DNA of 64,000 bases from assembly GCF_002251855.1 (NCBI RefSeq), contig NZ_NOXW01000019.1, forward strand, positions 310,001-374,000. The letters run 5' to 3'. Position numbers and translations under genes: made by a program. This DNA is from Rhodoferax sp. TH121. GTDB taxonomy: Bacteria > Pseudomonadota > Gammaproteobacteria > Burkholderiales > Burkholderiaceae_C. Positions 1-64,000 of the stretch are shown here, in pieces. The stretch's first letter is position 1; each line of letters begins with the position of its first letter. The notes beneath the pieces are model-generated. The model saw only the letters and a list, made by a program, of their open reading frames with translations. It searched no databases and was not told where the DNA came from.

Positions 1-6
1 CTGATG

Positions 7-22
7 TGTTAAATTGTCAACA
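7..22. promoter_or_regulatory. Candidate operator upstream of the GntR regulator
   Basis: An imperfect dyad (TGTT, eight bases, AACA) lies 30 bases before the start of the GntR/FadR-type gene. The spacing would suit autoregulation, but the inner bases are only partly symmetric and the window starts just upstream, so this is a weak call. Confidence 0.25.
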
Positions 23-51
23 CCTGTTCCAACCGAGTCAAGGGCTTTTCC

Positions 52-831
52 ATGGACCTAGTGCAAACCCCTAGAGCCTCTGTCGCACAACCGTTACCTG
101 TCGAAATCGGGGAGGCTGCGCGCCCGCGTCGCGCCCGCGGTCTGGTGCAAGAGGTGGTGGAAAGTCTGGCGGCCAGCATCCGCGAAGGGGCCATCCAGCC
201 CGGTTCCAAGCTGCCCACCGAATCCGAAATCATGGCCCGCTTTGAGGTGAGCCGCACCGTGGTGCGCGAAGCCATTTCGCGGCTGCAGGCCAACCGTCTG
301 GTGGAGACGCGGCATGGCGTAGGCACCTTTGCGCTGGCGCCGCAAAGCAGCGGCAACTTCCAGATTGCCGATGTGGACTTTGCCACCGTAGCCGACGTGA
401 TTGCCCTGCTGGAGCTGCGCATTTCGCTGGAGACCGAGGCCGCCGGCCTGGCCGCCCAGCGCCGTACCGAAGCCAATCTGCAAGCCATGCAAGCCATGCT
501 CGATGCCTTCCAAACGTCCATTCAGGAAGACTCCGACGCCGTGCCGTCCGACTTCAGCTTCCACATGGAAGTGGCCAAGGCCACGGGCAACCGCCACTTC
601 GCCGATCTGATGACCTACCTGGGCACCATGATCATTCCGCGCACCCGCATCAACACCGCCAGCAGCGCGCCAGAAGGGCGCTTGGCCTATTTGCGCCGGG
701 TGCACGGCGAGCACGAATACATCTTCAACGCTATCCGCAACCAGGATGCTGATGCCGCCCGCGCGGCCATGCGCACACACTTGGCCAATAGCAAAGACCG
801 GCTCAGAAAGTCCCAGCCTAACGCGGTTTAG
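52..831 (+). CDS. GntR-family (FadR subfamily) transcriptional regulator
   Basis: A 259-residue DNA-binding regulator. A GntR winged helix-turn-helix occupies about residues 30-95 (TESEIMARFEVSRTVVREAI), followed by an all-helical FCD ligand domain. Likely metal or ligand residues of the FCD fold are visible in DFSFHMEVAKATGN, in VHGEHEYIF and in the final RTHLANSKDR segment. FCD regulators usually sense small organic acids or sugar acids. Its position 73 bases upstream of glucarate dehydratase, on the same strand, suggests control of sugar-acid catabolism, probably as a repressor released by a pathway acid. The effector is inferred from context only. The ATG at 52 is the first plausible start. 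Confidence 0.9.
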   Translation: MDLVQTPRASVAQPLPVEIGEAARPRRARGLVQEVVESLAASIREGAIQPGSKLPTESEIMARFEVSRTVVREAISRLQANRLVETRHGVGTFALAPQSSGNFQIADVDFATVADVIALLELRISLETEAAGLAAQRRTEANLQAMQAMLDAFQTSIQEDSDAVPSDFSFHMEVAKATGNRHFADLMTYLGTMIIPRTRINTASSAPEGRLAYLRRVHGEHEYIFNAIRNQDADAARAAMRTHLANSKDRLRKSQPNAV

Positions 832-852
832 TTGTATGATGTCTGATATGTA

Positions 853-889
853 GGGGCGCCACCCATCCTTTTCTTCGTCTGAGCGCCCC
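853..889 (+). other. Inverted repeat in the leader of glucarate dehydratase
   Basis: GGGGCGC at 853-859 pairs with GCGCCCC at 883-889 across a 23-base loop, just before the GAGGAG ribosome-binding site (893-898). It could fold in the mRNA leader between the regulator and gudD. There is no T-tract, so a simple terminator is unlikely. Confidence 0.3.
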
Positions 890-904
890 ACAGAGGAGAC
901 TGAC

Positions 905-2257
905 ATGACCCCGTCTGAATCTGGCGCCGTGCGTGGCGCACCCACCGTCACCGCACTGCGTGTCATCCCCGTGGCGGGCCATGACGGCATGCTGATGAAC
1001 CTGAGCGGCGCGCATGCGCCGTTTTTCACGCGCAACATCGTCATCCTGACCGACAGCAGCGGCAATACCGGCGTGGGCGAAGTGCCCGGCGGCGAAAATA
1101 TCCGCCAGACGCTGGAGGACGCGGCCGCCTTGGTGGTGGGCCAATCCATCGGCAACTACAACGCGATCCTCAACCGCATGCGCGAAGCGTTTGCCGCGCG
1201 CGACAGCGGTGGCCGTGGCCTGCAAACCTTTGACCTGCGCATTGCCATCCACGCCGTCACCGCGGTGGAAAGCGCGCTGCTCGATTTGCTGGGCAAGTTT
1301 CTGGGCGTGCCGGTGGCGGCCCTCTTGGGCGATGGCCAGCAGCGCGACAGCGTGGCTGTGCTGGGCTACCTCTTCTATGTGGGCGACCGCAACAAGACCG
1401 ACTTGCCTTACATCAGCGAGCACGATGCCGAAGACGACTGGAAGCGCCTGCGCCACGAAAAAGCCATGGATGCCGACGGCGTGGTGCGCCTGGCCGAAGC
1501 GGCTTACGCGCGCTACGGATTTCAGGATTTCAAACTCAAGGGCGGCGTGCTGCGCGGTGAGGAAGAGGTCGAAGCCATCCGTGCGCTGCACGCACGCTTC
1601 CCCCAGGCCCGCATCACGCTGGACCCGAATGGCGGCTGGCTGCTCAAAGACGCCATTCGCCTGACCCGCGACCTGCATGGCGTGATGGCCTATGCCGAAG
1701 ACCCCTGCGGTGCCGAAGGCGTGTTCTCGGGCCGTGAGGTGGTGGCCGAATTCCGCCGCGCCACCGGCCTGCCCACGGCCACCAACATGATTGCGACCGA
1801 CTGGCGCGAGCTGGCACATTCGCTGGCCCTGCAGTCGGTGGACATTCCGCTGGCCGACCCGCATTTCTGGACCATGCAGGGGTCGGTGCGCGTGGCGCAG
1901 GTCTGCGAGACCTGGGGCCTGACCTGGGGCTCACATTCCAACAACCACTTCGATGTGTCGCTGGCCATGTTCACCCATGTGGCCGCCGCGGCGCCCGGCA
2001 AGGTGACCGCGATTGACACGCACTGGATCTGGCAAGACGGCCAGCGCCTGACCAAAGACCCGTTGCAGATCGCAGGCGGGCAGATTGCCGTGCCCACCAC
2101 GCCCGGTCTGGGCGTGGAGCTGGACATGGCAGAAGTGGAAAAGGCCCACCAGCTGTACCTGCAGCACGGCCTGGGCGCGCGCAACGACGCCATGGCCATG
2201 CAGTACCTGATTCCGGGCTGGACCTTCAACCCCAAGAGCCCCTGCCTGGTGCGCTGA
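905..2257 (+). CDS. gudD: Glucarate dehydratase (enolase superfamily)
   Basis: Dehydrates D-glucarate (and L-idarate) to 5-dehydro-4-deoxy-D-glucarate in the cytoplasm. The 450 residues match the family length. The enolase-superfamily active site is visible: the KLK pair at 210/212, metal ligands D240 (LDPNGGW), E265 (AEDPCG) and N294 (TATNM), and the base H344 in SHSNNHFD. The N-terminal capping domain carries [22 protein letters not shown] precedes the start by about seven bases. It lies directly downstream of an FCD-type GntR gene. The downstream pathway yields tartronate semialdehyde and then glycerate, which fits the glycerate 2-kinase at 3991. No 5-keto-4-deoxyglucarate aldolase is seen in the window. 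Confidence 0.95.
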
Positions 2258-2290
2258 AGGCGAGCCGGTCTCGGCCCTGACATTCAAGCC

Positions 2291-2360
2291 AAATTGGCAA
2301 AACCCCAAGTCCAGGCCTCTAGCCCCCGGGAATACTGCGCGAGCAGCTCCTGTTTTAGGA
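2291..2360 (-). repeat. Dispersed Comamonadaceae-type repeat, intergenic copy
   Basis: Copy of the ~55 bp repeat in reverse orientation, between gudD and the convergent deaminase gene. Recognisable blocks are AAATTGGC at 2291, AGGCCTCTAGCCC at 2313 and TGCGCGAGCAGCTCC at about 2336. It is longer than other copies because extra bases separate the AAATTGG and CCTCTAG blocks. It ends just before the stop codon of the deaminase gene. Confidence 0.75.
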
Positions 2361-2365
2361 GCGAT

Positions 2366-3802
2366 TTAGTGCGCCGCCTCCGCCAGTCCGATGGCGAGGC
2401 GGTTGTGCCGCTCCATCAGCGGGCCCAGGTCCACGGTCTCCAGATGCCCTTCGCGCACCACCACCTTGCCGTTGACCAATGTGTAGTCCGCTTGCGGGCT
2501 GGCGCACAGCAGCAGGCTGCCCACCGGGTCGTGCACCGCGCCGCCAGCAAAGCCCAGTGTGTCCAGGTCCCACAGCACCAGGTCTGCACACATGCCCACG
2601 GCGAGGTGACCCACATCGCTGCGACCCAGCACCTGCGCGCCGCCGCGGGTGGCCACACTGAGGGCATCGCGCACCGTCATCTCGGCCGGGCCCAGGTCGC
2701 AGCCAAAGAAGGTTCTGCCGTCGCGCACTTCGGGCGGCTGCATGGCGCGGCCCACGCGCGCCAGCAGCATCGCCTGCCGCGCCTCGTTGAGCATGTGTGC
2801 GGCGTCGTTGCTGGCACTGCCATCCACGCCCAGGCCCACGGGCACACCGGCGTTCAGCATCTTGCGCACCGGCGCAATGCCACTAGACAGGCGCATATTG
2901 CTGCAGGGGCAGTGCGCCACGCCGGTGCGGCTGGCGGCAAACAGGCTGATGCCCTCGTCGTCCAGCTTCACGCAGTGCGCGTGCCATACGTCGTCGCCCA
3001 GCCAGCCCAGGTCTTGCGCGTACTGCGTGGGCGTGCAGCCAAATTTCTCGCGGCTGTAGGCCAGGTCGTGGTCGTTCTCGGCAAGGTGGGTGTGCAGGCG
3101 CGCACCGTACTGGCGGGCCAGCAGCGCGGACTCGCGCATCAGCTCGCGGCTCACGCTGAAGGGCGAGCAGGGCGCCACCGCCACGGTGACCATGCTGCCG
3201 TGCGACATGTCGTGGTACTGCTCAATCAGGCGCTGTGTGTCCTTCAATATCGCGTCTTCTTTTTCCACCACCCGGTCCGGCGGCAGCCCGCCCTGGCTGT
3301 GACCCACGCTCATGCTGCCGCGCGTGGCCACAAAGCGCATGCCGATCTCAGCCGCCGCCTCGATGCTGTCATCCAGCCGCACGCCATTGGGGTAGATATA
3401 GAGGTGGTCGCTGCTGGTGGTGCAGCCACTCAGCAGCAGCTCGGCCATAGCGACTTGCGTGCTCACCTGCACCATCTCGGGCGTCAGCCCGGCCCAGATC
3501 GGGTACAGCCCGCGCAGCCAGCCAAACAGCTCAGCGTTCTGCACCGCGGGTATCGCCCGCGTGAGCGACTGGTACATATGGTGGTGCGTGTTCACCAGGC
3601 CCGGCGTCACCAAGTGGTGGCAGGCGTCGATCACCTCGTCCGCCTGCAGCGCCTGCGGTGGCAGGTCGGCCGTGGCGCCGATGAAGGCAATGCGGTGGCC
3701 TTTGATGTAAATGGATGCGTTGCGCAGCTCGGTGGCTTGCGCAGGGTCGGCGTTATCGAACGTCGCAACCGTGCGCGCGTTGTGGATCAGCAAAGTGCCC
3801 AT
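2366..3802 (-). CDS. 8-oxoguanine deaminase (amidohydrolase superfamily)
   Basis: A 478-residue zinc amidohydrolase of the cytosine deaminase/AtzB/TrzN group. Metal ligands are visible: the HxH pair in LVNTHHHMYQ (H73/H75), HTHLAEN, HAHCVKLD and the aspartate in GVDGSASND. It resembles the Pseudomonas PA0142-type enzymes that convert 8-oxoguanine to urate. Many databases label this subgroup hydroxydechloroatrazine ethylaminohydrolase, which is probably a carried-over name. The nearby xanthine dehydrogenase, adenine deaminase and guanine deaminase support a purine role. It is transcribed away from the glycerate kinase gene, leaving a 188-base divergent promoter region (3803-3990) in which I see no clear operator. 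Confidence 0.85.
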   Translation of the reverse strand: MGTLLIHNARTVATFDNADPAQATELRNASIYIKGHRIAFIGATADLPPQALQADEVIDACHHLVTPGLVNTHHHMYQSLTRAIPAVQNAELFGWLRGLYPIWAGLTPEMVQVSTQVAMAELLLSGCTTSSDHLYIYPNGVRLDDSIEAAAEIGMRFVATRGSMSVGHSQGGLPPDRVVEKEDAILKDTQRLIEQYHDMSHGSMVTVAVAPCSPFSVSRELMRESALLARQYGARLHTHLAENDHDLAYSREKFGCTPTQYAQDLGWLGDDVWHAHCVKLDDEGISLFAASRTGVAHCPCSNMRLSSGIAPVRKMLNAGVPVGLGVDGSASNDAAHMLNEARQAMLLARVGRAMQPPEVRDGRTFFGCDLGPAEMTVRDALSVATRGGAQVLGRSDVGHLAVGMCADLVLWDLDTLGFAGGAVHDPVGSLLLCASPQADYTLVNGKVVVREGHLETVDLGPLMERHNRLAIGLAEAAH

Positions 3803-3990
3803 GTGAAAGTTTCTCCGTCAAACAAGTGTTCCACCTGCAAAGGTGGGTCCTGCCGAGGCCGAATCCCGCTGGCGGGCCAGACCGGCCACCAGAGGCGAGC
3901 ACCACGTTGCCGAGCATCCCGGGCTGTGCTGTTGCGCTGTGCGCTCGCGAATTTTGCCCCAAGTCCTCTCCAGTACCATGGAATAAAGCG

Positions 3991-5367
3991 ATGACCATGC
4001 CAAGCCAAACCCCTTCTCCCCACTTCTCCGAACTCGCCCCGCGCGACGTGCTGGCTCATCTCTACTGGGCTGCTGTGCGCCAGGCGCTGCCAGCGCACAC
4101 GCTGGCCGGCTTTCTGCCGCCTGTGCCCAAGGGCCGCACGCTGGTGCTGGGCGCCGGCAAGGCCGGTGGCGCCATGGCCCACGCACTGGACGCACTGTGG
4201 CCGCAAGACGCGCCTATCAGTGGCCTGGTAGTCACCCGCTATGACCACACGCCGCCGCGCCCGCTAGATGCCGCGCCCCAGCGCATCGAGGTGGTGGAAG
4301 CCGCCCACCCGGTGCCCGACGCCGCCGGCCTGGCCGCGGCCCAGCGCATCCTCGCACTGACCGAGGGGCTGACGGAGGACGACCTGGTGATCTGCCTGAT
4401 CTCGGGTGGCGGCTCCTCGCTGCTGACCCTGCCCGCGCAGTGGGAGGGCGGTGGCCTCAGCCTGGAGCACAAGCAGCGCATCAACAAGCTGCTGCTGGAG
4501 AGCGGCGCCAACATCCAGGAAATGAACTGCGTGCGCAAGCACCTCTCCGCCATCAAGGGCGGGCGCCTGGCAGCGGCCTGTTATCCGGCCCAGGTGGTCA
4601 CGCTGCTCATCAGCGATGTGCCGGGCGACGACCCCAGCGTCATCGCCAGCGGCCCCACCGTGCCCGACCCCACCACCTGCGCCGATGCGCTATCGATATT
4701 GAAGCGGCTCGCGCAGCATTCATCAGGGCTGGAGCTCGATTTCATTACAAAAATGCTCGAGAGCGGCGCGCTGGAAACCCCCAAGCCCGGCGACCCGGTG
4801 TTTGCCCGCAACACGGTGCACCTGATCGCCACGCCCCAGCAGTCGCTGGAGGCGGCGGCCGATGCCGCCCGCGCCCTGGGCCTGAATGCTTACATCCTCA
4901 GCGACGAGCTGGAAGGCGAATCGCGCGAGGTGGGCAAGGTGCACGCAGCGCTGGCGCGCACCGCCGCCCACCGGCCCGCGTCCCCACAGCAGCCGTTTGC
5001 CAAACCTTGTGTGATCTTGAGTGGCGGCGAAACCACCGTCACCATTCGCCCCCGCCGCGAGGGCGCTGCCAAAGGCCGGGGCGGCCGCGCGGGGGAGTTC
5101 TGCATGGGCTTGGCCCAGGCGCTGCAAGGGCAGCCGGGCGTCTGGGCGCTGGCGGCGGACACCGATGGTATTGACGGGGTGGAAGACAACGCCGGTGCCC
5201 TGGTGGCGCCCGACACGCTAGCCCGTGCCGCTGCCGCCGGGGTGTCGCTGTCCGACTGCCTGGACCGCAACGACGCGGTGGGCTTTTTTGACCCTCTGGG
5301 CGACCTGTTCACCACCGGCCCCACCCACACCAACGTCAACGACTTTCGGGCCTTGCTGGTGCTGTAG
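3991..5367 (+). CDS. Glycerate 2-kinase (MOFRL family)
   Basis: Phosphorylates D-glycerate to 2-phosphoglycerate, the last step of glucarate and glyoxylate/tartronate semialdehyde catabolism. About 458 residues. The GckA/TtuD fold is recognised by LVLGAGKAGGAMA near the N-terminus, LISGGGSSLL in the middle, and the MOFRL domain with LSGGETTVTI, GRGGRAGEF and ADTDGIDG. The open frame extends upstream, but the family begins at MTMPSQ or MPSQ (ATG at 3991 or 3997). A copy of the dispersed repeat at 4689-4743 is translated in frame, giving the stretch LSILKRLAQHSSGLELDF where the family normally has a shorter variable loop. Confidence 0.93.
   Translation: MTMPSQTPSPHFSELAPRDVLAHLYWAAVRQALPAHTLAGFLPPVPKGRTLVLGAGKAGGAMAHALDALWPQDAPISGLVVTRYDHTPPRPLDAAPQRIEVVEAAHPVPDAAGLAAAQRILALTEGLTEDDLVICLISGGGSSLLTLPAQWEGGGLSLEHKQRINKLLLESGANIQEMNCVRKHLSAIKGGRLAAACYPAQVVTLLISDVPGDDPSVIASGPTVPDPTTCADALSILKRLAQHSSGLELDFITKMLESGALETPKPGDPVFARNTVHLIATPQQSLEAAADAARALGLNAYILSDELEGESREVGKVHAALARTAAHRPASPQQPFAKPCVILSGGETTVTIRPRREGAAKGRGGRAGEFCMGLAQALQGQPGVWALAADTDGIDGVEDNAGALVAPDTLARAAAAGVSLSDCLDRNDAVGFFDPLGDLFTTGPTHTNVNDFRALLVL
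4689..4743 (+). repeat. Dispersed repeat translated inside glycerate kinase
   Basis: Forward copy: GCTATCGATATTGAAGC, GGCTCGCGCAG, then AGGGCTGGAGCTCGATTTC. It reads in frame as LSILKRLAQHSSGLELDF, the same reading frame and peptide pattern (LSxLxxLAQ...GLE) as the copy in xdhA. Confidence 0.7.
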
Positions 5368-5390
5368 CGGGTGCCGGGCCTGCGCAAAGG

Positions 5391-5404
5391 TTGATTTGCC
5401 TCAA
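5391..5404. promoter_or_regulatory. FNR/DNR-type box upstream of the Crp/Fnr regulator
   Basis: TTGATTTGCCTCAA matches the TTGAT-N4-ATCAA consensus except for one base in the right half-site. It is centred about 42 bases before the ATG of a Crp/Fnr gene whose recognition helix keeps the E--SR contact residues expected for TTGAT. This suggests autoregulation, possibly as repression because the box lies so close to the start codon. Confidence 0.55.
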
Positions 5405-5439
5405 GGTCTGGCGGGCGCTGGCGCGGCACAGTGGCAGCC

Positions 5440-6093
5440 ATGTTGGCCCCCTTACCACCCACCCTTGCCGCCCTGCTGGCAACCCACCCCCTGGAGACGC
5501 GCCCGGAAGGCAGCCGCCTGCTGAGCCGCGGCCAGCCCTCGGCCCAGGTCTTGTACCTGGAGAGCGGGCGCGTGGTGCTGGGCATCGCGGGCAACGCAAG
5601 CAGCCATGGCGAGCTGCTGGAGCACCAGCTGGGCGCCCAGCTGGAGCCCGGCTGGCTGGACGCCACCGCCGCGGTGCTGGACCTGCCCGCCGCCATGGAT
5701 GCCGTGGCAGAAACCGTCGTGCAGCTGCGCGCTGTGCCGCTGCCCGCATTTCGGGCTGCGCTGGCCGATGCCCGCGCCCCCGCGGGCAGTGTGCTGCTCG
5801 ATGTGGCCTACGCCCACCGCCAGCAAACCGAGCTGGCCGTCAGCCGCCTGGCCAAAGACGCCGAGGCCCGCTGTGCCGAATGGCTGCTGCGCCACGCCCA
5901 AAACAGCGAGCAGGGCGTCTGCTCCGTGCAACTGCAGCAGCGCAAGCGCCTGATTGCCGCCCAGCTCGGCATTGCGCCCGAAACCCTGTCGCGTGTGCTG
6001 CGCAACCTGCGCGAGCGCAGCCTCATCAGCGGCTCGGGCCGCACCGTGAATCTGGTCGACCCGCTGGGCCTGCGGTCTCTGGCCGGCGGCTAA
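5440..6093 (+). CDS. Crp/Fnr-family transcriptional regulator
   Basis: About 217 residues: a short cyclic-nucleotide-like beta-roll (about residues 20-90), a long dimer helix, and a C-terminal Crp-type winged helix. The recognition helix AAQLGIAPETLSRVLRNL contains the E--SR pattern of FNR/DNR proteins. No N-terminal cysteine cluster is present, so an FNR-type iron-sulfur centre is unlikely. A DNR-like sensor (NO or haem) or another signal is possible. ATG 5440 is preferred, with GTG at 5431 in frame as an alternative. An FNR-like box lies immediately upstream. It precedes a small protein gene and a two-component pair. Confidence 0.85.
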   Translation: MLAPLPPTLAALLATHPLETRPEGSRLLSRGQPSAQVLYLESGRVVLGIAGNASSHGELLEHQLGAQLEPGWLDATAAVLDLPAAMDAVAETVVQLRAVPLPAFRAALADARAPAGSVLLDVAYAHRQQTELAVSRLAKDAEARCAEWLLRHAQNSEQGVCSVQLQQRKRLIAAQLGIAPETLSRVLRNLRERSLISGSGRTVNLVDPLGLRSLAGG

Positions 6094-6176
6094 GCTCCGC
6101 GCTTGCGGATAGGATGGATGCATGGGCCGCCTGCTGTGGTGGCCCGGCAGATTGACCCACCCTATGCAAGCGCACC

Positions 6177-6452
6177 ATGTTCAAAATTTACTGGACCGAT
6201 GAAACCGGCCAAGCCCACGGCCAAGAAGCCGCCGCCATCGTGGAAGCGCTGCAGATCACCAAAGAAAAACGCGACGCCGGCCACACCTTTGTGACCATGG
6301 CCAGCGAGAACCCGCAGAACACCGGCAAGCCCGGTGTGGACACGGTGGCCGACGGCAAAACGCCTGATGGCGAGGACTACGACTGGTCCAAAGCCGGCCG
6401 CGCCGGGCGCCCCCGCAAGACCGACCGCATCATCACCAACAAGGACCGCTGA
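6177..6452 (+). CDS. Conserved hypothetical small protein
   Basis: A 91-residue hydrophilic protein with no signal peptide or membrane segment; the C-terminus is basic (GRAGRPRKTDRIITNKDR). I do not recognise a characterised domain. Its TGA stop overlaps the ATG of the histidine kinase (TGATG), so the two are probably translationally coupled. The coupling, the coding-like composition and the absence of a competing frame support it as a real gene. Function unknown. Confidence 0.7.
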   Translation: MFKIYWTDETGQAHGQEAAAIVEALQITKEKRDAGHTFVTMASENPQNTGKPGVDTVADGKTPDGEDYDWSKAGRAGRPRKTDRIITNKDR

Positions 6453-7918
6453 TGCACCGCCGTGCCCTGTGGCTGGCTGCTTGGGCGCTGGGCTGTGTGC
6501 TGGGCAGCGCCTGGTGGGTGACCCAGTCGATGGCGGATAGCCGCAACGCGTTTGAGACCGACGCGCGCATCGCGCACCGCCTGCTGTCGCAGCGGGCCGT
6601 GCAGCACGAAGCCGTGTTGTCTACGCTGAGCCTCATGCAGCCCGCAGTGGACGCGCGCCTACCCGCCATCTACCCCCAGTTTTTGCACATGTGGCGCCGC
6701 ACGGCGTCGCAGCCCTGGCCGGCAGACGCTGCGCTGGCCCAAGCATTAACCGCCGCCGAGCGCCGCCCCGGCCAGCCCGAGCTGGTGCGTGCCGACCTTG
6801 CGCAAGGCCGATTCTGGATTGCCATGGCGCCCCCACCGGGCAGCCTGCCAGAGGCCGCCAGTTATGCGCTGGAGGTGTCTTTGCCGCTCATGGTGCCTTG
6901 GGCCGACTGGCCTTTTGGCGACAGCCCCACTGCAGACGCTGCCCGCACCACCAGAGCCTGGCTCGCGCATGGCGGTGCGCGCTGGGCCATGCACGGCAGC
7001 CCGGCCGGTTTTGAGCTGGGCCGCTTCACGTTTAGCAAACATTTGGCTGCGGCCAGCCAGCCCTTCGACATGGTGGCCGAACGCAGCTACGGCCTGGCCG
7101 ACGTGCCCTGGGTCACAGTGGGCGTGTGGCTGCTGGCCTGGACGCTGGCGCTGCTGGCCCTGGCCAGCGCCCTGCAGCAGCGCCGCGCGCGCCAGCGTGC
7201 CGAAGACCTGCTGCGCCTGGGCCAGGTGTCGCGCCTGAATGCGCTGGGCGAGCTGGCCGCCGGCCTGGCCCATGAGCTGAACCAACCACTCACCGCCGTG
7301 CTGGCCAGCACCCAAGCCACGGTGCGCCTGCTGGCCGACGACCCGCCTGATGTGGCCCAGGCCCAGGCCGCCATGGACAAGACCGTGGTTCAGGCCCGGC
7401 GCGCGGCCGAGGTGGTGGCCCGCCTGCGCCGCGCCATCGAGCGGCCCAACACCGGCACCACCACACCGGTGGATGTGGCCCAGGCTGCGCGCGAAGTGCT
7501 GCAACTGCTGGAGCCCGAATGCCGCAAACGCGCGGTGGCCGTGCAACTGCAAGGCCCCGCATCGTTGCTGGCGCTGGGCGACCCGGTGGCGTTGGAGCAA
7601 ATCTTGCACAACCTGGTGAACAACGCGCTGAGCGCGCTTGAGCAGGTGCAGGGCAGGGCGCGTGTGCTCACACTCACGGTGGAGGCCGTGGCACGCACCT
7701 CCGTGCGCCTGAGCGTGCAAGACAACGGCCCCGGCGTGCCTGCCGCGTTGGCCGATCGATTGTTTGAGCCCTTTGTGAGCGGACGCCCCGGTGGCCTGGG
7801 GCTGGGCCTGAGCCTGTGCGAAACCCTGGCCGCCGAGATGGGCGGCCACATCCGCCACAAACCCGCGCAACCGGGTGCCGTGTTTGTGTTGGAACTACCC
7901 GCAGGAGACCACGCATGA
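6452..7918 (+). CDS. Membrane sensor histidine kinase
   Basis: A 488-residue two-component sensor. A membrane segment at about 5-25, a periplasmic sensing region of about 190 residues with no recognised fold, and a second membrane segment at about 219-241 lead into the kinase. The phospho-acceptor is H274 in GLAHELNQPLTAVLA. ATP-binding boxes are N (NLVNNALSAL), G1 (DNGPGVP), F (LFEPF) and G2 (GGLGLGLSL). The HELNQP form is typical of kinases paired with FixJ/NarL-type regulators. It overlaps the upstream small gene by one base and the downstream response regulator by four (ATGA). The stimulus is unknown; adjacency to an FNR-type regulator hints at redox or gas sensing, which is inference. 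Confidence 0.93.
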   Translation: MHRRALWLAAWALGCVLGSAWWVTQSMADSRNAFETDARIAHRLLSQRAVQHEAVLSTLSLMQPAVDARLPAIYPQFLHMWRRTASQPWPADAALAQALTAAERRPGQPELVRADLAQGRFWIAMAPPPGSLPEAASYALEVSLPLMVPWADWPFGDSPTADAARTTRAWLAHGGARWAMHGSPAGFELGRFTFSKHLAAASQPFDMVAERSYGLADVPWVTVGVWLLAWTLALLALASALQQRRARQRAEDLLRLGQVSRLNALGELAAGLAHELNQPLTAVLASTQATVRLLADDPPDVAQAQAAMDKTVVQARRAAEVVARLRRAIERPNTGTTTPVDVAQAAREVLQLLEPECRKRAVAVQLQGPASLLALGDPVALEQILHNLVNNALSALEQVQGRARVLTLTVEAVARTSVRLSVQDNGPGVPAALADRLFEPFVSGRPGGLGLGLSLCETLAAEMGGHIRHKPAQPGAVFVLELPAGDHA

Positions 7919-8547
7919 GCGCCGCCGAATCTCTGTCCCCGTTGATCCACCTCGTGGACGACGACGAGGCCGTGCGCGACGCGCTGGCACTGCTCATCAG
8001 CACCGTGGGCCTGCGCGTGCAGCCCTGGGCCGACCCCGAACGTTTTCTGGCCGAGTTCGACCGCCACAGTTTGGGCGCCGTGGTGCTGGACATGCGCATG
8101 CCCGGCATCTCGGGCCTGGCGGTGCTGGAGCAGCTGCAGGCCGCAGGCGTGGACCACCCCGTGGTCATGCTCACCGGCCACGGCACGGTAGACCTGTGCC
8201 GGCGCGCCTTCAAGGCCGGCGCGGCCGAGTTTCTGGAAAAGCCGGTGAACGACGAACTGCTGCTGGACACGCTGCAACAAGCCGTGCGCCGCCACGTCAA
8301 ATCCCGCCAACGCCACGCCGCCGACCAGGCCGCACGCCAGCGTTATGCGGGCCTGACCGAACGCGAACGCGAGGTGCTGGGGCTGATCATCGAAGGCCTC
8401 ACCAACAAGGAAATCGGCCGCGCCATGGCCGTGTCACCGCGCACGGTGGAGACACACCGCGCCAACCTGTTTGAGAAACTGGAAGCGCCCTCGCTAGCGC
8501 ATCTGATTCGGCACTATGCGGCGTTGGTGGAAGAGGGGGATGGGTGA
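7915..8547 (+). CDS. NarL/FixJ-type response regulator
   Basis: A 210-residue regulator starting at the ATGA overlap with the kinase. The receiver domain shows acidic residues DDDE, the phospho-acceptor in VVLDMRMPG, the switch threonine in MLTGHG and the lysine in EKPV. The C-terminal LuxR helix-turn-helix has LTEREREVL, NKEIGRAMAVSPRTVETH and RANLFEKL. It presumably binds a short dyad as a phosphorylated dimer. The two stacked dyads at 9839-9874 are one possible target but this is untested. Confidence 0.93.
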   Translation: MSAAESLSPLIHLVDDDEAVRDALALLISTVGLRVQPWADPERFLAEFDRHSLGAVVLDMRMPGISGLAVLEQLQAAGVDHPVVMLTGHGTVDLCRRAFKAGAAEFLEKPVNDELLLDTLQQAVRRHVKSRQRHAADQAARQRYAGLTEREREVLGLIIEGLTNKEIGRAMAVSPRTVETHRANLFEKLEAPSLAHLIRHYAALVEEGDG

Positions 8548-8701
8548 GGCGGCGGCACCGGGTGTATATCCGTGCAACTCGTCGCTTTGGGCCATAAGAA
8601 GTCAGTCGCGACCGACCGCTCTGGGACGCTCAACAGCTCAATGACTGGGCCATTGAGGTGTGTAATCCTCAGCAGATTTCTCGTTGAAAAGGTCACGAAC
8701 A

Positions 8702-8977
8702 ATGCGTGCACATGAACTCAAGCAGCCTATCGAGCCGCCAAACAAAGTTTCAATCGCCAGGGGGCTCTGCTCCCTAGTTGGGAGCCTGCCACCAGACATA
8801 AACACCGAGCGGGGCTGCCTAGAAGATGCATTTACGTTCCTCAACGAGGAGCCGCCAAACGTAAGCGCCGCATTGAATGAGTTGACGCGCGGCTACGCCC
8901 ACGCCTTCCGAGGCCTGCATCGCGAGACCAGACCGGAGGTCTGGCTCATTGCCGCCGCAGTCGAACTGCTCCGATAG
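8702..8977 (+). CDS. Hypothetical protein, 91 residues
   Basis: A small open frame in a lower-GC stretch unlike its neighbours. The product (MRAHELKQPIEPPNK to AAAVELLR) has no membrane segment and no domain I recognise. ATG 8702 is preceded by an AAGG-like site. It lies convergent to the gene at 9088-9441 with an attC-like palindrome between them, so it may be a captured gene. Moderate support only. Confidence 0.45.
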   Translation: MRAHELKQPIEPPNKVSIARGLCSLVGSLPPDINTERGCLEDAFTFLNEEPPNVSAALNELTRGYAHAFRGLHRETRPEVWLIAAAVELLR

Positions 8978-9006
8978 TACGGGTCTCCAAAAGGCTGGAA
9001 GCAGTC

Positions 9007-9091
9007 GTTCAACGTTGGCGCTGTACGGCGCGCAGCCCGCGCCGCGAAGCGGCAACCTGTGGCTGCGTGTCCGAGACGAGCAACCTGTTAT
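9007..9091 (-). other. attC-like palindromic recombination site (candidate)
   Basis: Read on the minus strand, the ~85 bases begin with ACATAAC, which overlaps the TAA stop of the 9088-9441 gene, contain a GCCGCTTCGCGGCGCGG core and end in GTTGAAC, which fits the GTTRRRY core site. The 5' boundary of the same gene carries GTTATGT (minus strand, 9455-9449), the exact complement of ACATAAC, as expected for a mobile gene cassette. Against it, the spacing between the outer and inner boxes is unusual and no integrase is visible. Confidence 0.35.
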
Positions 9092-9441
9092 GTTTTCTTG
9101 ACAAAACCATTGGCAATAACGTCAAGCTGACCGCACCCATTGAAGTTGAACTTGTAATGCTTGTACTCCTCAGTTTCGGCAATGCAGCCTTGTGAAACAT
9201 GTGCTGCAAGCCACAGGGAGTTCAAAATCTCATGGCTTCTATCGTAATGCTCGCCTTCAACAAAGGTCTCCGTCATTTGCCATTTGAACGCGATGACGTC
9301 TGAGAAAAAGACCTCAATGACTTCTTCGCGCCAATCCTTGAATCGAAGAATGAGGTCGCCTTCCTCCATTCCGATGTCTGGGTACTCAGCATCTGCGGTA
9401 GAAAAACCGGGGTCAAAGACCTTCGCTAATTCCATGCTCAT
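9088..9441 (-). CDS. Hypothetical acidic protein, possible gene-cassette cargo
   Basis: A 117-residue acidic soluble protein (MSMELAKVF to NGFVKKT) with convincing composition and aromatic-rich segments such as KDWREEVIEVFFSDVIAFKW. I do not recognise the family. There is no clear Shine-Dalgarno, and the start lies eight bases after a GTTATGT motif whose complement overlaps the stop codon, a layout typical of integron cassettes. Its lower GC contrasts with neighbouring operons and suggests acquisition. Confidence 0.65.
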   Translation of the reverse strand: MSMELAKVFDPGFSTADAEYPDIGMEEGDLILRFKDWREEVIEVFFSDVIAFKWQMTETFVEGEHYDRSHEILNSLWLAAHVSQGCIAETEEYKHYKFNFNGCGQLDVIANGFVKKT

Positions 9442-9961
9442 TTAGGAAACATAACGTAATGTATGCCGCAAAACCTGCGGGAAGTTCTGGAGGCTGCGGG
9501 ATAAACTGGGCACCAATTGCGCTGGAAAGCCTTTTGCAGGCTCAATTTCCGAAGTATTCATGTGCGTTTGTACAGGTATAAAAATTCCGACAAACCCCGC
9601 ACTCTGTAAGTAATGGAGTGAGCCAATAATTTCACGATTTTTACGCCTCGGAACCAGATTGAACATCCCCCAATCGGGTGTTTTTTGAACGTCGGCTTCC
9701 GCTGCGTTGCGGCTGTCCATCGTACCCGTCCGTTGATCCCTCTTCGAATGTCAGCTATCGGGCAATCAATCTGAGTTGCTGAAAGACCGCTTTGGGTCGC
9801 ATCCTGTCTTCCGGTTGGCATAGCTTCGTCACCCCATCTCCGTATTTCTACGGACCCCCACACGTAAGCCTACGAATACCCCGCAGCGCCTCCTTTTTCT
9901 AAAGTTCTCCCAACGGCAAACAAGTGTTCGCCGTCAATCCAAATCCCTTTAGGAGAACCGT
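9442..9961. other. Gene-poor region with promoter of the GlcG-family gene
   Basis: These 520 bases hold no gene I would defend. Short minus-strand frames (9442-9720, 9558-9863) have unconvincing products and overlap each other. The left part contains a small hairpin, CCGCA/TGCGG, near 9466-9480. The right part holds two regularly spaced dyads (9839-9874) and an AGGAGAA ribosome-binding site before 9962. Confidence 0.5.
9839..9874 (+). promoter_or_regulatory. Two stacked dyads, candidate activator sites
   Basis: The first dyad is TCCGTATTTCTACGGA (9839-9854), a perfect palindrome apart from its four central bases. The second is CGTAAGCCTACG (9863-9874). Both have the form CGTA-N4-TACG, and their centres are 22 bases apart, about two helical turns, so two dimers would sit on the same face. 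They lie about 90-115 bases before the GlcG-family gene. The likely binder is unknown; a NarL/FixJ-type regulator is plausible. Confidence 0.5.
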
Positions 9962-10459
9962 ATGAACAAGTCCCTGTCTACCCTCGCCATTGCTTCCATC
10001 GCCCTGTTGGCCGCTGCTGGCGCGCAAGCCGAAGGCGTGCGCACTGAACGCAATATGTCGCTGGAGCTGGCCAACCGCATTGCCACGGCCGCTGTAGCTT
10101 CCTGCCAAGACAAGGGCTACGCCGTGACCACCACGGTGGTGGACCGCGCGGGCACTGTGCGTGCCGTGATGCGTGCCGACAATGCTGGCCCCCACACCGT
10201 GGACGCCAGCCGCGCCAAGGCTTACACCTCGGCATCCGCCAAGAACACCACGCTGGCCATGATGGAAAACGCGCAGAAGAACCCCGCAGCGGCCACGCTG
10301 GTGTACCTGCCGGGCATGCTGCTGGTGGGTGGCGGTGTGCCGGTGAAGGTGGGCAATGAAGTGATTGGTGCCGTGGGCATTGGCGGTGCACCTGGCGGCC
10401 ACCTGGACGAGCAGTGCGCGGTGGCGGCCATTGCCACCGTGGCTGACCTGCTGAAGTAA
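9962..10459 (+). CDS. GlcG/HbpS-family (DUF336) exported protein
   Basis: 165 residues with a cleavable Sec signal peptide (MNKSLSTLAIASIALLAAAGAQA), so periplasmic. The mature part is a GlcG/HbpS fold recognised by LANRIATAAVASCQDKGY, TVVDRAGTVRAVMRADNAG and the glycine-rich VPVKVGNEVIGAVGIGGAPGG. Members bind haem or degradation intermediates and often accompany quinoprotein alcohol dehydrogenases, though none is visible here. AGGAGAA lies ten bases upstream. The ankyrin protein follows after nine bases and is probably cotranscribed. The tandem dyads upstream suggest tight control. Confidence 0.85.
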   Translation: MNKSLSTLAIASIALLAAAGAQAEGVRTERNMSLELANRIATAAVASCQDKGYAVTTTVVDRAGTVRAVMRADNAGPHTVDASRAKAYTSASAKNTTLAMMENAQKNPAAATLVYLPGMLLVGGGVPVKVGNEVIGAVGIGGAPGGHLDEQCAVAAIATVADLLK

Positions 10460-10468
10460 GGCATCGCC

Positions 10469-11152
10469 ATGCGCCAGCGTCTTTCTGCCATTGCCATCGC
10501 CTGGGCTCTGCTGGGGCTGGCCCCCGCCCAAGCGCAAATTGCGCCCAGCCCGGCGCAGGCCGCACAGTACACGGGCCTGCTGGGTGCCGCACACCGCGGT
10601 GATGTGGCCAAGCTGCGCACCCTGCTGGCGGCCAAGCCCAACCTGGAAGTGCGCGATGTGCAGCAGCGCACGCCGTTGCATGTGGCCACTTTTGCGGGCC
10701 AGCGCGAAGCGATTCGCCTTCTGGCGGCGGCCGGGGCCGACCTGAATGCCATGGAGTTTCAGCAGTACGACCCGGTGACGATTGCGGCGGTGGCCAATGA
10801 CGAAGAGACGCTGGCCCTGCTGCTACAGCTGGGCGCCAGTGCCAAGAACACCACGAGCCCTTACGAAGGCACGGCGCTGATAGCCGCCGCGCACCTGGGC
10901 CACGCAGGTGTGGTGCGCCAGCTCATTGCGGCCGGTGCGCCGCTGGACCATGTGAACAACCTGCACTGGACGGCGCTGATAGAGGCCGTGGTGTTGGGGG
11001 ATGGTGGTGCGCGCCACACCGATGTGGTGCGCCAGCTGCTGGCAGCCGGGGCCAACCCCAAGCTGACCGACCGCAGCGGCCACACGCCACTGCAACTGGC
11101 CCAGGCCCGGGGTTACCAGGCCATGGTGCAGCTGCTGCAGGCGCGGCCTTAG
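10469..11152 (+). CDS. Exported ankyrin-repeat protein
   Basis: 227 residues: a signal peptide (MRQRLSAIAIAWALLGLAPAQAQ) followed by ankyrin repeats, seen as GLLGAAHRGDVAKLRTLLA, TPLHVATFAGQREAIRLLAAAGA, EGTALIAAAHLGHAGVVRQLIAAGA and HTPLQLAQARGYQAMVQLL. It is probably periplasmic and acts through protein binding. Periplasmic ankyrin proteins are sometimes linked to catalase and oxidative-stress systems. Here the partner is probably the GlcG-family protein encoded nine bases upstream. The specific function is unknown. Confidence 0.85.
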   Translation: MRQRLSAIAIAWALLGLAPAQAQIAPSPAQAAQYTGLLGAAHRGDVAKLRTLLAAKPNLEVRDVQQRTPLHVATFAGQREAIRLLAAAGADLNAMEFQQYDPVTIAAVANDEETLALLLQLGASAKNTTSPYEGTALIAAAHLGHAGVVRQLIAAGAPLDHVNNLHWTALIEAVVLGDGGARHTDVVRQLLAAGANPKLTDRSGHTPLQLAQARGYQAMVQLLQARP

Positions 11153-11156
11153 GGCC

Positions 11157-11462
11157 TTAGTCTTGCGCCTTGGGCACCAAGGTGTAGGCCGGGTGCTGCC
11201 CCGTGAGCAGCAAAAACATGGCGAACATGGGGCCTTGCATGCAGCGCTCGTCGGTGGGGCTTTCCAGCGCCTGCCAGGTGCGGGACTGCAGGCCGCCGCG
11301 GCTGCCGGTTTGCAGCGAATAACCCATCAGCTCCGCTGCCTGGGCCTGGTTCAGCCCGGCCGCCACACGCGCGGCCTTGAGCTGCTCGCCCGTGGGAATG
11401 GGCATGGTGAGCGTGATGGGCGCTGGGAGCGGAACGGGTGTGGTGGCGGTGTCTGGCGTCAT
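11157..11462 (-). CDS. Small XRE-like helix-turn-helix protein
   Basis: 101 residues. A proline-rich start is followed by a helix-turn-helix-like segment, GEQLKAARVAAGLNQAQAAELMGY, and a conserved-looking C-terminal part (RTWQALESPTDERCMQGPMFAMFLLL). Its ATG overlaps the stop of xdhB by four bases, so it is translated from the xdh operon. The maturation factor gene xdhC often occupies this position, but this protein is not XdhC. It could be a regulator of the operon or a repurposed DNA-binding fold. Confidence 0.75.
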   Translation of the reverse strand: MTPDTATTPVPLPAPITLTMPIPTGEQLKAARVAAGLNQAQAAELMGYSLQTGSRGGLQSRTWQALESPTDERCMQGPMFAMFLLLTGQHPAYTLVPKAQD

Positions 11463-13833
11463 GTGCCGGACTGTAACGCGCGCAACACGTTTTCGGCCGT
11501 GGCCGGGGCGGTCAGGCGCACCAGCTTGCCGTCGCCGCGTGCCTGAGCCACCGCGTCACGCAGCGCCTCGTAGACGCTGATGGCCAGCATGAACGGCGGC
11601 TCGCCCACGGCCTTGCTGCCAAACACGTTGTCTTCGCGGTTGGGCTCGGGCCAGAGGTCCACCTTGAAGTGTTCTGGGATGTCGCCTGCAGTGGGAATCT
11701 TGTAGGTGCTGGGGGCGTGGGTACTGAGGTAACCCTTGTCGTTCCAAACCAACTGCTCAGTCGTCAGCCAGCCCATGCCTTGCACAAAGCCGCCTTCGAT
11801 CTGCCCCACGTCAATGGCCGGGTTGATGCTGCGGCCCACGTCGTGCAGGATGTCTACTTTGAGCACCTTGCTCTCGCCGGTCAGCGTGTCAATCACCACC
11901 TCGGTACACGCCGCGCCATACGCAAAGTAGTAGAAGGGGCGGCCAGTCAGCGTGGTCTTGTCGTAGTGGATTTTGGGCGTGCGGTAGAAGCCATCGCTCC
12001 ATAGCTGGATGCGGTTGGCGTAGGCCAGTTTCACCACCTCGTCAAAGCTGCGCGTGGCCACGGGTGAAAACACCTCGCCGCCCTTGAACTTGATGGCACC
12101 GGCGCCGCAGCCGTCCAGCCCGCACACAAACGCGGCCAGGTTGTCGCGCACATGGCGCGCGGCAAACTGGGCGGCGCGGCCGTTCAGGTCGGTGCCCGCG
12201 CTGGCGGCCGTGGCCGATGCGTTAGGCACCTTGCTGGTGTCGCTGGCGGTGCACAGCACGCGCGCAAACGGAATGCCCAGCTCGTCCGCCACGATCTGCG
12301 CCACCTTGGTGTGCAGGCCCTGGCCCATCTCGGTGCCGCCGTGGTTCACCTGCACGCTGCCGTCGGTGTACACATGCACCAGCGCGCCCGCCTGGTTGAA
12401 AAGCGTGGCGGTGAAGCTGATGCCGAACTTGACCGGTGTGATGGCAATGCCGCGCTTGAGCATGGGGCTGGTCGAATTCCATGCCGAAATGGCCTCTACG
12501 CGTCGCCGATACTGCGCGGACAGCTCCAGCTTTGATAGCAAAGGTTGGAGGATGTTGTCCTCCACCTTCATCTGGTAGTGGGTGGTGTCGCGCTTCTGAT
12601 CCGTGCCTGCAATGGCCTCGTCGCTGTAGAGGTTGCGCAGGCGCACGTCCAGCGGGTCCAGCTTCAGGGCGCGGGCAATGTCTCCCATGATGGTCTCAAT
12701 CAGGATGACGCCTTGCGGCCCGCCAAAGCCGCGAAAGGCGGTGTGGCTTTGTGTGTTGGTCTTGCAGCGGTAAGACGTAATGTCTACGTCCTGCAGGTAG
12801 TAGGCGTTGTCGCTGTGGAAGATGGCGCGGTCGGCCACGGGGCCGGACAGGTCGGCGCTGAAGCCGCAGTTCGCCGCCATCTGCAGTTGCAGCGCGGTGA
12901 GGCGGCCCGTGTCGTCAAAGCCCACGGTGTATTCGTAGGCAAAGGGGTGGCGCTTGCCGGTAACCATGAAGTCGTCGTCGCGGTCCATGCGCAGCTTCAC
13001 GGCCTGTTTGGTCTTTACCGCTGCCACGGCGGCCCACACGGCCAGGTGGCCGGCTTGCGTCTCTTTGCCGCCAAAGCCGCCACCCATGCGCCGGCATTCC
13101 ACCTTCACCGCGTGGTTGTCGATACCCAGCGCGTGGCTCACCCAGTGTTGCACTTCGCCGGGGTGCTGGGTGCTGCTGTAAATCCACCACTGGTTTTGCT
13201 CCAGCGGCATGGCGTAGGCAATCTGCCCTTCCAGGTAAAAGTGCTCCTGGCCACCCACCTCCAGCGTGCCGTGCAAGGAATACTGCGCGTTGGCAAGTGC
13301 GGTGGCGGCATCACCCCGGCGCACCGTCACCGGGGGCAGCACAAAACTCTTCGCCTCCAGCGCCTGCTGCACGGTCAGCACCGCAGGCAGGGCTTCGATG
13401 TGGAGCTTGACCTTGCGCGCGGCGTGGCGCGCTTGCATGGCGGTGTGCGCCACCACCACACCCACCACCTGGCCCACAAACTGCACCGTGTCCATGGCAA
13501 ACACGGGCTCGTCGCCCGCAAAGGCGGCCAGCATGGGGTCGCCGGGAATGTCTTCGCTCAGCACCACACTCACCACGCCGGGCATGGCGAGTGCGGCGCT
13601 GGCGTCCACACCCAGCAGCTTGCCGTGCGCCACGTTCGAGAGGATGGGCGCGGCGTGCAGGGTGCCGCGTACCTCGGGCAGGTCGTCGATGTAGTGCACG
13701 GCGCCAGCCACCTGGGCGACGGCGCTCTCGTGGAACTGGTTGACCCCTGCAGCAGGGCCGCGCGGGGTGGGGGCTGCCTCCAGCACGGTGGGCGACAGGC
13801 TGGGCAGGGCGGAAGCGGTGACGGACGCGGCGC

Positions 13834-13837
<4 letters not shown>
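11459..13837 (-). CDS. xdhB: Xanthine dehydrogenase, molybdopterin-binding subunit
   Basis: A 792-residue large subunit that oxidises hypoxanthine and xanthine to urate at a molybdenum cofactor. Family signatures include EHFYLEGQIAYAMP, RRMGGGFGGKETQ, FRGFGGPQG, GGTEMGQGLHTK and GSKAVGEPPFMLA near the C-terminus, which contains the catalytic glutamate. The start ATG overlaps the xdhA stop by four bases. A copy of the dispersed repeat (12487-12539) is translated as LLSKLELSAQYRRRVEAIS within a helical region, with little change in overall length. Together with xdhA it forms a heteromeric enzyme. Only the XRE-like gene follows it, and no xdhC is seen. Confidence 0.96.
12487..12539 (-). repeat. 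Dispersed repeat translated inside xdhB
   Basis: Reverse copy: AAATGGCCTCTACGC, TACTGCGCGGACAGCTCC, TTTGATAGC. It is read in frame in xdhB as LLSKLELSAQYRRRVEAIS, matching the LSxLxLxAQ...EA pattern of the xdhA copy. The sequence is eroded compared with intergenic copies, so this is either an old insertion or partly convergent. Confidence 0.55.
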
Positions 13838-15312
<1,475 letters not shown>

Positions 15313-15359
15313 GGAATGGGTTCCTCGTGCGGGAGGGTAATTCGGGAGGGGCAGGGCTC

Positions 15360-15379
15360 CCATACGCATTAGCATATGG
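15360..15379. promoter_or_regulatory. Candidate LysR operator between xdhA and its regulator
   Basis: CCATA at 15360-15364 and TATGG at 15375-15379 form an inverted repeat across ten bases, in the 86-base gap between the divergent xdhA and LysR genes. The location and dyad form suit a LysR-type regulator controlling both directions. There is no experimental or comparative support. Confidence 0.4.
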
Positions 15380-15398
15380 CACCAATTTACACGCCTGT

Positions 15399-16331
15399 AT
15401 GAGAGACCAATCCCTTTTCGACAAGATAGACCTTCATCTGATCAGGGTCCTTCATACCGTGTTAACTGAGCGCAGCGTTTCCAAAGCCGCCATCCGACTG
15501 GGCATGCACCAGCCGGCGGTAAGCGCATCGCTCAAACGCCTTCGCGACTTTGCCGGGGACCCACTTTTGGTGCGCTCCGGCTCTGGCATGGTGCCTACCG
15601 AAACGGCGCTGCGCATGCTCGAGCCCAGTGCCAGCATATTGCGTGCCGCCGAGATGTTGTTCTCGGATGCGCGCGGTTTTGAGCCCGCCACCGCGCGCAA
15701 TACCTTCCGCCTGGCTGCCAGCGACTACCTGGACCCGCTGTTCCTGCCCCGGCTGGTGGCGCAGATCAAGACCCAGGCCCCCGCGGCCGAAATTGAAATC
15801 CACCCCCTGTCGGGCGCCAGCGACTACCGCACCCTGCTGGCCCAGGGTGATATTGATGTGGTGATTGGCAATTGGCCGCAGCCGCCCGATGACCTGCACC
15901 TGGGCCGCCTGTTTGGCGACGAGGTGGTGTGCCTGGTGTCCAAAAAACACCCGGCTGTGCGCCGCGGCTGGGACCAGGCCTCGTGGCTGGAGGCCGAGCA
16001 TATCGCGCCCGGTGCCACTCACCCCGGCGCCAAGGGCGTGATCGACGAGCACTTGGGCAGCCTGGGCTTGCAGCGCCATATCGTGGCGCGCTGCCCGCAT
16101 TTCGGGCTGATTCCGGGCATGGTGGCATCAACCTTGCTGGTGCTCACCACCGGCAGGCAGTACTGCGAGCGGTTTGTGGACACACTGCCGGTCAAAATAC
16201 TGCCCTGCCCCGTGGAGTTCCCCCGCATGATGTATTACCAGCTCTGGCACGCCCGCACCCATACCAGCGCCTCCAACAAGTGGCTGCGCGAGCGCATCAA
16301 GTCGGTCGCGGCCGAACTCCGAAAAGAATAA
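15399..16331 (+). CDS. LysR-family regulator, probably of purine catabolism
   Basis: 310 residues from ATG 15399. The N-terminal winged helix-turn-helix is VSKAAIRLGMHQPAVSASLKRLRDF (about residues 30-55), followed by a periplasmic-binding-like effector domain. The open frame extends upstream, but family members begin at MRDQSLFDKIDLHLIRVL. It sits between xdhAB (divergent) and the nucleoside ABC transporter (downstream, 14-base gap), so it probably senses a purine or urate-type ligand and controls both. The effector is inferred from context. Confidence 0.88.
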   Translation: MRDQSLFDKIDLHLIRVLHTVLTERSVSKAAIRLGMHQPAVSASLKRLRDFAGDPLLVRSGSGMVPTETALRMLEPSASILRAAEMLFSDARGFEPATARNTFRLAASDYLDPLFLPRLVAQIKTQAPAAEIEIHPLSGASDYRTLLAQGDIDVVIGNWPQPPDDLHLGRLFGDEVVCLVSKKHPAVRRGWDQASWLEAEHIAPGATHPGAKGVIDEHLGSLGLQRHIVARCPHFGLIPGMVASTLLVLTTGRQYCERFVDTLPVKILPCPVEFPRMMYYQLWHARTHTSASNKWLRERIKSVAAELRKE

Positions 16332-16345
16332 GAGACACAGCACCC

Positions 16346-17923
16346 ATGGCCCCACCTGTACCAGACTCCCCGCCTTCCGCCGTTGCGCGCCTGCAGCTCA
16401 CCGGCATCACCAAAGCCTACCCCGGCGTGATTGCCAACAGCGAGGTGTCGCTCACCGTCATGCCCGGCCAGACCCACGCGGTGCTGGGCGAAAACGGCGC
16501 TGGCAAGTCCACGCTGATGAAGATCATTTACGGCTCCATCAAGCCTGATGCTGGTCAGGTGCTGTTCAACGGCAAGCCGGTCAATATCCGCAACCCCAAA
16601 GAGGCGCGCGCGCTGGGCATCAGCATGGTGTTCCAGCACTTCAACCTGTTTGACACCATCACCGTGGCGGAGAACGTGTGGCTGGGCCTGGACAAGGCGC
16701 AAAGTCTGGAGCAAGTGACGGCCAGCATCACCGCCAAGGCGGCCGAATACGGGCTGGACATCGACCCCAGCCGCCCGGTGCACACGCTCAGCGTGGGAGA
16801 GATGCAGCGCGTCGAAATCATCCGCGCGCTGCTGACCAATCCGCAGCTGTTGATCCTGGACGAGCCCACCTCGGTGCTGACACCGCAGGCAGTAGAGAAG
16901 CTGTTTGTGGTGCTGAAAAAGCTGGCCTCGCAGGGCTGCAGCATTCTCTACATCAGCCACAAGTTGCATGAGATTCGCGAGCTGTGCAATGCCTGCACCG
17001 TGCTGCGCGGCGGCAAGGTCACCGGCGTGTGCAACCCGGCCGAAGAATCCAACGCATCCCTCTCGCGCCTGATGATTGGTGCAGAGCCGCCGCAGCTGGA
17101 GCACCGCCCGCAGCAAGCAGGCTCGCCAGTGCTGACGGTGAGCCAGCTGAGCCTGGCCCGCGAGGACCAGTTTGGGGTGGACCTGGATGGCATCTCGCTC
17201 ACCGTGCACGGTGGCGAGGTGGTGGGCATTGCCGGTGTATCGGGCAATGGCCAGAAAGAGTTGCTCTATGCGCTGTCGGGCGAAGACTGCCGCGCGCCCA
17301 AGGGCAGTGTGCGCATGGGCCAGGCCGATGTGTCTGCCATGCACCCGGGCGGGCGGCGCAAGCTGGGTTTGCATTTCGTGCCCGAGGAACGCCTGGGCCG
17401 CGGCGCTGTGCCGACGCTGAGCTTGGCCCACAACCTGCTGCTCACACGCACCGAGTCCATCACCGCGCCCAAATTTGCGGGTGGGTGGATCAAGGTGCGC
17501 CAGCTGGAGGCCCATGCGGCCCGCATCATCAGCGCCTTCAACGTGAAGGCCAATGGCCCCACGGCGGCGGCGCGTTCGCTGTCGGGTGGCAATTTGCAGA
17601 AGTTCATCGTCGGCCGCGAGATTGACGCGGCGCCCAAGCTGTTTATCGTGTCCCAGCCTACCTGGGGCGTGGACGTGGGGGCGGCTGCGCAAATCCGTGG
17701 TGCCATCCTGGCATTGCGCGACGCGGGTTGTGCCGTGCTGGTGGTCAGCGAAGAGCTGGACGAATTGTTCGAGGTGAGCGACCGCCTGCACGTGATTGCG
17801 CGTGGCAAGTTGTCGCCCTCGGTGCCGGTGGGCGAGGCCACGGTGGAAAAGATTGGAGAGTGGATGAGTGGTTTATGGGAGGGCGCAACGCCCGCCGCCC
17901 GTGCGGAGGTGGCCCATGGCTAA
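16346..17923 (+). CDS. Nucleoside/purine ABC transporter, double ATPase subunit
   Basis: 525 residues with two fused ABC domains, as in the BMP/NupO-type nucleoside importers. Domain 1 has Walker A GENGAGKST, signature LSVGEMQRVEI and Walker B LLILDEPTSVL. Domain 2 has an altered Walker A (GVSGNGQKE), signature LSGGNLQKFIVGRE and the diverged SQPTWGVDVGA typical of this family, so one ATP site is probably weak. It overlaps the first permease gene by eight bases. With the two permeases and the BMP lipoprotein it forms a complete importer, embedded in purine-degradation genes. Confidence 0.93.
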   Translation: MAPPVPDSPPSAVARLQLTGITKAYPGVIANSEVSLTVMPGQTHAVLGENGAGKSTLMKIIYGSIKPDAGQVLFNGKPVNIRNPKEARALGISMVFQHFNLFDTITVAENVWLGLDKAQSLEQVTASITAKAAEYGLDIDPSRPVHTLSVGEMQRVEIIRALLTNPQLLILDEPTSVLTPQAVEKLFVVLKKLASQGCSILYISHKLHEIRELCNACTVLRGGKVTGVCNPAEESNASLSRLMIGAEPPQLEHRPQQAGSPVLTVSQLSLAREDQFGVDLDGISLTVHGGEVVGIAGVSGNGQKELLYALSGEDCRAPKGSVRMGQADVSAMHPGGRRKLGLHFVPEERLGRGAVPTLSLAHNLLLTRTESITAPKFAGGWIKVRQLEAHAARIISAFNVKANGPTAAARSLSGGNLQKFIVGREIDAAPKLFIVSQPTWGVDVGAAAQIRGAILALRDAGCAVLVVSEELDELFEVSDRLHVIARGKLSPSVPVGEATVEKIGEWMSGLWEGATPAARAEVAHG

Positions 17924-19007
17924 GTCGGGTTTGAAACTGGAGGCCCGGCCTCAGCCCTCCAAAGCCTGGAGTTATGGCTCGCCCTTGTTGGCCTTGGTGG
18001 TCACCGTCATCATCGGCGTGATTTTGTTTGCCGCGCTGGGCAAAGACCCGGTCAAGGGCTTGGGGGTGTTCTTCTGGGAACCCATCAAGAGTGGCTACGC
18101 GCTGGGCGAGCTGGTGGTCAAGGCCACGCCGCTGTTGCTCATTGCGTTGGGCTTGGCCGTGTGCTTCCGCTCCAATGTCTGGAACATTGGCGCTGAGGGC
18201 CAGTACATCATCGGCGCAGTGGCCGCCAGCGGTGTGGCGCTGTTGGCCGAGAAAACGACCGGCGGCTGGATGGTAGTGCCTGTCATCGTGGCGGGCATTG
18301 CCGGGGGCATGGTGTGGTCCGGGCTCACGGCTTTTCTGCGCGACAAGTTCAACGCCAATGAAATTCTGGTCAGCCTGATGCTGGTCTACGTGGCGGTGCA
18401 GGTGCTGGGTTACCTGGTCTATGGCCCCTGGAAAGACCCGCTGGGCTACAACTTCCCGCAGACCAAGACCTTTGAAGCCGCAACCCGCATTCCACGCCTG
18501 TTCCAGGGCTCGCGGGTCAGCATCGGTGTGATTTTTGCGCTGGTGGGCGTGGCGGGTATCTGGGTGTTCCTGTTCCGCACCCGAGCCGGGTTTGCCCAGC
18601 AGGTGGGGGGCTTGGCGCCTGCCGCGTCGCGCTATGCCGGTTTTTCGTCACGCCGCGCTTTGTGGACGGCGCTGCTGGTGTCCGGCGGCATGGCGGGCTT
18701 GGCTGGCGCGCTGGAGGTAGCCGGCCCCATTGGCCAGCTCACGCCCTATGTGCCTGCGGGCTATGGCTTTGCGGCCATCATCGTGGCCTATGTGGGGCGC
18801 CTGCACCCGGTGGGTATGGTGTTCTCGGCCTTGCTGATGAGCATGTTCTACATCGGTGGCGAGCTCGCGCAATCACGCCTGGGTCTGCCCAAGTCGCTCA
18901 CGGGCGTGTTCCAGGGCCTGCTGCTGTTCAGCCTGCTGGCCTGCGACACCTTGGTGAACTACCGCCTCAAGTGGGTCCAATCCGCCGCTGCTGGAGGTAA
19001 AAAATAA
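17916..19007 (+). CDS. ABC transporter permease (BPD_transp_2), subunit 1
   Basis: 363-residue inner-membrane permease with about nine hydrophobic segments. The EAA-like region contains NVWNIGAEGQYIIGA and DKFNANEILVSLML. The start at 17916 (MAKSGLKLEARPQPS) overlaps the ATPase gene by eight bases. The TAA stop overlaps the ATG of the second permease (TAATG), so it is tightly coupled. It forms a heterodimeric channel with subunit 2. Confidence 0.92.
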   Translation: MAKSGLKLEARPQPSKAWSYGSPLLALVVTVIIGVILFAALGKDPVKGLGVFFWEPIKSGYALGELVVKATPLLLIALGLAVCFRSNVWNIGAEGQYIIGAVAASGVALLAEKTTGGWMVVPVIVAGIAGGMVWSGLTAFLRDKFNANEILVSLMLVYVAVQVLGYLVYGPWKDPLGYNFPQTKTFEAATRIPRLFQGSRVSIGVIFALVGVAGIWVFLFRTRAGFAQQVGGLAPAASRYAGFSSRRALWTALLVSGGMAGLAGALEVAGPIGQLTPYVPAGYGFAAIIVAYVGRLHPVGMVFSALLMSMFYIGGELAQSRLGLPKSLTGVFQGLLLFSLLACDTLVNYRLKWVQSAAAGGKK

Positions 19008-19927
19008 TGGATTCCTACGCTCTGCTCATTGCAGCCACCCTGAACGCGGGCACCGTGCTGGCGATTGCCTCGCTGGGTCTCCTGATCAACGAAAAAGCCG
19101 GCATCGTGAACCTGGGCGCCGAGGGCATGATGTTATGCGCCGCCATTGCGGGTTTTGCCGCGGTGGTGCACACCGGCAGCGACATGGCCGGCTTTGCCGC
19201 CGGCATGGCCGCGGGCGCCGTGATGGCCGCCATCTTTGGCGTGCTGGTGATCTGGCTGAACACCAACCAGTACGCCACCGGTCTGGCGCTCAGTTTGTTT
19301 GGTGGCGGCTTTTCGGCCTTTGCGGGTATTTCGTATGTGCAGGAAAAAATGCCCGACCGACCCAGCTTTGCCATTCCCGGGCTGGCCGACATTCCTTTTG
19401 TGGGGCCCGCCCTGTTCCGCCACCATCCCATGGTCTACCTGACCGTGTTGTTTGCGCTGGCGCTGATCTGGTTCCTGTACCGCACCCGCGCTGGGTTGAT
19501 CCTGCGCAGCGTGGGCGAAAGCCCCGAGTCAGCCCACGCCCTGGGCTACCCGGTGCGCGGCATCCGCTTGGCCGCCGTGGTGGTGGGCGGGGCGCTGTGC
19601 GGGCTGGCGGGTGCTTATATTTCCGTCATCTACACGCCCTTGTGGGTAGAGGGCATGGTGGCTGGCAAGGGCTGGATCGCGCTGGCGCTGACGACTTTTG
19701 CCACTTGGCGCCCGGCGCGGGTCTTGCTTGGGGCTTACCTGTTCGGTGGCGTGACCATGTTGCAGTTCCACCTGCAGGGTATTGGGGTAGAGGTGCCCAG
19801 CCAATTCTTGACCATGCTGCCCTATGTGGCGACCATCGTGGTGTTGGCGCTGATCTCTCGCAATCCCCGCTGGATTCGGATTAATATGCCGGCTTCCATT
19901 GGCAAGCCGTTCTATCCGGGTTCCTGA
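19007..19927 (+). CDS. ABC transporter permease (BPD_transp_2), subunit 2
   Basis: 306-residue hydrophobic permease. LGLLINEKAGIVNLGAEGMM is the typical motif of the second permease in BMP-type nucleoside importers, and GESPESAHALGYPV is the cytoplasmic coupling segment. Its start overlaps the preceding stop codon by one base. It pairs with subunit 1 and is followed by the lipoprotein receptor gene after 45 bases. Confidence 0.92.
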   Translation: MDSYALLIAATLNAGTVLAIASLGLLINEKAGIVNLGAEGMMLCAAIAGFAAVVHTGSDMAGFAAGMAAGAVMAAIFGVLVIWLNTNQYATGLALSLFGGGFSAFAGISYVQEKMPDRPSFAIPGLADIPFVGPALFRHHPMVYLTVLFALALIWFLYRTRAGLILRSVGESPESAHALGYPVRGIRLAAVVVGGALCGLAGAYISVIYTPLWVEGMVAGKGWIALALTTFATWRPARVLLGAYLFGGVTMLQFHLQGIGVEVPSQFLTMLPYVATIVVLALISRNPRWIRINMPASIGKPFYPGS

Positions 19928-19972
19928 TCCTGGTTTCCGTTCGTTTTTTCGTGTTTTTTAAAAGGAAGTGAC

Positions 19973-21130
19973 ATGACAGATTTGCAAAAACGTTCACTGC
20001 TCAAAATCGCGGCCCTGACTGCGGTGGCGAGCGCAGCCCTGGTGGGTTGCGGCAAGAAGGAAGAGCCGGCTCCTGCGCCCGCTCCTGCGCCCGCAGCTTC
20101 TGCCCCTGCACCCAAGCCAGAGCCCCTGAAAATCGCGTTCGCCTACGTTGGCCCTGTGGGCGACGGCGGCTGGACCTTTGCCCACGACAACGGTCGCAAG
20201 GCGCTGGAAAAGGAATTCGGCGACAAGATCGTCACCTCCTTCGTGGAAAACGTGCCTGAATCGGCTGATGCTGAGCGCGTGATCCGTGAAATGGCCAGCA
20301 GCGGCAACAAGCTGGTGTTCGGTACTACCTTCGGTTACATGGAGCCCATGCTCAAGTTGGCGCCCGAATTCAAGGACGTGAAGTTCGAGCATGCCACCGG
20401 CTACAAACAAGCCGACAACATGCGCACTTACGACAGCCGCACGTACGAAGGTGCGTACATGGCGGGTGTGATCGCTGGCAAGATGACAAAGACCAACACG
20501 CTGGGCGTGGTGGCTTCCATCCCAATTCCTGAAGTGATCCGCAACATCAACAGCTTCACCCTGGGCGCCCAAAGCAGCAACCCCAAGGTCAAGACCAAAG
20601 TGGTGTGGGTGAACGGCTGGTTCGATCCTCCCAAGGAAACCGAAGCCGCAACGTCCCTGATCAACGGTGGCGCTGACGTGCTGTTCCAAAACACCGACTC
20701 TCCTGCCGTCTTGAAGACTGCCGAAGCCAAGGGCAAGCGCGCCTTCGGTTGGGATTCCGACATGACCGCCTACGGCCCCAAGGCCCACCTGGCGTCTGCC
20801 ATCATCAACTGGGGTCCTTACTACATCAAGGCCACCAAGGACGCACTGGAAGGCACTTGGACTGGCAATAGCGGTGTGTGGTGGGGTGTGAAGGAAGGCG
20901 CGATTGACATCGTGTCCGTGGCCGAAGACGTGCCTGCAGAAACCAAAGCCAAGGTCGAAGAAGTGAAGAAGGGCCTGGCTGAAGGTACCTTCGCGATCTG
21001 GAAGGGTCCTCTGAAAGACAACACTGGCAAGGAAGTGCTGAAAGACGGCGAAACTGCCGACGACAAGTTCCTGTCGGGCGTGAACTTCTACGTCAAGGGC
21101 GTGGAAGGCAAGGTTCCCGGCGCCAAGTAA
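19973..21130 (+). CDS. BMP-family nucleoside-binding lipoprotein
   Basis: 385 residues. The signal ends in a lipobox, ALVGC, with the lipidated cysteine at about residue 26, then a flexible Pro-Ala repeat linker (about 31-48) before the BMP/PnrA fold (FAYVGPVGDGGWTFAHDNGR, GTTFGYMEP, WGPYYIKATKDALEGTW). Such proteins bind purine nucleosides and deliver them to the permease pair encoded just upstream. An AGGAAGTG site precedes the ATG. A strong hairpin terminator follows. Codon use appears more biased than in neighbours, suggesting high expression. Confidence 0.94.
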   Translation: MTDLQKRSLLKIAALTAVASAALVGCGKKEEPAPAPAPAPAASAPAPKPEPLKIAFAYVGPVGDGGWTFAHDNGRKALEKEFGDKIVTSFVENVPESADAERVIREMASSGNKLVFGTTFGYMEPMLKLAPEFKDVKFEHATGYKQADNMRTYDSRTYEGAYMAGVIAGKMTKTNTLGVVASIPIPEVIRNINSFTLGAQSSNPKVKTKVVWVNGWFDPPKETEAATSLINGGADVLFQNTDSPAVLKTAEAKGKRAFGWDSDMTAYGPKAHLASAIINWGPYYIKATKDALEGTWTGNSGVWWGVKEGAIDIVSVAEDVPAETKAKVEEVKKGLAEGTFAIWKGPLKDNTGKEVLKDGETADDKFLSGVNFYVKGVEGKVPGAK

Positions 21131-21150
21131 TTGGCGGTGGACTGAACGAA

Positions 21151-21176
21151 GGGCCGCCTACGAGCGGCCCTTTTTT
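21151..21176 (+). terminator. Rho-independent terminator after the ABC operon
   Basis: GGGCCGC (21151-21157), a six-base loop and GCGGCCC (21164-21170) form a perfect seven-pair stem followed by TTTTTT. It ends the ATPase-permease-lipoprotein operon. Confidence 0.9.
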
Positions 21177-21198
21177 GTTGGCAGGCAAGGATTGAGGC

Positions 21199-22194
21199 AT
21201 GGATACCGTGAGCAAAGAAGCCACTCTGTGGCACCCCGTGGCATTGAGCACCGATGTGGGACAGGCGCCACTGGGCGTGCTTCTGCTGGGCCAAGCCGTA
21301 GTGCTGTGGCGCAATAGCGCGCACCAGATCCACGCTTGGGCTGACCAGTGCCCGCACCGCGGTGCCCAGTTGTCACTGGGGCGGGTGTGTGGGGACCGGC
21401 TGGAATGCCCGTATCACGGCTGGCAGTTCGACGGGCGCGGACAGTGTGTGCATGTGCCAGCCTTGCCGCAGTTTGTGCCGCCGGCCACGCATGCGGCGCG
21501 GCGCTTCTCTGCCTGTGAGCGTTATGGCTTGGTCTGGATCTGCTTGCAGGCGGAAGCAGACGCCGCTCTGATCCCTGTGTTCGCGGCAGATGCCGATGCG
21601 CAGCTGCGTACGGTCAACTGCGGACCCTACGACGTGGCGACGAGTGCGCCACGCATCATCGAGAATTTTTTGGACATGGCCCATTTTGGTTTTGTCCACG
21701 ACGGATGGCTGGGCATGCGTGAAGCCACCGCCATTGACGACTACACCGTGGAGGATACGCCCACCGGTTTGCGCGCCACCCAGTGCAAGGCCTGGCAACC
21801 GCAGAGCAATGTGCACTCCACCGCGCCCGCGCAGGTGGAGTACACCTACGAGGTGCTGGCGCCCTACACCGCGGTGCTCACCAAGGTGCCGGATGCCGCC
21901 AGCGTGGCGCTGCAAGGCTTTCGTGAATCGATTGGATTGTTTATCTGCCCCATCACCCCCGAGAGCAGCCGTGTCTGGTTTCGCCTGGCCATGGCGGACT
22001 TTGAGTCGCCCGACAACAAACTTCAAGATTTCCAGCACACTATCTTTATGCAGGACAAGCCGGTGTTGGAGTCCCAACGGCCGCAGCGCTTGCCACTGGA
22101 TGTGCGCGCCGAAGTGCACACGGCAGCGGACAAGGCATCGTCCGCCTACCGCCGTTTTTTGAAACAAGAGAACATTACTTTTGGAGTCTGCTGA
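21199..22194 (+). CDS. Rieske non-haem iron oxygenase, alpha-type subunit
   Basis: 331 residues. The Rieske [2Fe-2S] ligands are C51/H53 (QCPHRGAQ) and C70/H73 (ECPYHGWQF). The catalytic domain has NFLDMAHFGFVHDGW, giving bridging D159 and iron ligands H162 and H167. It resembles VanA-type oxygenases and, in size and layout, methylxanthine N-demethylases. No reductase gene is adjacent. The stop overlaps the adenine deaminase start (TGATG), which ties it to purine metabolism. The substrate is unknown: a modified purine, or a ring-opening substrate downstream of urate, are possibilities by context only. Confidence 0.88.
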   Translation: MDTVSKEATLWHPVALSTDVGQAPLGVLLLGQAVVLWRNSAHQIHAWADQCPHRGAQLSLGRVCGDRLECPYHGWQFDGRGQCVHVPALPQFVPPATHAARRFSACERYGLVWICLQAEADAALIPVFAADADAQLRTVNCGPYDVATSAPRIIENFLDMAHFGFVHDGWLGMREATAIDDYTVEDTPTGLRATQCKAWQPQSNVHSTAPAQVEYTYEVLAPYTAVLTKVPDAASVALQGFRESIGLFICPITPESSRVWFRLAMADFESPDNKLQDFQHTIFMQDKPVLESQRPQRLPLDVRAEVHTAADKASSAYRRFLKQENITFGVC

Positions 22195-23243
22195 TGGCTA
22201 CCTATCCGACTGTCAAATCCGTTGCCGCTGACCGCATGCCTGCGCTCTTACGCGCCATGCCCAAGGCTGAGCTGCACATGCACATCGAAGGCTCGCTGGA
22301 GCCCGAGCTGATGTTTGCACTGGCCAAGCGCAACAACGTGCCCCTGCGTTTCCCCAGCGAACAGGCGTTGCGCGACGCCTATGTGTTCAACAACTTGCAA
22401 GAGTTTCTGGACATCTACCACGAGGGCACCATGGTGCTGAAGTCCGAGCAGGACTTCTATGACATGACCTGCGCCTACTTGGCGCGTGCGCAGGCCGACA
22501 ACGTGCTGCACACCGAAATCTTTTTCGACACGCAAACGCACACCGGCCATGGCCTGAGTGCTGATGTCGTCATCAATGGCCTGTACCGGGCCTGTGCGGA
22601 TGCGCCCGCCAAATTCGGCATTACGGCCTCGTTGATCTTGTGCTTCCTGCGCCACCTGAGCGAGGAAGAAGCCTTTGAATGCCTGGAACAGGCGCTGCCG
22701 TTGCGCGACAAGATCGTGGGCATTGGTTTGGCGTCCAGCGAAGTGGGGCATCCGCCTGAGAAATTTGCCAAGGTCTATGCGCGCGCCAAACAACTGGGCT
22801 TTCGCCTGGTGGCCCACGCCGGCGAAGAGGCACCCCCCGCCTACATCTGGAGCGCACTGGATGTGCTCAAGGTGGAGCGCATCGACCACGGTGTGCAAGC
22901 CATCCACGACGCAGCGCTGATGCAGCGCCTTGCCAAAGACAAGATGCCGCTCACCGTGTGTCCGCTGTCCAACTTGAAGTTGCGCGTATTCCCCACGCTA
23001 AAACAACACAACATCGGCACTATGCTGGACGCTGGCATCATGGCCACAGTCAATTCCGATGACCCGGCCTACTTTGGTGGCTACATCAACGAGAACTTCA
23101 CCCAGACTTTTGCGGCCTTGGGCCTGACCGCACAACACGCCTACACGCTCGCACGCAACAGCTTTGAGGCCAGTTTCATCGACGCGTCCGTACGGGCCCG
23201 CTATGTAGACCGGCTTGACGCCACGTTTGCCAACTTCACCTGA
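22194..23243 (+). CDS. Adenine deaminase (adenosine deaminase superfamily)
   Basis: 349 residues. Metal ligands H28/H30 (AELHMHIEGSLEPE), VAHAGEE, the catalytic histidine region RIDHGVQ and the aspartates in VNSDDPAYFGG are present. NNLQEFLDIY and FFDTQTHTGHG are close to the Pseudomonas PA0148-type adenine deaminase rather than to true adenosine deaminases, so adenine to hypoxanthine is the likely reaction, feeding xanthine dehydrogenase. Coupled to the Rieske gene by a TGATG overlap. Its 3' end overlaps the convergent membrane-protein gene by 43 bases. Confidence 0.9.
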   Translation: MATYPTVKSVAADRMPALLRAMPKAELHMHIEGSLEPELMFALAKRNNVPLRFPSEQALRDAYVFNNLQEFLDIYHEGTMVLKSEQDFYDMTCAYLARAQADNVLHTEIFFDTQTHTGHGLSADVVINGLYRACADAPAKFGITASLILCFLRHLSEEEAFECLEQALPLRDKIVGIGLASSEVGHPPEKFAKVYARAKQLGFRLVAHAGEEAPPAYIWSALDVLKVERIDHGVQAIHDAALMQRLAKDKMPLTVCPLSNLKLRVFPTLKQHNIGTMLDAGIMATVNSDDPAYFGGYINENFTQTFAALGLTAQHAYTLARNSFEASFIDASVRARYVDRLDATFANFT

Positions 23244-23623
23244 TTGGCGCGACCCGCAAAGTAGCCGGCATACAGCAGCACAAAGAGGCTGTCCACGGCT
23301 ACCGCTATGCCGGCCTGGTGTTGCAACAGGGCGCCGCCCTGCGTCAGCACCAGGCTGACAAAAGCCAGCTTGCTGGTGCCAGCCACCGCCAGCACCAGCG
23401 GGCGCTGCGCAGGGTGGTAAGCGCCATAGAGCAGCATGCCGCCAACCAGGGTGATCAATACCGCCCAGCTGCGCACCACCACCTCCGCCACTGGGCCTTG
23501 CAAACTGCTCCCGAACTGGCTGCTTAACGCGGCCTGGGGCGCGATGGCTGCATACAGCATGGTGCAGGTGAGGACACCCGAGAGCAGCATGATTCCTTTG
23601 ATATGGCGTGTGGTCCAGAGCAT
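23201..23623 (-). CDS. Small integral membrane protein
   Basis: 140 residues with four predicted membrane segments (starting IMLLSGVLTCTMLYA, WAVLITLVGGMLLYGAY, PLVLAVAGTSKLAFVSLVL, VDSLFVLLYAGYF). No characterised family is recognised. It is divergent from the LysR gene at 23688 and so may be its target. It overlaps the adenine deaminase gene tail to tail by 43 bases. Confidence 0.7.
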   Translation of the reverse strand: MLWTTRHIKGIMLLSGVLTCTMLYAAIAPQAALSSQFGSSLQGPVAEVVVRSWAVLITLVGGMLLYGAYHPAQRPLVLAVAGTSKLAFVSLVLTQGGALLQHQAGIAVAVDSLFVLLYAGYFAGRANQVKLANVASSRST

Positions 23624-23687
23624 GACAATGTGCGAAGTGCAAAAGCCTGAACTCTATTGCTGCCAATTTATCGCGTAAAGAAGCACA

Positions 23688-24617
23688 ATGGCATTACATT
23701 CATTCCATATGCGAAAGAATGTGAAAACCCCGAGCTTGCCGGCTTTGCAGGCGTTTCGCCGTGTCGTGGAGTTGCGGTCATTCCAGGCAGCGGCTGATGC
23801 GCTGGGAGTGAGTGGTGGCACTGTGAGCAAACTGGTGGCGCAGCTCGAGCGGGACGTGGGCGTGCGTCTGCTCCAACGCACGACCCGCACGCTGGGCGTT
23901 ACTGAAGAGGGTATGGGCCTGTATGCCACTGCAGTGCGTATGGACGAAGAACTGGCCGCAGGGCTGGACGAGGCGCGCCAACGCGCCGGCAGTGTGTCTG
24001 GCCTTCTCCGGGTGGCGGTGCCCACGTCGTTTGCTCTGATGTGGATGTCTCGGCGCATGCCAGTATTCATGGCGACTTATCCCCACATCATCTTGGACTT
24101 GTCCTTGAACGACAGCTTTGTGGATCTGGTTGCGCAGGGTTTTGACTGCGCTATCCGCATCGCCGGGCGCTTGCCAGACTCCGGTTTGGTGGCCCGGCCA
24201 TTGGGTCACACGGCCCAATTGCTTGTGGCTGCACCGGCTTATCTGGACATGGCACCACCGCTTCACTCGCCACAGGATCTGGCAGACCATGCCTGCATGG
24301 TCTACACCCAGACGAGCCAGCCGCTGGAGTGGCCTGCCGCGTCACCTGGCCAAGCGCCAGTGGTGGTGAGTGCGCACTACCGGGTGAACAACAGTGTGAT
24401 GCTGCGCGACGCCCTGTTGGCGGGGCAGGGGCTGGCACTCACGCCGCACTTTGTAGTGGCGGATTTGCTGGCCAGTGGGCAATTGCAGGAAGTGTTGTCC
24501 GCGCATCGCTTGCCCGGACTGACGGTGTACGGGGTGGTGCCACAGTCGCGCTATCTGCCGCGCAAGGTGCGGGCTTTTCTGGACTTCATGGCTGACGAAA
24601 TGGCTTTGGCGGCTTGA
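23688..24617 (+). CDS. LysR-family regulator (CrgA-like subgroup)
   Basis: 309 residues. The winged helix-turn-helix SFQAAADALGVSGGTVSKLVAQLERDVGVRLLQRTTR is followed by an effector domain typical of the CrgA/PecT-like subgroup (GLLRVAVPTSFALMWMSR, DLVAQGFDCAIRIAGRLPDS). An AAGAAG-like site precedes ATG 23688, and ATG 23709 is in frame. It is divergent from the 140-residue membrane protein, with a 64-base shared promoter. Target inferred only. Confidence 0.85.
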   Translation: MALHSFHMRKNVKTPSLPALQAFRRVVELRSFQAAADALGVSGGTVSKLVAQLERDVGVRLLQRTTRTLGVTEEGMGLYATAVRMDEELAAGLDEARQRAGSVSGLLRVAVPTSFALMWMSRRMPVFMATYPHIILDLSLNDSFVDLVAQGFDCAIRIAGRLPDSGLVARPLGHTAQLLVAAPAYLDMAPPLHSPQDLADHACMVYTQTSQPLEWPAASPGQAPVVVSAHYRVNNSVMLRDALLAGQGLALTPHFVVADLLASGQLQEVLSAHRLPGLTVYGVVPQSRYLPRKVRAFLDFMADEMALAA

Positions 24618-24627
24618 GTGTGGATGC

Positions 24628-25395
24628 TTATGCGGTTGCCGTGGAGGTGCCGTGTGCGTCCAGCATCTGCTGGCCGACGGCCCGAAAAGCCGGGTGGGGC
24701 GAGTGCTGCAGTTGCTCGCCGGCCAGGCGTTTGAAGCCCGGAGTGGCGGTCAAAGGTACCTTGTGCAGCCACTCCAGCGCTTCGTCCATCCGGCCGCGTG
24801 CGGCGAGCATGCTGGCATAGTTGTACTGGCCACGAAAGTCGCCGCCCCGTGCGCCGCCTTCGAACCAGCTAAACGCCGCGGCAGCGTCTTGTGCAACCAC
24901 ACGGCCATCTTCGTAAAAGAAGCCGATTTTGGTCATGGACTTGGCGTGGCCTAGGGCGGCTGCCTTGCGGTACCACTGCAGCGCTTCGGCCGCGTCTTGT
25001 GGCACACCTTGGCCCGTTGCCAGCAGGTTGGCGTAGTTGTACATGCCGGCGTCCAGGCCTTTGGCTGCAGCCTGTCGGTACCAGTGGGCAGCCGCCGCGC
25101 AGTCCTCACTGGCGCCCCAGCCGTTCTCAAAACAGCGGCCGGCCATATTGATGCCCATGGGGTGGCCCTGGGCTGCGGCCTTCAAAAACCAGGCCAATGC
25201 GCCCACCGGATCCCGGTCCAGCCCATGGCCGTTCAGCAGCCATTGGCCCAAGATGGTCTGTGCATCGGCGTGGCCCAGTCGAGCACAGTGCAGCATCCAT
25301 TGCGCCGAAGCCTCGGGCTCGCCGGCTATCACAGTCTGCCAGTCTGTGGATGTCCAGCTCGCCAGTTCATGGGCAGATTCGGGGAAAGAACGCAT
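24628..25395 (-). CDS. Sel1-repeat (TPR-like) protein
   Basis: About 255 residues from MRSFPESAHEL. Five or more Sel1-like repeats are visible (ADAQTILGQWLLNGHGL, PMGINMAGRCFENGWGA, AGMYNYANLLATGQGV, AKSMTKIGFFYEDGRVV), which form a helical scaffold for protein binding. No signal peptide. The frame continues upstream to 25443, but that start would lie inside a Fur-like box, so ATG 25395 is preferred. The Fur-like site suggests iron regulation; related genes often sit beside TonB or siderophore systems, none of which is seen here. Confidence 0.82.
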   Translation of the reverse strand: MRSFPESAHELASWTSTDWQTVIAGEPEASAQWMLHCARLGHADAQTILGQWLLNGHGLDRDPVGALAWFLKAAAQGHPMGINMAGRCFENGWGASEDCAAAAHWYRQAAAKGLDAGMYNYANLLATGQGVPQDAAEALQWYRKAAALGHAKSMTKIGFFYEDGRVVAQDAAAAFSWFEGGARGGDFRGQYNYASMLAARGRMDEALEWLHKVPLTATPGFKRLAGEQLQHSPHPAFRAVGQQMLDAHGTSTATA

Positions 25396-25424
25396 GGGAT
25401 GGGGCCTATCGAAATTGCTCAATT

Positions 25425-25442
25425 GAACAAGAATTGTTCTCA
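25425..25442 (-). promoter_or_regulatory. Fur-like box upstream of the Sel1 gene
   Basis: On the minus strand TGAGAACAATTCTTG (25442-25428) matches the Fur 7-1-7 pattern TGAGAAT-N-ATTCTCA at 11 of 14 defined positions. It overlaps a perfect dyad, GAACAA-GAA-TTGTTC (25425-25439). It lies 30-50 bases before the chosen start. Confidence 0.55.
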
Positions 25443-25529
25443 ATTATGCCGTGTAGCGTAAACTACTGCCCCGGCGCTGCTGCCCTGAAGCGCTGGTTTC
25501 TATGTCTCAGGGCCATGTAGAGGACTACC

Positions 25530-26633
25530 ATGTATAAAAACCTCGCTGCCACGCTCGTGGCCGCTTGTTGTTTTCTGTTGGCGCCATCGGCGGCCATTTC
25601 CCAAACCACACCCCCTGCCAAGGACCAGCCGCTCAAGGTCGGCTTTGTCTATGTGACGCCGCTGGGCGAGGCGGGCTGGGTGCGCCAGCACGAAGAAGGG
25701 CGCCAGGCCGTGGTCGCCGCGCTGGGCGCCAAGGTGCAGACCACGTATGTGGAAAACGTGGCCGAAGGCCCGGATTCCGAGCGCGTGATCCGCGACCTGG
25801 CGCGCCAGGGCTACCGACTCATCTTCACCCCCAGCTTTGGTTACATGGAGCCCACGCTCAAGGTGGCGCAGGAGTTCCCGGACGTGAAGTTCGAGTCCAT
25901 CACCGGCTACAAGACCTCACCCAACGTGGCCACCGCCAATGCACGCTACTACGAAGGCCGCTACCTCGCTGGCGTGGCTGCGGGCCGCATGACCAAGAGC
26001 AACCTGGCTGGCTACGTGGCAGGCTTTCCCATCCCCGAGGTGCTGCAGGGCATCAACGCCTTTACCTTGGGCATGCGCTCGGTCAACCCGCAGGCGCAGG
26101 TCAAGGTGGTGTGGCTGGGCGAGTGGTTCAACCCACCGCGCGAGCGCGATGCCGCCATGACGCTGTTCAACCAGGGTGTGGACGCGATGGCATTCCACAC
26201 TGGCTCCACCGCCGTGATGGCCGCTGCCCAAGAGCGCGGCAAGCTGGCCGTGGCTTACCACTCCGACATGCGCAAGGTCGCGCCCGACGCGCAGCTGATC
26301 GCCGTCACCCACCAGTGGGGCGCTTATTACACAGCCCGTACCCAAGCGGTGCTGGATGGCTCTTGGAAGAGTGGCAACGTGTGGGGCGGTGTGAAGGAAG
26401 GCATGATCCGCGTGGGCGACTTTGGCACCAAGGTGCCCAAGACTGTGCAGGCCGAAGTGCTGCAGCGTCAGAAAGACATTGCTGCCGGCAAGCTGCATCC
26501 TTTTGCCGCCAGTACGGACGTGCTGGACAACGAAGGCAAGCTGGTGATTGCCAAGGGCAAGACGCTGAGCGATGCCGACATCCTGGGTATGAACTGGCTG
26601 GTGGCCGGCGTGCAGGGCAAGCTCAGCCACTAG
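25530..26633 (+). CDS. Second BMP-family substrate-binding protein
   Basis: 367 residues with a Sec signal (MYKNLAATLVAACCFLLAPSAAISQ) but no convincing lipobox, so probably a free periplasmic protein. The BMP fold is shared with the lipoprotein at 19973 (FVYVTPLGEAGWVRQHEEGRQ, TPSFGYMEP, HQWGAYYTARTQAVLDGSW). No permease or ATPase is adjacent; it may use the transporter at 16346-19927. The queE start follows nine bases after its stop, so it is in an operon with queuosine-precursor genes and guanine deaminase. The ligand is likely a purine nucleoside or base, but could be a 7-deazapurine. Confidence 0.88.
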   Translation: MYKNLAATLVAACCFLLAPSAAISQTTPPAKDQPLKVGFVYVTPLGEAGWVRQHEEGRQAVVAALGAKVQTTYVENVAEGPDSERVIRDLARQGYRLIFTPSFGYMEPTLKVAQEFPDVKFESITGYKTSPNVATANARYYEGRYLAGVAAGRMTKSNLAGYVAGFPIPEVLQGINAFTLGMRSVNPQAQVKVVWLGEWFNPPRERDAAMTLFNQGVDAMAFHTGSTAVMAAAQERGKLAVAYHSDMRKVAPDAQLIAVTHQWGAYYTARTQAVLDGSWKSGNVWGGVKEGMIRVGDFGTKVPKTVQAEVLQRQKDIAAGKLHPFAASTDVLDNEGKLVIAKGKTLSDADILGMNWLVAGVQGKLSH

Positions 26634-26642
26634 GGGCCCGCG

Positions 26643-27278
26643 ATGACCTACCAAGTCAAGGAAATCTTCTACACCCTGCAGGGCGAGGGCTCCAATGCGG
26701 GACGCCCCGCCGTGTTCTGCCGGTTTGCAGGTTGCAACCTCTGGACCGGCCGCGAGCAGGACCGCGCCACCGCTGTCTGCCACTTTTGCGACACCGACTT
26801 TGTGGGCACTGACGGCACGCTGGGCGGCAAGTTCAAAACGGCTGCAGAACTGGCCGAGCGCATTGCCGCGCAGTGGCCCGACACCGATGCGGCGAACCGC
26901 TTTGTGGTGATGACCGGCGGTGAGCCGCTGCTGCAGGTGGATTCGGAGCTGATTGATGCCCTGCATGCCCAGGGCTTCCAGATCGCCGTGGAAACCAATG
27001 GCACGGTCAAAGCACCTGAGGGCATCGACTGGATCTGCGTGAGCCCCAAGGCGGGCTCCACCTGGGTGCAGCGCAGCGGGCACGAACTGAAGCTGGTGTG
27101 GCCCCAGCCGGGCATCACTCTGGCCGAGTGCGAGTCGGCGGATTTTGAACACCGCTACCTGCAACCCATGGACAACATCCTGCGTGCCGACAACACCCGT
27201 GTCTGCATCGCCCAGTGCCTAGAGCGCCCGCAGTGGCGCCTGTCCCTGCAAACCCACAAGATCACTGGCATCCGATGA
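26643..27278 (+). CDS. queE: 7-carboxy-7-deazaguanine synthase (radical SAM)
   Basis: 211 residues. Converts 6-carboxytetrahydropterin to 7-carboxy-7-deazaguanine in queuosine biosynthesis. The cluster motif is C31-x14-C46-x2-C49 (GCNLW ... AVCHFCDTDF), the expanded CX14CX2C form known for Burkholderia QueE rather than the usual CX3CX2C. VVMTGGEPLLQ is the SAM-binding GGE segment. It overlaps queD by four bases (ATGA). Confidence 0.95.
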   Translation: MTYQVKEIFYTLQGEGSNAGRPAVFCRFAGCNLWTGREQDRATAVCHFCDTDFVGTDGTLGGKFKTAAELAERIAAQWPDTDAANRFVVMTGGEPLLQVDSELIDALHAQGFQIAVETNGTVKAPEGIDWICVSPKAGSTWVQRSGHELKLVWPQPGITLAECESADFEHRYLQPMDNILRADNTRVCIAQCLERPQWRLSLQTHKITGIR

Positions 27279-27679
27279 CCCAAGCACCCGCCATTCCTAT
27301 TCCTCGCCGCTGTGAGGTGAGTCAGAAGTTTTTCTTCGATGCCGCCCACACCTTGAAGCGCACGCTGGACGATGCCGAAGAGGTGGCCGGCAGCCGACGC
27401 ATTCACGGCCACACATACCACGCCGAAGTGACCGTGGCCGGCAATGCCGACGAAGACACCGGCATGGTGGTCGACTTGGGCCACCTGCGCAACGCGATTG
27501 CCGTGCTGCGCCCGCAGCTGGACCACCACCTGCTGGACGAAGTGGAGGGGCTGGGGCCGCCCACGCTGGAAAACCTGGCCGCCTTCATCTGGCGCGCCAT
27601 GGCCAGGGAGTTCAGCGGCCTGTGGCAGGTGCGCGTGTGGCGCGAGGGAATTGGCGACAGCTGCACCCTGCGTGCCTGA
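27275..27679 (+). CDS. queD: 6-carboxytetrahydropterin synthase
   Basis: 134 residues from ATG 27275, which overlaps the queE stop. Makes 6-carboxytetrahydropterin from dihydroneopterin triphosphate. Zinc ligands are in FFDAAHTL and RIHGHTYHAEV. The acidic and aspartate-rich MVVDLGHLR and LDHHLLDE segments complete the active site. Supplies the substrate of QueE; the queC and queF genes are not in this window. Confidence 0.93.
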   Translation: MTQAPAIPIPRRCEVSQKFFFDAAHTLKRTLDDAEEVAGSRRIHGHTYHAEVTVAGNADEDTGMVVDLGHLRNAIAVLRPQLDHHLLDEVEGLGPPTLENLAAFIWRAMAREFSGLWQVRVWREGIGDSCTLRA

Positions 27680-27753
27680 ACGCGGGCTCGCCCCATAAAG
27701 GCTATTGGCCTGCTGGTATGGACATTGCTGCGCTGCCCCGTATGCTTGCCCCC

Positions 27754-29064
27754 ATGAAAGCCTACCGCGCCTCTCTGCTTTGGTTTGCCCCCGATGTACC
27801 GGGGCAGGCCCGTTTTGAAACCGATGGCCTGTTCGTCGTCGGCCCCAATGCCCAAGGCACCCAGGTGGTGCAGGCCATAGGCGCCTACAGCGCCATCGCG
27901 CCCCAGTACCCGCAGCTGACCGTAGAGCACTTCCCGGGCCGCATCATCGCCCCGGGCTTTATCGACCTGCACATCCACTTCCCGCAGACCAACGTCATCG
28001 GCTCGCCCGCACCGGGTTTGCTGCCCTGGTTGGAAAACTACACCTTTCCAGAAGAAAAGCGCTTTGCAGCCCCCGATTACAGTGCGCTAGCAGCTACGTT
28101 TTTTGTAGCGGAGCTGCTGCGCAACGGCGTCACCAGCGCGCTCACCTTTGCCACGTCGCATGTGGAATCGGTCAACGCCCTGTTTGCCGAGGCCCAGGCG
28201 CAGCAGATGCGCCTCATCACCGGCCTGTGCCTGATGGACCGCCATGCGCCCGACTACCTGGTGAACCAGGGGCAGGGCGGCGTGAGTGGCACCGAGCAAA
28301 GCCTGCGCGACACCGAGGCCCTGATCCAGCGCTGGCACGGCGTGGACCGCTTGGGCTACGCCATCACCCCGCGCTTTGCTCCCACCAGCACCGAGGCACA
28401 GCTGCGCGGCGCGGGTGAGTTGGCCAAGCAATATGGTGATGTCTGGATCCAGAGCCATGTGGCGGAGAACAAGGACGAAATTACCTGGGCGCGCGAGCTG
28501 TTCCCCGCGTCCCGCTCCTACCTGGCCACCTACGACGACTTTGGCCTGATGCGCGACCGCGCCATCTACGCCCATTGCATCCACTTCGACGACGACGACC
28601 GCGCGCTGATGCGCGACACTGGCGCCGCCGCGGCCGTCAGCCCTACCAGCAACCTGTTTTTGGGCAGCGGCTTCTTCGACTACGAGGGCGCCAACCGTGT
28701 GGGCTACCAGTACGGCTTGGCCAGTGATGTGGGCGGCGGCACCAGCTTCAGCCCCTTCCACACCATGTTGGCCGCCTACTACGTGGGCCGCGAGGGCCAG
28801 ACCAAGCCCGGCCTGTCGCTCTCGCCCCAGCACCTGTGGTGGCAGCACACTGCGGGTGCCGCGCAGGCCTTGGGGCTGGGCGGCGTGGTGGGGAACCTGC
28901 AGCCCGGCTGCGAGGCGGACTTTGTCGTCATCAACCCCCAGGCCACCCCGCTGTTGGCGCGCAAGACGGCGCTGGCGTCCAATCTGGACGAGCTGCTGTT
29001 CAGCCTGATCGTGCTGGGCGACGACCGGCTGATCGAGCGGACCGTGATTTCCCAAGCCATTTAG
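27754..29064 (+). CDS. guaD: Guanine deaminase
   Basis: 436 residues. Deaminates guanine to xanthine, feeding xanthine dehydrogenase. Zinc ligands are H73/H75 (FIDLHIHFPQTN), QSHVAENKDE, YAHCIHF and the aspartate in ASDVGGGTSFS. GLLPWLENYTFPEE is diagnostic for bacterial GuaD. ATG 27754 (MKAYRASLLW) fits homologues; longer upstream frame is not conserved. It follows queD by 74 bases and may be cotranscribed. A partial dispersed repeat (28084-28109) is read as SALAATFFVAELL. Confidence 0.95.
   Translation: MKAYRASLLWFAPDVPGQARFETDGLFVVGPNAQGTQVVQAIGAYSAIAPQYPQLTVEHFPGRIIAPGFIDLHIHFPQTNVIGSPAPGLLPWLENYTFPEEKRFAAPDYSALAATFFVAELLRNGVTSALTFATSHVESVNALFAEAQAQQMRLITGLCLMDRHAPDYLVNQGQGGVSGTEQSLRDTEALIQRWHGVDRLGYAITPRFAPTSTEAQLRGAGELAKQYGDVWIQSHVAENKDEITWARELFPASRSYLATYDDFGLMRDRAIYAHCIHFDDDDRALMRDTGAAAAVSPTSNLFLGSGFFDYEGANRVGYQYGLASDVGGGTSFSPFHTMLAAYYVGREGQTKPGLSLSPQHLWWQHTAGAAQALGLGGVVGNLQPGCEADFVVINPQATPLLARKTALASNLDELLFSLIVLGDDRLIERTVISQAI
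28084..28109 (-). repeat. Partial dispersed repeat inside guaD
   Basis: Only the inverted-repeat core end is present: GCGCTAGCAGCTACG followed by TTTTTGTAGC. It is translated as ALAATFFVA. The length change in GuaD is small, so this may be a worn copy. Confidence 0.4.
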
Positions 29065-29086
29065 GGCAGGCCCTCGCAGACCCCGC

Positions 29087-29950
29087 TCACGCAAACAGGG
29101 TCGCCAAGCCCGTTACGTTGGCACGTCCCAGGCCGAGCTGCTGCGCGCCCTGAAACGCCGCGCGGGCCGTTTCGGCGCTGGGTAGCTTTGCGCCACTAGC
29201 CCGGGCCGTGTCCAAGAGGTAGCCCAAGTCCTTCTCCATCAGGTCAATGGTGAAAAGGGGCGCCGTGTTCCCAGCCGCCATCATCTTTGCGGCCCCGGCA
29301 ATCGGGGCGGCCACGATGGGGAACTCTCCCAGCAGATGCGCTGCCTGGTCGGGTGCGTAGCCGTTGCGGGTGAGGAAACCCAGCAGCTCGGCCACGCTGT
29401 GCAGTTGTGCCGCAAATAGCGCATTGACCGCCAACTTGAACACCGCACCTTGGCCGACTGCGCCCACATGCAACACCTTTGCCGCCATGGTGGCGAGCAC
29501 CGGGCGCACCTGCTCCAAGGCCAGGCTTTCTCCGCCGACCATCAGCACCAGTTGCGCGGCCTCGGCCTGGGGCCGAGAGCCTACGACCGGGGCGTCCAGC
29601 AGCTGGGCGCCGTGGGATTGCACAGATTCCGCCAGCTGCCGCACCCACGCCGGCGTGACGGTCGAGCATTCAATCGCGATCGCTTTCGGCTGCAACGCGG
29701 CCACGGCCCCCGTGTGCGCATCCAGCCAGACGCTGCGCGCGGCCACAGCGTCGGTGACCATGGAGATCACCACCGCCGCGCTCTGGACGGCGGCACGCGG
29801 GGTGGCTGCCAGCGTGGCGCCCAGTGCCAGCAGTGGCGCGGCCTTGGCAGGGTCGCGGTTCCACACGGTGACGGGGTAGCCCGCCTTCACCAGCTGGGTT
29901 GCCATGCGGGCACCCATGGCGCCCAACCCTAAAAAAGCAATGGTTTGCAT
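29087..29950 (-). CDS. NAD-binding beta-hydroxyacid dehydrogenase family protein
   Basis: About 287 residues. Rossmann motif IAFLGLGAMGARMA, substrate-loop DAPVVGSRPQAEAAQLVLMVGG and the catalytic-lysine helix GAVFKLAVNALFAAQ place it with tartronate semialdehyde reductase, 3-hydroxyisobutyrate dehydrogenase and GLYR-type enzymes. ATG 29950 is preferred, with GTG 29962 as an alternative overlapping the upstream stop. It is cotranscribed with the AhpD-like gene. A tartronate semialdehyde reductase role would complement gudD and the glycerate kinase, but 24 kb separates them and the substrate is unproven. Confidence 0.85.
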   Translation of the reverse strand: MQTIAFLGLGAMGARMATQLVKAGYPVTVWNRDPAKAAPLLALGATLAATPRAAVQSAAVVISMVTDAVAARSVWLDAHTGAVAALQPKAIAIECSTVTPAWVRQLAESVQSHGAQLLDAPVVGSRPQAEAAQLVLMVGGESLALEQVRPVLATMAAKVLHVGAVGQGAVFKLAVNALFAAQLHSVAELLGFLTRNGYAPDQAAHLLGEFPIVAAPIAGAAKMMAAGNTAPLFTIDLMEKDLGYLLDTARASGAKLPSAETARAAFQGAQQLGLGRANVTGLATLFA

Positions 29951-29958
29951 GGCCTGCT

Positions 29959-30540
29959 TCACGCTGCCAGTGCGCGGTTACGGGGCGCCACCCATCCTAG
30001 GGCCGGGTCGGCCATGAAGGACTCTTTCGGGGTCTTGGTCAGGTGATTGGTGTAGTTGGAAATCGTCTTGGTCGCCGCAATCGTCACCACCTCCAGCACT
30101 TGGGCCTTGCTGAAGCCGGCGGCTATGAAGGCGTCCACCGTGGCGTCGCTGACGAGGCCGCGCTCGCGCACCACCGCCTCGGTGAACGCGCGCAAGGCCT
30201 GCAAGCGGGCGTCGGGGATGGGAGTGCCATTGCGCAGCGCCGCAATGGCGGCTTCCTCCATCTTCACCATGCGTGACAGATAGGTGTGGCCGGCGGTGCA
30301 GTACTCGCACTGGTGCAGCACGTTGATGGCCATGTAGGCGACCTGCTGCTCGACGGGTGTCAGGGTGGACTGGGCGGCTACCAGGCCAAACAGGGTGTCA
30401 TAGGCCGTGAGCGCCAACGGGCTTTCGGCCAGATTGCCGTGCAGCTTGGGCAAGAAGCCCCAGGCCTGGGCAACCTCGACCAGCTTGGCGCGAGACGCTG
30501 CGGGGGCGTGGTCGAGGGTGTACGAGGTGAATGTGGTCAT
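29959..30540 (-). CDS. AhpD/carboxymuconolactone decarboxylase-family protein
   Basis: 193 residues of the all-helical AhpD-like fold. The redox-active motif is VLHQCEYCTAGHT (C78, C81, H85), as in peroxidase-type members. Probably a cytoplasmic antioxidant or alkylhydroperoxide-reducing protein. It heads a two-gene operon with the reductase and is divergent from a LysR gene, with a clear dyad in between. Confidence 0.88.
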   Translation of the reverse strand: MTTFTSYTLDHAPAASRAKLVEVAQAWGFLPKLHGNLAESPLALTAYDTLFGLVAAQSTLTPVEQQVAYMAINVLHQCEYCTAGHTYLSRMVKMEEAAIAALRNGTPIPDARLQALRAFTEAVVRERGLVSDATVDAFIAAGFSKAQVLEVVTIAATKTISNYTNHLTKTPKESFMADPALGWVAPRNRALAA

Positions 30541-30632
30541 GGTGGGTCTTTCTGGTTGGTGGCAAACAACCCGTCGTTGTTGTCCTGGAATGTGACTTTA
30601 TTGATGACTACTTCGTTGATAAAGATATTGCG

Positions 30633-30651
30633 TTGCACTATTAACGTGCAA
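30633..30651. promoter_or_regulatory. LysR operator candidate
   Basis: TTGCAC (30633-30638), seven bases, GTGCAA (30646-30651) form a perfect six-base dyad, twelve bases before the LysR start. A second, wider pair (CTTTAT ... ATAAAG) lies at about 30596-30624. Both are in the 122-base gap between the divergent AhpD-like and LysR genes. Confidence 0.5.
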
Positions 30652-30662
30652 ATAATGCATGA

Positions 30663-31565
30663 ATGAATCTAGAGAATCTGCAATTACTCATCACCGTGGC
30701 CCGGCGGGGCAGCTTTGCTGCCGTGGCCAAAGAGCGGGGGGTGGATCCATCGTCCGTGTCCCGTGCGATTGCCGATGTGGAGGGCGAATTGGGTTTGCGG
30801 ATTTTTCAGCGCAGTACCCGCTCCATGATGCTGACCGAAGCGGGGGAGATCTACCTGGCGCGGCTGGAGCCTTTGTTGGAGGAGCTGGAGCACGCGCGTG
30901 AGGCGGCCGCGCAGGTCAGCAGTGCAACGCGCGGCCTGCTGCGCCTGACCGCATCGGTCACGTTCGGGCAAATGTGCATCGTGCCTCTTCTCGGCGCGTT
31001 TCGCGCCCGCTACCCGGAATTGCAAGTCGAATGCGTGTTCAGCGATGCGAACGTGGATCTGGTGGCGGAGCGCATCGATTTGGCGATACGCCTGGCGCCC
31101 GCCATCGACGGCGATGTGGTCGTCGCCAAGCTCATGGACACGCGCTACAGGGTGTATGCCAGCCCGGAGTACCTGGCCACACATGCGCCCCTGGTGCAGC
31201 CGGCAGATCTGTCTGCGCACAGGGTTTTGCTGTTCAACCTGCGGGCCTACCGCTCCCACTGGTTGTTCCGGGACCCGCGGGGCCGGGAAGAGCGTGTGGC
31301 TATTCAAGGCGATTTGACGCTGGCGCCCGCAAGTGCCTTGTTGACCGCAACCCTAGCCGGCCTGGGCCCGGCGCTGCTGCCAGACTGGTTGGTGGCCGAT
31401 GCCGTCGCCAAGGGGCTGCTGGTGCCGCTTTTTCCGGGTTATGCCGCGACGGCCACCACCTTTGATACGGCTGCGTGGATTGTCTACCCCAGCCGCAGCT
31501 ACCTGCCCCACAAGGTGCGGGTGATGGTGGACTTCCTGCGGGAGACGCTATCCCAAGCCATTTAA
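30663..31565 (+). CDS. LysR-family regulator
   Basis: 300 residues. The helix-turn-helix SFAAVAKERGVDPSSVSRAIADVEGELGLRIFQRSTR is followed by an effector domain of the CrgA-like subgroup (GLLRLTASVTFGQMCIVPLL, LVAERIDLAIRLAPAIDG). It probably controls the divergent AhpD-like/reductase operon. Effector unknown. Confidence 0.88.
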   Translation: MNLENLQLLITVARRGSFAAVAKERGVDPSSVSRAIADVEGELGLRIFQRSTRSMMLTEAGEIYLARLEPLLEELEHAREAAAQVSSATRGLLRLTASVTFGQMCIVPLLGAFRARYPELQVECVFSDANVDLVAERIDLAIRLAPAIDGDVVVAKLMDTRYRVYASPEYLATHAPLVQPADLSAHRVLLFNLRAYRSHWLFRDPRGREERVAIQGDLTLAPASALLTATLAGLGPALLPDWLVADAVAKGLLVPLFPGYAATATTFDTAAWIVYPSRSYLPHKVRVMVDFLRETLSQAI

Positions 31566-31613
31566 GCCTCTAGTCACCATGGGTGCTGCGCTAGCAGCTC
31601 CTGATTTGATAGC
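31566..31613 (-). repeat. Dispersed repeat, intergenic copy
   Basis: Reverse copy directly after the LysR stop: GCCTCTAGTC at 31566, then TGCGCTAGCAGCTCC and TGATTTGATAGC, ending at 31613. The final AAATTGG block is missing. It lies 62 bases before the MFS start. Confidence 0.7.
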
Positions 31614-31675
31614 GGCGTTCCGAAGGGGTATAGGGTTCCCCCTTATAGTTCCGGCCTTCAAACCCCAAGGACCCC

Positions 31676-32905
31676 ATGATTGCGACGGACGAGGCCAGCC
31701 CGCTGACACGGCTACAGATTGTTTTGGTGATTGTGGCGCTGGCCTGCGGTGGCTTTGCCATCGGCACCGGCGAATTCGCCATCATGGGCCTGCTGCCCGA
31801 TGTAGCCAGCAGCTTTGCCGTCACCACCCCACAGGCGGGCTACGTCATCAGCGCCTACGCCTTGGGCGTGGTCGTAGGGGCGCCGATCATTGCCATTGCG
31901 GGCGCCAAATCTTCGCGCCGCACCCTGTTGCTGATCCTCATGGCCGTCTTCACCGTGGGCAATCTGGCCAGCGCGGTGGCGCCGGGGTTCGTTAGCTTCA
32001 TCGTGCTGCGTTTCCTTTCTGGCTTGCCGCACGGCGCTTATTTCGGTGTGTCAGCCCTGGTGGCCGCGTCCCTGGTGCCGCTGGACCAGCGGGCCCGCAC
32101 CGTGGGCTATGTGATGCTGGGTCTGACGGGGGCTACGCTGGTGGGCACTCCCATCATGGCGCTCTTTGGGCAGTACCTGAGCTGGCGTGTCATGTTCTTT
32201 GCGGTCGGCCTCATCAGCGCGTTGACGGTGACCCTGATCTGGATCTACCTGCCAAGAGACAAGCCCTCGGAAAGTGCAAGTGTGGTCAAGGAATTGGTGG
32301 CCTTTACCCATCCGCAGGTGCTGCTCACCCTCACGCTGGCGGCTACGGGTTTTGGGGGCATGTTTGCCATCTTCTCCTACATCGCCGGCACGGCCACCGA
32401 GGTGGCCAACATGTCGGTAGGCATGATCCCCCTGATCATGGTGCTGTTCGGTATCGGCATGAATGTGGGCAATGTGGTGGGCTCCAAGCTGGCCGATATC
32501 AACCTCATGGGCACCATCGGTGGCATGTTGGTGTTCAACATCGTGGTGATGACGATGTTCAGCCTGACTGCCAGCTCTGCGTGGATGCTGTGCACCTCGG
32601 TGTTCCTGATCGGGTGCACCTTTGCGGCCGGCCCGGCAGTTCAAACACGCCTGATGGACGTCGCCTCCGCCGGCCAGACCCTGGCGGCGGCTTCCATGCA
32701 CTCGGCTTTCAATATCGCCAACGCCCTGGGTGCTTGGCTGGGTGGCCTGGCCATTGCCTGGGGCTACGGCTTTGCCTCCACGGGGTATGTGGGTGCTTTC
32801 CTTTCCTTCATTGGATTGTTTGTGTTCGCTGCCTCCGTCATGCTGGAGCGGCGTGACAACGCCCCCCAGGGCTCGCCTGTCCTGGCACCGGCGCGGCAGA
32901 AATGA
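31676..32905 (+). CDS. MFS exporter (DHA1 family)
   Basis: 409 residues with twelve membrane segments. TGEFAIMGLLPDVA in helix 1 and GAPIIAIAGAKSSRRTLL (motif A) are typical of the AraJ/YdhP-like drug or sugar exporters of the DHA1 group. No regulator is directly adjacent except the upstream LysR. The substrate cannot be deduced. Confidence 0.88.
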   Translation: MIATDEASPLTRLQIVLVIVALACGGFAIGTGEFAIMGLLPDVASSFAVTTPQAGYVISAYALGVVVGAPIIAIAGAKSSRRTLLLILMAVFTVGNLASAVAPGFVSFIVLRFLSGLPHGAYFGVSALVAASLVPLDQRARTVGYVMLGLTGATLVGTPIMALFGQYLSWRVMFFAVGLISALTVTLIWIYLPRDKPSESASVVKELVAFTHPQVLLTLTLAATGFGGMFAIFSYIAGTATEVANMSVGMIPLIMVLFGIGMNVGNVVGSKLADINLMGTIGGMLVFNIVVMTMFSLTASSAWMLCTSVFLIGCTFAAGPAVQTRLMDVASAGQTLAAASMHSAFNIANALGAWLGGLAIAWGYGFASTGYVGAFLSFIGLFVFAASVMLERRDNAPQGSPVLAPARQK

Positions 32906-32962
32906 CAGCCAGGCGGGAGTGAGACGGCCGGTGCTAGACTGGCCCAAACCTCCGCTTGTGCT

Positions 32963-33499
32963 ATGAAAAACGACTCCCTGATCCACTGGCATTCCATGTT
33001 CATGGGTGTGGCGCTGCTGGCCGCAGCCCGCTCCAAGGATGCGCGCAAGCGCAACGGGGCCTGCATCGTCAGTCCGGACAACAAGATTTCCGGTGTGGGC
33101 TACAACGGCTTGCCACGCGGTTGTGACGACAACGACGAGCACTACTGGCAGGACGACGACAGCGACCCACTGAATTCGCGCCACAGCTACATCGTGCATG
33201 CGGAGCAGAACGCCATCCTCAACTGCACTACTCTGCCACTGCATGGCTCCACCATCTACGCCACGCAATACCCGTGCCCCCGTTGTGTGCAGTCCATCAT
33301 CCAGGTGGGCATCAAGCGTGTGGTCTACTTGGACAAGAAGGCGCACCAGGAACGCGTGAATAGTGCCTCTGAAAAAATGTTGGCTGATGCTGGTGTCGAG
33401 ATTGCATCCTTGCATGAGCTGCACCCACCTTCCGCAGATTGGTCTGGCGAGCTCGCTCAGTTCATCGAAAGTGCCACCCAGGACAAGTCTGCGTCCTAG
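32963..33499 (+). CDS. Deoxycytidylate deaminase-family protein
   Basis: 178 residues of the cytidine deaminase fold. Zinc and catalytic residues are H79-A-E81 and PCPRC (C105, C108). NGACIVSPDNKISGVGYNGLPRGCDD is typical of dCMP deaminases and ComE-like proteins. Likely converts dCMP to dUMP for thymidylate synthesis, though relatives act on other nucleotides. The long acidic insert DDNDEHYWQDDDSD is typical of the proteobacterial branch. Confidence 0.85.
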   Translation: MKNDSLIHWHSMFMGVALLAAARSKDARKRNGACIVSPDNKISGVGYNGLPRGCDDNDEHYWQDDDSDPLNSRHSYIVHAEQNAILNCTTLPLHGSTIYATQYPCPRCVQSIIQVGIKRVVYLDKKAHQERVNSASEKMLADAGVEIASLHELHPPSADWSGELAQFIESATQDKSAS

Positions 33500-33639
33500 C
33501 CGAGGCAGGCACAGGCCTGCCAACAGCAGGGGCACCCGGACGGGATTTTTGCGACTTGGGGGATAATCGGGGTTTGCCCTGAGTCTTGGGGCGCCCTGCT
33601 ATCGGATGGATAGCACTCATTTGGCTATGCCTGACCGAA

Positions 33640-35169
33640 TTGACTACTGAACTGCAATCTCCCGCTTCCGCGCCTGCCACCGCCGCACCCGCCGAAGCCC
33701 CGCCCATGCGATACGCCGACCTGGCGCTGGCCGAACCGCTCAAGCGCGCCGTGGCTGAGATGGGCTACGAATTCATGACGCCCATCCAGGCGCAGGCCAT
33801 TCCCGTGGTGATTACGGGCAAGGACGTGATGGGCGCCGCCCAGACCGGCACCGGCAAAACGGCCGCGTTCTCGCTGCCGCTGCTGCACCGCCTGATGAAG
33901 CATGAGAACGCTTCGACGTCGCCTGCCCGCCACCCCGTGCGCGCGCTGGTGCTGCTGCCCACGCGCGAACTGGCCGACCAAGTCGCTCAACAGGTCAAGA
34001 TGTACGCCAAGCACACCAACCTGCGCAGCGCCGTGGTGTTTGGTGGCATGGACATGAAGCCCCAGACCATTGAGCTGAAAAAAGGTGTGGAAGTGCTGGT
34101 GGCCACCCCAGGTCGCTTGCTGGACCACATCGAGGCCAAGAACGCCGTGCTCAACCAGGTGGAGTACGTGGTGCTGGACGAGGCCGACCGCATGCTGGAC
34201 ATTGGCTTCCTGCCGGACCTGCAGCGCATCCTGTCCTATCTGCCCAAGACCCGCACCACGCTGCTGTTCAGCGCCACCTTCTCGCCCGAGATCAAGCGCC
34301 TGGCCAATAGCTACCTGCAAAACCCCGTCACCATCGAAGTCGCCCGTTCCAACGCGACGGCCTCTACGGTGGAGCAACACTTTTACAGTGTGCCCGACGA
34401 AGAAAAGCGCCATGCGTTGCTGCAGATCGTCCGCAGCAAGAGCATCAAACAGGCCTTTGTGTTTGTGAACAGCAAGCTGGGTTGCGCCCGCTTGGCCCGG
34501 TCGCTGGAGCGTGATGGCCTCAAGACCGCCGCACTGCACGGTGACAAGAGCCAGGACGAACGCCTCAAAGCGCTGGACGCCTTCAAGAAAGGCGAAGTGG
34601 AGTTGTTGGTATGTACCGATGTGGCAGCCCGCGGTCTGGACATCAAGGACGTGCCGGCGGTGTTCAACTTCGACATCCCCTTCAACGCCGAAGACTATGT
34701 CCACCGCATTGGCCGTACCGGCCGTGCTGGTGCATCTGGCTTGGCTGTGAGCTTTGTGGGCGGCAACAACGATGCCCGCCTCGTGGCAGACATCGAAAAG
34801 CTGATCAAGACCAAGATCGAACTCGAAGCGGTGGAGTTTGACGAAGACCAACCCGACATCCGCCGCCAGGGCCGTATCAACGATGGCCGCCGCATGTACC
34901 AGGAAGACGGCGGCGACAACGGCCGCGGCGCCGGCCGCCGCATGCGTGACGAGAGCTATGGCGCCCGCACCCCGCGTGCCGCGCGTGGTGAGCATCCCCG
35001 CCCGGCGCCTGCAGCCCCGCGTGATCCTTTCTTCGACAAGCCATACGAGCCGTCGGCTTCGCCCGAGGCGGCCCCGGCGTGGGAATCCGCGGCACGCCCA
35101 ACCACCCGCAGCATTTCGGCCAACATCAAGCCCAAGCGCAAGGTCGCAGCCCTGTTCAAAGCCGGTTGA
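33640..35169 (+). CDS. rhlE: DEAD-box RNA helicase RhlE
   Basis: 509 residues. Motifs: Q (TPIQAQAIP), I (AQTGTGKT), Ia (PTRELA), II (LDEADRML), III (SATF), V (TDVAARGLD) and VI (HRIGRTGRAG). The basic, glycine/arginine-rich tail ends in SANIKPKRKVAALFKAG. Acts in rRNA processing and RNA decay. No ATG fits the family N-terminus; TTG 33640 gives MTTELQSPA, which resembles homologues, so a TTG start is proposed. ATG 33706 would truncate the leader. A bidirectional terminator follows. Confidence 0.93.
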   Translation: MTTELQSPASAPATAAPAEAPPMRYADLALAEPLKRAVAEMGYEFMTPIQAQAIPVVITGKDVMGAAQTGTGKTAAFSLPLLHRLMKHENASTSPARHPVRALVLLPTRELADQVAQQVKMYAKHTNLRSAVVFGGMDMKPQTIELKKGVEVLVATPGRLLDHIEAKNAVLNQVEYVVLDEADRMLDIGFLPDLQRILSYLPKTRTTLLFSATFSPEIKRLANSYLQNPVTIEVARSNATASTVEQHFYSVPDEEKRHALLQIVRSKSIKQAFVFVNSKLGCARLARSLERDGLKTAALHGDKSQDERLKALDAFKKGEVELLVCTDVAARGLDIKDVPAVFNFDIPFNAEDYVHRIGRTGRAGASGLAVSFVGGNNDARLVADIEKLIKTKIELEAVEFDEDQPDIRRQGRINDGRRMYQEDGGDNGRGAGRRMRDESYGARTPRAARGEHPRPAPAAPRDPFFDKPYEPSASPEAAPAWESAARPTTRSISANIKPKRKVAALFKAG

Positions 35170-35182
35170 GCTTCTCAACCCC

Positions 35183-35217
35183 AATAAAAAACGGCGCCCG
35201 GTGCGCCGTTTTTTATT
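35183..35217. terminator. Bidirectional terminator between rhlE and apaH
   Basis: ACGGCGC (35191-35197), loop CCGGT and GCGCCGT (35203-35209), flanked by AATAAAAA on the left and TTTTTATT on the right, form a symmetric terminator serving both convergent genes. Confidence 0.92.
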
Positions 35218-35235
35218 GTTCGCCTGCAGCGTTTC

Positions 35236-36084
35236 TCACTCTCCGGGTGCCTGCGACTGCTCACATTGGACCTGCAACAGCGCGGCGGGACCGGGCGCCA
35301 CGCGAAGTGCGCTAAGGCAACCTCCCCACACACAGCCGGTATCCAGCGCCAGCACATCGGTCCGATCCAGCCAACCCAGGGTGGACCAGTGGCCGCAGGC
35401 CACCGTCACATCCGCAGTCTGCCGCCCGGGCACATCAAACCAGGGCAGGTAACCCGAAGGGGTTTCGTGAAGCCCGCCGCTGTGGGCAAATTCCATTTCC
35501 CCTTGTGGGGTACAGAAGCGCATACGGGTTAGCGCATTCACGATCACGCGCAGCCGTTCAATGCCCGCCAGCCCATCGTCCCATTGCACAGGTGCATTGC
35601 CGTACATGGCGTGGAAGAAGCGGGTGGCCTGATCCGAGCGCAGTACGGTTTCCACCTCGGCAGCCAGTGCTACGGTTTTGCTAGCTGTCCACGCAGGCAG
35701 TACGCCGGCGTGGACCATCAGAATATCTTTTCCGTCGATGCGTTCCAACATGGCCAGACGCTGTTGGCGTAGCCAGTCCAGCAGGGCAGGGCGGTCGGGC
35801 GCAGCCAGCAGACCGTCCAAGGTGTCCTTGCGGCTGGGGCCGCGCGCACCGTGCGCCACGGCCAGCAGGTGCAGGTCGTGGTTGCCCAGCAGGCAGCGGG
35901 CCGAGCTGCCGTAGCCCATGAGCCGGCGCAGCACGCCTGCTGAGTCGGGGCCGCGGTTGACCAGGTCGCCCAGCAGGTAGAGCGTGTCGCGGCTGGGGGA
36001 GAAGTTGATGCGTTGCAGGAGTTGGGCCAGTGCGGCGTCGCAGCCCTGCACATCCCCGATAAGGTACATTGCCATGGTGTTCAT
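35236..36084 (-). CDS. apaH: Symmetrical bis(5'-nucleosyl)-tetraphosphatase
   Basis: 282 residues. Hydrolyses Ap4A to two ADP. Metallophosphatase motifs are LIGDVQGC, LLGDLVNRGPDS, LLGNHDLHLL and VHAGVLP. The family length matches. MNTMAMYLIGD contains two possible starts. A fragment of the dispersed repeat (35669-35698) is translated at PAWTASKTVALAAEVE. Divergent from the CorC-like gene with only 15 bases between starts. Confidence 0.93.
   Translation of the reverse strand: MNTMAMYLIGDVQGCDAALAQLLQRINFSPSRDTLYLLGDLVNRGPDSAGVLRRLMGYGSSARCLLGNHDLHLLAVAHGARGPSRKDTLDGLLAAPDRPALLDWLRQQRLAMLERIDGKDILMVHAGVLPAWTASKTVALAAEVETVLRSDQATRFFHAMYGNAPVQWDDGLAGIERLRVIVNALTRMRFCTPQGEMEFAHSGGLHETPSGYLPWFDVPGRQTADVTVACGHWSTLGWLDRTDVLALDTGCVWGGCLSALRVAPGPAALLQVQCEQSQAPGE
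35669..35698 (+). repeat. Partial dispersed repeat inside apaH
   Basis: GCTACGGTTTTGCTAGCTG followed by CACGCAGGC resembles the first half of the repeat (GCTA..TTTG.TAGCTG..CGCA). It is short and eroded, so the assignment is tentative. Confidence 0.35.
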
Positions 36085-36099
36085 TTTCGCTTGGGTTCC

Positions 36100-37401
36100 A
36101 TGGATTTTTTGCTGATCATTGTTCTGACCTTGTTGAACGGCGCTTTCGCCATGTCAGAGCTGGCACTTACCGCAAGCCGCAAAGTGCGGCTGCAAACCAT
36201 GGCCGAAGCTGGCGACAAGGGAGCCAAGGCAGCCCTGGCCCTGATGGACAACCCCACCCAGTTTCTCTCGTCAGTGCAAGTCGGCATTACCTCCATTGGC
36301 ATGCTCAACGGCATCGTCGGCGAGGCTGCTTTCAGTGACGGGCTAGCCGCCTGGCTGCAAACCACCATCACCCTGTCGGACCGGGTTGCCGAAATTTCGG
36401 CGACGGCCATCGTGGTCACTGGCATCACCTTCATCACCATCCTGTTTGGCGAGCTGGTGCCCAAGCGCATTGGTCAGCTTTACCCCGAGACCGTGGCGCG
36501 TGTAGTGGCCCTGCCCATGACCTGGGTGGCGACCGGTGCCAAACCCTTTGTGCGTCTCCTCTCGGTGTGCACCCAGGGCATGCTCAAGCTGCTGCGCATC
36601 GACACCACCGACACCCGTGCGGTTACCGAGGCCGAAATCTCCGCCAGTCTGGAAGAGGGGGTGGACGCCGGCATCATCGAGGAGCATGAGCACCAAATGG
36701 TGCGCAACGTCTTTCATTTGGATGACCGTCACCTCACCTCCATGATGCTGCCGCGTACCGACATTGCCTGGCTGGACGCCGACGCCACGGTCGAGCAAGC
36801 CCTGGCATTGGCCAGCGGCAGCGCGGGCAAAGGTGCGCACTCCTGGTACCCCGTCTGCCGCGGCTCCCTGGACGATGTGGCCGGTGTCATCAGTGTGGCG
36901 CGCTTGCTGGAGCGCGGTGTGCGATACCCCTACACCATCGGCGCCCTGGTGGAACCCGCCGTATTTGTGCCCGAGACACTGAGCGGCATGGAGCTGATCG
37001 AGCAGTTCCGCGTCAAGGCCGCCCGCATGGTGTTCGTGGTGGACGAATACGGCGTGGTGCAGGGCCTCATTACCCCGCACGACCTGCTGGAGGCCATCAC
37101 CGGCGAACTGCAACCTGACGCCCAAACCGACGCCTGGGCCGTTCAACAAGACGATGGCTCCTGGATGCTCGATGGCCTGATGCCCTTGAGCGAACTCAAA
37201 GCACGCCTGGAGATCGAGGAGAGTCTGCCGGATGAAGATCGTGGCCGCTACAACACCTTGGCCGGTTTGCTGATGGCGGTGTCAGGTAATTTGCCCGCAC
37301 AAGGGGCCAACATCGTGTGTGCGCACTGGTTGTTTGAGGTGGTGGCCTTGGAGGGGCGCCGCATCGACAAGGTGCGCGCCCGACGCACCCTCAACGACTA
37401 A
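36100..37401 (+). CDS. CNNM/CBS-domain membrane protein (HlyC/CorC family)
   Basis: 433 residues. The N-terminal CNNM (DUF21) domain has about three membrane segments (MDFLLIIVLTLLNGAFAMSE; TAIVVTGITFITILFGELVPKRIG). Two CBS domains follow, with MLPRTDIAWLDAD and VFVVDEYGVVQGLITPHDLLEAI, then a CorC_HlyC ligand-binding domain at the C-terminus. Probably involved in magnesium/cobalt homeostasis or efflux. ATG 36100 fits the membrane start. Confidence 0.9.
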   Translation: MDFLLIIVLTLLNGAFAMSELALTASRKVRLQTMAEAGDKGAKAALALMDNPTQFLSSVQVGITSIGMLNGIVGEAAFSDGLAAWLQTTITLSDRVAEISATAIVVTGITFITILFGELVPKRIGQLYPETVARVVALPMTWVATGAKPFVRLLSVCTQGMLKLLRIDTTDTRAVTEAEISASLEEGVDAGIIEEHEHQMVRNVFHLDDRHLTSMMLPRTDIAWLDADATVEQALALASGSAGKGAHSWYPVCRGSLDDVAGVISVARLLERGVRYPYTIGALVEPAVFVPETLSGMELIEQFRVKAARMVFVVDEYGVVQGLITPHDLLEAITGELQPDAQTDAWAVQQDDGSWMLDGLMPLSELKARLEIEESLPDEDRGRYNTLAGLLMAVSGNLPAQGANIVCAHWLFEVVALEGRRIDKVRARRTLND

Positions 37402-37410
37402 GCTCGTGCG

Positions 37411-38181
37411 CTACAGGCGGCCGGCCAGCCGGTACGCCAGCAGGCCCACCAGCTCGTGCAGCGCTAGCTGCCACTCAGCCGCACCGCTTGCCATTGAGAA
37501 ATCCAGCCAATGGCTGGTATCTCCGGTACGAAAGTCCACCGGGTAGGCCGTTACATTCCAGCCCGCTTTCTGAAAGGTGGCCATGGAGCGCGGCATGTGC
37601 CAAGCGGAGGTCACCAGCAGCCAGCGCTGGCTCGGGTCTACGCCCGGCATCTTGGCGGTGAGCACGGCGTTTTCGTAGGTGTTGCGCGAGGCGGATTCGT
37701 ACTCCACCTGCTCCGCCGGCACCCCCAGGCTGTCGAAGAATATCTTGGCGCGCTCGGCCTCGGTCTGGCCAACCCCCATGAGGGCACCTTCGCCGCCGGT
37801 AAACAGCACCCGCAAGCCGGGATTGGCGCGCAGCACCGCCACCGTGCCTGTCATGCGCTCGCCTGCATCGTTCAGCATGGGTTGCACATGGGCCATTTGC
37901 GTTCGGCCCGACTCCAGTGCCCCCCCAAGCACCACCATGCCCACATAGCCGTCCAACTTCGCATCCGGTGCCATCTCCGGGTAGTGGCTTTCCAGTTGGC
38001 GCAGCATGGCTTCGGGCAGCGGCTTCCAGGCCATCAGCACCAGCACCGCCAGCGCCACCCCCACCAGCCGCCGGCCCGCGCGCGGCCAGCGCCGCAGTAC
38101 CAGCAGGCTCAACAGCAATATGGCAAACACCCAGAGCAGGGGTTGGGTTATCAAGGCCAAAATTTTGGAAGCAAGGAACAT
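37411..38181 (-). CDS. YdcF/ElyC-like (DUF218) membrane protein
   Basis: 256 residues. Two N-terminal membrane helices (LITQPLLWVFAILLLSLLVL and LVGVALAVLVLMAW) anchor a periplasmic DUF218 domain (VVLGGALES, LFTGGEGALMG, ESASRNTYENA, LLVTSAWHMPRSM). ElyC-like proteins affect envelope and lipid-carrier homeostasis. The small gene at 38194 is transcribed into it after a 12-base gap. Confidence 0.88.
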   Translation of the reverse strand: MFLASKILALITQPLLWVFAILLLSLLVLRRWPRAGRRLVGVALAVLVLMAWKPLPEAMLRQLESHYPEMAPDAKLDGYVGMVVLGGALESGRTQMAHVQPMLNDAGERMTGTVAVLRANPGLRVLFTGGEGALMGVGQTEAERAKIFFDSLGVPAEQVEYESASRNTYENAVLTAKMPGVDPSQRWLLVTSAWHMPRSMATFQKAGWNVTAYPVDFRTGDTSHWLDFSMASGAAEWQLALHELVGLLAYRLAGRL

Positions 38182-38193
38182 GGGGAGTCAGGA

Positions 38194-38412
38194 TTACTTG
38201 GGAGCATCTTCCGGCATGGGGCGCGCCTGCTGCAGCGTGCCCTCTACCGATTGTTTGATCTGTTGCTGCAATTGCTGGCTCTGCTGCTGCGGGCTGGCCT
38301 CGGGCGTCGCCCCGGGGACCACACTGGCCGTACCGCCCAGCTGTTTTTTGGCCAGCACGCCAATAATGGCGAGCACGATGAGCAGACTGGCTATTCCCAA
38401 TAGGGCGCGCAT
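38194..38412 (-). CDS. Small single-pass membrane protein
   Basis: 72 residues. One N-terminal membrane helix (MRALLGIASLLIVLAIIGVLA) and a glutamine-rich hydrophilic tail (SPQQQSQQLQQQIKQ). No family recognised. It is just upstream of the ElyC-like gene and downstream of the tRNA terminator, so these two envelope genes probably share a promoter. Confidence 0.7.
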   Translation of the reverse strand: MRALLGIASLLIVLAIIGVLAKKQLGGTASVVPGATPEASPQQQSQQLQQQIKQSVEGTLQQARPMPEDAPK

Positions 38413-38432
38413 AAGGTCAACCGCCTTCTGTG

Positions 38433-38465
38433 AAAAAACCCGCTGACCTTGCGATCAACGGGTTT
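38433..38465 (-). terminator. Terminator of the tRNA-Thr transcript
   Basis: On the minus strand AAACCCGTTGA (38465-38455), an eight-base loop and TCAGCGGGTTT (38446-38436) form an eleven-pair stem with one wobble, ending in a T-run (to 38433). It is seven bases after the tRNA 3' end. Confidence 0.88.
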
Positions 38466-38471
38466 CAAGAA

Positions 38472-38547
38472 TGGTGCCGGAGAGATGAATCGAACACCCG
38501 ACCTTCTCATTACGAATGAGCTGCTCTACCGACTGAGCTACACCGGC
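38472..38547 (-). tRNA. tRNA-Thr(CGT)
   Basis: 76 bases including an encoded CCA. Minus-strand 5' arm GCCGGTG, D-arm GCTC/GAGC, anticodon loop TTCGTAA (anticodon CGT, reads ACG), T-loop TTCGATT and 3' CTCCGGC-ACCA. The cloverleaf folds with a U-U mismatch at acceptor pair 6-67. The G27-A43 mismatch below the anticodon stem is shared with the E. coli tRNA-Thr(CGT). Confidence 0.96.
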
Positions 38548-38584
38548 AACGAAGCCCACGATTATAGCGAGCTGCCTCTTGCCA

Positions 38585-39616
38585 TCAGGCTGCTTCGGCG
38601 TGGTAGCGGGTCACACGATCCACCTCGTTTTTGCTGCCCAGAATCACGCTGACGCGCTGGTGCAGTTTGGTGGGCTGGATGTCCAGAATGCGCTGTTTGC
38701 CGTCGGTGGCTGCGCCGCCAGCTTGTTCGATCAGCCAGCCCATGGGGTTGGCTTCATACATCAGGCGTAGCTTGCCTGGCTTCTCGGGCTCACGCTTGTC
38801 CCAGGGGTACATGAAAACGCCGCCACGGGTCAGTATGCGGTGCACATCGGCCACCATGCTGGCAATCCAGCGCATGTTGAAGTCCTTGCCGCGCGGGCCT
38901 TCGGTACCCTGCAGGCATTCGTCGATATAGCGTTTCACCGGGGCATCCCAGTGCCGCATATTGCTCATGTTGATGGCGAACTCCTTGGTGTCCTCGGGCA
39001 CGCGCACGTTCTCTTGCGTCAACACAAACGAGCCTTGCTCACGGTCCAGCGTGAACATCGCCACACCGTCGCCCACGGTCAGCACCAGCGTGGTCTGCGG
39101 GCCGTAGATGCAGTAACCCGCGGCCACCTGCTTGTGGCCAGGCTGCAAGAAATCCTGCTCGCTCACGCTGGGGCCTTCTGGGGCCTTGATCAACACGCTG
39201 AAGATGGTGCCGATGCTCACGTTCACGTCGATGTTGCTGGAGCCGTCCAGCGGGTCAAACATCAGCAGGTATTCGCCCTGCGGGTAGCGGTTGGGCACGG
39301 TGTAGATGCCCTCCATTTCCTCGCTGGCCATGGCGGCCAGGTGGCCACCCCATTCATTGGCTTCGATCAGCACTTCGTTGGCGATGATGTCCAATTTTTT
39401 CTGGATTTCGCCCTGCACGTTTTCACTTTCGGCCGCGCCCAGCACGCCACCCAGGGCGCCTTTGGTCACAGCCAGGCTGATGCTCTTGCAGGCGCGTGCC
39501 ACCACTTCCAGCAGCAGGCGCAACTGGGGGGGGATCGCCCCGGGTGCGTCAGCCTTGCCTTCGTGGCCGCGCTGCTTCTCAATGAGGTAGCGCGTGAGCG
39601 AGATGCGTTGTGTCAT
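38585..39616 (-). CDS. fbp: Fructose-1,6-bisphosphatase, class I
   Basis: 343 residues. Removes the 1-phosphate in gluconeogenesis (and the Calvin cycle where present). Diagnostic motifs are [13 protein letters not shown] (metal site), GTIFSVL and [18 protein letters not shown] lies near the C-terminus. It is followed on the same strand by the tRNA-Thr gene and preceded by pepN 22 bases upstream. Confidence 0.95.
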
Positions 39617-39638
39617 GGAAAGGTCCTAAGTTGAAAAA

Positions 39639-42347
39639 TCAGTCCGCCAATGCACGGTCCACGACCTCGCGCACATCGTTGCTGAGGTCGGCCTTGGCGG
39701 CCACGCGCACCAGCGCTTCGCGTGCGGCGCTCCGGTAGGGCTCAGCCAGCTTCTTCCAGCGGTCCAGTGCGCGTGCCAGGCGGGCGGCTACCTGGGGGTT
39801 GATGCCATCGAGCTCCATCACGCGGTCCGCCCAGAACACATAACCTGCGGCGTCCGCACGGTGGAAGGCGCCGGGGTTGGCGCTGCAGAAGCTGAAGATG
39901 ACGCTGCGCGCGCGGTTGGGGTTGCGCAAGTTGAAGTCTGGGTGCGCCATCAGCTGGCGCACTGCGGGCAGCACCTGGCCACCGCGGTCGCTCGTTCCTG
40001 CTTGCAGGGCAAACCATTTGTCCAGCACCAGCGCTTCGTCCTTGAACAGCGCGTGGAAGCGGGCCAGGGCTTGCGCTGCCAACGCGTGGCCGCTGCCCAC
40101 CAATGCCGACAGGGCGTTGAAACGGTCGGTCATATTGCTGGCATCTTTGAAGCGCTGCAAGGTCTTGCCGGGCCACACGGCATCGCCGTTTTGCACAGCG
40201 GCCAAGTTCAGGTAAGCCAGCGCCATGCCGGCCAGTGCGCGGCGGCCGCTGGACACGGGGTCGGGGCGGTAGGCACCGTTGTCCTTGTGGACCTCAAAAG
40301 CCCATTCCCAATCGGCCTGCAGTGCGGTGGCCAGTTGCAGGCGCATAGCGTCGCGCACGGCGTGGATGCGTTGGGGGTCAACCACGTCCAGTTGCTCGGC
40401 GATATAGGTCTCCGAGGGCAGGGTCAGCACCAGCTCCTTGAAGGCAGCGTCCAGCGTGGGGTGGCGTAGCACGGCACGCATGGCGGCAATATAGGCGTCA
40501 TTCAGGGGCATAGCGCCCGTGGATTCTGCGCTGGCAGCTATTGAATTGATAGCGCTGCGCAGCGCCAGGCGCTGGCCGGCTTCCCAGCGGTTGAACGGGT
40601 CAGGGTCGTTGGCCAGCAGGGTCAGCAGTTGGGCGTCGCTGTACTCAAAGTCCAGCACCACCGGCGCCGAGAAACCGCGCAGGATGGAAGGCACGGGCTC
40701 TTCTGCCACGCCAGTAAAGGTGAGGCTCTGGCTGGCTTCTGTCAGCACAAACAGGTGGCTGTCGGCACCGGCGACGCTGCTGCCTAGCACCTGCAACGGT
40801 AGAGCCGCACCGCTGGCTGCACCCACCAAGCCCAGGCTCACGGGGATGACAAAAGGCTCCTTGGTGGCCTGGCCCGGCGTGGGCGCACAGCTTTGGCTGA
40901 AGTGCAGGGTGTAGGTCTGTTCGGCGGCGTTGTACTCGCCACGCGCGGCCAGGCGTGGCGTGCCGGCCTGGCTGTACCAGCGCTTGAACTGGGGCAGCAG
41001 GTTGGCCAGGGCCGAGCCGGGGTTGGCGTCGGCAATGCTTTGGGCGAAGTCATCACACGTCACGGCTTGGCCGTCAAAGCGCTCGAAGTACAGCGCCATG
41101 CCCTTGGCAAAGCCGGCGCGGCTGGTCAAGGTCTGCATCATGCGGACCACTTCGGCACCCTTCTCGTAGATGGTGACGGTGTAGAAGTTGTTGATCTCGA
41201 TATAGCTGTCAGGCCGCACCGGGTGGGCCATGGGGCCTGCGTCTTCGGGGAACTGGGCGGTGCGCAGCACGCGCACGTCTTCAATGCGCTTGACGGCGCG
41301 GGCGCTGGGTTCGGCGCACAGGTCCTGGCTGAATTCCTGGTCGCGGAAGACCGTCAGGCCTTCTTTCAGGCTCAGCTGGAACCAGTCGCGGCAGGTGATG
41401 CGGTTGCCGGTCCAGTTGTGGAAGTACTCGTGGCCCACCACGCTTTCGATGTTGCTGTAGTCCACATCGGTGGCAGTGGCCTGGTTCGCCAACACGTATT
41501 TGGTGTTGAAGATATTCAAGCCCTTGTTCTCCATCGCGCCCATGTTGAAGTCGGAAGTCGCGACGATCATGAAGCGCTCCAGGTCCAGCGGCAGGCCGAA
41601 GCGGGCTTCGTCCCAGGCCACGCTGGCCATCAGGCTGTTCATGGCGTGTTCAGTCTTGTCCAGATCGCCCGGGCGCACATACACCTGCAGCAAATGCTCC
41701 TTGCCGGCGCGGCTGGTGATGCGCTGCTCGCGCGCTACCAGTTGGCCCGCCACCAAGGCGAACAAATAAGACGGCTTCTTGTGGGGGTCCACCCACTTGG
41801 CGAAGTGGCGGCCTTCGTCGAGGTCACCACTCTCCACCAGATTGCCGTTGCTGAGCAGCACTGGGTACTTGGCTTTGTCCGCGCGCAGCGTCACCGTGTA
41901 CATGGCCATCACATCGGGACGGTCCAGGAAGTAGGTGATGCGGCGGAAGCCTTCGGCTTCGCACTGGGTGAAGAACGATTCGTTGCTCACGTACAGGCCC
42001 ATGAGCTTGGTGTTCTTTACGGGCGCGCAGGTGGTGAAGATTTCCAGCGCAAAAGGCTCGCTGCCCTCGGGCAGGTTCTCCAGCACCAGCTGGTTGTTCT
42101 CCATCTTGAAGCTGGTGCCCTGGCCGTTCACCAGCACGCGGGCCAGGTTCAGCTCTTCGCCATCCAGGCGCAGGGGCTGGGCCGCCACATCGGGGTTGCG
42201 GCGCAGCGTCATCTTGTTGAGCACGCGGGTCTTGGACGGGTCCAGGTCAAAGCTCAGGTCGACGGTGTCGATCCAGAACGCGGGCGCGGTGTAGTCGGCG
42301 CGTTGGATCACCGTGACAGGGCCCGAGGCCTCACGAAGTTGCAACAT
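39639..42347 (-). CDS. pepN: Aminopeptidase N (M1 family)
   Basis: 902 residues, the usual length for proteobacterial PepN. GAMENKGLNIFN is the exopeptidase motif. VVGHEYFHNWTGNRITCRDWF contains the HExxH zinc site, with the third ligand in LKEGLTVFRDQEFS. It cleaves N-terminal residues from peptides in the cytoplasm. A worn repeat copy (40514-40553) is translated as SAINSIAASAESTGAMPL between the DUF3458 and C-terminal regions. Its start overlaps the end of the HAD gene by 17 bases. Confidence 0.95.
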   Translation of the reverse strand: MLQLREASGPVTVIQRADYTAPAFWIDTVDLSFDLDPSKTRVLNKMTLRRNPDVAAQPLRLDGEELNLARVLVNGQGTSFKMENNQLVLENLPEGSEPFALEIFTTCAPVKNTKLMGLYVSNESFFTQCEAEGFRRITYFLDRPDVMAMYTVTLRADKAKYPVLLSNGNLVESGDLDEGRHFAKWVDPHKKPSYLFALVAGQLVAREQRITSRAGKEHLLQVYVRPGDLDKTEHAMNSLMASVAWDEARFGLPLDLERFMIVATSDFNMGAMENKGLNIFNTKYVLANQATATDVDYSNIESVVGHEYFHNWTGNRITCRDWFQLSLKEGLTVFRDQEFSQDLCAEPSARAVKRIEDVRVLRTAQFPEDAGPMAHPVRPDSYIEINNFYTVTIYEKGAEVVRMMQTLTSRAGFAKGMALYFERFDGQAVTCDDFAQSIADANPGSALANLLPQFKRWYSQAGTPRLAARGEYNAAEQTYTLHFSQSCAPTPGQATKEPFVIPVSLGLVGAASGAALPLQVLGSSVAGADSHLFVLTEASQSLTFTGVAEEPVPSILRGFSAPVVLDFEYSDAQLLTLLANDPDPFNRWEAGQRLALRSAINSIAASAESTGAMPLNDAYIAAMRAVLRHPTLDAAFKELVLTLPSETYIAEQLDVVDPQRIHAVRDAMRLQLATALQADWEWAFEVHKDNGAYRPDPVSSGRRALAGMALAYLNLAAVQNGDAVWPGKTLQRFKDASNMTDRFNALSALVGSGHALAAQALARFHALFKDEALVLDKWFALQAGTSDRGGQVLPAVRQLMAHPDFNLRNPNRARSVIFSFCSANPGAFHRADAAGYVFWADRVMELDGINPQVAARLARALDRWKKLAEPYRSAAREALVRVAAKADLSNDVREVVDRALAD
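40514..40553 (-). repeat. Partial dispersed repeat translated inside pepN
   Basis: Reverse copy retaining GCCCGTGGATTCTGCGC, GGCAGCTATTG and AATTGATAGC; the CCAATTT end is lost. It encodes AINSIAASAESTGA, in the second of the two reading frames used by the family. Confidence 0.6.
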
Positions 42348-43005
42348 GGTGGGTCTCCAGAAATTGGGATGTGATCAGGGCGCGGTAGTTGGGCACGATG
42401 GCCAGCACGTGGGGGCCTTGCAGTTCTTCGGGCGCATGGCTGCTGGCGATGCCCACGGCGCGCATGCCGGCGCGGCGCGCGGCCTCGATGCCCAGCGGCG
42501 CATCTTCAAACACGATGCAGCGCGCGGGCTCCACGCCCATGCGGCGTGCAGCCTCCAGAAAAATGGCCGGCTCGGGCTTGCCGGGAAGGCCTTCGTCGCC
42601 ACCCACGGTGGTCAGTGGGGCGATGGGCATTTGCAGGTGCTGGTAGGCAAAAGCCTGGTTCTGGCGGTCCCCCGCCGTGCCCACACCCAGCTTCAGGCCA
42701 CGTGCATGGGCCAGACCAAAGAAGTCCTTGAAGCCGGCAACCTCCGAGAAGATGGGCGCAAAGATCTCGCGGTACACAGCTTCCTTCTCGTGCACATGCG
42801 CCATGGCCTGTTCCACTGTCATGTCAGGCTGGTCGAACAGGTCGCGCATGCATTCGATACCCGTGCGACCGGTGGTGCGGCGCATCAGGTCGGCGATGTC
42901 CACATTCAGCCCCTGGCGCTGGGCGAACACGGCCCAGCTTTCTTTGTGCGAGGGCATGGAGTCGATCATGGTGCCGTCCATGTCGAAAATCAAAGCGTCC
43001 AACAT
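42331..43005 (-). CDS. HAD-superfamily phosphatase (beta-phosphoglucomutase-like)
   Basis: 224 residues. HAD motif I LIFDMDGTMIDSMPSH, motif II LGVGTAGD, lysine in LPGKPEPAIF and motif IV VFEDAPLGIEAARRAGM. The cap domain is the small helical type of sugar-phosphate phosphatases and phosphoglucomutases. Substrate unknown. It lies between prfB and pepN in one strand-wise run and overlaps pepN by 17 bases. Confidence 0.88.
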   Translation of the reverse strand: MLDALIFDMDGTMIDSMPSHKESWAVFAQRQGLNVDIADLMRRTTGRTGIECMRDLFDQPDMTVEQAMAHVHEKEAVYREIFAPIFSEVAGFKDFFGLAHARGLKLGVGTAGDRQNQAFAYQHLQMPIAPLTTVGGDEGLPGKPEPAIFLEAARRMGVEPARCIVFEDAPLGIEAARRAGMRAVGIASSHAPEELQGPHVLAIVPNYRALITSQFLETHHVATS

Positions 43006-43008
43006 GCT

Positions 43009-44116
43009 TTAAATCCCTTGCTTCAGCGATGCCTGGATGAACACGTCCAGATCCCCGTCCAACACCTTTTGCGTGGCCGAGACTTCGACGTTGGTGCGCA
43101 AATCCTTGATGCGGCTGTTATCCAGCACGTAGCTGCGGATCTGGTGGCCCCAGCCCACATCGGTCTTGCTGTCTTCCAGCTTCTGCTGTTCGGCCTGGCG
43201 CTTGCGCAGCTCATGGTCGTACAGGCGGCTGCGCAGGCGCTTCCAGGCCACGTCACGGTTGCTGTGCTGGCTGCGGCCGTCCTGGCATTGCACCACGATG
43301 CCCGTGGGGATGTGGGTCAGGCGCACGGCCGAGTCGGTCTTGTTGATGTGCTGACCACCGGCGCCGGACGCGCGGAAGGTGTCGGTGCGCACATCGCTGG
43401 GGTTGATGTCGATTTCGATCGAATCATCGATCTCGGGGTAGACAAATACCGATGCGAACGAGGTGTGGCGACCGCCCGAGCTGTCGAACGGGCTCTTGCG
43501 CACCAGGCGGTGCACGCCGGTTTCGGTGCGCAGGTGGCCAAAGGCGTATTCGCCCTCAATCTTGATGGTGGCGCTCTTGATGCCGGCGGTGTCGCCGTCG
43601 GTGATGTCTTCCACGTTGGCGGTGAAGCCCTTGCGTTCCGCGTACTTGAGGTACTGGCGCAGCAGCATGCTGGCCCAGTCGCAGGCCTCGGTACCGCCGG
43701 CGCCAGCCTGGATGTCCAGGAAGCAGGGCAGGGGGTCGGCCGGGTTGTTGAACATGCGGCGGAACTCCAGGCCTTCCACAATCTCGGTGAGCTTGGCGGC
43801 CTCGGCCTCGATGGTGAGCAGACCGGCTTCGTCGCCGTCTTCTTTGCTCATCTCGAACAGTTCGGTGTTGTCGGCCAGGTTGCTGCTCAAGTCATTGAGC
43901 GTAACCACCACGCCGTCGAGCAGCTTCTTCTCTTTACCCAGCTCCTGGGCCTTCTTGGGGTCGTTCCAAACCGCGGGGTCTTCTAGCGATGCATTGACGG
44001 TGCGCAGGCGCTCGGCTTTGGCATCGTAGTCAAAGATACCCCCGAAGTTCCTGGGTCCTGCTCGTCAGGTCCGCCAGGGTGGTGCCAATCAGGTTGACGC
44101 GTTCTGCTTCGATCAT
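43009..44116 (-). CDS. prfB: Peptide chain release factor 2 (programmed +1 frameshift)
   Basis: About 368 residues once the frameshift is included. The first 28 codons run from ATG 44116 ([17 protein letters not shown]) to CTT before the in-frame TGA at 44032-44030. Reading then shifts +1 to GAC TAC GAT. The main frame carries the codon-recognition tripeptide SPF ([12 protein letters not shown]) and the catalytic GGQ (GAGGQHINK). RF2 releases at UGA and UAA. Translating only the downstream frame would wrongly give a truncated protein from 43911. The HAD gene follows after three bases. Confidence 0.96.
44029..44047 (-). other. prfB +1 frameshift site
   Basis: On the minus strand CGGGGGTATCTTTGAC contains an internal Shine-Dalgarno-like GGGGG three bases before the slippery CTT-TGA-C. 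This is the autoregulatory site: low RF2 makes the ribosome pause at UGA and slip forward. Confidence 0.95.
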
Positions 44117-44186
44117 GGTGTTCTCGTTCTTGGAAAGGGAAAACACCGATTTTCTCATGCTTGGGCGCCCCGCCCGGCGCCCGCTC

Positions 44187-45488
44187 TCAGCGGCCGAACA
44201 GGCCCTTGAGTGCCTCTCCCACGCCGGGATGCCCGGGCAGCACTGGCAACAGCGATTTTTGCTCGGGGGCGCCTTCGCCTTTGTCTGGTTTGACTGCAGG
44301 CACTTCTGGGGCCGGGCGCTGGGGCGCGCCGTCGTTCAGTGGCAACATGGCCACGGATTTGACACGCACCCGCGCCGACCATTCCTGTGCCCAGGCCACG
44401 CGGCGGTCTGTGGGGCGGGGCGGGTGGATCAGGTTCAGTTCCTGCCCATACGCGATGCCCCGCACCAGGGCTCCCTGGGCTTTGGCAAAGATGCCGGCCG
44501 GAATGGCGCACTGCGTTTGGCTGGTGGGTAGCAGGGTTTTGTCGGCCAGCCACAGGTCCAGGTTGGGCGTGCTGAGGTAGTCCATCAGGCCCCAACCGGG
44601 TTCGGGCGTTTCGGACGAGCTCCACAGCACCATCTCACCGTCGTTGCCGCCCATGGCGTTCAGAAAGTAGGCGCGTGCCTGGGGCTGGTCGGCCCAGGCG
44701 ATGGTGGTGGCGTTGGCGCCGCCGCCCTGGGCGCGCAGCACCAGGGGTGGCATGAAGTCTTGCACCTGCCCGATGGAGAACTGCAGGTTGGCCGGCAGGC
44801 CGTCACCAGACACCTTGTGCTCACCCTGCAGCGAGGCGCCTTTGGGCACCTGTTGTTGGCTCTGGGCATTTGGCCAGATGGCGTGGCCTGGTGCGGCTGT
44901 GGCACCCCGTTCGCGCGTAGCGCGGCCGCGCATGAATTGGGCGTAGTCCTCGGGCTTGGCGTTGGCCAGGTCCAGCACCTTGGGCTGGCCGGCGCGCACG
45001 GTGTCACCGCAGCCCCAGTAAAGCAGGATGCGGCCTTTGGGTTGCTCGGGCACGCCATCCTCGCTGTCGCGGTCCTGGCTTCGGGGCAGGTTACTTTTGG
45101 CTGCCACTGGCTCCGGCGGCAGCAAAGGCAGGCTGACGCCCAAGCCCAGCCCTGCCGGAATGGTTTGTGTGGCGGTGGTGCCTGCTGGCTTGCGCTGGGT
45201 GGCCACGGCAATGTCCAGCCAGCGTCCGGGCATCATGCCCTTGGTGGCGCCAAAGCTGGCTTCGCCCATGCCCTTCATGCCCGCCATGCCAGCGGCCATG
45301 CCTCCCAGTGCGCCCAGGTTGGGCAGCTCGTCCCTATCGGCCACGCGCACGGTGGCCACGTCCATCCAGTACTGCGCCACGGGTGGCCGCACCGCCTGGG
45401 TTTGTCCAATGGCTGGGCTGCTTCCCAGGGCCAGCAGCATGGCGCTGGCCAGGGTGGTGAGGTGCGCGGGACGGTAGCGGGCTTGCAT
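44187..45488 (-). CDS. Conserved exported protein of unknown function
   Basis: 433 residues from ATG 45488, which has AGGAG upstream. A signal peptide (MQARYRPAHLTTLASAMLLALGSSPAIGQ) is followed by a methionine/glycine-rich patch (LGGMAAGMAGMKGMGEASF) and a region with a conserved-looking ILLYWGCGDTVRAGQPKVLDL and AYFLNAMGGNDGEMVLWSSSE. I do not recognise a characterised domain. Probably periplasmic; function unknown. Confidence 0.8.
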   Translation of the reverse strand: MQARYRPAHLTTLASAMLLALGSSPAIGQTQAVRPPVAQYWMDVATVRVADRDELPNLGALGGMAAGMAGMKGMGEASFGATKGMMPGRWLDIAVATQRKPAGTTATQTIPAGLGLGVSLPLLPPEPVAAKSNLPRSQDRDSEDGVPEQPKGRILLYWGCGDTVRAGQPKVLDLANAKPEDYAQFMRGRATRERGATAAPGHAIWPNAQSQQQVPKGASLQGEHKVSGDGLPANLQFSIGQVQDFMPPLVLRAQGGGANATTIAWADQPQARAYFLNAMGGNDGEMVLWSSSETPEPGWGLMDYLSTPNLDLWLADKTLLPTSQTQCAIPAGIFAKAQGALVRGIAYGQELNLIHPPRPTDRRVAWAQEWSARVRVKSVAMLPLNDGAPQRPAPEVPAVKPDKGEGAPEQKSLLPVLPGHPGVGEALKGLFGR

Positions 45489-45560
45489 GGAGTCTCCTGA
45501 AGCGGTGCGGGCGTTGCGCCGCATTATCAACCGGCCGTGTGTCTGGCTTGCACCTGTGTG

Positions 45561-46463
45561 CTAAGCGATGAAACGCTCGATCAGCGTGGCCAGGTCGGCG
45601 GGCTGGTCGTGGTGCATCATGTGGCCGGCGTCCTCAATGCGTGCGACCTCCACCTGGGGCACTACCTTCAGGCGTTCGTGGTATTCCGCCAAGGTAAATT
45701 TGCCATTCCACCACTGGTCCAGGCTGTTGTCCGACGCTTCCACCGCCAGCACGGGCATGGTGAGGCGTTTGTAGATCTCCAGCACCTCTTCCACCCGGTA
45801 GAGCTGGGCGTTCGTCACCTTGTGGGCTGCGTCGCCCAGGATGGCCCACTTGCCGTCCGGTGTTTCTGCCGCCCAATGGCGGGCCAGCCAGTCGGCCTTG
45901 TCCTGGCCCAGGCGCGGGTTGGTTTTCATGAGGCGGCGGGCTACGCCGTCGGCGCTGTCGTAGGCTTTCAGGGCCATCTCGCCCGCATGCAGCTTCTTGA
46001 GCTCGTCCATCCAGCTGGCAAAGCGGCCGGGCGCCTGCGCGGGGCGGGTGGCGGGCATGCCAAAGCCTTCCAGATTGACAAGGCGGCGGATGCGCTCGGG
46101 CCGCACGCCGCCGTACAGCATCACCACATTGCCACCCATGCTGTGCCCCACCAGGTTGACTGGCTGGCCGGGCGCGTAGTGGTCCAGCAGAAAGTCCAGG
46201 TCGGCCAGGTAGTCGGGGAACCAGAAGTTGTCGGCACCACCGGCAGGCGTCTTGCCATAGCCGCGCCAGTCGGGGGCAATGATGTAGTGGTCGTGGGCAA
46301 ACGCGTCCACCACAAACTGATAGCTGGCGGCCACGTCCATCCAGCCGTGCACCATGACCAGCGGCACCTTGTCCGGCGCGGGTTCGCCCCAGACTTGCAC
46401 GTGGTAGGTGAGATTACGGATGGGGACGAATTCGCTGCGGCACTGGCGTTTGACTTGGTACAT
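45561..46463 (-). CDS. Alpha/beta hydrolase
   Basis: About 300 residues. Oxyanion region VMVHGWMD, nucleophile elbow NLVGHSMGGN, acid in VLAVEASDNSLD and the catalytic histidine in IEDAGHMMHHDQP. MYQVKRQCRSEF (ATG 46463) is the likely start, with ATG 46475 as an alternative. It is divergent from the acyl-CoA synthetase with only 35 bases between, so the two may be co-regulated. Ester or epoxide substrate not deducible. Confidence 0.85.
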   Translation of the reverse strand: MYQVKRQCRSEFVPIRNLTYHVQVWGEPAPDKVPLVMVHGWMDVAASYQFVVDAFAHDHYIIAPDWRGYGKTPAGGADNFWFPDYLADLDFLLDHYAPGQPVNLVGHSMGGNVVMLYGGVRPERIRRLVNLEGFGMPATRPAQAPGRFASWMDELKKLHAGEMALKAYDSADGVARRLMKTNPRLGQDKADWLARHWAAETPDGKWAILGDAAHKVTNAQLYRVEEVLEIYKRLTMPVLAVEASDNSLDQWWNGKFTLAEYHERLKVVPQVEVARIEDAGHMMHHDQPADLATLIERFIA

Positions 46464-46498
46464 TCTCCAAATCATAAGGACGAACCAGGAGACACGGC

Positions 46499-48295
46499 AT
46501 GCCACTCAGTCAAGGCGGCGACAAGCCCGCCCGCCCAAAAAAGCCCCGGCCACCCGCGGCCTACACCGCGCTGCACGCGGGTTTTGGCTGGCAGGTGCCT
46601 CAGCACTTCAACATGGCCCAGGCCTGCAGCCAGCGCTGGGCGGCGCAGCCGGATGCTACAAAAAGAGTAGCTGTTCGCGCATATTTCACGGGTGCTGAGA
46701 GCACTTTTCATACATATTCTGAGCTGCAGGCGCAGGCCAACCGCCTGTCCAACGCGCTGCGGGTGCTGGGCGTGCAACGTGGTGACCGCGTGGGCATCGT
46801 GCTTCCGCAGCGTTTTGAGACTGCGGTGGCCTACGTGGCCGTGCTGCAGCTCGGCGCGGTGGCCATGCCGCTGTCCATGCTGTTTGGCCCCGAGGCGCTG
46901 CAGTTCCGCCTGCACGACAGCGAAGCCGTGGTGGCCATATGCGACGCCGGCTCGCTGCAGGCGCTGCACAGCGTGCGTGAGCACTGCCCACTGCTGCGCT
47001 CGGTCATCGGCGTGGGCGAAGTGGCCGCCACGCAAGGCCTGGCGGACTTGCATTGGCCTGCAGTGCTGGCGCAAGAGCCAGAGACCTTCGCGCTGGTCAA
47101 CACTCTGGCCGAAGAACCCGCCGTGCTCATCTACACCAGCGGCACCACCGGCAACCCCAAGGGCGCGCTGATCCCACACCGGGCCCTTATCGGCAACCTG
47201 CCGGGCTTTGTGGCCAGCCAGAACTGGTTTGGCTTTGACGGGAAAAAGAACAACGACTCCAAGGCCGTGTTCTGGTCCCCGGCCGACTGGGCGTGGACCG
47301 GAGGGCTGATGGACGCCTTACTGCCCAGCCTGTACTTTGGTCGCCCCATCGTCGCGTACAACGGCCGCTTCAGCCCGCAGACGGCACTCGAATTGATGCG
47401 CGACTGCGGCGTGACCCACACCTTCCTGTTTCCCACCGCGCTCAAGGCCATGATGAAGGCCTACCCTGGTGCAAAGGGGAAGACGGTGCGCCAGCAGTTC
47501 AAGCTCAAGCTCGCCGCCATCATGAGCGCGGGCGAGGCCGTGGGTGATGCCGTGTTTGGCTACTGCGCCGCGCAACTCGGCGTGCAGCCCAATGAGATGT
47601 TTGGCCAGACCGAGATGAACTACATCGTGGGCAACTGCAACCGGCTCTACCCCTCCAAACCCGGCAGCATGGGCATGGGCTACCCCGGCCACCGTGTGGC
47701 GGTGATCGACGACGATGGCAAGGAGAGCCCGGTGGGCGTGCCGGGCGATGTGGCGCTGCACCGCTATGACGTGCACGGCCACCCGGACCCCATCTTCTTC
47801 CTGGGCTATTGGAAGAACCCCGCCGCCACCGAAGGCAAGTACACGGGCGACTGGTGCCGCACGGGCGACCTGGCGGTGCGCGACGCCGACGGCTACCTCT
47901 GGTACCAGGGCCGCAGCGACGACGTGTTCAAGGCCGCGGGCTACCGCATCGGCCCCGGCGAGATCGAGAACTGCCTGGTCAAACACCCCGCTGTCATCAA
48001 TGCCGCGGTGGTGCCCAAACCCGACGCCGAGCGCGGCGCACTGGTCAAGGCCTATGTCGTCATTGCTCCTGATTTCATAGCTGATTGCGCAGAGGATACG
48101 GGGGCTAAAGCCCAATTGCATGCCAAACTCACGCTGGAGTTGCAGGCCCATGTGAAGGGCCAGCTGGCGCCGTACGAGTACCCCAAAGAGATCGAGTTTG
48201 TGGACGCCCTGCCCATGACGACGACTGGCAAGGTGCAGCGCCGCGTACTGCGTTTGCAAGAGGAAGCGCGGGCACAGGCCGCCCTAGTGCGTTAG
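46499..48295 (+). CDS. Acyl-CoA synthetase (AMP-dependent, acetyl-CoA synthetase-like)
   Basis: 598 residues. Activates a carboxylic acid via an acyl-adenylate. Motifs: P-loop IYTSGTTGNPKGALIPH, GQTEMNY, GDLAVRDADGYLWYQGRSDD and the catalytic lysine in TTTGKVQRRVL. AGGAG precedes the ATG. The chain length of the acid is unknown; medium-chain or aromatic acids are plausible. Two dispersed repeats are translated: one near residues 53-71 (ATKRVAVRAYFTGAESTF) and one near 523-540 (APDFIADCAEDTGAKAQL), both in surface-type segments. Confidence 0.9.
   Translation: MPLSQGGDKPARPKKPRPPAAYTALHAGFGWQVPQHFNMAQACSQRWAAQPDATKRVAVRAYFTGAESTFHTYSELQAQANRLSNALRVLGVQRGDRVGIVLPQRFETAVAYVAVLQLGAVAMPLSMLFGPEALQFRLHDSEAVVAICDAGSLQALHSVREHCPLLRSVIGVGEVAATQGLADLHWPAVLAQEPETFALVNTLAEEPAVLIYTSGTTGNPKGALIPHRALIGNLPGFVASQNWFGFDGKKNNDSKAVFWSPADWAWTGGLMDALLPSLYFGRPIVAYNGRFSPQTALELMRDCGVTHTFLFPTALKAMMKAYPGAKGKTVRQQFKLKLAAIMSAGEAVGDAVFGYCAAQLGVQPNEMFGQTEMNYIVGNCNRLYPSKPGSMGMGYPGHRVAVIDDDGKESPVGVPGDVALHRYDVHGHPDPIFFLGYWKNPAATEGKYTGDWCRTGDLAVRDADGYLWYQGRSDDVFKAAGYRIGPGEIENCLVKHPAVINAAVVPKPDAERGALVKAYVVIAPDFIADCAEDTGAKAQLHAKLTLELQAHVKGQLAPYEYPKEIEFVDALPMTTTGKVQRRVLRLQEEARAQAALVR
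46655..46710 (+). repeat. Dispersed repeat translated in acyl-CoA synthetase, copy 1
   Basis: Forward copy: GCTACAAAAAGAGTAGCTG, TTCGCGCATATTTCACGGG, TGCTGAGAGCACTTTT. It keeps the GCTAC-N-GTAGC inverted-repeat head and CGCGCA. Translated as ATKRVAVRAYFTGAESTF. Confidence 0.6.
48065..48118 (+). repeat. Dispersed repeat translated in acyl-CoA synthetase, copy 2
   Basis: A well-preserved forward copy: GCTCCTGATTTCATAGCTG, ATTGCGCAGAGGATACGGG, GGCTAAAGCCCAATTG. Translated as APDFIADCAEDTGAKAQL. It keeps every block of the consensus. Confidence 0.8.
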
Positions 48296-48354
48296 CCATT
48301 TCCCACATAACCATTCGCCAGCAAACGCATAAGCCACCTCGTAAACTTCACGCC

Positions 48355-49422
48355 ATGAACACCATCCAACTCGGTCGCAGCGATCTGCACGTCACCCCTA
48401 TCTGCCTGGGCACCATGACCTTTGGTGAGCAGGTGGATGAGCCCACCTCCCATGCCATCCTCAGCCGCTCACTCGAGCGGGGCGTGAACTTCATCGACAC
48501 GGCCGAGATGTACTCCGTCCCGCCGCGCGCCGAGACCTTCAACCTGACCGAAAAAATCATCGGCAACTGGATCAAAGCCAACCCCGGTGCCCGCGAAAAG
48601 CTGGTGATTGCCACCAAAGTGGCAGGCCCCTCGCGCGGCATGAATTGGGTGCGCAATGGCAGCAGCAACCTGACGGCCGAAGACATCATCGCCGCGTGCG
48701 AAGGCAGCCTGCAGCGCATGAACATCGAGGTCATTGACCTCTACCAGATCCACTGGCCTGTGCGCCACGTGCCCATGTTCGGCGGCATGTACTACGACCC
48801 CAAGAACGAAAACGTGGGCGGAAGCGCCATTGAAGAGCAGCTGCGCGCCATGGACACGCTGGTCAAGGCCGGCAAGGTCCGCGCCATCGGCCTGTCCAAC
48901 GAAACGCCCTATGGCGTGCACGAGTTTGTGCGCCTGGCGGAGCAGCATGGCCTGCCCCGCATTGCCACCGTGCAGAACAACTACGGCCTGCTGGCCCGCA
49001 CGGTAGAGAACGGGCTGGACGAAACCCTGCACCGCCTGGGCGTGTCGCTGCTGCCGTATTCGCCGCTGGCCTTTGGCCTGCTGACTGGCAAGTACGACGA
49101 GGAAGGCCTGCTGGGCGAGAACGTCTCGCAAGACTGGCGCCTGCGCAAGTTCGAGTCCACCCGCAAGCAGCGCTGGGGCCGCCCCGATGCGCTCAAGGCC
49201 GCGCGCCGCTACAACGCGCTGGCCCGCGAATACGGCTTCACGCCCAGCCAGATGGCACTGGCCTTTTGCTACACCAAGTGGCAGGTCGCCAGCACCATCA
49301 TCGGCGTGCGCACGCTGGAGCAGCTCGACGAAAACATCAACGCCTGGGGCACCGTGCTGCCCGAAGAGTTGCTCAAGAAGATCGACGAAATCCGCTGGGA
49401 AATCCGCGACCCCGCGGTTTAA
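48355..49422 (+). CDS. Aldo/keto reductase (Tas-like)
   Basis: 355 residues of the AKR fold. GVNFIDTAEMYSVPPRAET contains the catalytic tyrosine and is typical of Tas-type reductases. LVIATKV, DLYQIHWPVR and IIGVRTLEQLDENI complete the fold and NADPH site. The physiological substrate is unknown. Tail-to-tail overlap of four bases with the next small gene. Confidence 0.9.
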   Translation: MNTIQLGRSDLHVTPICLGTMTFGEQVDEPTSHAILSRSLERGVNFIDTAEMYSVPPRAETFNLTEKIIGNWIKANPGAREKLVIATKVAGPSRGMNWVRNGSSNLTAEDIIAACEGSLQRMNIEVIDLYQIHWPVRHVPMFGGMYYDPKNENVGGSAIEEQLRAMDTLVKAGKVRAIGLSNETPYGVHEFVRLAEQHGLPRIATVQNNYGLLARTVENGLDETLHRLGVSLLPYSPLAFGLLTGKYDEEGLLGENVSQDWRLRKFESTRKQRWGRPDALKAARRYNALAREYGFTPSQMALAFCYTKWQVASTIIGVRTLEQLDENINAWGTVLPEELLKKIDEIRWEIRDPAV

Positions 49423-49649
49423 GCATTCAGCACGCCTTCAACCGCCGCCTTGGCCTCGGCCAGGTTGGCGAAGAAGCGGGTGGGCTGGGGCGGGGCCTTG
49501 GGCATATGGGCAGGAGGCGGCCACAGGCGGTCATCGAGCCAACTGGCAGCTACACCACCGATGTCTTTGACCTTGAGCGTGCAGACCGGTGTGCCGTCGT
49601 AGAGGGCCGTGTACACGGAGGGCGCGTCGTTCCAGGTGATCTGTGCCAT
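49419..49649 (-). CDS. Small conserved hypothetical protein
   Basis: 76 residues from ATG 49649 (MAQITWNDAPSVYTALYDG), soluble, with a C-terminal FFANLAEAKAAVEGVL helix. No known family. The longer frame upstream is not protein-like. Convergent with the aldo/keto reductase gene. Confidence 0.6.
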   Translation of the reverse strand: MAQITWNDAPSVYTALYDGTPVCTLKVKDIGGVAASWLDDRLWPPPAHMPKAPPQPTRFFANLAEAKAAVEGVLNA

Positions 49650-49731
49650 GGCTGCCTGTCTGTCTGGTGTGTGGGGAGGCCCATGGTAAGTTGAGCCAAC
49701 CCACTTATCAAGTGGCGGAAAATACGCGCCT

Positions 49732-50223
49732 ATGGCCAAAAAAGACCACGTCTCTGAAACCCCCGCCACCCAGTTGCTCAAGGCCTACAAGGTGGCCTTC
49801 ACCGAGCACCCCTACGAATACCTGGAGCATGGCGGCGCGCAGCACAGCGCTGCGGTGTTGGGCTTTGACCCCTTCACCGTCGTCAAAACGCTGATCATGC
49901 AAGACCAGGACGCCAAGCCTTTGGTGGTGCTGATGCACGGCAACCGCAAGGTATCCACCAAAAACCTGGCACGGCAGATCGGCGCCAAGTCGGTCGAGCC
50001 CTGCGCCCCCGAGGTGGCCAACCGCCACAGCGGCTACCTGGTGGGCGGCACCTCGCCCTTTGGCACGCGCAAGACCATGCCGGTCTACATCGAGTCCACC
50101 ATTCTGGCGTTGCCCCGCATTTGCATCAACGGAGGGCGGCGCGGCTACCTGGTGGGTATTGAGCCCCACGTGTGTGTGCAACTGCTGGGCGCCAAACCTG
50201 TACAGTGCGCGCTGGAAGAGTGA
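49732..50223 (+). CDS. ybaK: Cys-tRNA(Pro)/Cys-tRNA(Cys) deacylase
   Basis: 163 residues of the YbaK/EbsC editing fold. [17 protein letters not shown] holds the conserved lysine of the active site, and [21 protein letters not shown] is the family signature. It removes mischarged Cys from tRNA-Pro. The plsY start follows 14 bases later. Confidence 0.92.
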
Positions 50224-50237
50224 TTGGAGAACCTGTT

Positions 50238-50870
50238 TTGAATTCCGTGTTGTACCCCCTGCTGGCCACCGTCGCCGCCTACCTGATCGGCTCGCTGTCT
50301 TTTGCGGTCATCGTCAGCCGCCTCATGGGCCTGAACGATCCGCGCACCTATGGCAGCAAGAACCCGGGCGCCACCAATGTGCTGCGCTCCGGCTCCAAGG
50401 CCGCGGCCGTCGTCACGCTGCTGCTTGATGCCCTCAAGGGCTGGCTGCCCGTGGTGGCTGTGCAATGGTGGGGCGCACCCTATGGCCTGGGCGAGGGCAC
50501 CGTGGCGCTGGTCGGGCTGGCCGCGTTTCTGGGCCACCTGTACCCGGTGTTTTTCAAGTTCGTGGGCGGCAAGGGCGTGGCCACGGCGCTGGGCGTGCTG
50601 GTGGGCGTGAGCGGCTGGCTCGGCCTGGCCGTGGGCCTGACCTGGCTGATCATTGCCTACTTCTTCCGCTACTCGTCCCTGGCTTCATTGGTGGCCGCGC
50701 TGTTTGCCCCGGCCTACTATGCCTTTGGCAACCAGGTGGCCTGGGCCATGGACAAAGCGGTGCTGATGTCCATCGCTGTCATGTCTTTGCTGCTGATCTG
50801 GCGCCACGCCGAAAACATCTCCCGCCTGGTGCAGGGCAAAGAGTCCAAGCTGGGGCAAAAGAAATCGTGA
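50238..50870 (+). CDS. plsY: Glycerol-3-phosphate acyltransferase PlsY
   Basis: 210 residues, inner membrane, about five to seven helices. Transfers acyl groups from acyl-phosphate to glycerol-3-phosphate. Conserved loops are [27 protein letters not shown] and [14 protein letters not shown]. No ATG fits. TTG 50238 gives [19 protein letters not shown] and has GGAGA eight bases upstream, so a TTG start is proposed. Confidence 0.93.
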
Positions 50871-50889
50871 CGCCGGCCGCTGGCCCGGC

Positions 50890-51861
50890 TCAGGCCATGG
50901 CCAGCGCCTGGCTGCCCAGCTGCAAGATGTAGAAGTGGTTGAGCGGCGCCCGCACTGCAGATGACGGCAGCGCCGAGCGGATGCGCGGGTAGGACTCCGC
51001 CGTGCTGTGCAGGCGCGGGTTGTTCTCCAGCTCACCGCCGGGCTTGCCCACCACCACCACAAACGGCTGGTTGCTTTTGGCGCTGCGGCGCACCACCACG
51101 CCCAGCTCGTCGTTGTCCAGGCGCACATAGGTGCCTGGCGGGCACAGGCCCACAGCGCGCACCAGCGCTTGGCCAATCGCGTCCACCGAGCTGCTGGAGC
51201 GCGTCATCACCGAGCGTGCCGACTCAATGGCGCTGCGGCCCGCACGCGATTTACGCGGGCTGATCATTGCCGCATAACGGTCCACCACCTTCAGAATGCG
51301 CGCCATCCGCACCGAGGCTGGCACCGCGTTGAAGTCGTCCTTGTCCACCGCATCGTCGTGGTGGCTGGAGACGATGTCCAGCCAATCGTCATCGCCCACA
51401 CCCAGGTTGGCCAACATCATGGCGCCCTTGATGGGGTGGGCGCGGATGGCGTCTTGCTGCGTGGGCGTGGGTTTTTCGGCTTGGCCAGCCAGCTCGTCCT
51501 GCAGCGTCGTCATGGCGATGTTCATCGTCAGTGCCGCATGCACCAGGCTATTGCGTTCCTTCTGCGGCAGGTGCAGCTCGTTGGCCACCAGGTGGCACAA
51601 CACGGCGCACACCAGCGCGTGGGATGCGCTGTAGCCCACGGGGGAGTTGCTGGCCAGCTGGAACAGCAGGTACAGGCCCACATCCGGGTCGCGCTGCAGC
51701 AGGCCTTGCATCCAGCGGTCGTATTGCAGCACCCGGTGCGAAAACTGCTGCGCACTGTTGGGGCTGGCCAGAATGATGCCCAGCCCGCTCTCCAGGTCCG
51801 ACCACTGGCCCAGCAGGTCCTCGTATTCGCTCTCGTCGCGCACGTCCAAAGGCTTTGACAT
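50890..51861 (-). CDS. Degenerate HD-GYP-domain protein
   Basis: 323 residues. The central domain aligns with HD-GYP phosphodiesterases (SASHALVCAVLCHLVA, AHPIKGAMMLANLG, IVSSHHDD, MARILKVVDRYAAMISPR). However, the AALLHDIGK motif reads AALTMNIAM, so the HD dyad is MN, and the GYP loop is missing (AVDKDDFN). It is therefore probably catalytically inactive toward cyclic-di-GMP and may act as a binding or scaffold protein. It overlaps the upstream protease gene by one base; yajQ, a proposed c-di-GMP binder, is in the same strand run. Confidence 0.82.
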   Translation of the reverse strand: MSKPLDVRDESEYEDLLGQWSDLESGLGIILASPNSAQQFSHRVLQYDRWMQGLLQRDPDVGLYLLFQLASNSPVGYSASHALVCAVLCHLVANELHLPQKERNSLVHAALTMNIAMTTLQDELAGQAEKPTPTQQDAIRAHPIKGAMMLANLGVGDDDWLDIVSSHHDDAVDKDDFNAVPASVRMARILKVVDRYAAMISPRKSRAGRSAIESARSVMTRSSSSVDAIGQALVRAVGLCPPGTYVRLDNDELGVVVRRSAKSNQPFVVVVGKPGGELENNPRLHSTAESYPRIRSALPSSAVRAPLNHFYILQLGSQALAMA

Positions 51862-52502
51862 TAGAAACGCCGCTCCAGCACCATCTGGTCGTTGTTACGC
51901 GTCATCTGGAAACGGCTCAAAAAACTGTTGCCCAGCAACACATACGGCATGCTGCCGGGGCTGACCACGGCATCCACGCCACTCACCATCACATCGCCTA
52001 CCCGCACCGTGTTGAGCGTCACGCGCCAGCCCTGGGTCACGCCATTGGCCGTGCTCATTTGGATGGTTTGCCCGTTTTGGTAGTTCAGCCCAATGCGTTT
52101 GGCATCGGCCACACTCAAGGCAATGGTGGTGGCGCCAGTGTCCACCATGAACTGCACCACACGGCCATTGATTTGCCCGTCCGTCAAAAAGTGGCCACCG
52201 GGGCCCGCGGCCAGCACCACGCGGTTGCCGCTGAGCTGCTCACCCGCACCGCTGCCCACGCTGGCCGGGGCATCGCCCACGCGCATGGAGACGCGCTTGC
52301 CACCCATCTCCAGGGTGATCTGCTCGCCCTGAATCGCCACCACCTTGATGCCCTTGTGCACCTCGCCAACCGCTACGGCCTTGGGGAACCCGCCGTCCAC
52401 AATCAGCAGCGCCTTGTTGCCCAGCGTACCGTTGATCGCAACTGATTGCGCCCACACCGGGGCGGCAAACAGCAGGGCAGCAGCCAGGCACAGGGTTTTC
52501 AT
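51861..52502 (-). CDS. Retroviral-type aspartic protease-like exported protein
   Basis: 213 residues with a signal peptide (MKTLCLAAALLFAAPVWAQ). The C-terminal clan-AA fold has the active-site motif FMVDTGATTIALS and the flap-side YVLLGNSFLSRF, as in the TIGR02281 family. Probably a periplasmic protease or peptide-binding homodimer. Coupled by TAATG to the HD-GYP-like gene. Confidence 0.88.
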   Translation of the reverse strand: MKTLCLAAALLFAAPVWAQSVAINGTLGNKALLIVDGGFPKAVAVGEVHKGIKVVAIQGEQITLEMGGKRVSMRVGDAPASVGSGAGEQLSGNRVVLAAGPGGHFLTDGQINGRVVQFMVDTGATTIALSVADAKRIGLNYQNGQTIQMSTANGVTQGWRVTLNTVRVGDVMVSGVDAVVSPGSMPYVLLGNSFLSRFQMTRNNDQMVLERRF

Positions 52503-52506
52503 AGGC

Positions 52507-52992
52507 TTAGTCGCGGAAGTTGTCGAAGCTCAGGGGAATGTCGGTCACATCCTTGCGGATCAGTGCCATGGCGGCCTGCAGATCGTCGCGCTTGGCGCCG
52601 GTGATGCGCACTTTTTCTTCCTGAATGGCGGCTTGCACCTTCAGTTTGCTGTCCTTCATCAGGCGCTGGATCTTCTTGGCCAATTCGGATTCGATGCCGT
52701 TGCGCACCTTGATCACCACTTTGACCTTGTCGCCGCCCATCTTCTGCACATCGCCACGGTCCAAAAAGCGCACATCCACTTCCTGCTTGGTGAGCTTGTT
52801 GCGCAGCACATCCTCGATCTGGTCGAGCTGGAAATCAGCATCCCCGATCAGGGTGATTTCCTTGTCCTTGATCTCGATCTTGGCGGACGTGCCTTTGAAG
52901 TCAAAGCGGGTGGCGATTTCCTTGGCGGTGTTTTCCACCCCGTTTTTCACCTTGACCAGGTTGGCTTCGCAGACGGTATCAAAAGAAGGCAT
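52507..52992 (-). CDS. yajQ: YajQ-family nucleotide-binding protein
   Basis: 161 residues starting [22 protein letters not shown], the invariant family start. The rest ([45 protein letters not shown]) matches YajQ over full length. Members bind RNA or nucleotides and, in Xanthomonas and Pseudomonas, cyclic-di-GMP. Divergent from murB. Confidence 0.95.
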
Positions 52993-53014
52993 TTTTTGTA
53001 TTCACTAGAGAGAA

Positions 53015-53041
53015 CGCACCCCTGCACGGCCCCGGGGTGCG
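53015..53041. other. Inverted repeat in the yajQ-murB promoter region
   Basis: CGCACCCC (53015-53022) and GGGGTGCG (53034-53041) make an eight-base perfect dyad with an eleven-base loop, 22 bases before the yajQ start. No T-run follows, so it is not a terminator. It may be a regulatory structure in the 119-base divergent gap. Confidence 0.35.
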
Positions 53042-53111
53042 CAATAAACCATTGGGGGCCCGCGCCGTGGGCCTGCCCAGGGCGACAGGGCCCCGGTGCG
53101 ACAATCTTGCC

Positions 53112-54185
53112 ATGTTAGTCGAGAAAAATGTTCCCCTGCAGGCCTTCAACACCTTTCGCATCGTGGCCAAGGCCCACGCCCTGGCGCGCATCACCAGCGA
53201 GGCCGATGTGCAAGCCCTGCTGGCCGACCCCGCCTGGGCAGGCGCGCCCACCTTTGTGCTGGGGGGCGGCAGCAACATTGTGCTGACCGGCGACGTGAAA
53301 CCCCTGGTACTGAAGGTAGAGGTGCCCGGCCGCCGCCTGGTGGCCGAGACCGACAAACACTGGGTGGTGGAGGCGGGGGGCGGTGAAAACTGGCACAACT
53401 TCGTCACCTGGACGCTGGACCAAGGCCTGCCCGGCCTGGAGAACATGGCCCTCATCCCCGGCACCGTGGGTGCGTCGCCCGTGCAAAACGTGGGCGCCTA
53501 TGGCGTGGAGCTGCAAGACCGCTTTGACTCGCTCGACGCGGTAGACCTGCAAACCGGCCAGGTCTTTACCCTGAACGCCGCGCAGTGCGCCTTTGGCTAC
53601 CGCGACTCCGTCTTCAAGCACAGCAGCCAGCCCGGCGCCGACGGCGCCCACCAGGCCCTGGGCCTGAAAGACCGCGCCCTCATCTTGCGCGTGCGCTTTG
53701 CGCTGCCCAAGGCCTGGAAGCCCGTGCTGGGCTATGCCGACCTGGAGCGCAAGATGGCCGAGACCGGAATCGAGCAGCCCACGGCCCGCCAGATCTACGA
53801 CTGGATTTGCGAAGTCCGCCGCGCCAAGCTGCCCGACCCCGCCCAGATCGGCAACGCCGGCAGCTTCTTCAAAAACCCCACCGTCACCCCCGAGCAGTGC
53901 GCCGACATCATCGCCCGCGACCCGAAAGTGGTGCACTACCCCCTGCACGACGGCAGCATCAAGCTCGCCGCCGGCTGGCTCATTGACGCCTGTGGCTGGA
54001 AAGGCAAAAGCGTGGGCCAGGCCGGCGTGTACGAGAAGCAAGCCCTGGTGCTTGTGAACCGCGGCGCTGGGGTGAACGGCGAAGGCGCCACCGGCGGCGA
54101 GGTGATGACCCTGGCCAAAGCCATCCAGACCAGCGTGTACGAACGCTTTGGCATCCGCCTGGAGCCCGAACCCGTCGTCCTCTAA
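53112..54185 (+). CDS. murB: UDP-N-acetylenolpyruvoylglucosamine reductase
   Basis: 357 residues, type I MurB. Reduces the enolpyruvyl group to make UDP-MurNAc for peptidoglycan. FAD-binding motifs VLGGGSNIVLTGD, ALIPGTVGASPVQNVGAYGVEL, the YRDSVFK loop, GSFFKNP with the catalytic serine, and KLAAGWLID are present. ATG 53112 (MLVEKNVPLQAFNTF) is the family start. Confidence 0.96.
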   Translation: MLVEKNVPLQAFNTFRIVAKAHALARITSEADVQALLADPAWAGAPTFVLGGGSNIVLTGDVKPLVLKVEVPGRRLVAETDKHWVVEAGGGENWHNFVTWTLDQGLPGLENMALIPGTVGASPVQNVGAYGVELQDRFDSLDAVDLQTGQVFTLNAAQCAFGYRDSVFKHSSQPGADGAHQALGLKDRALILRVRFALPKAWKPVLGYADLERKMAETGIEQPTARQIYDWICEVRRAKLPDPAQIGNAGSFFKNPTVTPEQCADIIARDPKVVHYPLHDGSIKLAAGWLIDACGWKGKSVGQAGVYEKQALVLVNRGAGVNGEGATGGEVMTLAKAIQTSVYERFGIRLEPEPVVL

Positions 54186-54208
54186 CCCCTCCTCAGGAGC
54201 ACCCCGCC

Positions 54209-55177
54209 ATGGCATCCATCCTCGTCCTCGGCGGCACCGGTTTTGTCGGTGCCCATGTGTGTGAACAGCTGGTGCGCGCCGGCTGGCAGGTTACCGTGGC
54301 CACCCGCAAGCGCCAGCACGCCCAGCGCGTGCAGCTCCTGCCCGGCCTTACGGTGCTGGAGGTGAATGTGCACGACGCTGCCGCCCTGGCCCGCGCCGTG
54401 CAGGGCCACCAGGCTGTGGTCAACCTCATTGCCGTGCTGCATGGCAACGCCGCCCGGTTTGACGCCGTGCATGTGCAGCTACCCTGCAGCCTGGCCCAGG
54501 CCTGCAGCAGCGCCGGCGTGCAGCAGCTGGTGCACGTGAGCGCGCTGGGGGCCCACAGCGCCCAGCCCGACGCCGCGCCCTCGCTCTACCTGCGCAGCAA
54601 AAGCCAGGGCGAAGCCGCCCTGCAGCAAGCCGCAGCGTCCGCCCCCTGGCGCCTCACGCTGCTGCGCCCCAGCGTCATCTTTGGGGCCGAAGATAAATTC
54701 CTCAACATGTTCGCCAGCTTGCAAAAAGTGTTCCCCCTCATGCCCCTGGCCGGGGCCGACGCGCGCTTTCAGCCCGTGTGGGTGCAAGACGTGGCCCAGG
54801 CCGTGGTGCGCAGCCTGCAGCCCGGCAGCCCCGCCGTGGTGGAGGCCTGTGGCCCCGATGTGTTCACCCTGCGCCAGCTGGTGCAACAGGCGGGCCAATG
54901 GGCTGGCGTCAACCAAGGGCGCGGCCGCCCCGTCATAGCCCTGCCGCAGTGGATGGGCAGCCTGCAGGCCCTGGCCATGGAATGCCTGCCCGGCGAACCG
55001 CTCATGAGCCGCGACAACCTCGCCTCCATGCGCGTGGACAACGTTGCTACCGGCCAGGTGCCCGGCTTGCAGGCCCTGGGCATCACCCCCGCCGCGCTGC
55101 CCCCCATCGCCCAAGACTACCTGCGCCGCCACAGCGCAGACTACGGCCTGCTGGGCGTGCGTATGAAGCGCTATTGA
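54209..55177 (+). CDS. NDUFA9-like NAD(P)-binding sugar-epimerase family protein
   Basis: 322 residues. Rossmann start ILVLGGTGFVGAHVCEQL, VSALGAHS and the substrate-type YLRSKSQGEAAL, LRPSVIFG segments place it in the complex I NDUFA9-like branch of atypical short-chain dehydrogenases. In bacteria its role is unclear, possibly in ubiquinone or respiratory-chain maintenance. AGGAG lies upstream, and it is 23 bases after murB. The accessory island begins downstream. Confidence 0.88.
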   Translation: MASILVLGGTGFVGAHVCEQLVRAGWQVTVATRKRQHAQRVQLLPGLTVLEVNVHDAAALARAVQGHQAVVNLIAVLHGNAARFDAVHVQLPCSLAQACSSAGVQQLVHVSALGAHSAQPDAAPSLYLRSKSQGEAALQQAAASAPWRLTLLRPSVIFGAEDKFLNMFASLQKVFPLMPLAGADARFQPVWVQDVAQAVVRSLQPGSPAVVEACGPDVFTLRQLVQQAGQWAGVNQGRGRPVIALPQWMGSLQALAMECLPGEPLMSRDNLASMRVDNVATGQVPGLQALGITPAALPPIAQDYLRRHSADYGLLGVRMKRY

Positions 55178-55197
55178 GGCCGCTGGCGGTGCAAACC

Positions 55198-55253
55198 GCT
55201 ATGTATTTGATAGCTGCTTGCGCAATATCCATGAGGGCTAGTGGCCATTTTGA
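55198..55253 (+). repeat. Dispersed repeat, intergenic copy, near-consensus
   Basis: The clearest forward copy: GCTATGTATTTGATAGC, TGCTTGCGCAATATCC, GAGGGCTAGTGGCCATTTTG. It lies between the NDUFA9-like gene and the accessory island, marking the island's left edge. Confidence 0.85.
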
Positions 55254-55385
55254 TTGAAAATCTTCAAAGACAAAGCCCATAGGCTGCAGGAAGGCCTTTG
55301 GGCCTTGCGCCGGCCAATCTGCCGGTACAGTAGTGCCCCAGAGACCGTGCCAACGGCCCAACACGCGATTCAAGGGGAGGGGAGC

Positions 55386-55850
55386 ATGCTGCTCAAGACA
55401 GCCGACGAAAAATCCAAGCGCCTAGCGCTGATGGAAGATCTGCAAAAGTCCACCCTGCTGGACATAGGCCAGAAAGACTGGCTGCGCGACGAACTGCGCC
55501 GCTGCAAGACGGGCATAGAAGGCGAGCGCGCTGCCGCCTTTTACCTGGACGGGCATTACAAAGACGCGCAGAACAACGCGCTGCTGCACGACTTGCGCTT
55601 TGTGGTGGATGGCGAAGTGGCGCATATCGACCACCCGGTCACGGGATGCATCTTGGTAGCACGAGCCTATCCGGCAAAGCCTAGCGAAGCCCCGCAGCCT
55701 GTGGACATCAACACTTTCTTTGAAAAGGCTCTGATCGATACAGTTCAGATCCTGGGCATCCAGATCAATAGCCGATTGATTTCCAAGATGGGCGCCTTCA
55801 GGGTGTTCGCCGCCAATATGGCTGCTGGGGTGGCAGCAGCCTTTGGCTAA
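55386..55850 (+). pseudogene. Truncated NERD-domain gene fused to unrelated tail
   Basis: 154-residue frame from ATG 55386 (GGGGAG upstream). The first ~85 residues match the start of a NERD (nuclease-related) protein: LQKSTLLDIGQKDWLRDEL, GIEGERAAAFYLDGHYKD, LHDLRFVVDGEVAHIDH. In intact homologues the IDH is followed by the rest of the NERD core with its catalytic E-x-K. Here it switches to PVTGCILVARAYPAKPSE and an unrelated tail (DINTFFEKALIDTVQI). The nuclease is therefore broken at about 55635, probably by the event that brought in the island. The chimeric frame is open and may still be translated. Confidence 0.65.
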
Positions 55851-55869
55851 CCGATTTGGAGGACCGTCT

Positions 55870-57111
55870 GTGAGCCTTGCACTAGAGCAAATCAAAGTTA
55901 CCACGTTGGGTGGCACGTTGGCACGCGAAATGGCACGAATAGAAGAAGAGCGCTCATCGTGGCGCAAAGCTTTGATTGACAACGATCTGATCGGAAAACA
56001 GTTGCGAGAGTTGGCGGGCAACTCGGTCTATGCACAGATGCCACAGGACATCAGAACCTTGCAGTCTCCGGCGATGTCCATTGCCAAGCAGTACCAAGAC
56101 CTCTTGGGCCCCACTTCGGCCATTGGGTCTGCCTTTAAAGCTTGGCAGGAGTCTGAGCGTTTGCAGATGGAACATATGCGCAAGATGTTCGACCCGATGG
56201 CCGAAATTCGCATGAGTGTTCTGGGGAGCACAGCCACCCAGCAGCTCATCAAGGAGCTCACGGACGGAAGCTCCATGCGAAACCAGATGCAGGCGATTGT
56301 GGATCAAGCCTTGGGCTTTGGTTCGGTTGCCAAGATGCTTGCACAGCAGGCCGAGGATTCACGGGTACAGAATAAGAAGCTTCTTGAAGGTCTGGGTGTG
56401 AGCAGCATTCAGAGCTACCTTAAAGACTTCGAGCACATCAATAAGCAGTGGACGGTGCCCAACGAAGTGTTGGGAATTGTGGGTTCGTTTAAGGAACTGC
56501 AAGATCAGTTTGGCAAGGTGGCATTGCCCACAATCGATTGGGGCTCCGCAGCCGCTATTGCAAAGGCGCTGGGACCCGAGGGCATCCAACAGCAACTGGC
56601 TTTGCTGGGCATCGAGCCAGATGGCTCCATGCACGAACACGCTGTGAAGCCCGAAAGGGGGCTACTCAGTCGTAAGCAGTCAGATGCATTAGCGATGTTG
56701 AGCTTGCTGCTGGGCATCTTGTTCTTCCTCTACCAAGAGATTTCTAGCCACCAAGACAAGAACAAAACGGAGGCCTTTCAAACGCAGACCACTGCCACCT
56801 TGCAGGTGCAGACGCGGCAGATTCAGAACCTCACGGTCCTGATTGAAAGAGCTTTGGTGCAAGCTGCACAGACTCCAGAAGAGCGCTTCGTGGTGCGTGA
56901 GCGTCCCGCCACTGTGCGATCCAAGCCAGAACATGGATCAGCCGTTGAGGGCATGCTCATGCCCAATGAAGTGGTGCGTGCCATCGACAAGGACGGCAAG
57001 TGGGTGGAGATCGAGTACTACCACTGGCTGCGCGAGGAGTACCGCACCGGGTGGGTCTTGAAGAAGTACTTGCATCGGGTTCCATCAAATTATCAGAATA
57101 TGGTGCCCTAG
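55870..57111 (+). CDS. Membrane-anchored SH3-domain protein of unknown function
   Basis: 413 residues from GTG 55870, preceded by a strong GGAGG. A long helical N-terminal region (about 1-270) rich in Gln, Lys and Glu is followed by one membrane segment (ALAMLSLLLGILFFLYQE, about 275-293), a coiled-coil-like stretch (TEAFQTQTTATLQVQTRQIQN) and a C-terminal bacterial SH3 domain (RFVVRERPATVRSKPEHGS ... YRTGWVLKKYLHR). No family name recognised. It is 21 bases upstream of the DUF262 gene and of the same lower GC, so the two likely work together. Confidence 0.78.
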   Translation: MSLALEQIKVTTLGGTLAREMARIEEERSSWRKALIDNDLIGKQLRELAGNSVYAQMPQDIRTLQSPAMSIAKQYQDLLGPTSAIGSAFKAWQESERLQMEHMRKMFDPMAEIRMSVLGSTATQQLIKELTDGSSMRNQMQAIVDQALGFGSVAKMLAQQAEDSRVQNKKLLEGLGVSSIQSYLKDFEHINKQWTVPNEVLGIVGSFKELQDQFGKVALPTIDWGSAAAIAKALGPEGIQQQLALLGIEPDGSMHEHAVKPERGLLSRKQSDALAMLSLLLGILFFLYQEISSHQDKNKTEAFQTQTTATLQVQTRQIQNLTVLIERALVQAAQTPEERFVVRERPATVRSKPEHGSAVEGMLMPNEVVRAIDKDGKWVEIEYYHWLREEYRTGWVLKKYLHRVPSNYQNMVP

Positions 57112-57132
57112 CCTGACTCAGCGGAGGAAAAG

Positions 57133-58818
57133 ATGAAGATTCAGTGTGTCGAAAAAGATATTCGCCAAGTTTTGGAGTCTGGTACGTATCTCATTCCGCG
57201 TTTTCAGCGCCCGTTTTCTTGGGATGAGGATAACGTTGAAGAGTTCTGGGTAGATAGTACGTCGGACCTCAAAAAGGACTACTTCATCGGGGCGTTCGTC
57301 TCTTACAACCTTTCAAGCTCTTCTTTTGGTCTTGTGGACGGGCAGCAGCGCATCACCACTATCACCATTGCTCTGTGTGCCATTCGAGACAAGTTCAACG
57401 ACTTGGGTTTTGCGGCCCCCGCTAAAGGCGTGCACCGTTTGATTGAAACGCGGGACCTAAACGATCAGGCCCAATTCGTTCTTAAAACCGAGACCTCGTA
57501 CCCCTACCTGCAAGCCAAAATTCAGAGCCTTGAAAAAGAGGAGACGGAGATTGACGTGGGTGAGGAGGAGAAGGCGATCAGTGCAGCATACAAACTCATT
57601 AACACCGTCATCGATCAGGGTGTGAAGGAGGCGACTTCTAAGGTTGATCCTTCAAAAGCGGAGGCTGCGAGCAAAAAATGGTTGGAAAGTGTGCGGGATA
57701 AGCTCTTGGGTCTCAAAGTGATTTCGATCACCCTGGATAACCAAGATGACGCGTATCTGATTTTTGAGACGCTCAATACACGGGGTAAGGACCTCACTGC
57801 CGCAGACCTTGCGAAGAACCATCTGCTGCGGCTGCTCCCTTCAAAAGGCAAGGCCATTGACCGTCCCAAAGACCATTGGGTGGAAATTCAGAGCACTTTG
57901 GAGCAGGCAAGCCGGCCGATTCAAATGGCCACTTTCCTTCATCACTACTGGCTCTCAAAGTACCCCTTCACAACAGAGAAGGAGCTTTTCAAGGCCATTA
58001 AAAATGAGGTTTCGGCCACGAATGTTCGTGTGGTCCTCGATGAGCTCAGGACCGACAGTGATCTTTACCGTGGGATTTTGGAGCCCGAACGGCTCACCCT
58101 ATGGAACAAAGGAAATCGGGATGTCGAAGATTCGCTTCGCTGCATCTCTGATGTCCTGAACATCCAAATCGCAAATCCACTGCTTTTGACGGTACTGCGC
58201 CTGTTCGGTGCCAAGAAGCTCAAAGACGGCCAGGTTCGAGAGATCTTCTGGCTCGTGGAACGCTATCACTACCTTTACACGACGATCAGCAACCTGCCTT
58301 CATCAGGCGGCGTGAGCAAGATGTACGCGGCTCATGCGCGCGCATTGGCGACCGCTGCTGATGCAAATGCTCGCGGTCTGTGCATCAACGAGTTCAAGAA
58401 AAAAATCAAGAGCAAGGTCCCCGCTCGGGACACGTTTATCACGCGGTTTAAGGCGCTCAACTACTTGACGCCAAGGCACAAGGAGGTCATCGGCTATACG
58501 CTGTGGAAGATCTACAAGCATCGAAACCCCGCTGTCGATGTCGATCGCACGGGGCAGTCGCTCGAACACCTTCTTTCACAAAACACTGGTGCTCCTTCCG
58601 TGCACAGCATCGGGAACCTTTTGGGCGTGCCCGTGAAGTACAACGGAGAGGTTTTGGCGGCCAACGACTTTGCGGCCAAGAAGGCGCTACTCAGAAAGCA
58701 CGGCTACATCTTAGAGCCACAGATCGACGCTGCAACGACGTGGGGAACGGCAGAGATAGAGCGTCGAACGAGTGATCTAGCAGAGCTCGCTTATGACCAC
58801 GTTTGGGCTATCGAGTAG
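57133..58818 (+). CDS. DUF262/DUF1524 protein (GmrSD/SspE-like), candidate defence nuclease
   Basis: 561 residues, GGAGG upstream. The N-terminal DUF262 domain shows YLIPRFQRPFSW (20-30), the nucleotide-site motif LVDGQQRITT (DGQQR 69-73) and IFETLNTRGKDLTAADLAKN. The C-terminus resembles DUF1524, a His-Me/HNH-type nuclease: SLEHLLSQN (E478-H479), IGNLLGVPVKYN and FAAKKALL. The family includes GmrSD modified-DNA restriction enzymes and SspE of phosphorothioate defence, so anti-phage action is plausible. The usual H-I-x-P after EH is diverged (EHLLSQ), so nuclease activity needs testing. Partner: the SH3 protein upstream. Confidence 0.85.
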   Translation: MKIQCVEKDIRQVLESGTYLIPRFQRPFSWDEDNVEEFWVDSTSDLKKDYFIGAFVSYNLSSSSFGLVDGQQRITTITIALCAIRDKFNDLGFAAPAKGVHRLIETRDLNDQAQFVLKTETSYPYLQAKIQSLEKEETEIDVGEEEKAISAAYKLINTVIDQGVKEATSKVDPSKAEAASKKWLESVRDKLLGLKVISITLDNQDDAYLIFETLNTRGKDLTAADLAKNHLLRLLPSKGKAIDRPKDHWVEIQSTLEQASRPIQMATFLHHYWLSKYPFTTEKELFKAIKNEVSATNVRVVLDELRTDSDLYRGILEPERLTLWNKGNRDVEDSLRCISDVLNIQIANPLLLTVLRLFGAKKLKDGQVREIFWLVERYHYLYTTISNLPSSGGVSKMYAAHARALATAADANARGLCINEFKKKIKSKVPARDTFITRFKALNYLTPRHKEVIGYTLWKIYKHRNPAVDVDRTGQSLEHLLSQNTGAPSVHSIGNLLGVPVKYNGEVLAANDFAAKKALLRKHGYILEPQIDAATTWGTAEIERRTSDLAELAYDHVWAIE

Positions 58819-58996
58819 CTAATGACGGGGCCACTGTCTAGCGAGATTATTTATTTGAGTGTGGGTGCGCTCACGAAACTCGGCGAGGCGTATAGCCTGG
58901 GTGTACTTTGTCTTTTTTTGCACGTCTAGGAGTGCAAACCTCATAGGAGAGCGATTGGGGCACTCCCGTGCAGCGAGGTCATCTGACCCAAAAGAA

Positions 58997-59028
58997 AAAG
59001 CCCGCCTAGTTCTTGCCTAGCGGGCTTT
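58997..59028 (-). terminator. Terminator of argG
   Basis: AAAGCCCGC (58997-59005) and GCGGGCTTT (59020-59028) form a nine-pair stem. On the minus strand it is followed by TTTTTCTTTT. It ends argG and marks the right edge of the island. The 178 bases between the DUF262 stop and this hairpin hold no gene I can support. Confidence 0.88.
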
Positions 59029-59049
59029 GTCCTCATGGCTTCAGCGGTC

Positions 59050-60436
<1,387 letters not shown>

Positions 60437-60474
60437 GTTTGCGTCTGCCGGGGGAGCCGCGGGTCAACCACCAA

Positions 60475-60801
60475 TTAGCCGAAATGGCAGATGTAGTGGT
60501 AGGCGGCGTGGCCTTCCGTCACGCGGATCTGGAACTTGGCGTTGCCGGGCACGCTGAACTTCTCGCCTTCGCCGCTGGTGACCCAGGTGTCGGTGCCGTC
60601 GAGCTTGTAGTCGCAGCTGCCGCCCACGCATTCCATGATTTCAGGGGCGCCGGTGTTGAAGGTCAGGGTGGCGGGCAGGATGACGCCGACCGACTTTTTG
60701 GTGCCGTCAGCCAGGGTGAAGCCGTGGCTCACGCACTTGCCGTCGAAGTACACATTGGCTTTGGTGGTGACGGAAACGTTGTCAAAGTGGGTGGTGGTCA
60801 T
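60475..60801 (-). CDS. ppnP: Pyrimidine/purine nucleoside phosphorylase (PpnP, DUF1255)
   Basis: 108 residues, a small cupin. Splits nucleosides with phosphate to a base and ribose-1-phosphate. Typical features are NVYFDGKCVSHGFTLADGTKKSVGVILPA, LTFNTGAPEIMECVGG and the C-terminal YHYICHFG. ATG 60801 (MTTTHFDN) fits; longer frame upstream is not conserved. Its activity complements the purine salvage and degradation genes elsewhere in the window. Confidence 0.92.
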   Translation of the reverse strand: MTTTHFDNVSVTTKANVYFDGKCVSHGFTLADGTKKSVGVILPATLTFNTGAPEIMECVGGSCDYKLDGTDTWVTSGEGEKFSVPGNAKFQIRVTEGHAAYHYICHFG

Positions 60802-60864
60802 GGTGCTGCGTAATAGGAATGGAAATGAGGGCCCGGCGCGCCTGGCACCGGGCAACCAGCGATT

Positions 60865-61215
60865 TTACGGGAGGCGGGCGGCAAAGGCCGCGTCGCTAAA
60901 GCCCACGGTCACCACGCCGTAGCCCCACACCACCACAGGCCGCTTGATGACGCTGCTGTGGTCTTGCATCACGGCCATGGCGCTGGGCGTGTCCACCACG
61001 CGGGCCTGGGTGGCCTCGTCCAGCTTGCGCCAGGTGGGGCCGCGGCGGTTGATCAGGGTGTCCAGGCCCACGGCGTCTATCCAGCCGGGTAGCAGGGCGG
61101 TGGGCACGCCTTGTTTCTTGAAGTCGTGAAAGGCGTAGTCCACGCCATGGTCCGTCAGCCAGGTGCGGGCTTTTTTGACGGTGTCGCAGTTGGGAATGCC
61201 GTAGAGGGTGATCAT
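60865..61215 (-). CDS. ArsC-family (YffB/Spx-like) protein
   Basis: 116 residues from ATG 61215. A thioredoxin-like fold with YGIPNCDTVKKARTWL, containing the single cysteine of the YffB group rather than the arsenate-reductase set. Other marks are FHDFKKQGVP, INRRGPTWRKL and SVIKRPVVV. Probably a glutathione-dependent thiol reductase. Divergent from folC. Confidence 0.88.
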   Translation of the reverse strand: MITLYGIPNCDTVKKARTWLTDHGVDYAFHDFKKQGVPTALLPGWIDAVGLDTLINRRGPTWRKLDEATQARVVDTPSAMAVMQDHSSVIKRPVVVWGYGVVTVGFSDAAFAARLP

Positions 61216-61252
61216 GGGGCTATTGTCGCAGTGCGCGACAATTCGGGGCTCT

Positions 61253-62608
61253 ATGCCAAACACCACGTCCCCCGCTGTCCCCAATGCCACGTCTTCCCTG
61301 CCCGAGTGGCTGGCCTACATAGAAGCCATGCACCCCAAGGGCATCAACGGCATCGAGATGGGGCTGGACCGGGTGCGCAGCGTGGCGCAGCGGCTGGGCC
61401 TGCAGTTCAGCTGCCCGGTGTTGACCGTGGCGGGCACCAACGGCAAGGGCTCCACCTGCGCCATGCTGGAGTCCATCCTGGGTCAGGCGGGTTACAAGAC
61501 CGGGGTCTACACATCTCCCCACCTGGTGCACTTTGAAGAGCGCATGCGCCTGCGGGGCGAGGCTGCAGACGCTAGCAAATTTGTAGCTGCTTGCGCAGAG
61601 GTGGAGCGGGCCAGGGCCCAAAACGACGCAGAAATTGCGCTGACGTACTTCGAATTCACCACCCTGGCCATCTTGCTGGCGCTGTCCCGCGAGGGGCTGG
61701 ACGCCGTGATTCTGGAAGTGGGCCTGGGCGGGCGGCTGGATGCGGTCAACATCATCGATGCCGACTGCGCCATCATCACCAGCATCGACCTGGACCACAT
61801 GGAGCTGCTGGGCAACACCCGCGAGCTGATAGGGTACGAGAAGGCCGGCATCATGCGCACGGGGCGCCCGGTCATCGTGAGCGACCCGGTGCCGCCGCAA
61901 AGCGTGCTGGACCGCGCGCTGGAAGTGGGCGCTGACCTGTGGACGGTGGGGCGGGATTTCAATGTGTCCGGCGACAAGCAGCAGTGGGGCTGGGCCGGGC
62001 GCGGGCGGCGCTACAGCGGCCTGGCCTACCCGGCGCTGCGCGGTGCCAACCAGTTGGTCAACGCCTCGGGCGTGCTGGCGGCGCTCACGGCCCTGCGCGA
62101 GCAGTTGCCCATCACCGCCCAGGCGGTGCGCGTGGGCTTGTCGCTGGTGGAGCTGCCGGGGCGCTTTCAGATCATCCCGGGCCAGCCCACGCTGGTGCTG
62201 GACGTGGCGCACAACCCGCATTCGGTGGCCGCGCTGGCGGCCAACCTGGACGCCATGGGCTTTTACCCCTGCACCCACGCCATTTTTGGGGCCATGGCCG
62301 ACAAGGACCTGGCGCCCATGTTCGCCAAGGTGGCGCCGCTGATGGATCGCTGGTATTTCACCGATTTGCCCAGCCCGCGGGCGGCCACGGGCGCCGACCT
62401 GCAGGCCCAATGGACGGCGCAAAACACCCGCAAAGACGCTTCGGCCCAGGCCTTTGCCACGCCCCTGGACGCGCTGCGCGCTGCCATCGCCGCGGCAGAC
62501 CCCACTGATAGAATCGTCGTCTTTGGATCGTTCTACACCGTGGGTGGTGTGCTGCAAGAGGGCACCCCCAAGCTGCACGCCAAACACCTCCAGCCCCAAG
62601 CTACCTGA
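61253..62608 (+). CDS. folC: Folylpolyglutamate/dihydrofolate synthase
   Basis: 451 residues. P-loop TVAGTNGKGSTCAMLESIL, YTSPHLVHFEERM, LTYFEFTTLAILLAL, EVGLGGRLDAVNI and DVAHNPHSV are the Mur-ligase-like FolC signatures. Adds glutamate to (dihydro)folates. A repeat copy (61571-61623) is translated as ASKFVAACAEVERARAQN in the loop between the P-loop domain helices, where homologues vary. It begins the folC - SPOR protein - cvpA - purF order common in proteobacteria. Confidence 0.95.
   Translation: MPNTTSPAVPNATSSLPEWLAYIEAMHPKGINGIEMGLDRVRSVAQRLGLQFSCPVLTVAGTNGKGSTCAMLESILGQAGYKTGVYTSPHLVHFEERMRLRGEAADASKFVAACAEVERARAQNDAEIALTYFEFTTLAILLALSREGLDAVILEVGLGGRLDAVNIIDADCAIITSIDLDHMELLGNTRELIGYEKAGIMRTGRPVIVSDPVPPQSVLDRALEVGADLWTVGRDFNVSGDKQQWGWAGRGRRYSGLAYPALRGANQLVNASGVLAALTALREQLPITAQAVRVGLSLVELPGRFQIIPGQPTLVLDVAHNPHSVAALAANLDAMGFYPCTHAIFGAMADKDLAPMFAKVAPLMDRWYFTDLPSPRAATGADLQAQWTAQNTRKDASAQAFATPLDALRAAIAAADPTDRIVVFGSFYTVGGVLQEGTPKLHAKHLQPQAT
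61571..61623 (+). repeat. Dispersed repeat translated inside folC
   Basis: Forward copy: GCTAGCAAATTTGTAGC, TGCTTGCGCAGAGGTGG, GCCAGGGCCCAAAA. It keeps the inverted-repeat head and GCTTGCGCA. Translated as ASKFVAACAEVERARAQN, in the second family reading frame. Confidence 0.75.
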
Positions 62609-62623
62609 ACCGTCACCCCACAC

Positions 62624-63427
62624 ATGGCATTTTTCAAGTTTCGCAAAGGTGGCGACGAGCAGCCCACCCCACCTACCGCCCCCGAAAGCGTGGAAGTCAT
62701 GCGCAAACGCGCGCGGCACCGCCTGATAGGCGCTGCCGTGCTGGTGTTGCTGGGGGTCATCGGCTTCCCGCTGCTGTTTGACAGCCAGCCGCGGCCCATT
62801 GCGGTGGACATTCCCATCGAGATTCCAGACAAGGCCAAGGTGGCACCCCTAGGCACGCCGCAAGTGGCGGCCAGCAGCGCTGCGCCCTCGCAGGTCAGCG
62901 GCGGCATCATCGTGGGCGACACCCCTGCGCCCGTGGCCTCGGCCCCGGCCAAACCCGTCTCCAAGCCCGAGGCGAAACCGGCGCCCAAGCCCGAAACCAT
63001 CATTACCGAACCTAAACCGGCGCCCAAGACTGAACCCAAGCCAGAGCCCAAACCGGTTGCAAAGCCAGAGGCCAAACCTGCGGCGTCTGTGGACAAGCCC
63101 GCTGACAAGGCGGCAGAGGCCGCCAAGGCCCAGGCCTTGCTGGACGGCAAGCCTGCCGCAGCCGCCAAGCCTGCTGACAAGAAGCCAGACGCTGCCACCG
63201 GCCGCTTTGTGGTGCAGGTGGGCGCCTATGTCGAAGCGGCCAAGCTGCGCGAAGCACGCCAGAAGGTGGAGAAGGCCGGTTTCAAGACCTACACGCAGGT
63301 GGTGGGCGCCAAAGATGCGCAACGCACGCGGGTGCGCATCGGGCCGTTCGCCAGCAAGGCTGAGGCGGAAAAGGCCGTGGACAAGCTCAAGAAGCTGAAC
63401 CTGCCCGCTGCCATCCTGGAACTCTGA
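62624..63427 (+). CDS. SPOR-domain cell-division protein (DedD-like)
   Basis: 267 residues. A cytoplasmic start, one membrane helix (HRLIGAAVLVLLGVIGFPLLF, about 32-52), a long Pro/Ala/Lys repeat linker (KPEAKPAPKPE and similar, about 105-185) and a C-terminal SPOR domain (GRFVVQVGAYVEAAKL ... VRIGPFASKAEAEKAV) that binds denuded septal peptidoglycan. Position between folC and cvpA matches DedD. Confidence 0.92.
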   Translation: MAFFKFRKGGDEQPTPPTAPESVEVMRKRARHRLIGAAVLVLLGVIGFPLLFDSQPRPIAVDIPIEIPDKAKVAPLGTPQVAASSAAPSQVSGGIIVGDTPAPVASAPAKPVSKPEAKPAPKPETIITEPKPAPKTEPKPEPKPVAKPEAKPAASVDKPADKAAEAAKAQALLDGKPAAAAKPADKKPDAATGRFVVQVGAYVEAAKLREARQKVEKAGFKTYTQVVGAKDAQRTRVRIGPFASKAEAEKAVDKLKKLNLPAAILEL

Positions 63428-63440
63428 GCGGAGCCTGCCC

Positions 63441-63926
63441 ATGCCGACCCTGGACTGGATTTTTCTGGCGGTTTTGCTGTTCTCGCTGGTGCTGGGCGCT
63501 TGGCGGGGGCTGGTGTACGAGGTGCTGTCGCTGCTGAGCTGGGCCGTGGCCTTTGTGCTGGCGCAATGGTTTGCGATGGACGCCGCGCAGTGGATTCCCA
63601 TCAGCGGTGATGCCGAGGCGGTGCGTTACGCCGGGGGCTTTGTGCTGGTGTTTGTGGCCACGGTGTTTGCCGGAGGCCTGATTGCCTTTGTGGTCAAGAA
63701 GCTGGTGGCGGCAGCGGGCATGAGCCCCGCAGACCGCATGCTGGGCGCCATTTTTGGTTTGGTGCGTGGCATGTTGCTGTTGCTGGTGGTGACCGCCGTT
63801 GTGGGCATGACGCCCGTGCACACCGCGAACTGGTGGCAGAGCGCCATGGGGCCGCGCATGGCTGGCATGGTGCTCAGCAGCGTCAAGCCCCTGCTGCCCG
63901 AAGAGTTTGGCAAGTATTTACCTTGA
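63441..63926 (+). CDS. cvpA: CvpA-family membrane protein
   Basis: 161 residues with four membrane helices (TLDWIFLAVLLFSLVLGAWRG; YEVLSLLSWAVAFVLAQWF; YAGGFVLVFVATVFAGGLIAF; MLGAIFGLVRGMLLLLVVTAV). CvpA is linked to colicin V production, envelope homeostasis and purine gene operons. purF begins 13 bases after the stop. Confidence 0.93.
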   Translation: MPTLDWIFLAVLLFSLVLGAWRGLVYEVLSLLSWAVAFVLAQWFAMDAAQWIPISGDAEAVRYAGGFVLVFVATVFAGGLIAFVVKKLVAAAGMSPADRMLGAIFGLVRGMLLLLVVTAVVGMTPVHTANWWQSAMGPRMAGMVLSSVKPLLPEEFGKYLP

Positions 63927-63938
63927 GAGTGAACCCCT

Positions 63939-64000
63939 ATGTGTGGAATCGTTGGCGTTGTTAGCAATGCACCCGTCAATCAACTGATCTACGACGCCTT
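63939..64000 (+). CDS. purF: Amidophosphoribosyltransferase, 5' fragment
   Basis: Only the first 20 codons lie in the window: MCGIVGVVSNAPVNQLIYDA. The cysteine after the start methionine is the glutaminase nucleophile of PurF. First step of de novo purine synthesis. It is cut by the window end, not broken. Confidence 0.92.
   Translation, partial: MCGIVGVVSNAPVNQLIYDA

Follow-up and report, generated by a model that had tools for sequence, protein, structure and literature searches.

A GmrSD-type gene and a gene for a membrane-anchored SH3 protein in Rhodoferax sp. TH121: one defense system or two separable parts?

In the window, a stretch of 64,000 nucleotides of Rhodoferax sp. TH121, a gene for a DUF262-DUF1524 protein follows a gene for a membrane-anchored SH3 protein. 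The question raised by this locus is whether the two genes form one dedicated defense system or are parts of different origin that came to lie side by side.

The island and its DUF262-DUF1524 gene

Both open reading frames are on the plus strand. The SH3 gene runs from GTG 55870 to a stop at 57111 (413 aa) and the DUF262 gene from ATG 57133 to a stop at 58818 (561 aa), with a spacer of 21 bases between them and GGAGG-type ribosome sites in the sequence upstream of both starts. The frame of the SH3 gene is open further in the 5' direction, with TTG 55843 as an earlier possible start. The GC content of the pair is 0.50 to 0.56 compared to mostly 0.60 to 0.71 in the surrounding windows, so that the spacing of 21 bases and the lower GC content given in the first-pass annotation were borne out. 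One other GC dip outside the gene pair, 0.55, is near position 52500. A third open reading frame, 55386 to 55850, ends 19 bp upstream of the SH3 gene and was absent from that annotation.

The insert test covered 21 genomes of the same genus, the window's own included. An epimerase gene and argG were on one contig in 12 relatives; the matches to both ended at most about 220 bp apart in 5 of these 12, and a gap of 1.9 to 8.9 kb separated them in 7. Six of these seven larger gaps (all but that of G1159), searched with tblastn, contained other genes and no match to the island proteins. The site of the gene pair is a low-GC insert. One of the genes filling the gap in the relatives is sensor-kinase-like by eye. 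A promoter scan found none, and the terminator-like matches, 12 compared to 4.5 expected with several of them within coding sequence, were set aside.

The second gene encodes a GmrSD-type protein resembling HEC-06 and Orf5, as judged from Pfam, PADLOC, the alignment, and dN/dS. GmrSD_N (PF03235, 1e-35) and GmrSD_C (PF07510, 8e-9) were both matched over the curated cut-offs, which agreed with the earlier description as a defense island with a GmrSD-type nuclease. The DGQQR site noticed at that time is at residues 69 to 73 (57337 to 57351, plus strand) and is invariant in five of five aligned proteins. The DUF1524 tail, then regarded as diverged, is present as well, but since PF07510 was matched over its curated cut-off, it is a recognized domain. 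Its His-Me nuclease site, E478-H479 (58564 to 58569, plus strand), is followed by LLSQ, and E478, H479, Q483, and N495 are invariant in all five proteins. The EHxxP motif of the GmrSD-type His-Me domain, as given in an excerpt of PMC12707154, is incomplete in the window protein, which has EHLLS with S for P; the P is present in two of the five (L049 and L051). The catalytic residues reported as mutated in TgvB are His and Asn (excerpt of PMC11411939). With an EHxxP motif lacking the P and TgvB mutants at His and Asn, the name GmrSD-type rests on the domain content of the predicted protein.

The DUF262 gene is not undescribed: its product matched PADLOC HEC-06 (5e-81, model positions 7 to 555 of 558) and, over nearly its full length, PADLOC Orf5 (1e-103), which scored above HEC-06. 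The best SspE model gave 1e-14 with a short best stretch, and no ssp genes were recognized by eye among the gene calls of the window. Single proteins of the HEC-06/GmrSD type (Eco94GmrSD and BrxU, the latter being HEC-05) and Orf5 share with the window protein the DGQQR of DUF262 and the EH and N of DUF1524, whereas the S for P in EHxxP and the SH3 gene adjacent in two genomes set it apart from HEC-06 and GmrSD. TgvAB of Vibrio cholerae is similar in having a GmrSD-type gene within a two-gene unit, but both Tgv proteins contain DUF262 and both are needed, while the neighbor in the window is an unrelated membrane SH3 protein that is often absent. It is stated in an excerpt of PMC11411939 that homologues of GmrSD often occur within type I restriction-modification (R-M) loci.

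A DUF262 match was found in 74 of the 399 genomes of the family sample. Among the best 30 loci (L013 to L042, with flanks of up to about 1.5 kb, some ended by a contig edge), the SH3 gene was present in two: that of the window and L014, a Hydrogenophaga locus that coincides with L062. No SH3 gene was found within 18 kb at L049 and L050, the DUF262 proteins of which are 69% and 68% identical, respectively, to that of the window. Occurrence without an SH3 partner, which is frequent for the DUF262 gene, is a further likeness to HEC-06 and Orf5. The viral contig L148 encodes a DUF262 protein 92% identical to that of the window, and ahead of this intact gene only a decayed piece of an SH3 gene is left, from its 3' end; the alignment score of the remnant was reached by none of 1,000 shuffles under either of two scorings. 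The dN/dS of the DUF262 gene was about 0.06 compared to L148, and synonymous sites were saturated between the window and L062. HEC-06 proteins have been reported to act independently (excerpt of PMC11411939) and to be antiviral (excerpt of PMC12988326). The DUF262 protein of the window, too, most likely works alone, without its SH3 neighbor.

The SH3 protein and its partner systems

The SH3 gene encodes a 413-aa protein with an SH3b domain and a predicted membrane anchor, a candidate portable defense accessory on the basis of Pfam, its relatives, the tree, and dN/dS. A single span is predicted at residues 273 to 291 (56686 to 56742, plus strand) from hydropathy, flank charges, and 23 sequences, and no second span over the threshold was found in any of the 23. 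The SH3b domain region, recognized by PF08239, the model, and Foldseek, comprises residues 339 to 408 (56884 to 57093, plus strand) and is the most conserved part by pairwise identity. SH3_3 (PF08239) was matched with 2.5e-7, over the curated cut-off, at residues 348 to 401, or 357 to 410 counted from 55843. The earlier picture of a helical region, one span, and an SH3 domain could be upheld. SH3_3 and SH3_4 were the only domains listed by Pfam, and domains with a toxic or enzymatic function were not found. Searched as a profile against the PDB, the SH3 alignment gave a single nonsignificant match (E = 0.31). The impression that this protein looked novel also stood, because it belongs to an apparently undescribed family and matched no PADLOC family (2023 copy) up to E = 1 and no PHROGs family up to 0.01. 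No description of it was recognized in searches of the open-licence literature, and a term search of the main text of a 2026 BREX survey (PMC12839542) gave no mention of SH3 or transmembrane.

The mean number of K plus R residues was 2.96 before the span and 1.96 after it (23 rows), which is a weak charge bias. Since a conserved LSRK precedes the span, the sequences suggest an N-inside, C-outside orientation. Mean pairwise identity among 20 sequences was 37 to 42% for residues 1 to 200, 58% for residues 201 to 270, and 71% for the SH3 region. About 30 residues near positions 55 to 90 are missing from all four BREX-linked copies and mostly kept in the other rows of alignment A2. The full-length AlphaFold2 model (18 sequences) had a mean pLDDT of 40.5 and was left out of the fold search. 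A model of residues 190 to 413 (23 sequences) had a mean pLDDT of 64.6 with only the SH3 part being confident, at about 90, and a continuous helix from residue 274 to 334 was in the low-confidence part. The fold search bears on the SH3b part alone and not on the helical region; Foldseek matches with E ≤ 0.001 included three bacterial SH3 domains, the best match being 9ovi with 4.3e-4, and cell-wall-binding SH3b domains such as that of lysostaphin were lower down the list. The SH3 gene is under purifying selection, with a dN/dS of about 0.13 compared to L055.

Relatives of the SH3 protein, counting any match, were present in 8 of the 399 family genomes, one of them broken and one with the SH3 domain only. 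With the window counted each time, there were matches in 4 of 369 genomes of the class sample, 7 of 399 of the order sample, and 4 of 378 of the phylum sample, many of them partial and some from the genomes of the named loci; besides the window, the phylum sample contained only weak partial matches. A plasmid search yielded one SH3-domain-only match, and the phage collection none. The viral contigs gave no match when searched with one sequence and a single match when searched with the alignment. A scan of the named genomes for two peptide patterns of the SH3 part, which misses copies with other SH3 ends, indicated 24 SH3 loci. The near-full-length copies also numbered 24: the window, L055 to L072 (L072 with 100 masked bases), L074, L075, L076, L079, and L095. 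Outside the counts are L073 (C-terminal part), L077 (fragment after HsdR), L078 and L092 (SH3 part), L048 (broken, in G105), and weak or partial matches in G072 (a region that is L053), G738, G190, G219, G042, G1361, and G1322; L043 to L047, L091, L093, and L094 repeat named loci, which were counted once. Genes at the SH3 loci were called by a codon-usage script, and these calls err in places, e.g., on the antisense strand in L065.

In 16 of the 24 copies (raw count), the SH3 gene was in a close, operon-like run of genes on the same strand, and these runs belong to six system classes: type I R-M (six copies, L057, L059, L060, L061, L074, and L095), BREX (four, L067, L068, L069, and L076), ietAS (two, L066 and L071), DUF262 (two, the window and L062, with a 21-bp spacer in both genomes), type III R-M (L064), and McrBC-like (L055). 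This sample of a rare family is small, and L057/L059, L060/L061, and L066/L071 each nearly repeat one arrangement. A core gene was within about 125 bp of the SH3 gene in 15 of the 16; the exception is L068, counted as BREX, where another gene, AlbA-like by eye, separates SH3 from PglZ. The SH3 gene follows HsdR at a distance of −8 bp in L057 and L059, HsdM at 10 bp in L061, and IetS at 4 bp in L071. It is located between HsdS and HsdR in L095; the same holds for L074, where this interval contains a further gene of 148 aa. In L069 and L076, it shares the interval between PglX and PglZ with other genes. To our knowledge, the core sets of type I R-M, BREX, ietAS, type III, and McrBC systems include no such SH3 protein. 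Most accessory genes of restriction and BREX loci still await an explanation.

The other eight copies (L056, L058, L063, L065, L070, L072, L075, and L079) were outside these classes. Three of them are solitary, L056, L058, and L065, without a close same-strand neighbor of at least 150 aa; in L065, there were only overlapping frames beyond 200 bp. The SH3 gene of L056 adjoins a phage-type integrase. That of L058 adjoins an apparently broken comM gene, as seen by eye. In L063 and L075, a close same-strand neighbor was outside the recognized systems, and in L070, an SNase gene 172 bp ahead of the SH3 gene was itself preceded by a kinase gene. Two copies lie near defense-type genes of other kinds: the SH3 gene of L079, the contig of which also encodes phage tail and antirepressor proteins, is followed after 210 bp by a NACHT gene (PF05729, 3.7e-10), and that of L072 after 66 bp by a resolvase gene and after 944 bp by a SIR2-type gene (PF13289, 1.4e-25; PADLOC PDC-S25, 3.5e-28).

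A maximum-likelihood tree included 23 of the 24 near-full-length proteins, with L072 left out; L075 is in this tree and not in alignment A5. The BREX-linked, the core type I-linked, and the ietAS-linked copies were grouped by partner, and L074, L075, and L095 were on long branches of unsure placement. The 16 labeled rows gave 6 partner changes compared to the minimum of 5 for six labels. This fidelity of clade to partner fits a dedicated subunit or a tether as well as it fits a portable accessory.

Possible function of the island

The reading put forward here, with a confidence that comes close to even, is that the island consists of two separable parts, a GmrSD-type nuclease and a portable membrane-anchored defense accessory, which perhaps serves as a guard or back-up. 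Most likely, the DUF262 domain would bind and hydrolyze a nucleotide, and the protein would recognize modified phage DNA and cut it via the His-Me domain. The SH3 protein would most likely be a portable accessory of defense systems that are mostly DNA targeting. Its helical N-terminal region would probably be cytoplasmic, turned toward the phage or the enzyme of the partner system. A single span would cross the inner membrane, and the SH3b domain would probably be periplasmic and bind an unvarying component of the envelope, for example peptidoglycan. As a back-up, it would most likely sense infection or failure of the first line and then act at the membrane, a role comparable to that of PrrC or ShdA. 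The anatomy of the protein, the change of partners, the repeated assembly, purifying selection, and some solitary copies are apparent from the sequences; topology, ligand, trigger, and output are all inferred. A back-up role fits because the partners change, three copies are solitary, and others have positions inside R-M loci. Since domains of a toxin or an enzyme were not found in the SH3 protein, the guard output is a guess.

Portable accessory genes of defense systems are already known; the SH3 family and the breadth of its partners apparently are not. ShdA is membrane-anchored; it can be an orphan, its partners vary, and it is found in DISARM-like loci (excerpt of PMC10270631) as well as in type I R-M (excerpt of PMC11090510). 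The SH3 protein is similar to this Shield protein in its membrane anchor, orphan copies, and varying partners, but ShdA carries an RmuC nuclease, whereas the window protein ends in SH3b and gave no Pfam match to RmuC up to E = 1, and partners and hosts differ. PrrC, the guard of EcoprrI, is encoded by an accessory gene inside a type I R-M locus and is active upon inhibition of the R-M enzyme (excerpt of PMC12707154). The SH3 gene is likewise inside type I R-M, between hsdS and hsdR, in L074 and L095. PrrC is, however, a tRNA anticodon nuclease and carries an AAA_13-type domain; neither domain was found by Pfam in the SH3 protein.

The main rival to the back-up role is a membrane tether, by which the SH3 protein would keep defense enzymes at the inner membrane, the entry site of phage DNA, without a role in killing. 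The anchored SH3b domain conserved across partners, DNA as the target of most partner classes, the overlapping genes at SH3 loci, and the SH3 subfamilies that follow the partner class all agree with it. Moreover, in the 14 same-partner pairs out of 91, the identity of the N region was above the prediction from the SH3 region, with a mean residual of +0.076 compared to −0.014, but these pairs are not independent, and the sole same-partner pair that is not closely related, the window and L062, was low (0.42 in the N region at 0.87 in SH3). A common protein or docking surface of the partners is not known, and three copies are without a close partner, so that a tether is possible but somewhat unlikely.

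A broader version of the accessory, a general immunity plug-in, seems unlikely. Its envelope side would read a constant cell-wall signal, e.g., phage penetration, its variable cytoplasmic side would couple this signal to the adjacent system, and it could also act alone; this would span BREX, ietAS, restriction of types I, III, and IV, and perhaps the NACHT and SIR2 genes.

NACHT and SIR2 systems are not known to cut DNA, and the neighbors of this kind in L079 and L072 weaken a restriction of the accessory to DNA targeting. The breadth of partners suggests a general-purpose helper or a back-up alarm of bacterial immunity. A family in at least six unrelated systems with a constant envelope-type domain and an otherwise varied protein offers a way into the features common to these systems during infection, and it bears on the question of whether an alarm or an anchor is shared among bacterial defenses.

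Origin of the pairing

The first-pass annotation had proposed both genes as one module, with the SH3 protein as sensor and the DUF262 protein as nuclease, and co-occurrence as the check. Such a dedicated two-gene system would explain the adjacency in two genomes with 21 bp both times and the decayed remnant of L148 in the same SH3-DUF262 order. The gene order in L062 is reversed, DUF262-SH3, the remnant of L148 lies beside an intact DUF262 gene, 28 of the best 30 DUF262 loci were without an SH3 gene, and 14 of the 16 system-linked SH3 copies had partners other than DUF262, all of which leaves this system very improbable. In the tree, the SH3 protein of the window was the sister of the McrBC-linked L055 (100/97), and a clade of the window and L062 was rejected (AU test, P = 0.000167, strictly valid for a group fixed in advance; this pair was defined by its partner, but with the tree already known). 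One conserved SH3-DUF262 module was rejected as a candidate, since the DUF262 genes are mostly without SH3, the SH3 genes are mostly elsewhere, and the SH3 genes of the pairs are not sisters. With opposite gene orders and SH3 genes that are not sisters, the two pairs were probably put together independently from separate parts, so that a single case of adjacency is a poor basis for naming a new system.

The open reading frame upstream of the SH3 gene (55386 to 55850, plus strand, 154 aa) is, according to blastp, a chimera of a NERD start and a McrC tail in frame. Its codons 1 to 85 (to 55640) are the NERD start, 60% identical to a NERD-like protein of L050 (genome G007) that is encoded directly before a DUF262 gene. 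Residues 86 to 153 are 69% identical to residues 366 to 433 of the McrC-like protein of L055 (PF10117, 9e-11) and represent about the last 68 codons of a McrC-like gene (55641 to 55847). In L055, this gene is 10 bp ahead of the SH3 gene. The DNA similarity of the window to L055, 79.7% from 55637 to 57092, comprises the McrC tail along with the greater part of the SH3 gene and ends there. Because a chimera fusing a NERD start to a McrC tail lies upstream of it, the SH3 gene of the window is most simply explained as having derived from a McrBC-type operon and then been joined to the NERD start and the DUF262 gene.

Recombination of this kind in defense islands would also suit an SH3 gene that is a hitchhiker spread by it, or a modulator of the expression or toxicity of its neighbors, in either case without a direct antiviral part. 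The missing recognizable effector domain and the resolvase gene 66 bp after the L072 copy point in the same direction, but the tight, partly overlapping positions inside several systems, the purifying selection on the gene (dN/dS, 0.13), and the faithfulness of the SH3 clades to the partner class make a hitchhiker or modulator decidedly unlikely. The chimeric open reading frame itself is probably a relic; the dN/dS of its McrC part was 0.32, from 68 codons only, compared to 0.13 for the SH3 gene.

DUF262 genes on a viral contig and near glnS-like genes

The end of a viral contig (L148:1-2479) carries an SNase-like gene, identified by eye, together with the decayed tail of an SH3 gene and, beside this tail, an intact DUF262 gene that was 92% identical to that of the window. 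A second, shorter DUF262 match was present in the genome of the window at G000:C20:30877-31137 (about 6878-7138 of the fetched locus L054), with an open frame of 365 aa and a glnS-like gene, again identified by eye, in its vicinity. In two further fetched loci, L051 and L052, DUF262 genes likewise lay close to a gene resembling glnS, and the DUF262 gene of L052 was interrupted by a transposase-like gene. This recurrence in three loci suggests that the vicinity of the glnS-like gene is a repeated insertion site.

Possible further partners of the SH3 gene

On a contig of phage type, a NACHT-domain gene (L079:11435-13243) started 210 bp after the SH3 gene and possibly represents an additional class of partner. 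A 621 aa gene without a match in Pfam or PADLOC, located 25 bp upstream of SH3 at L063:8080-9945, is a possible additional partner type. Downstream of SH3 in L072 (L072:11003-13185) were genes for a resolvase and for a defence-like protein of SIR2 type, and this region could be a mobile defence cassette. The gene downstream of SH3 in both ietAS loci (L071:11326-13590 and L066:2447-3115; 754 aa, PADLOC NERD-type match at 2e-17) may be an additional member.

At L058:9983-14348, the SH3 gene was solitary within an element that seemingly split a comM-like gene, as judged by eye; a nearby 676 aa gene had no Pfam or PADLOC matches.

Accessory genes in type I restriction-modification operons

The SH3-bearing operons of L057 and L061 contained accessory genes besides SH3 between the type I restriction-modification subunits, encoding an Abi_C protein (L057:6029-6775, PF14355) and an AAA_13 protein (L061:7235-8365, PF13166), respectively, as assigned with Pfam. 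Downstream of SH3 in L057 were a DarT gene and a macro-domain gene, an arrangement apparently shared by L059, another SH3 copy with a type I system.
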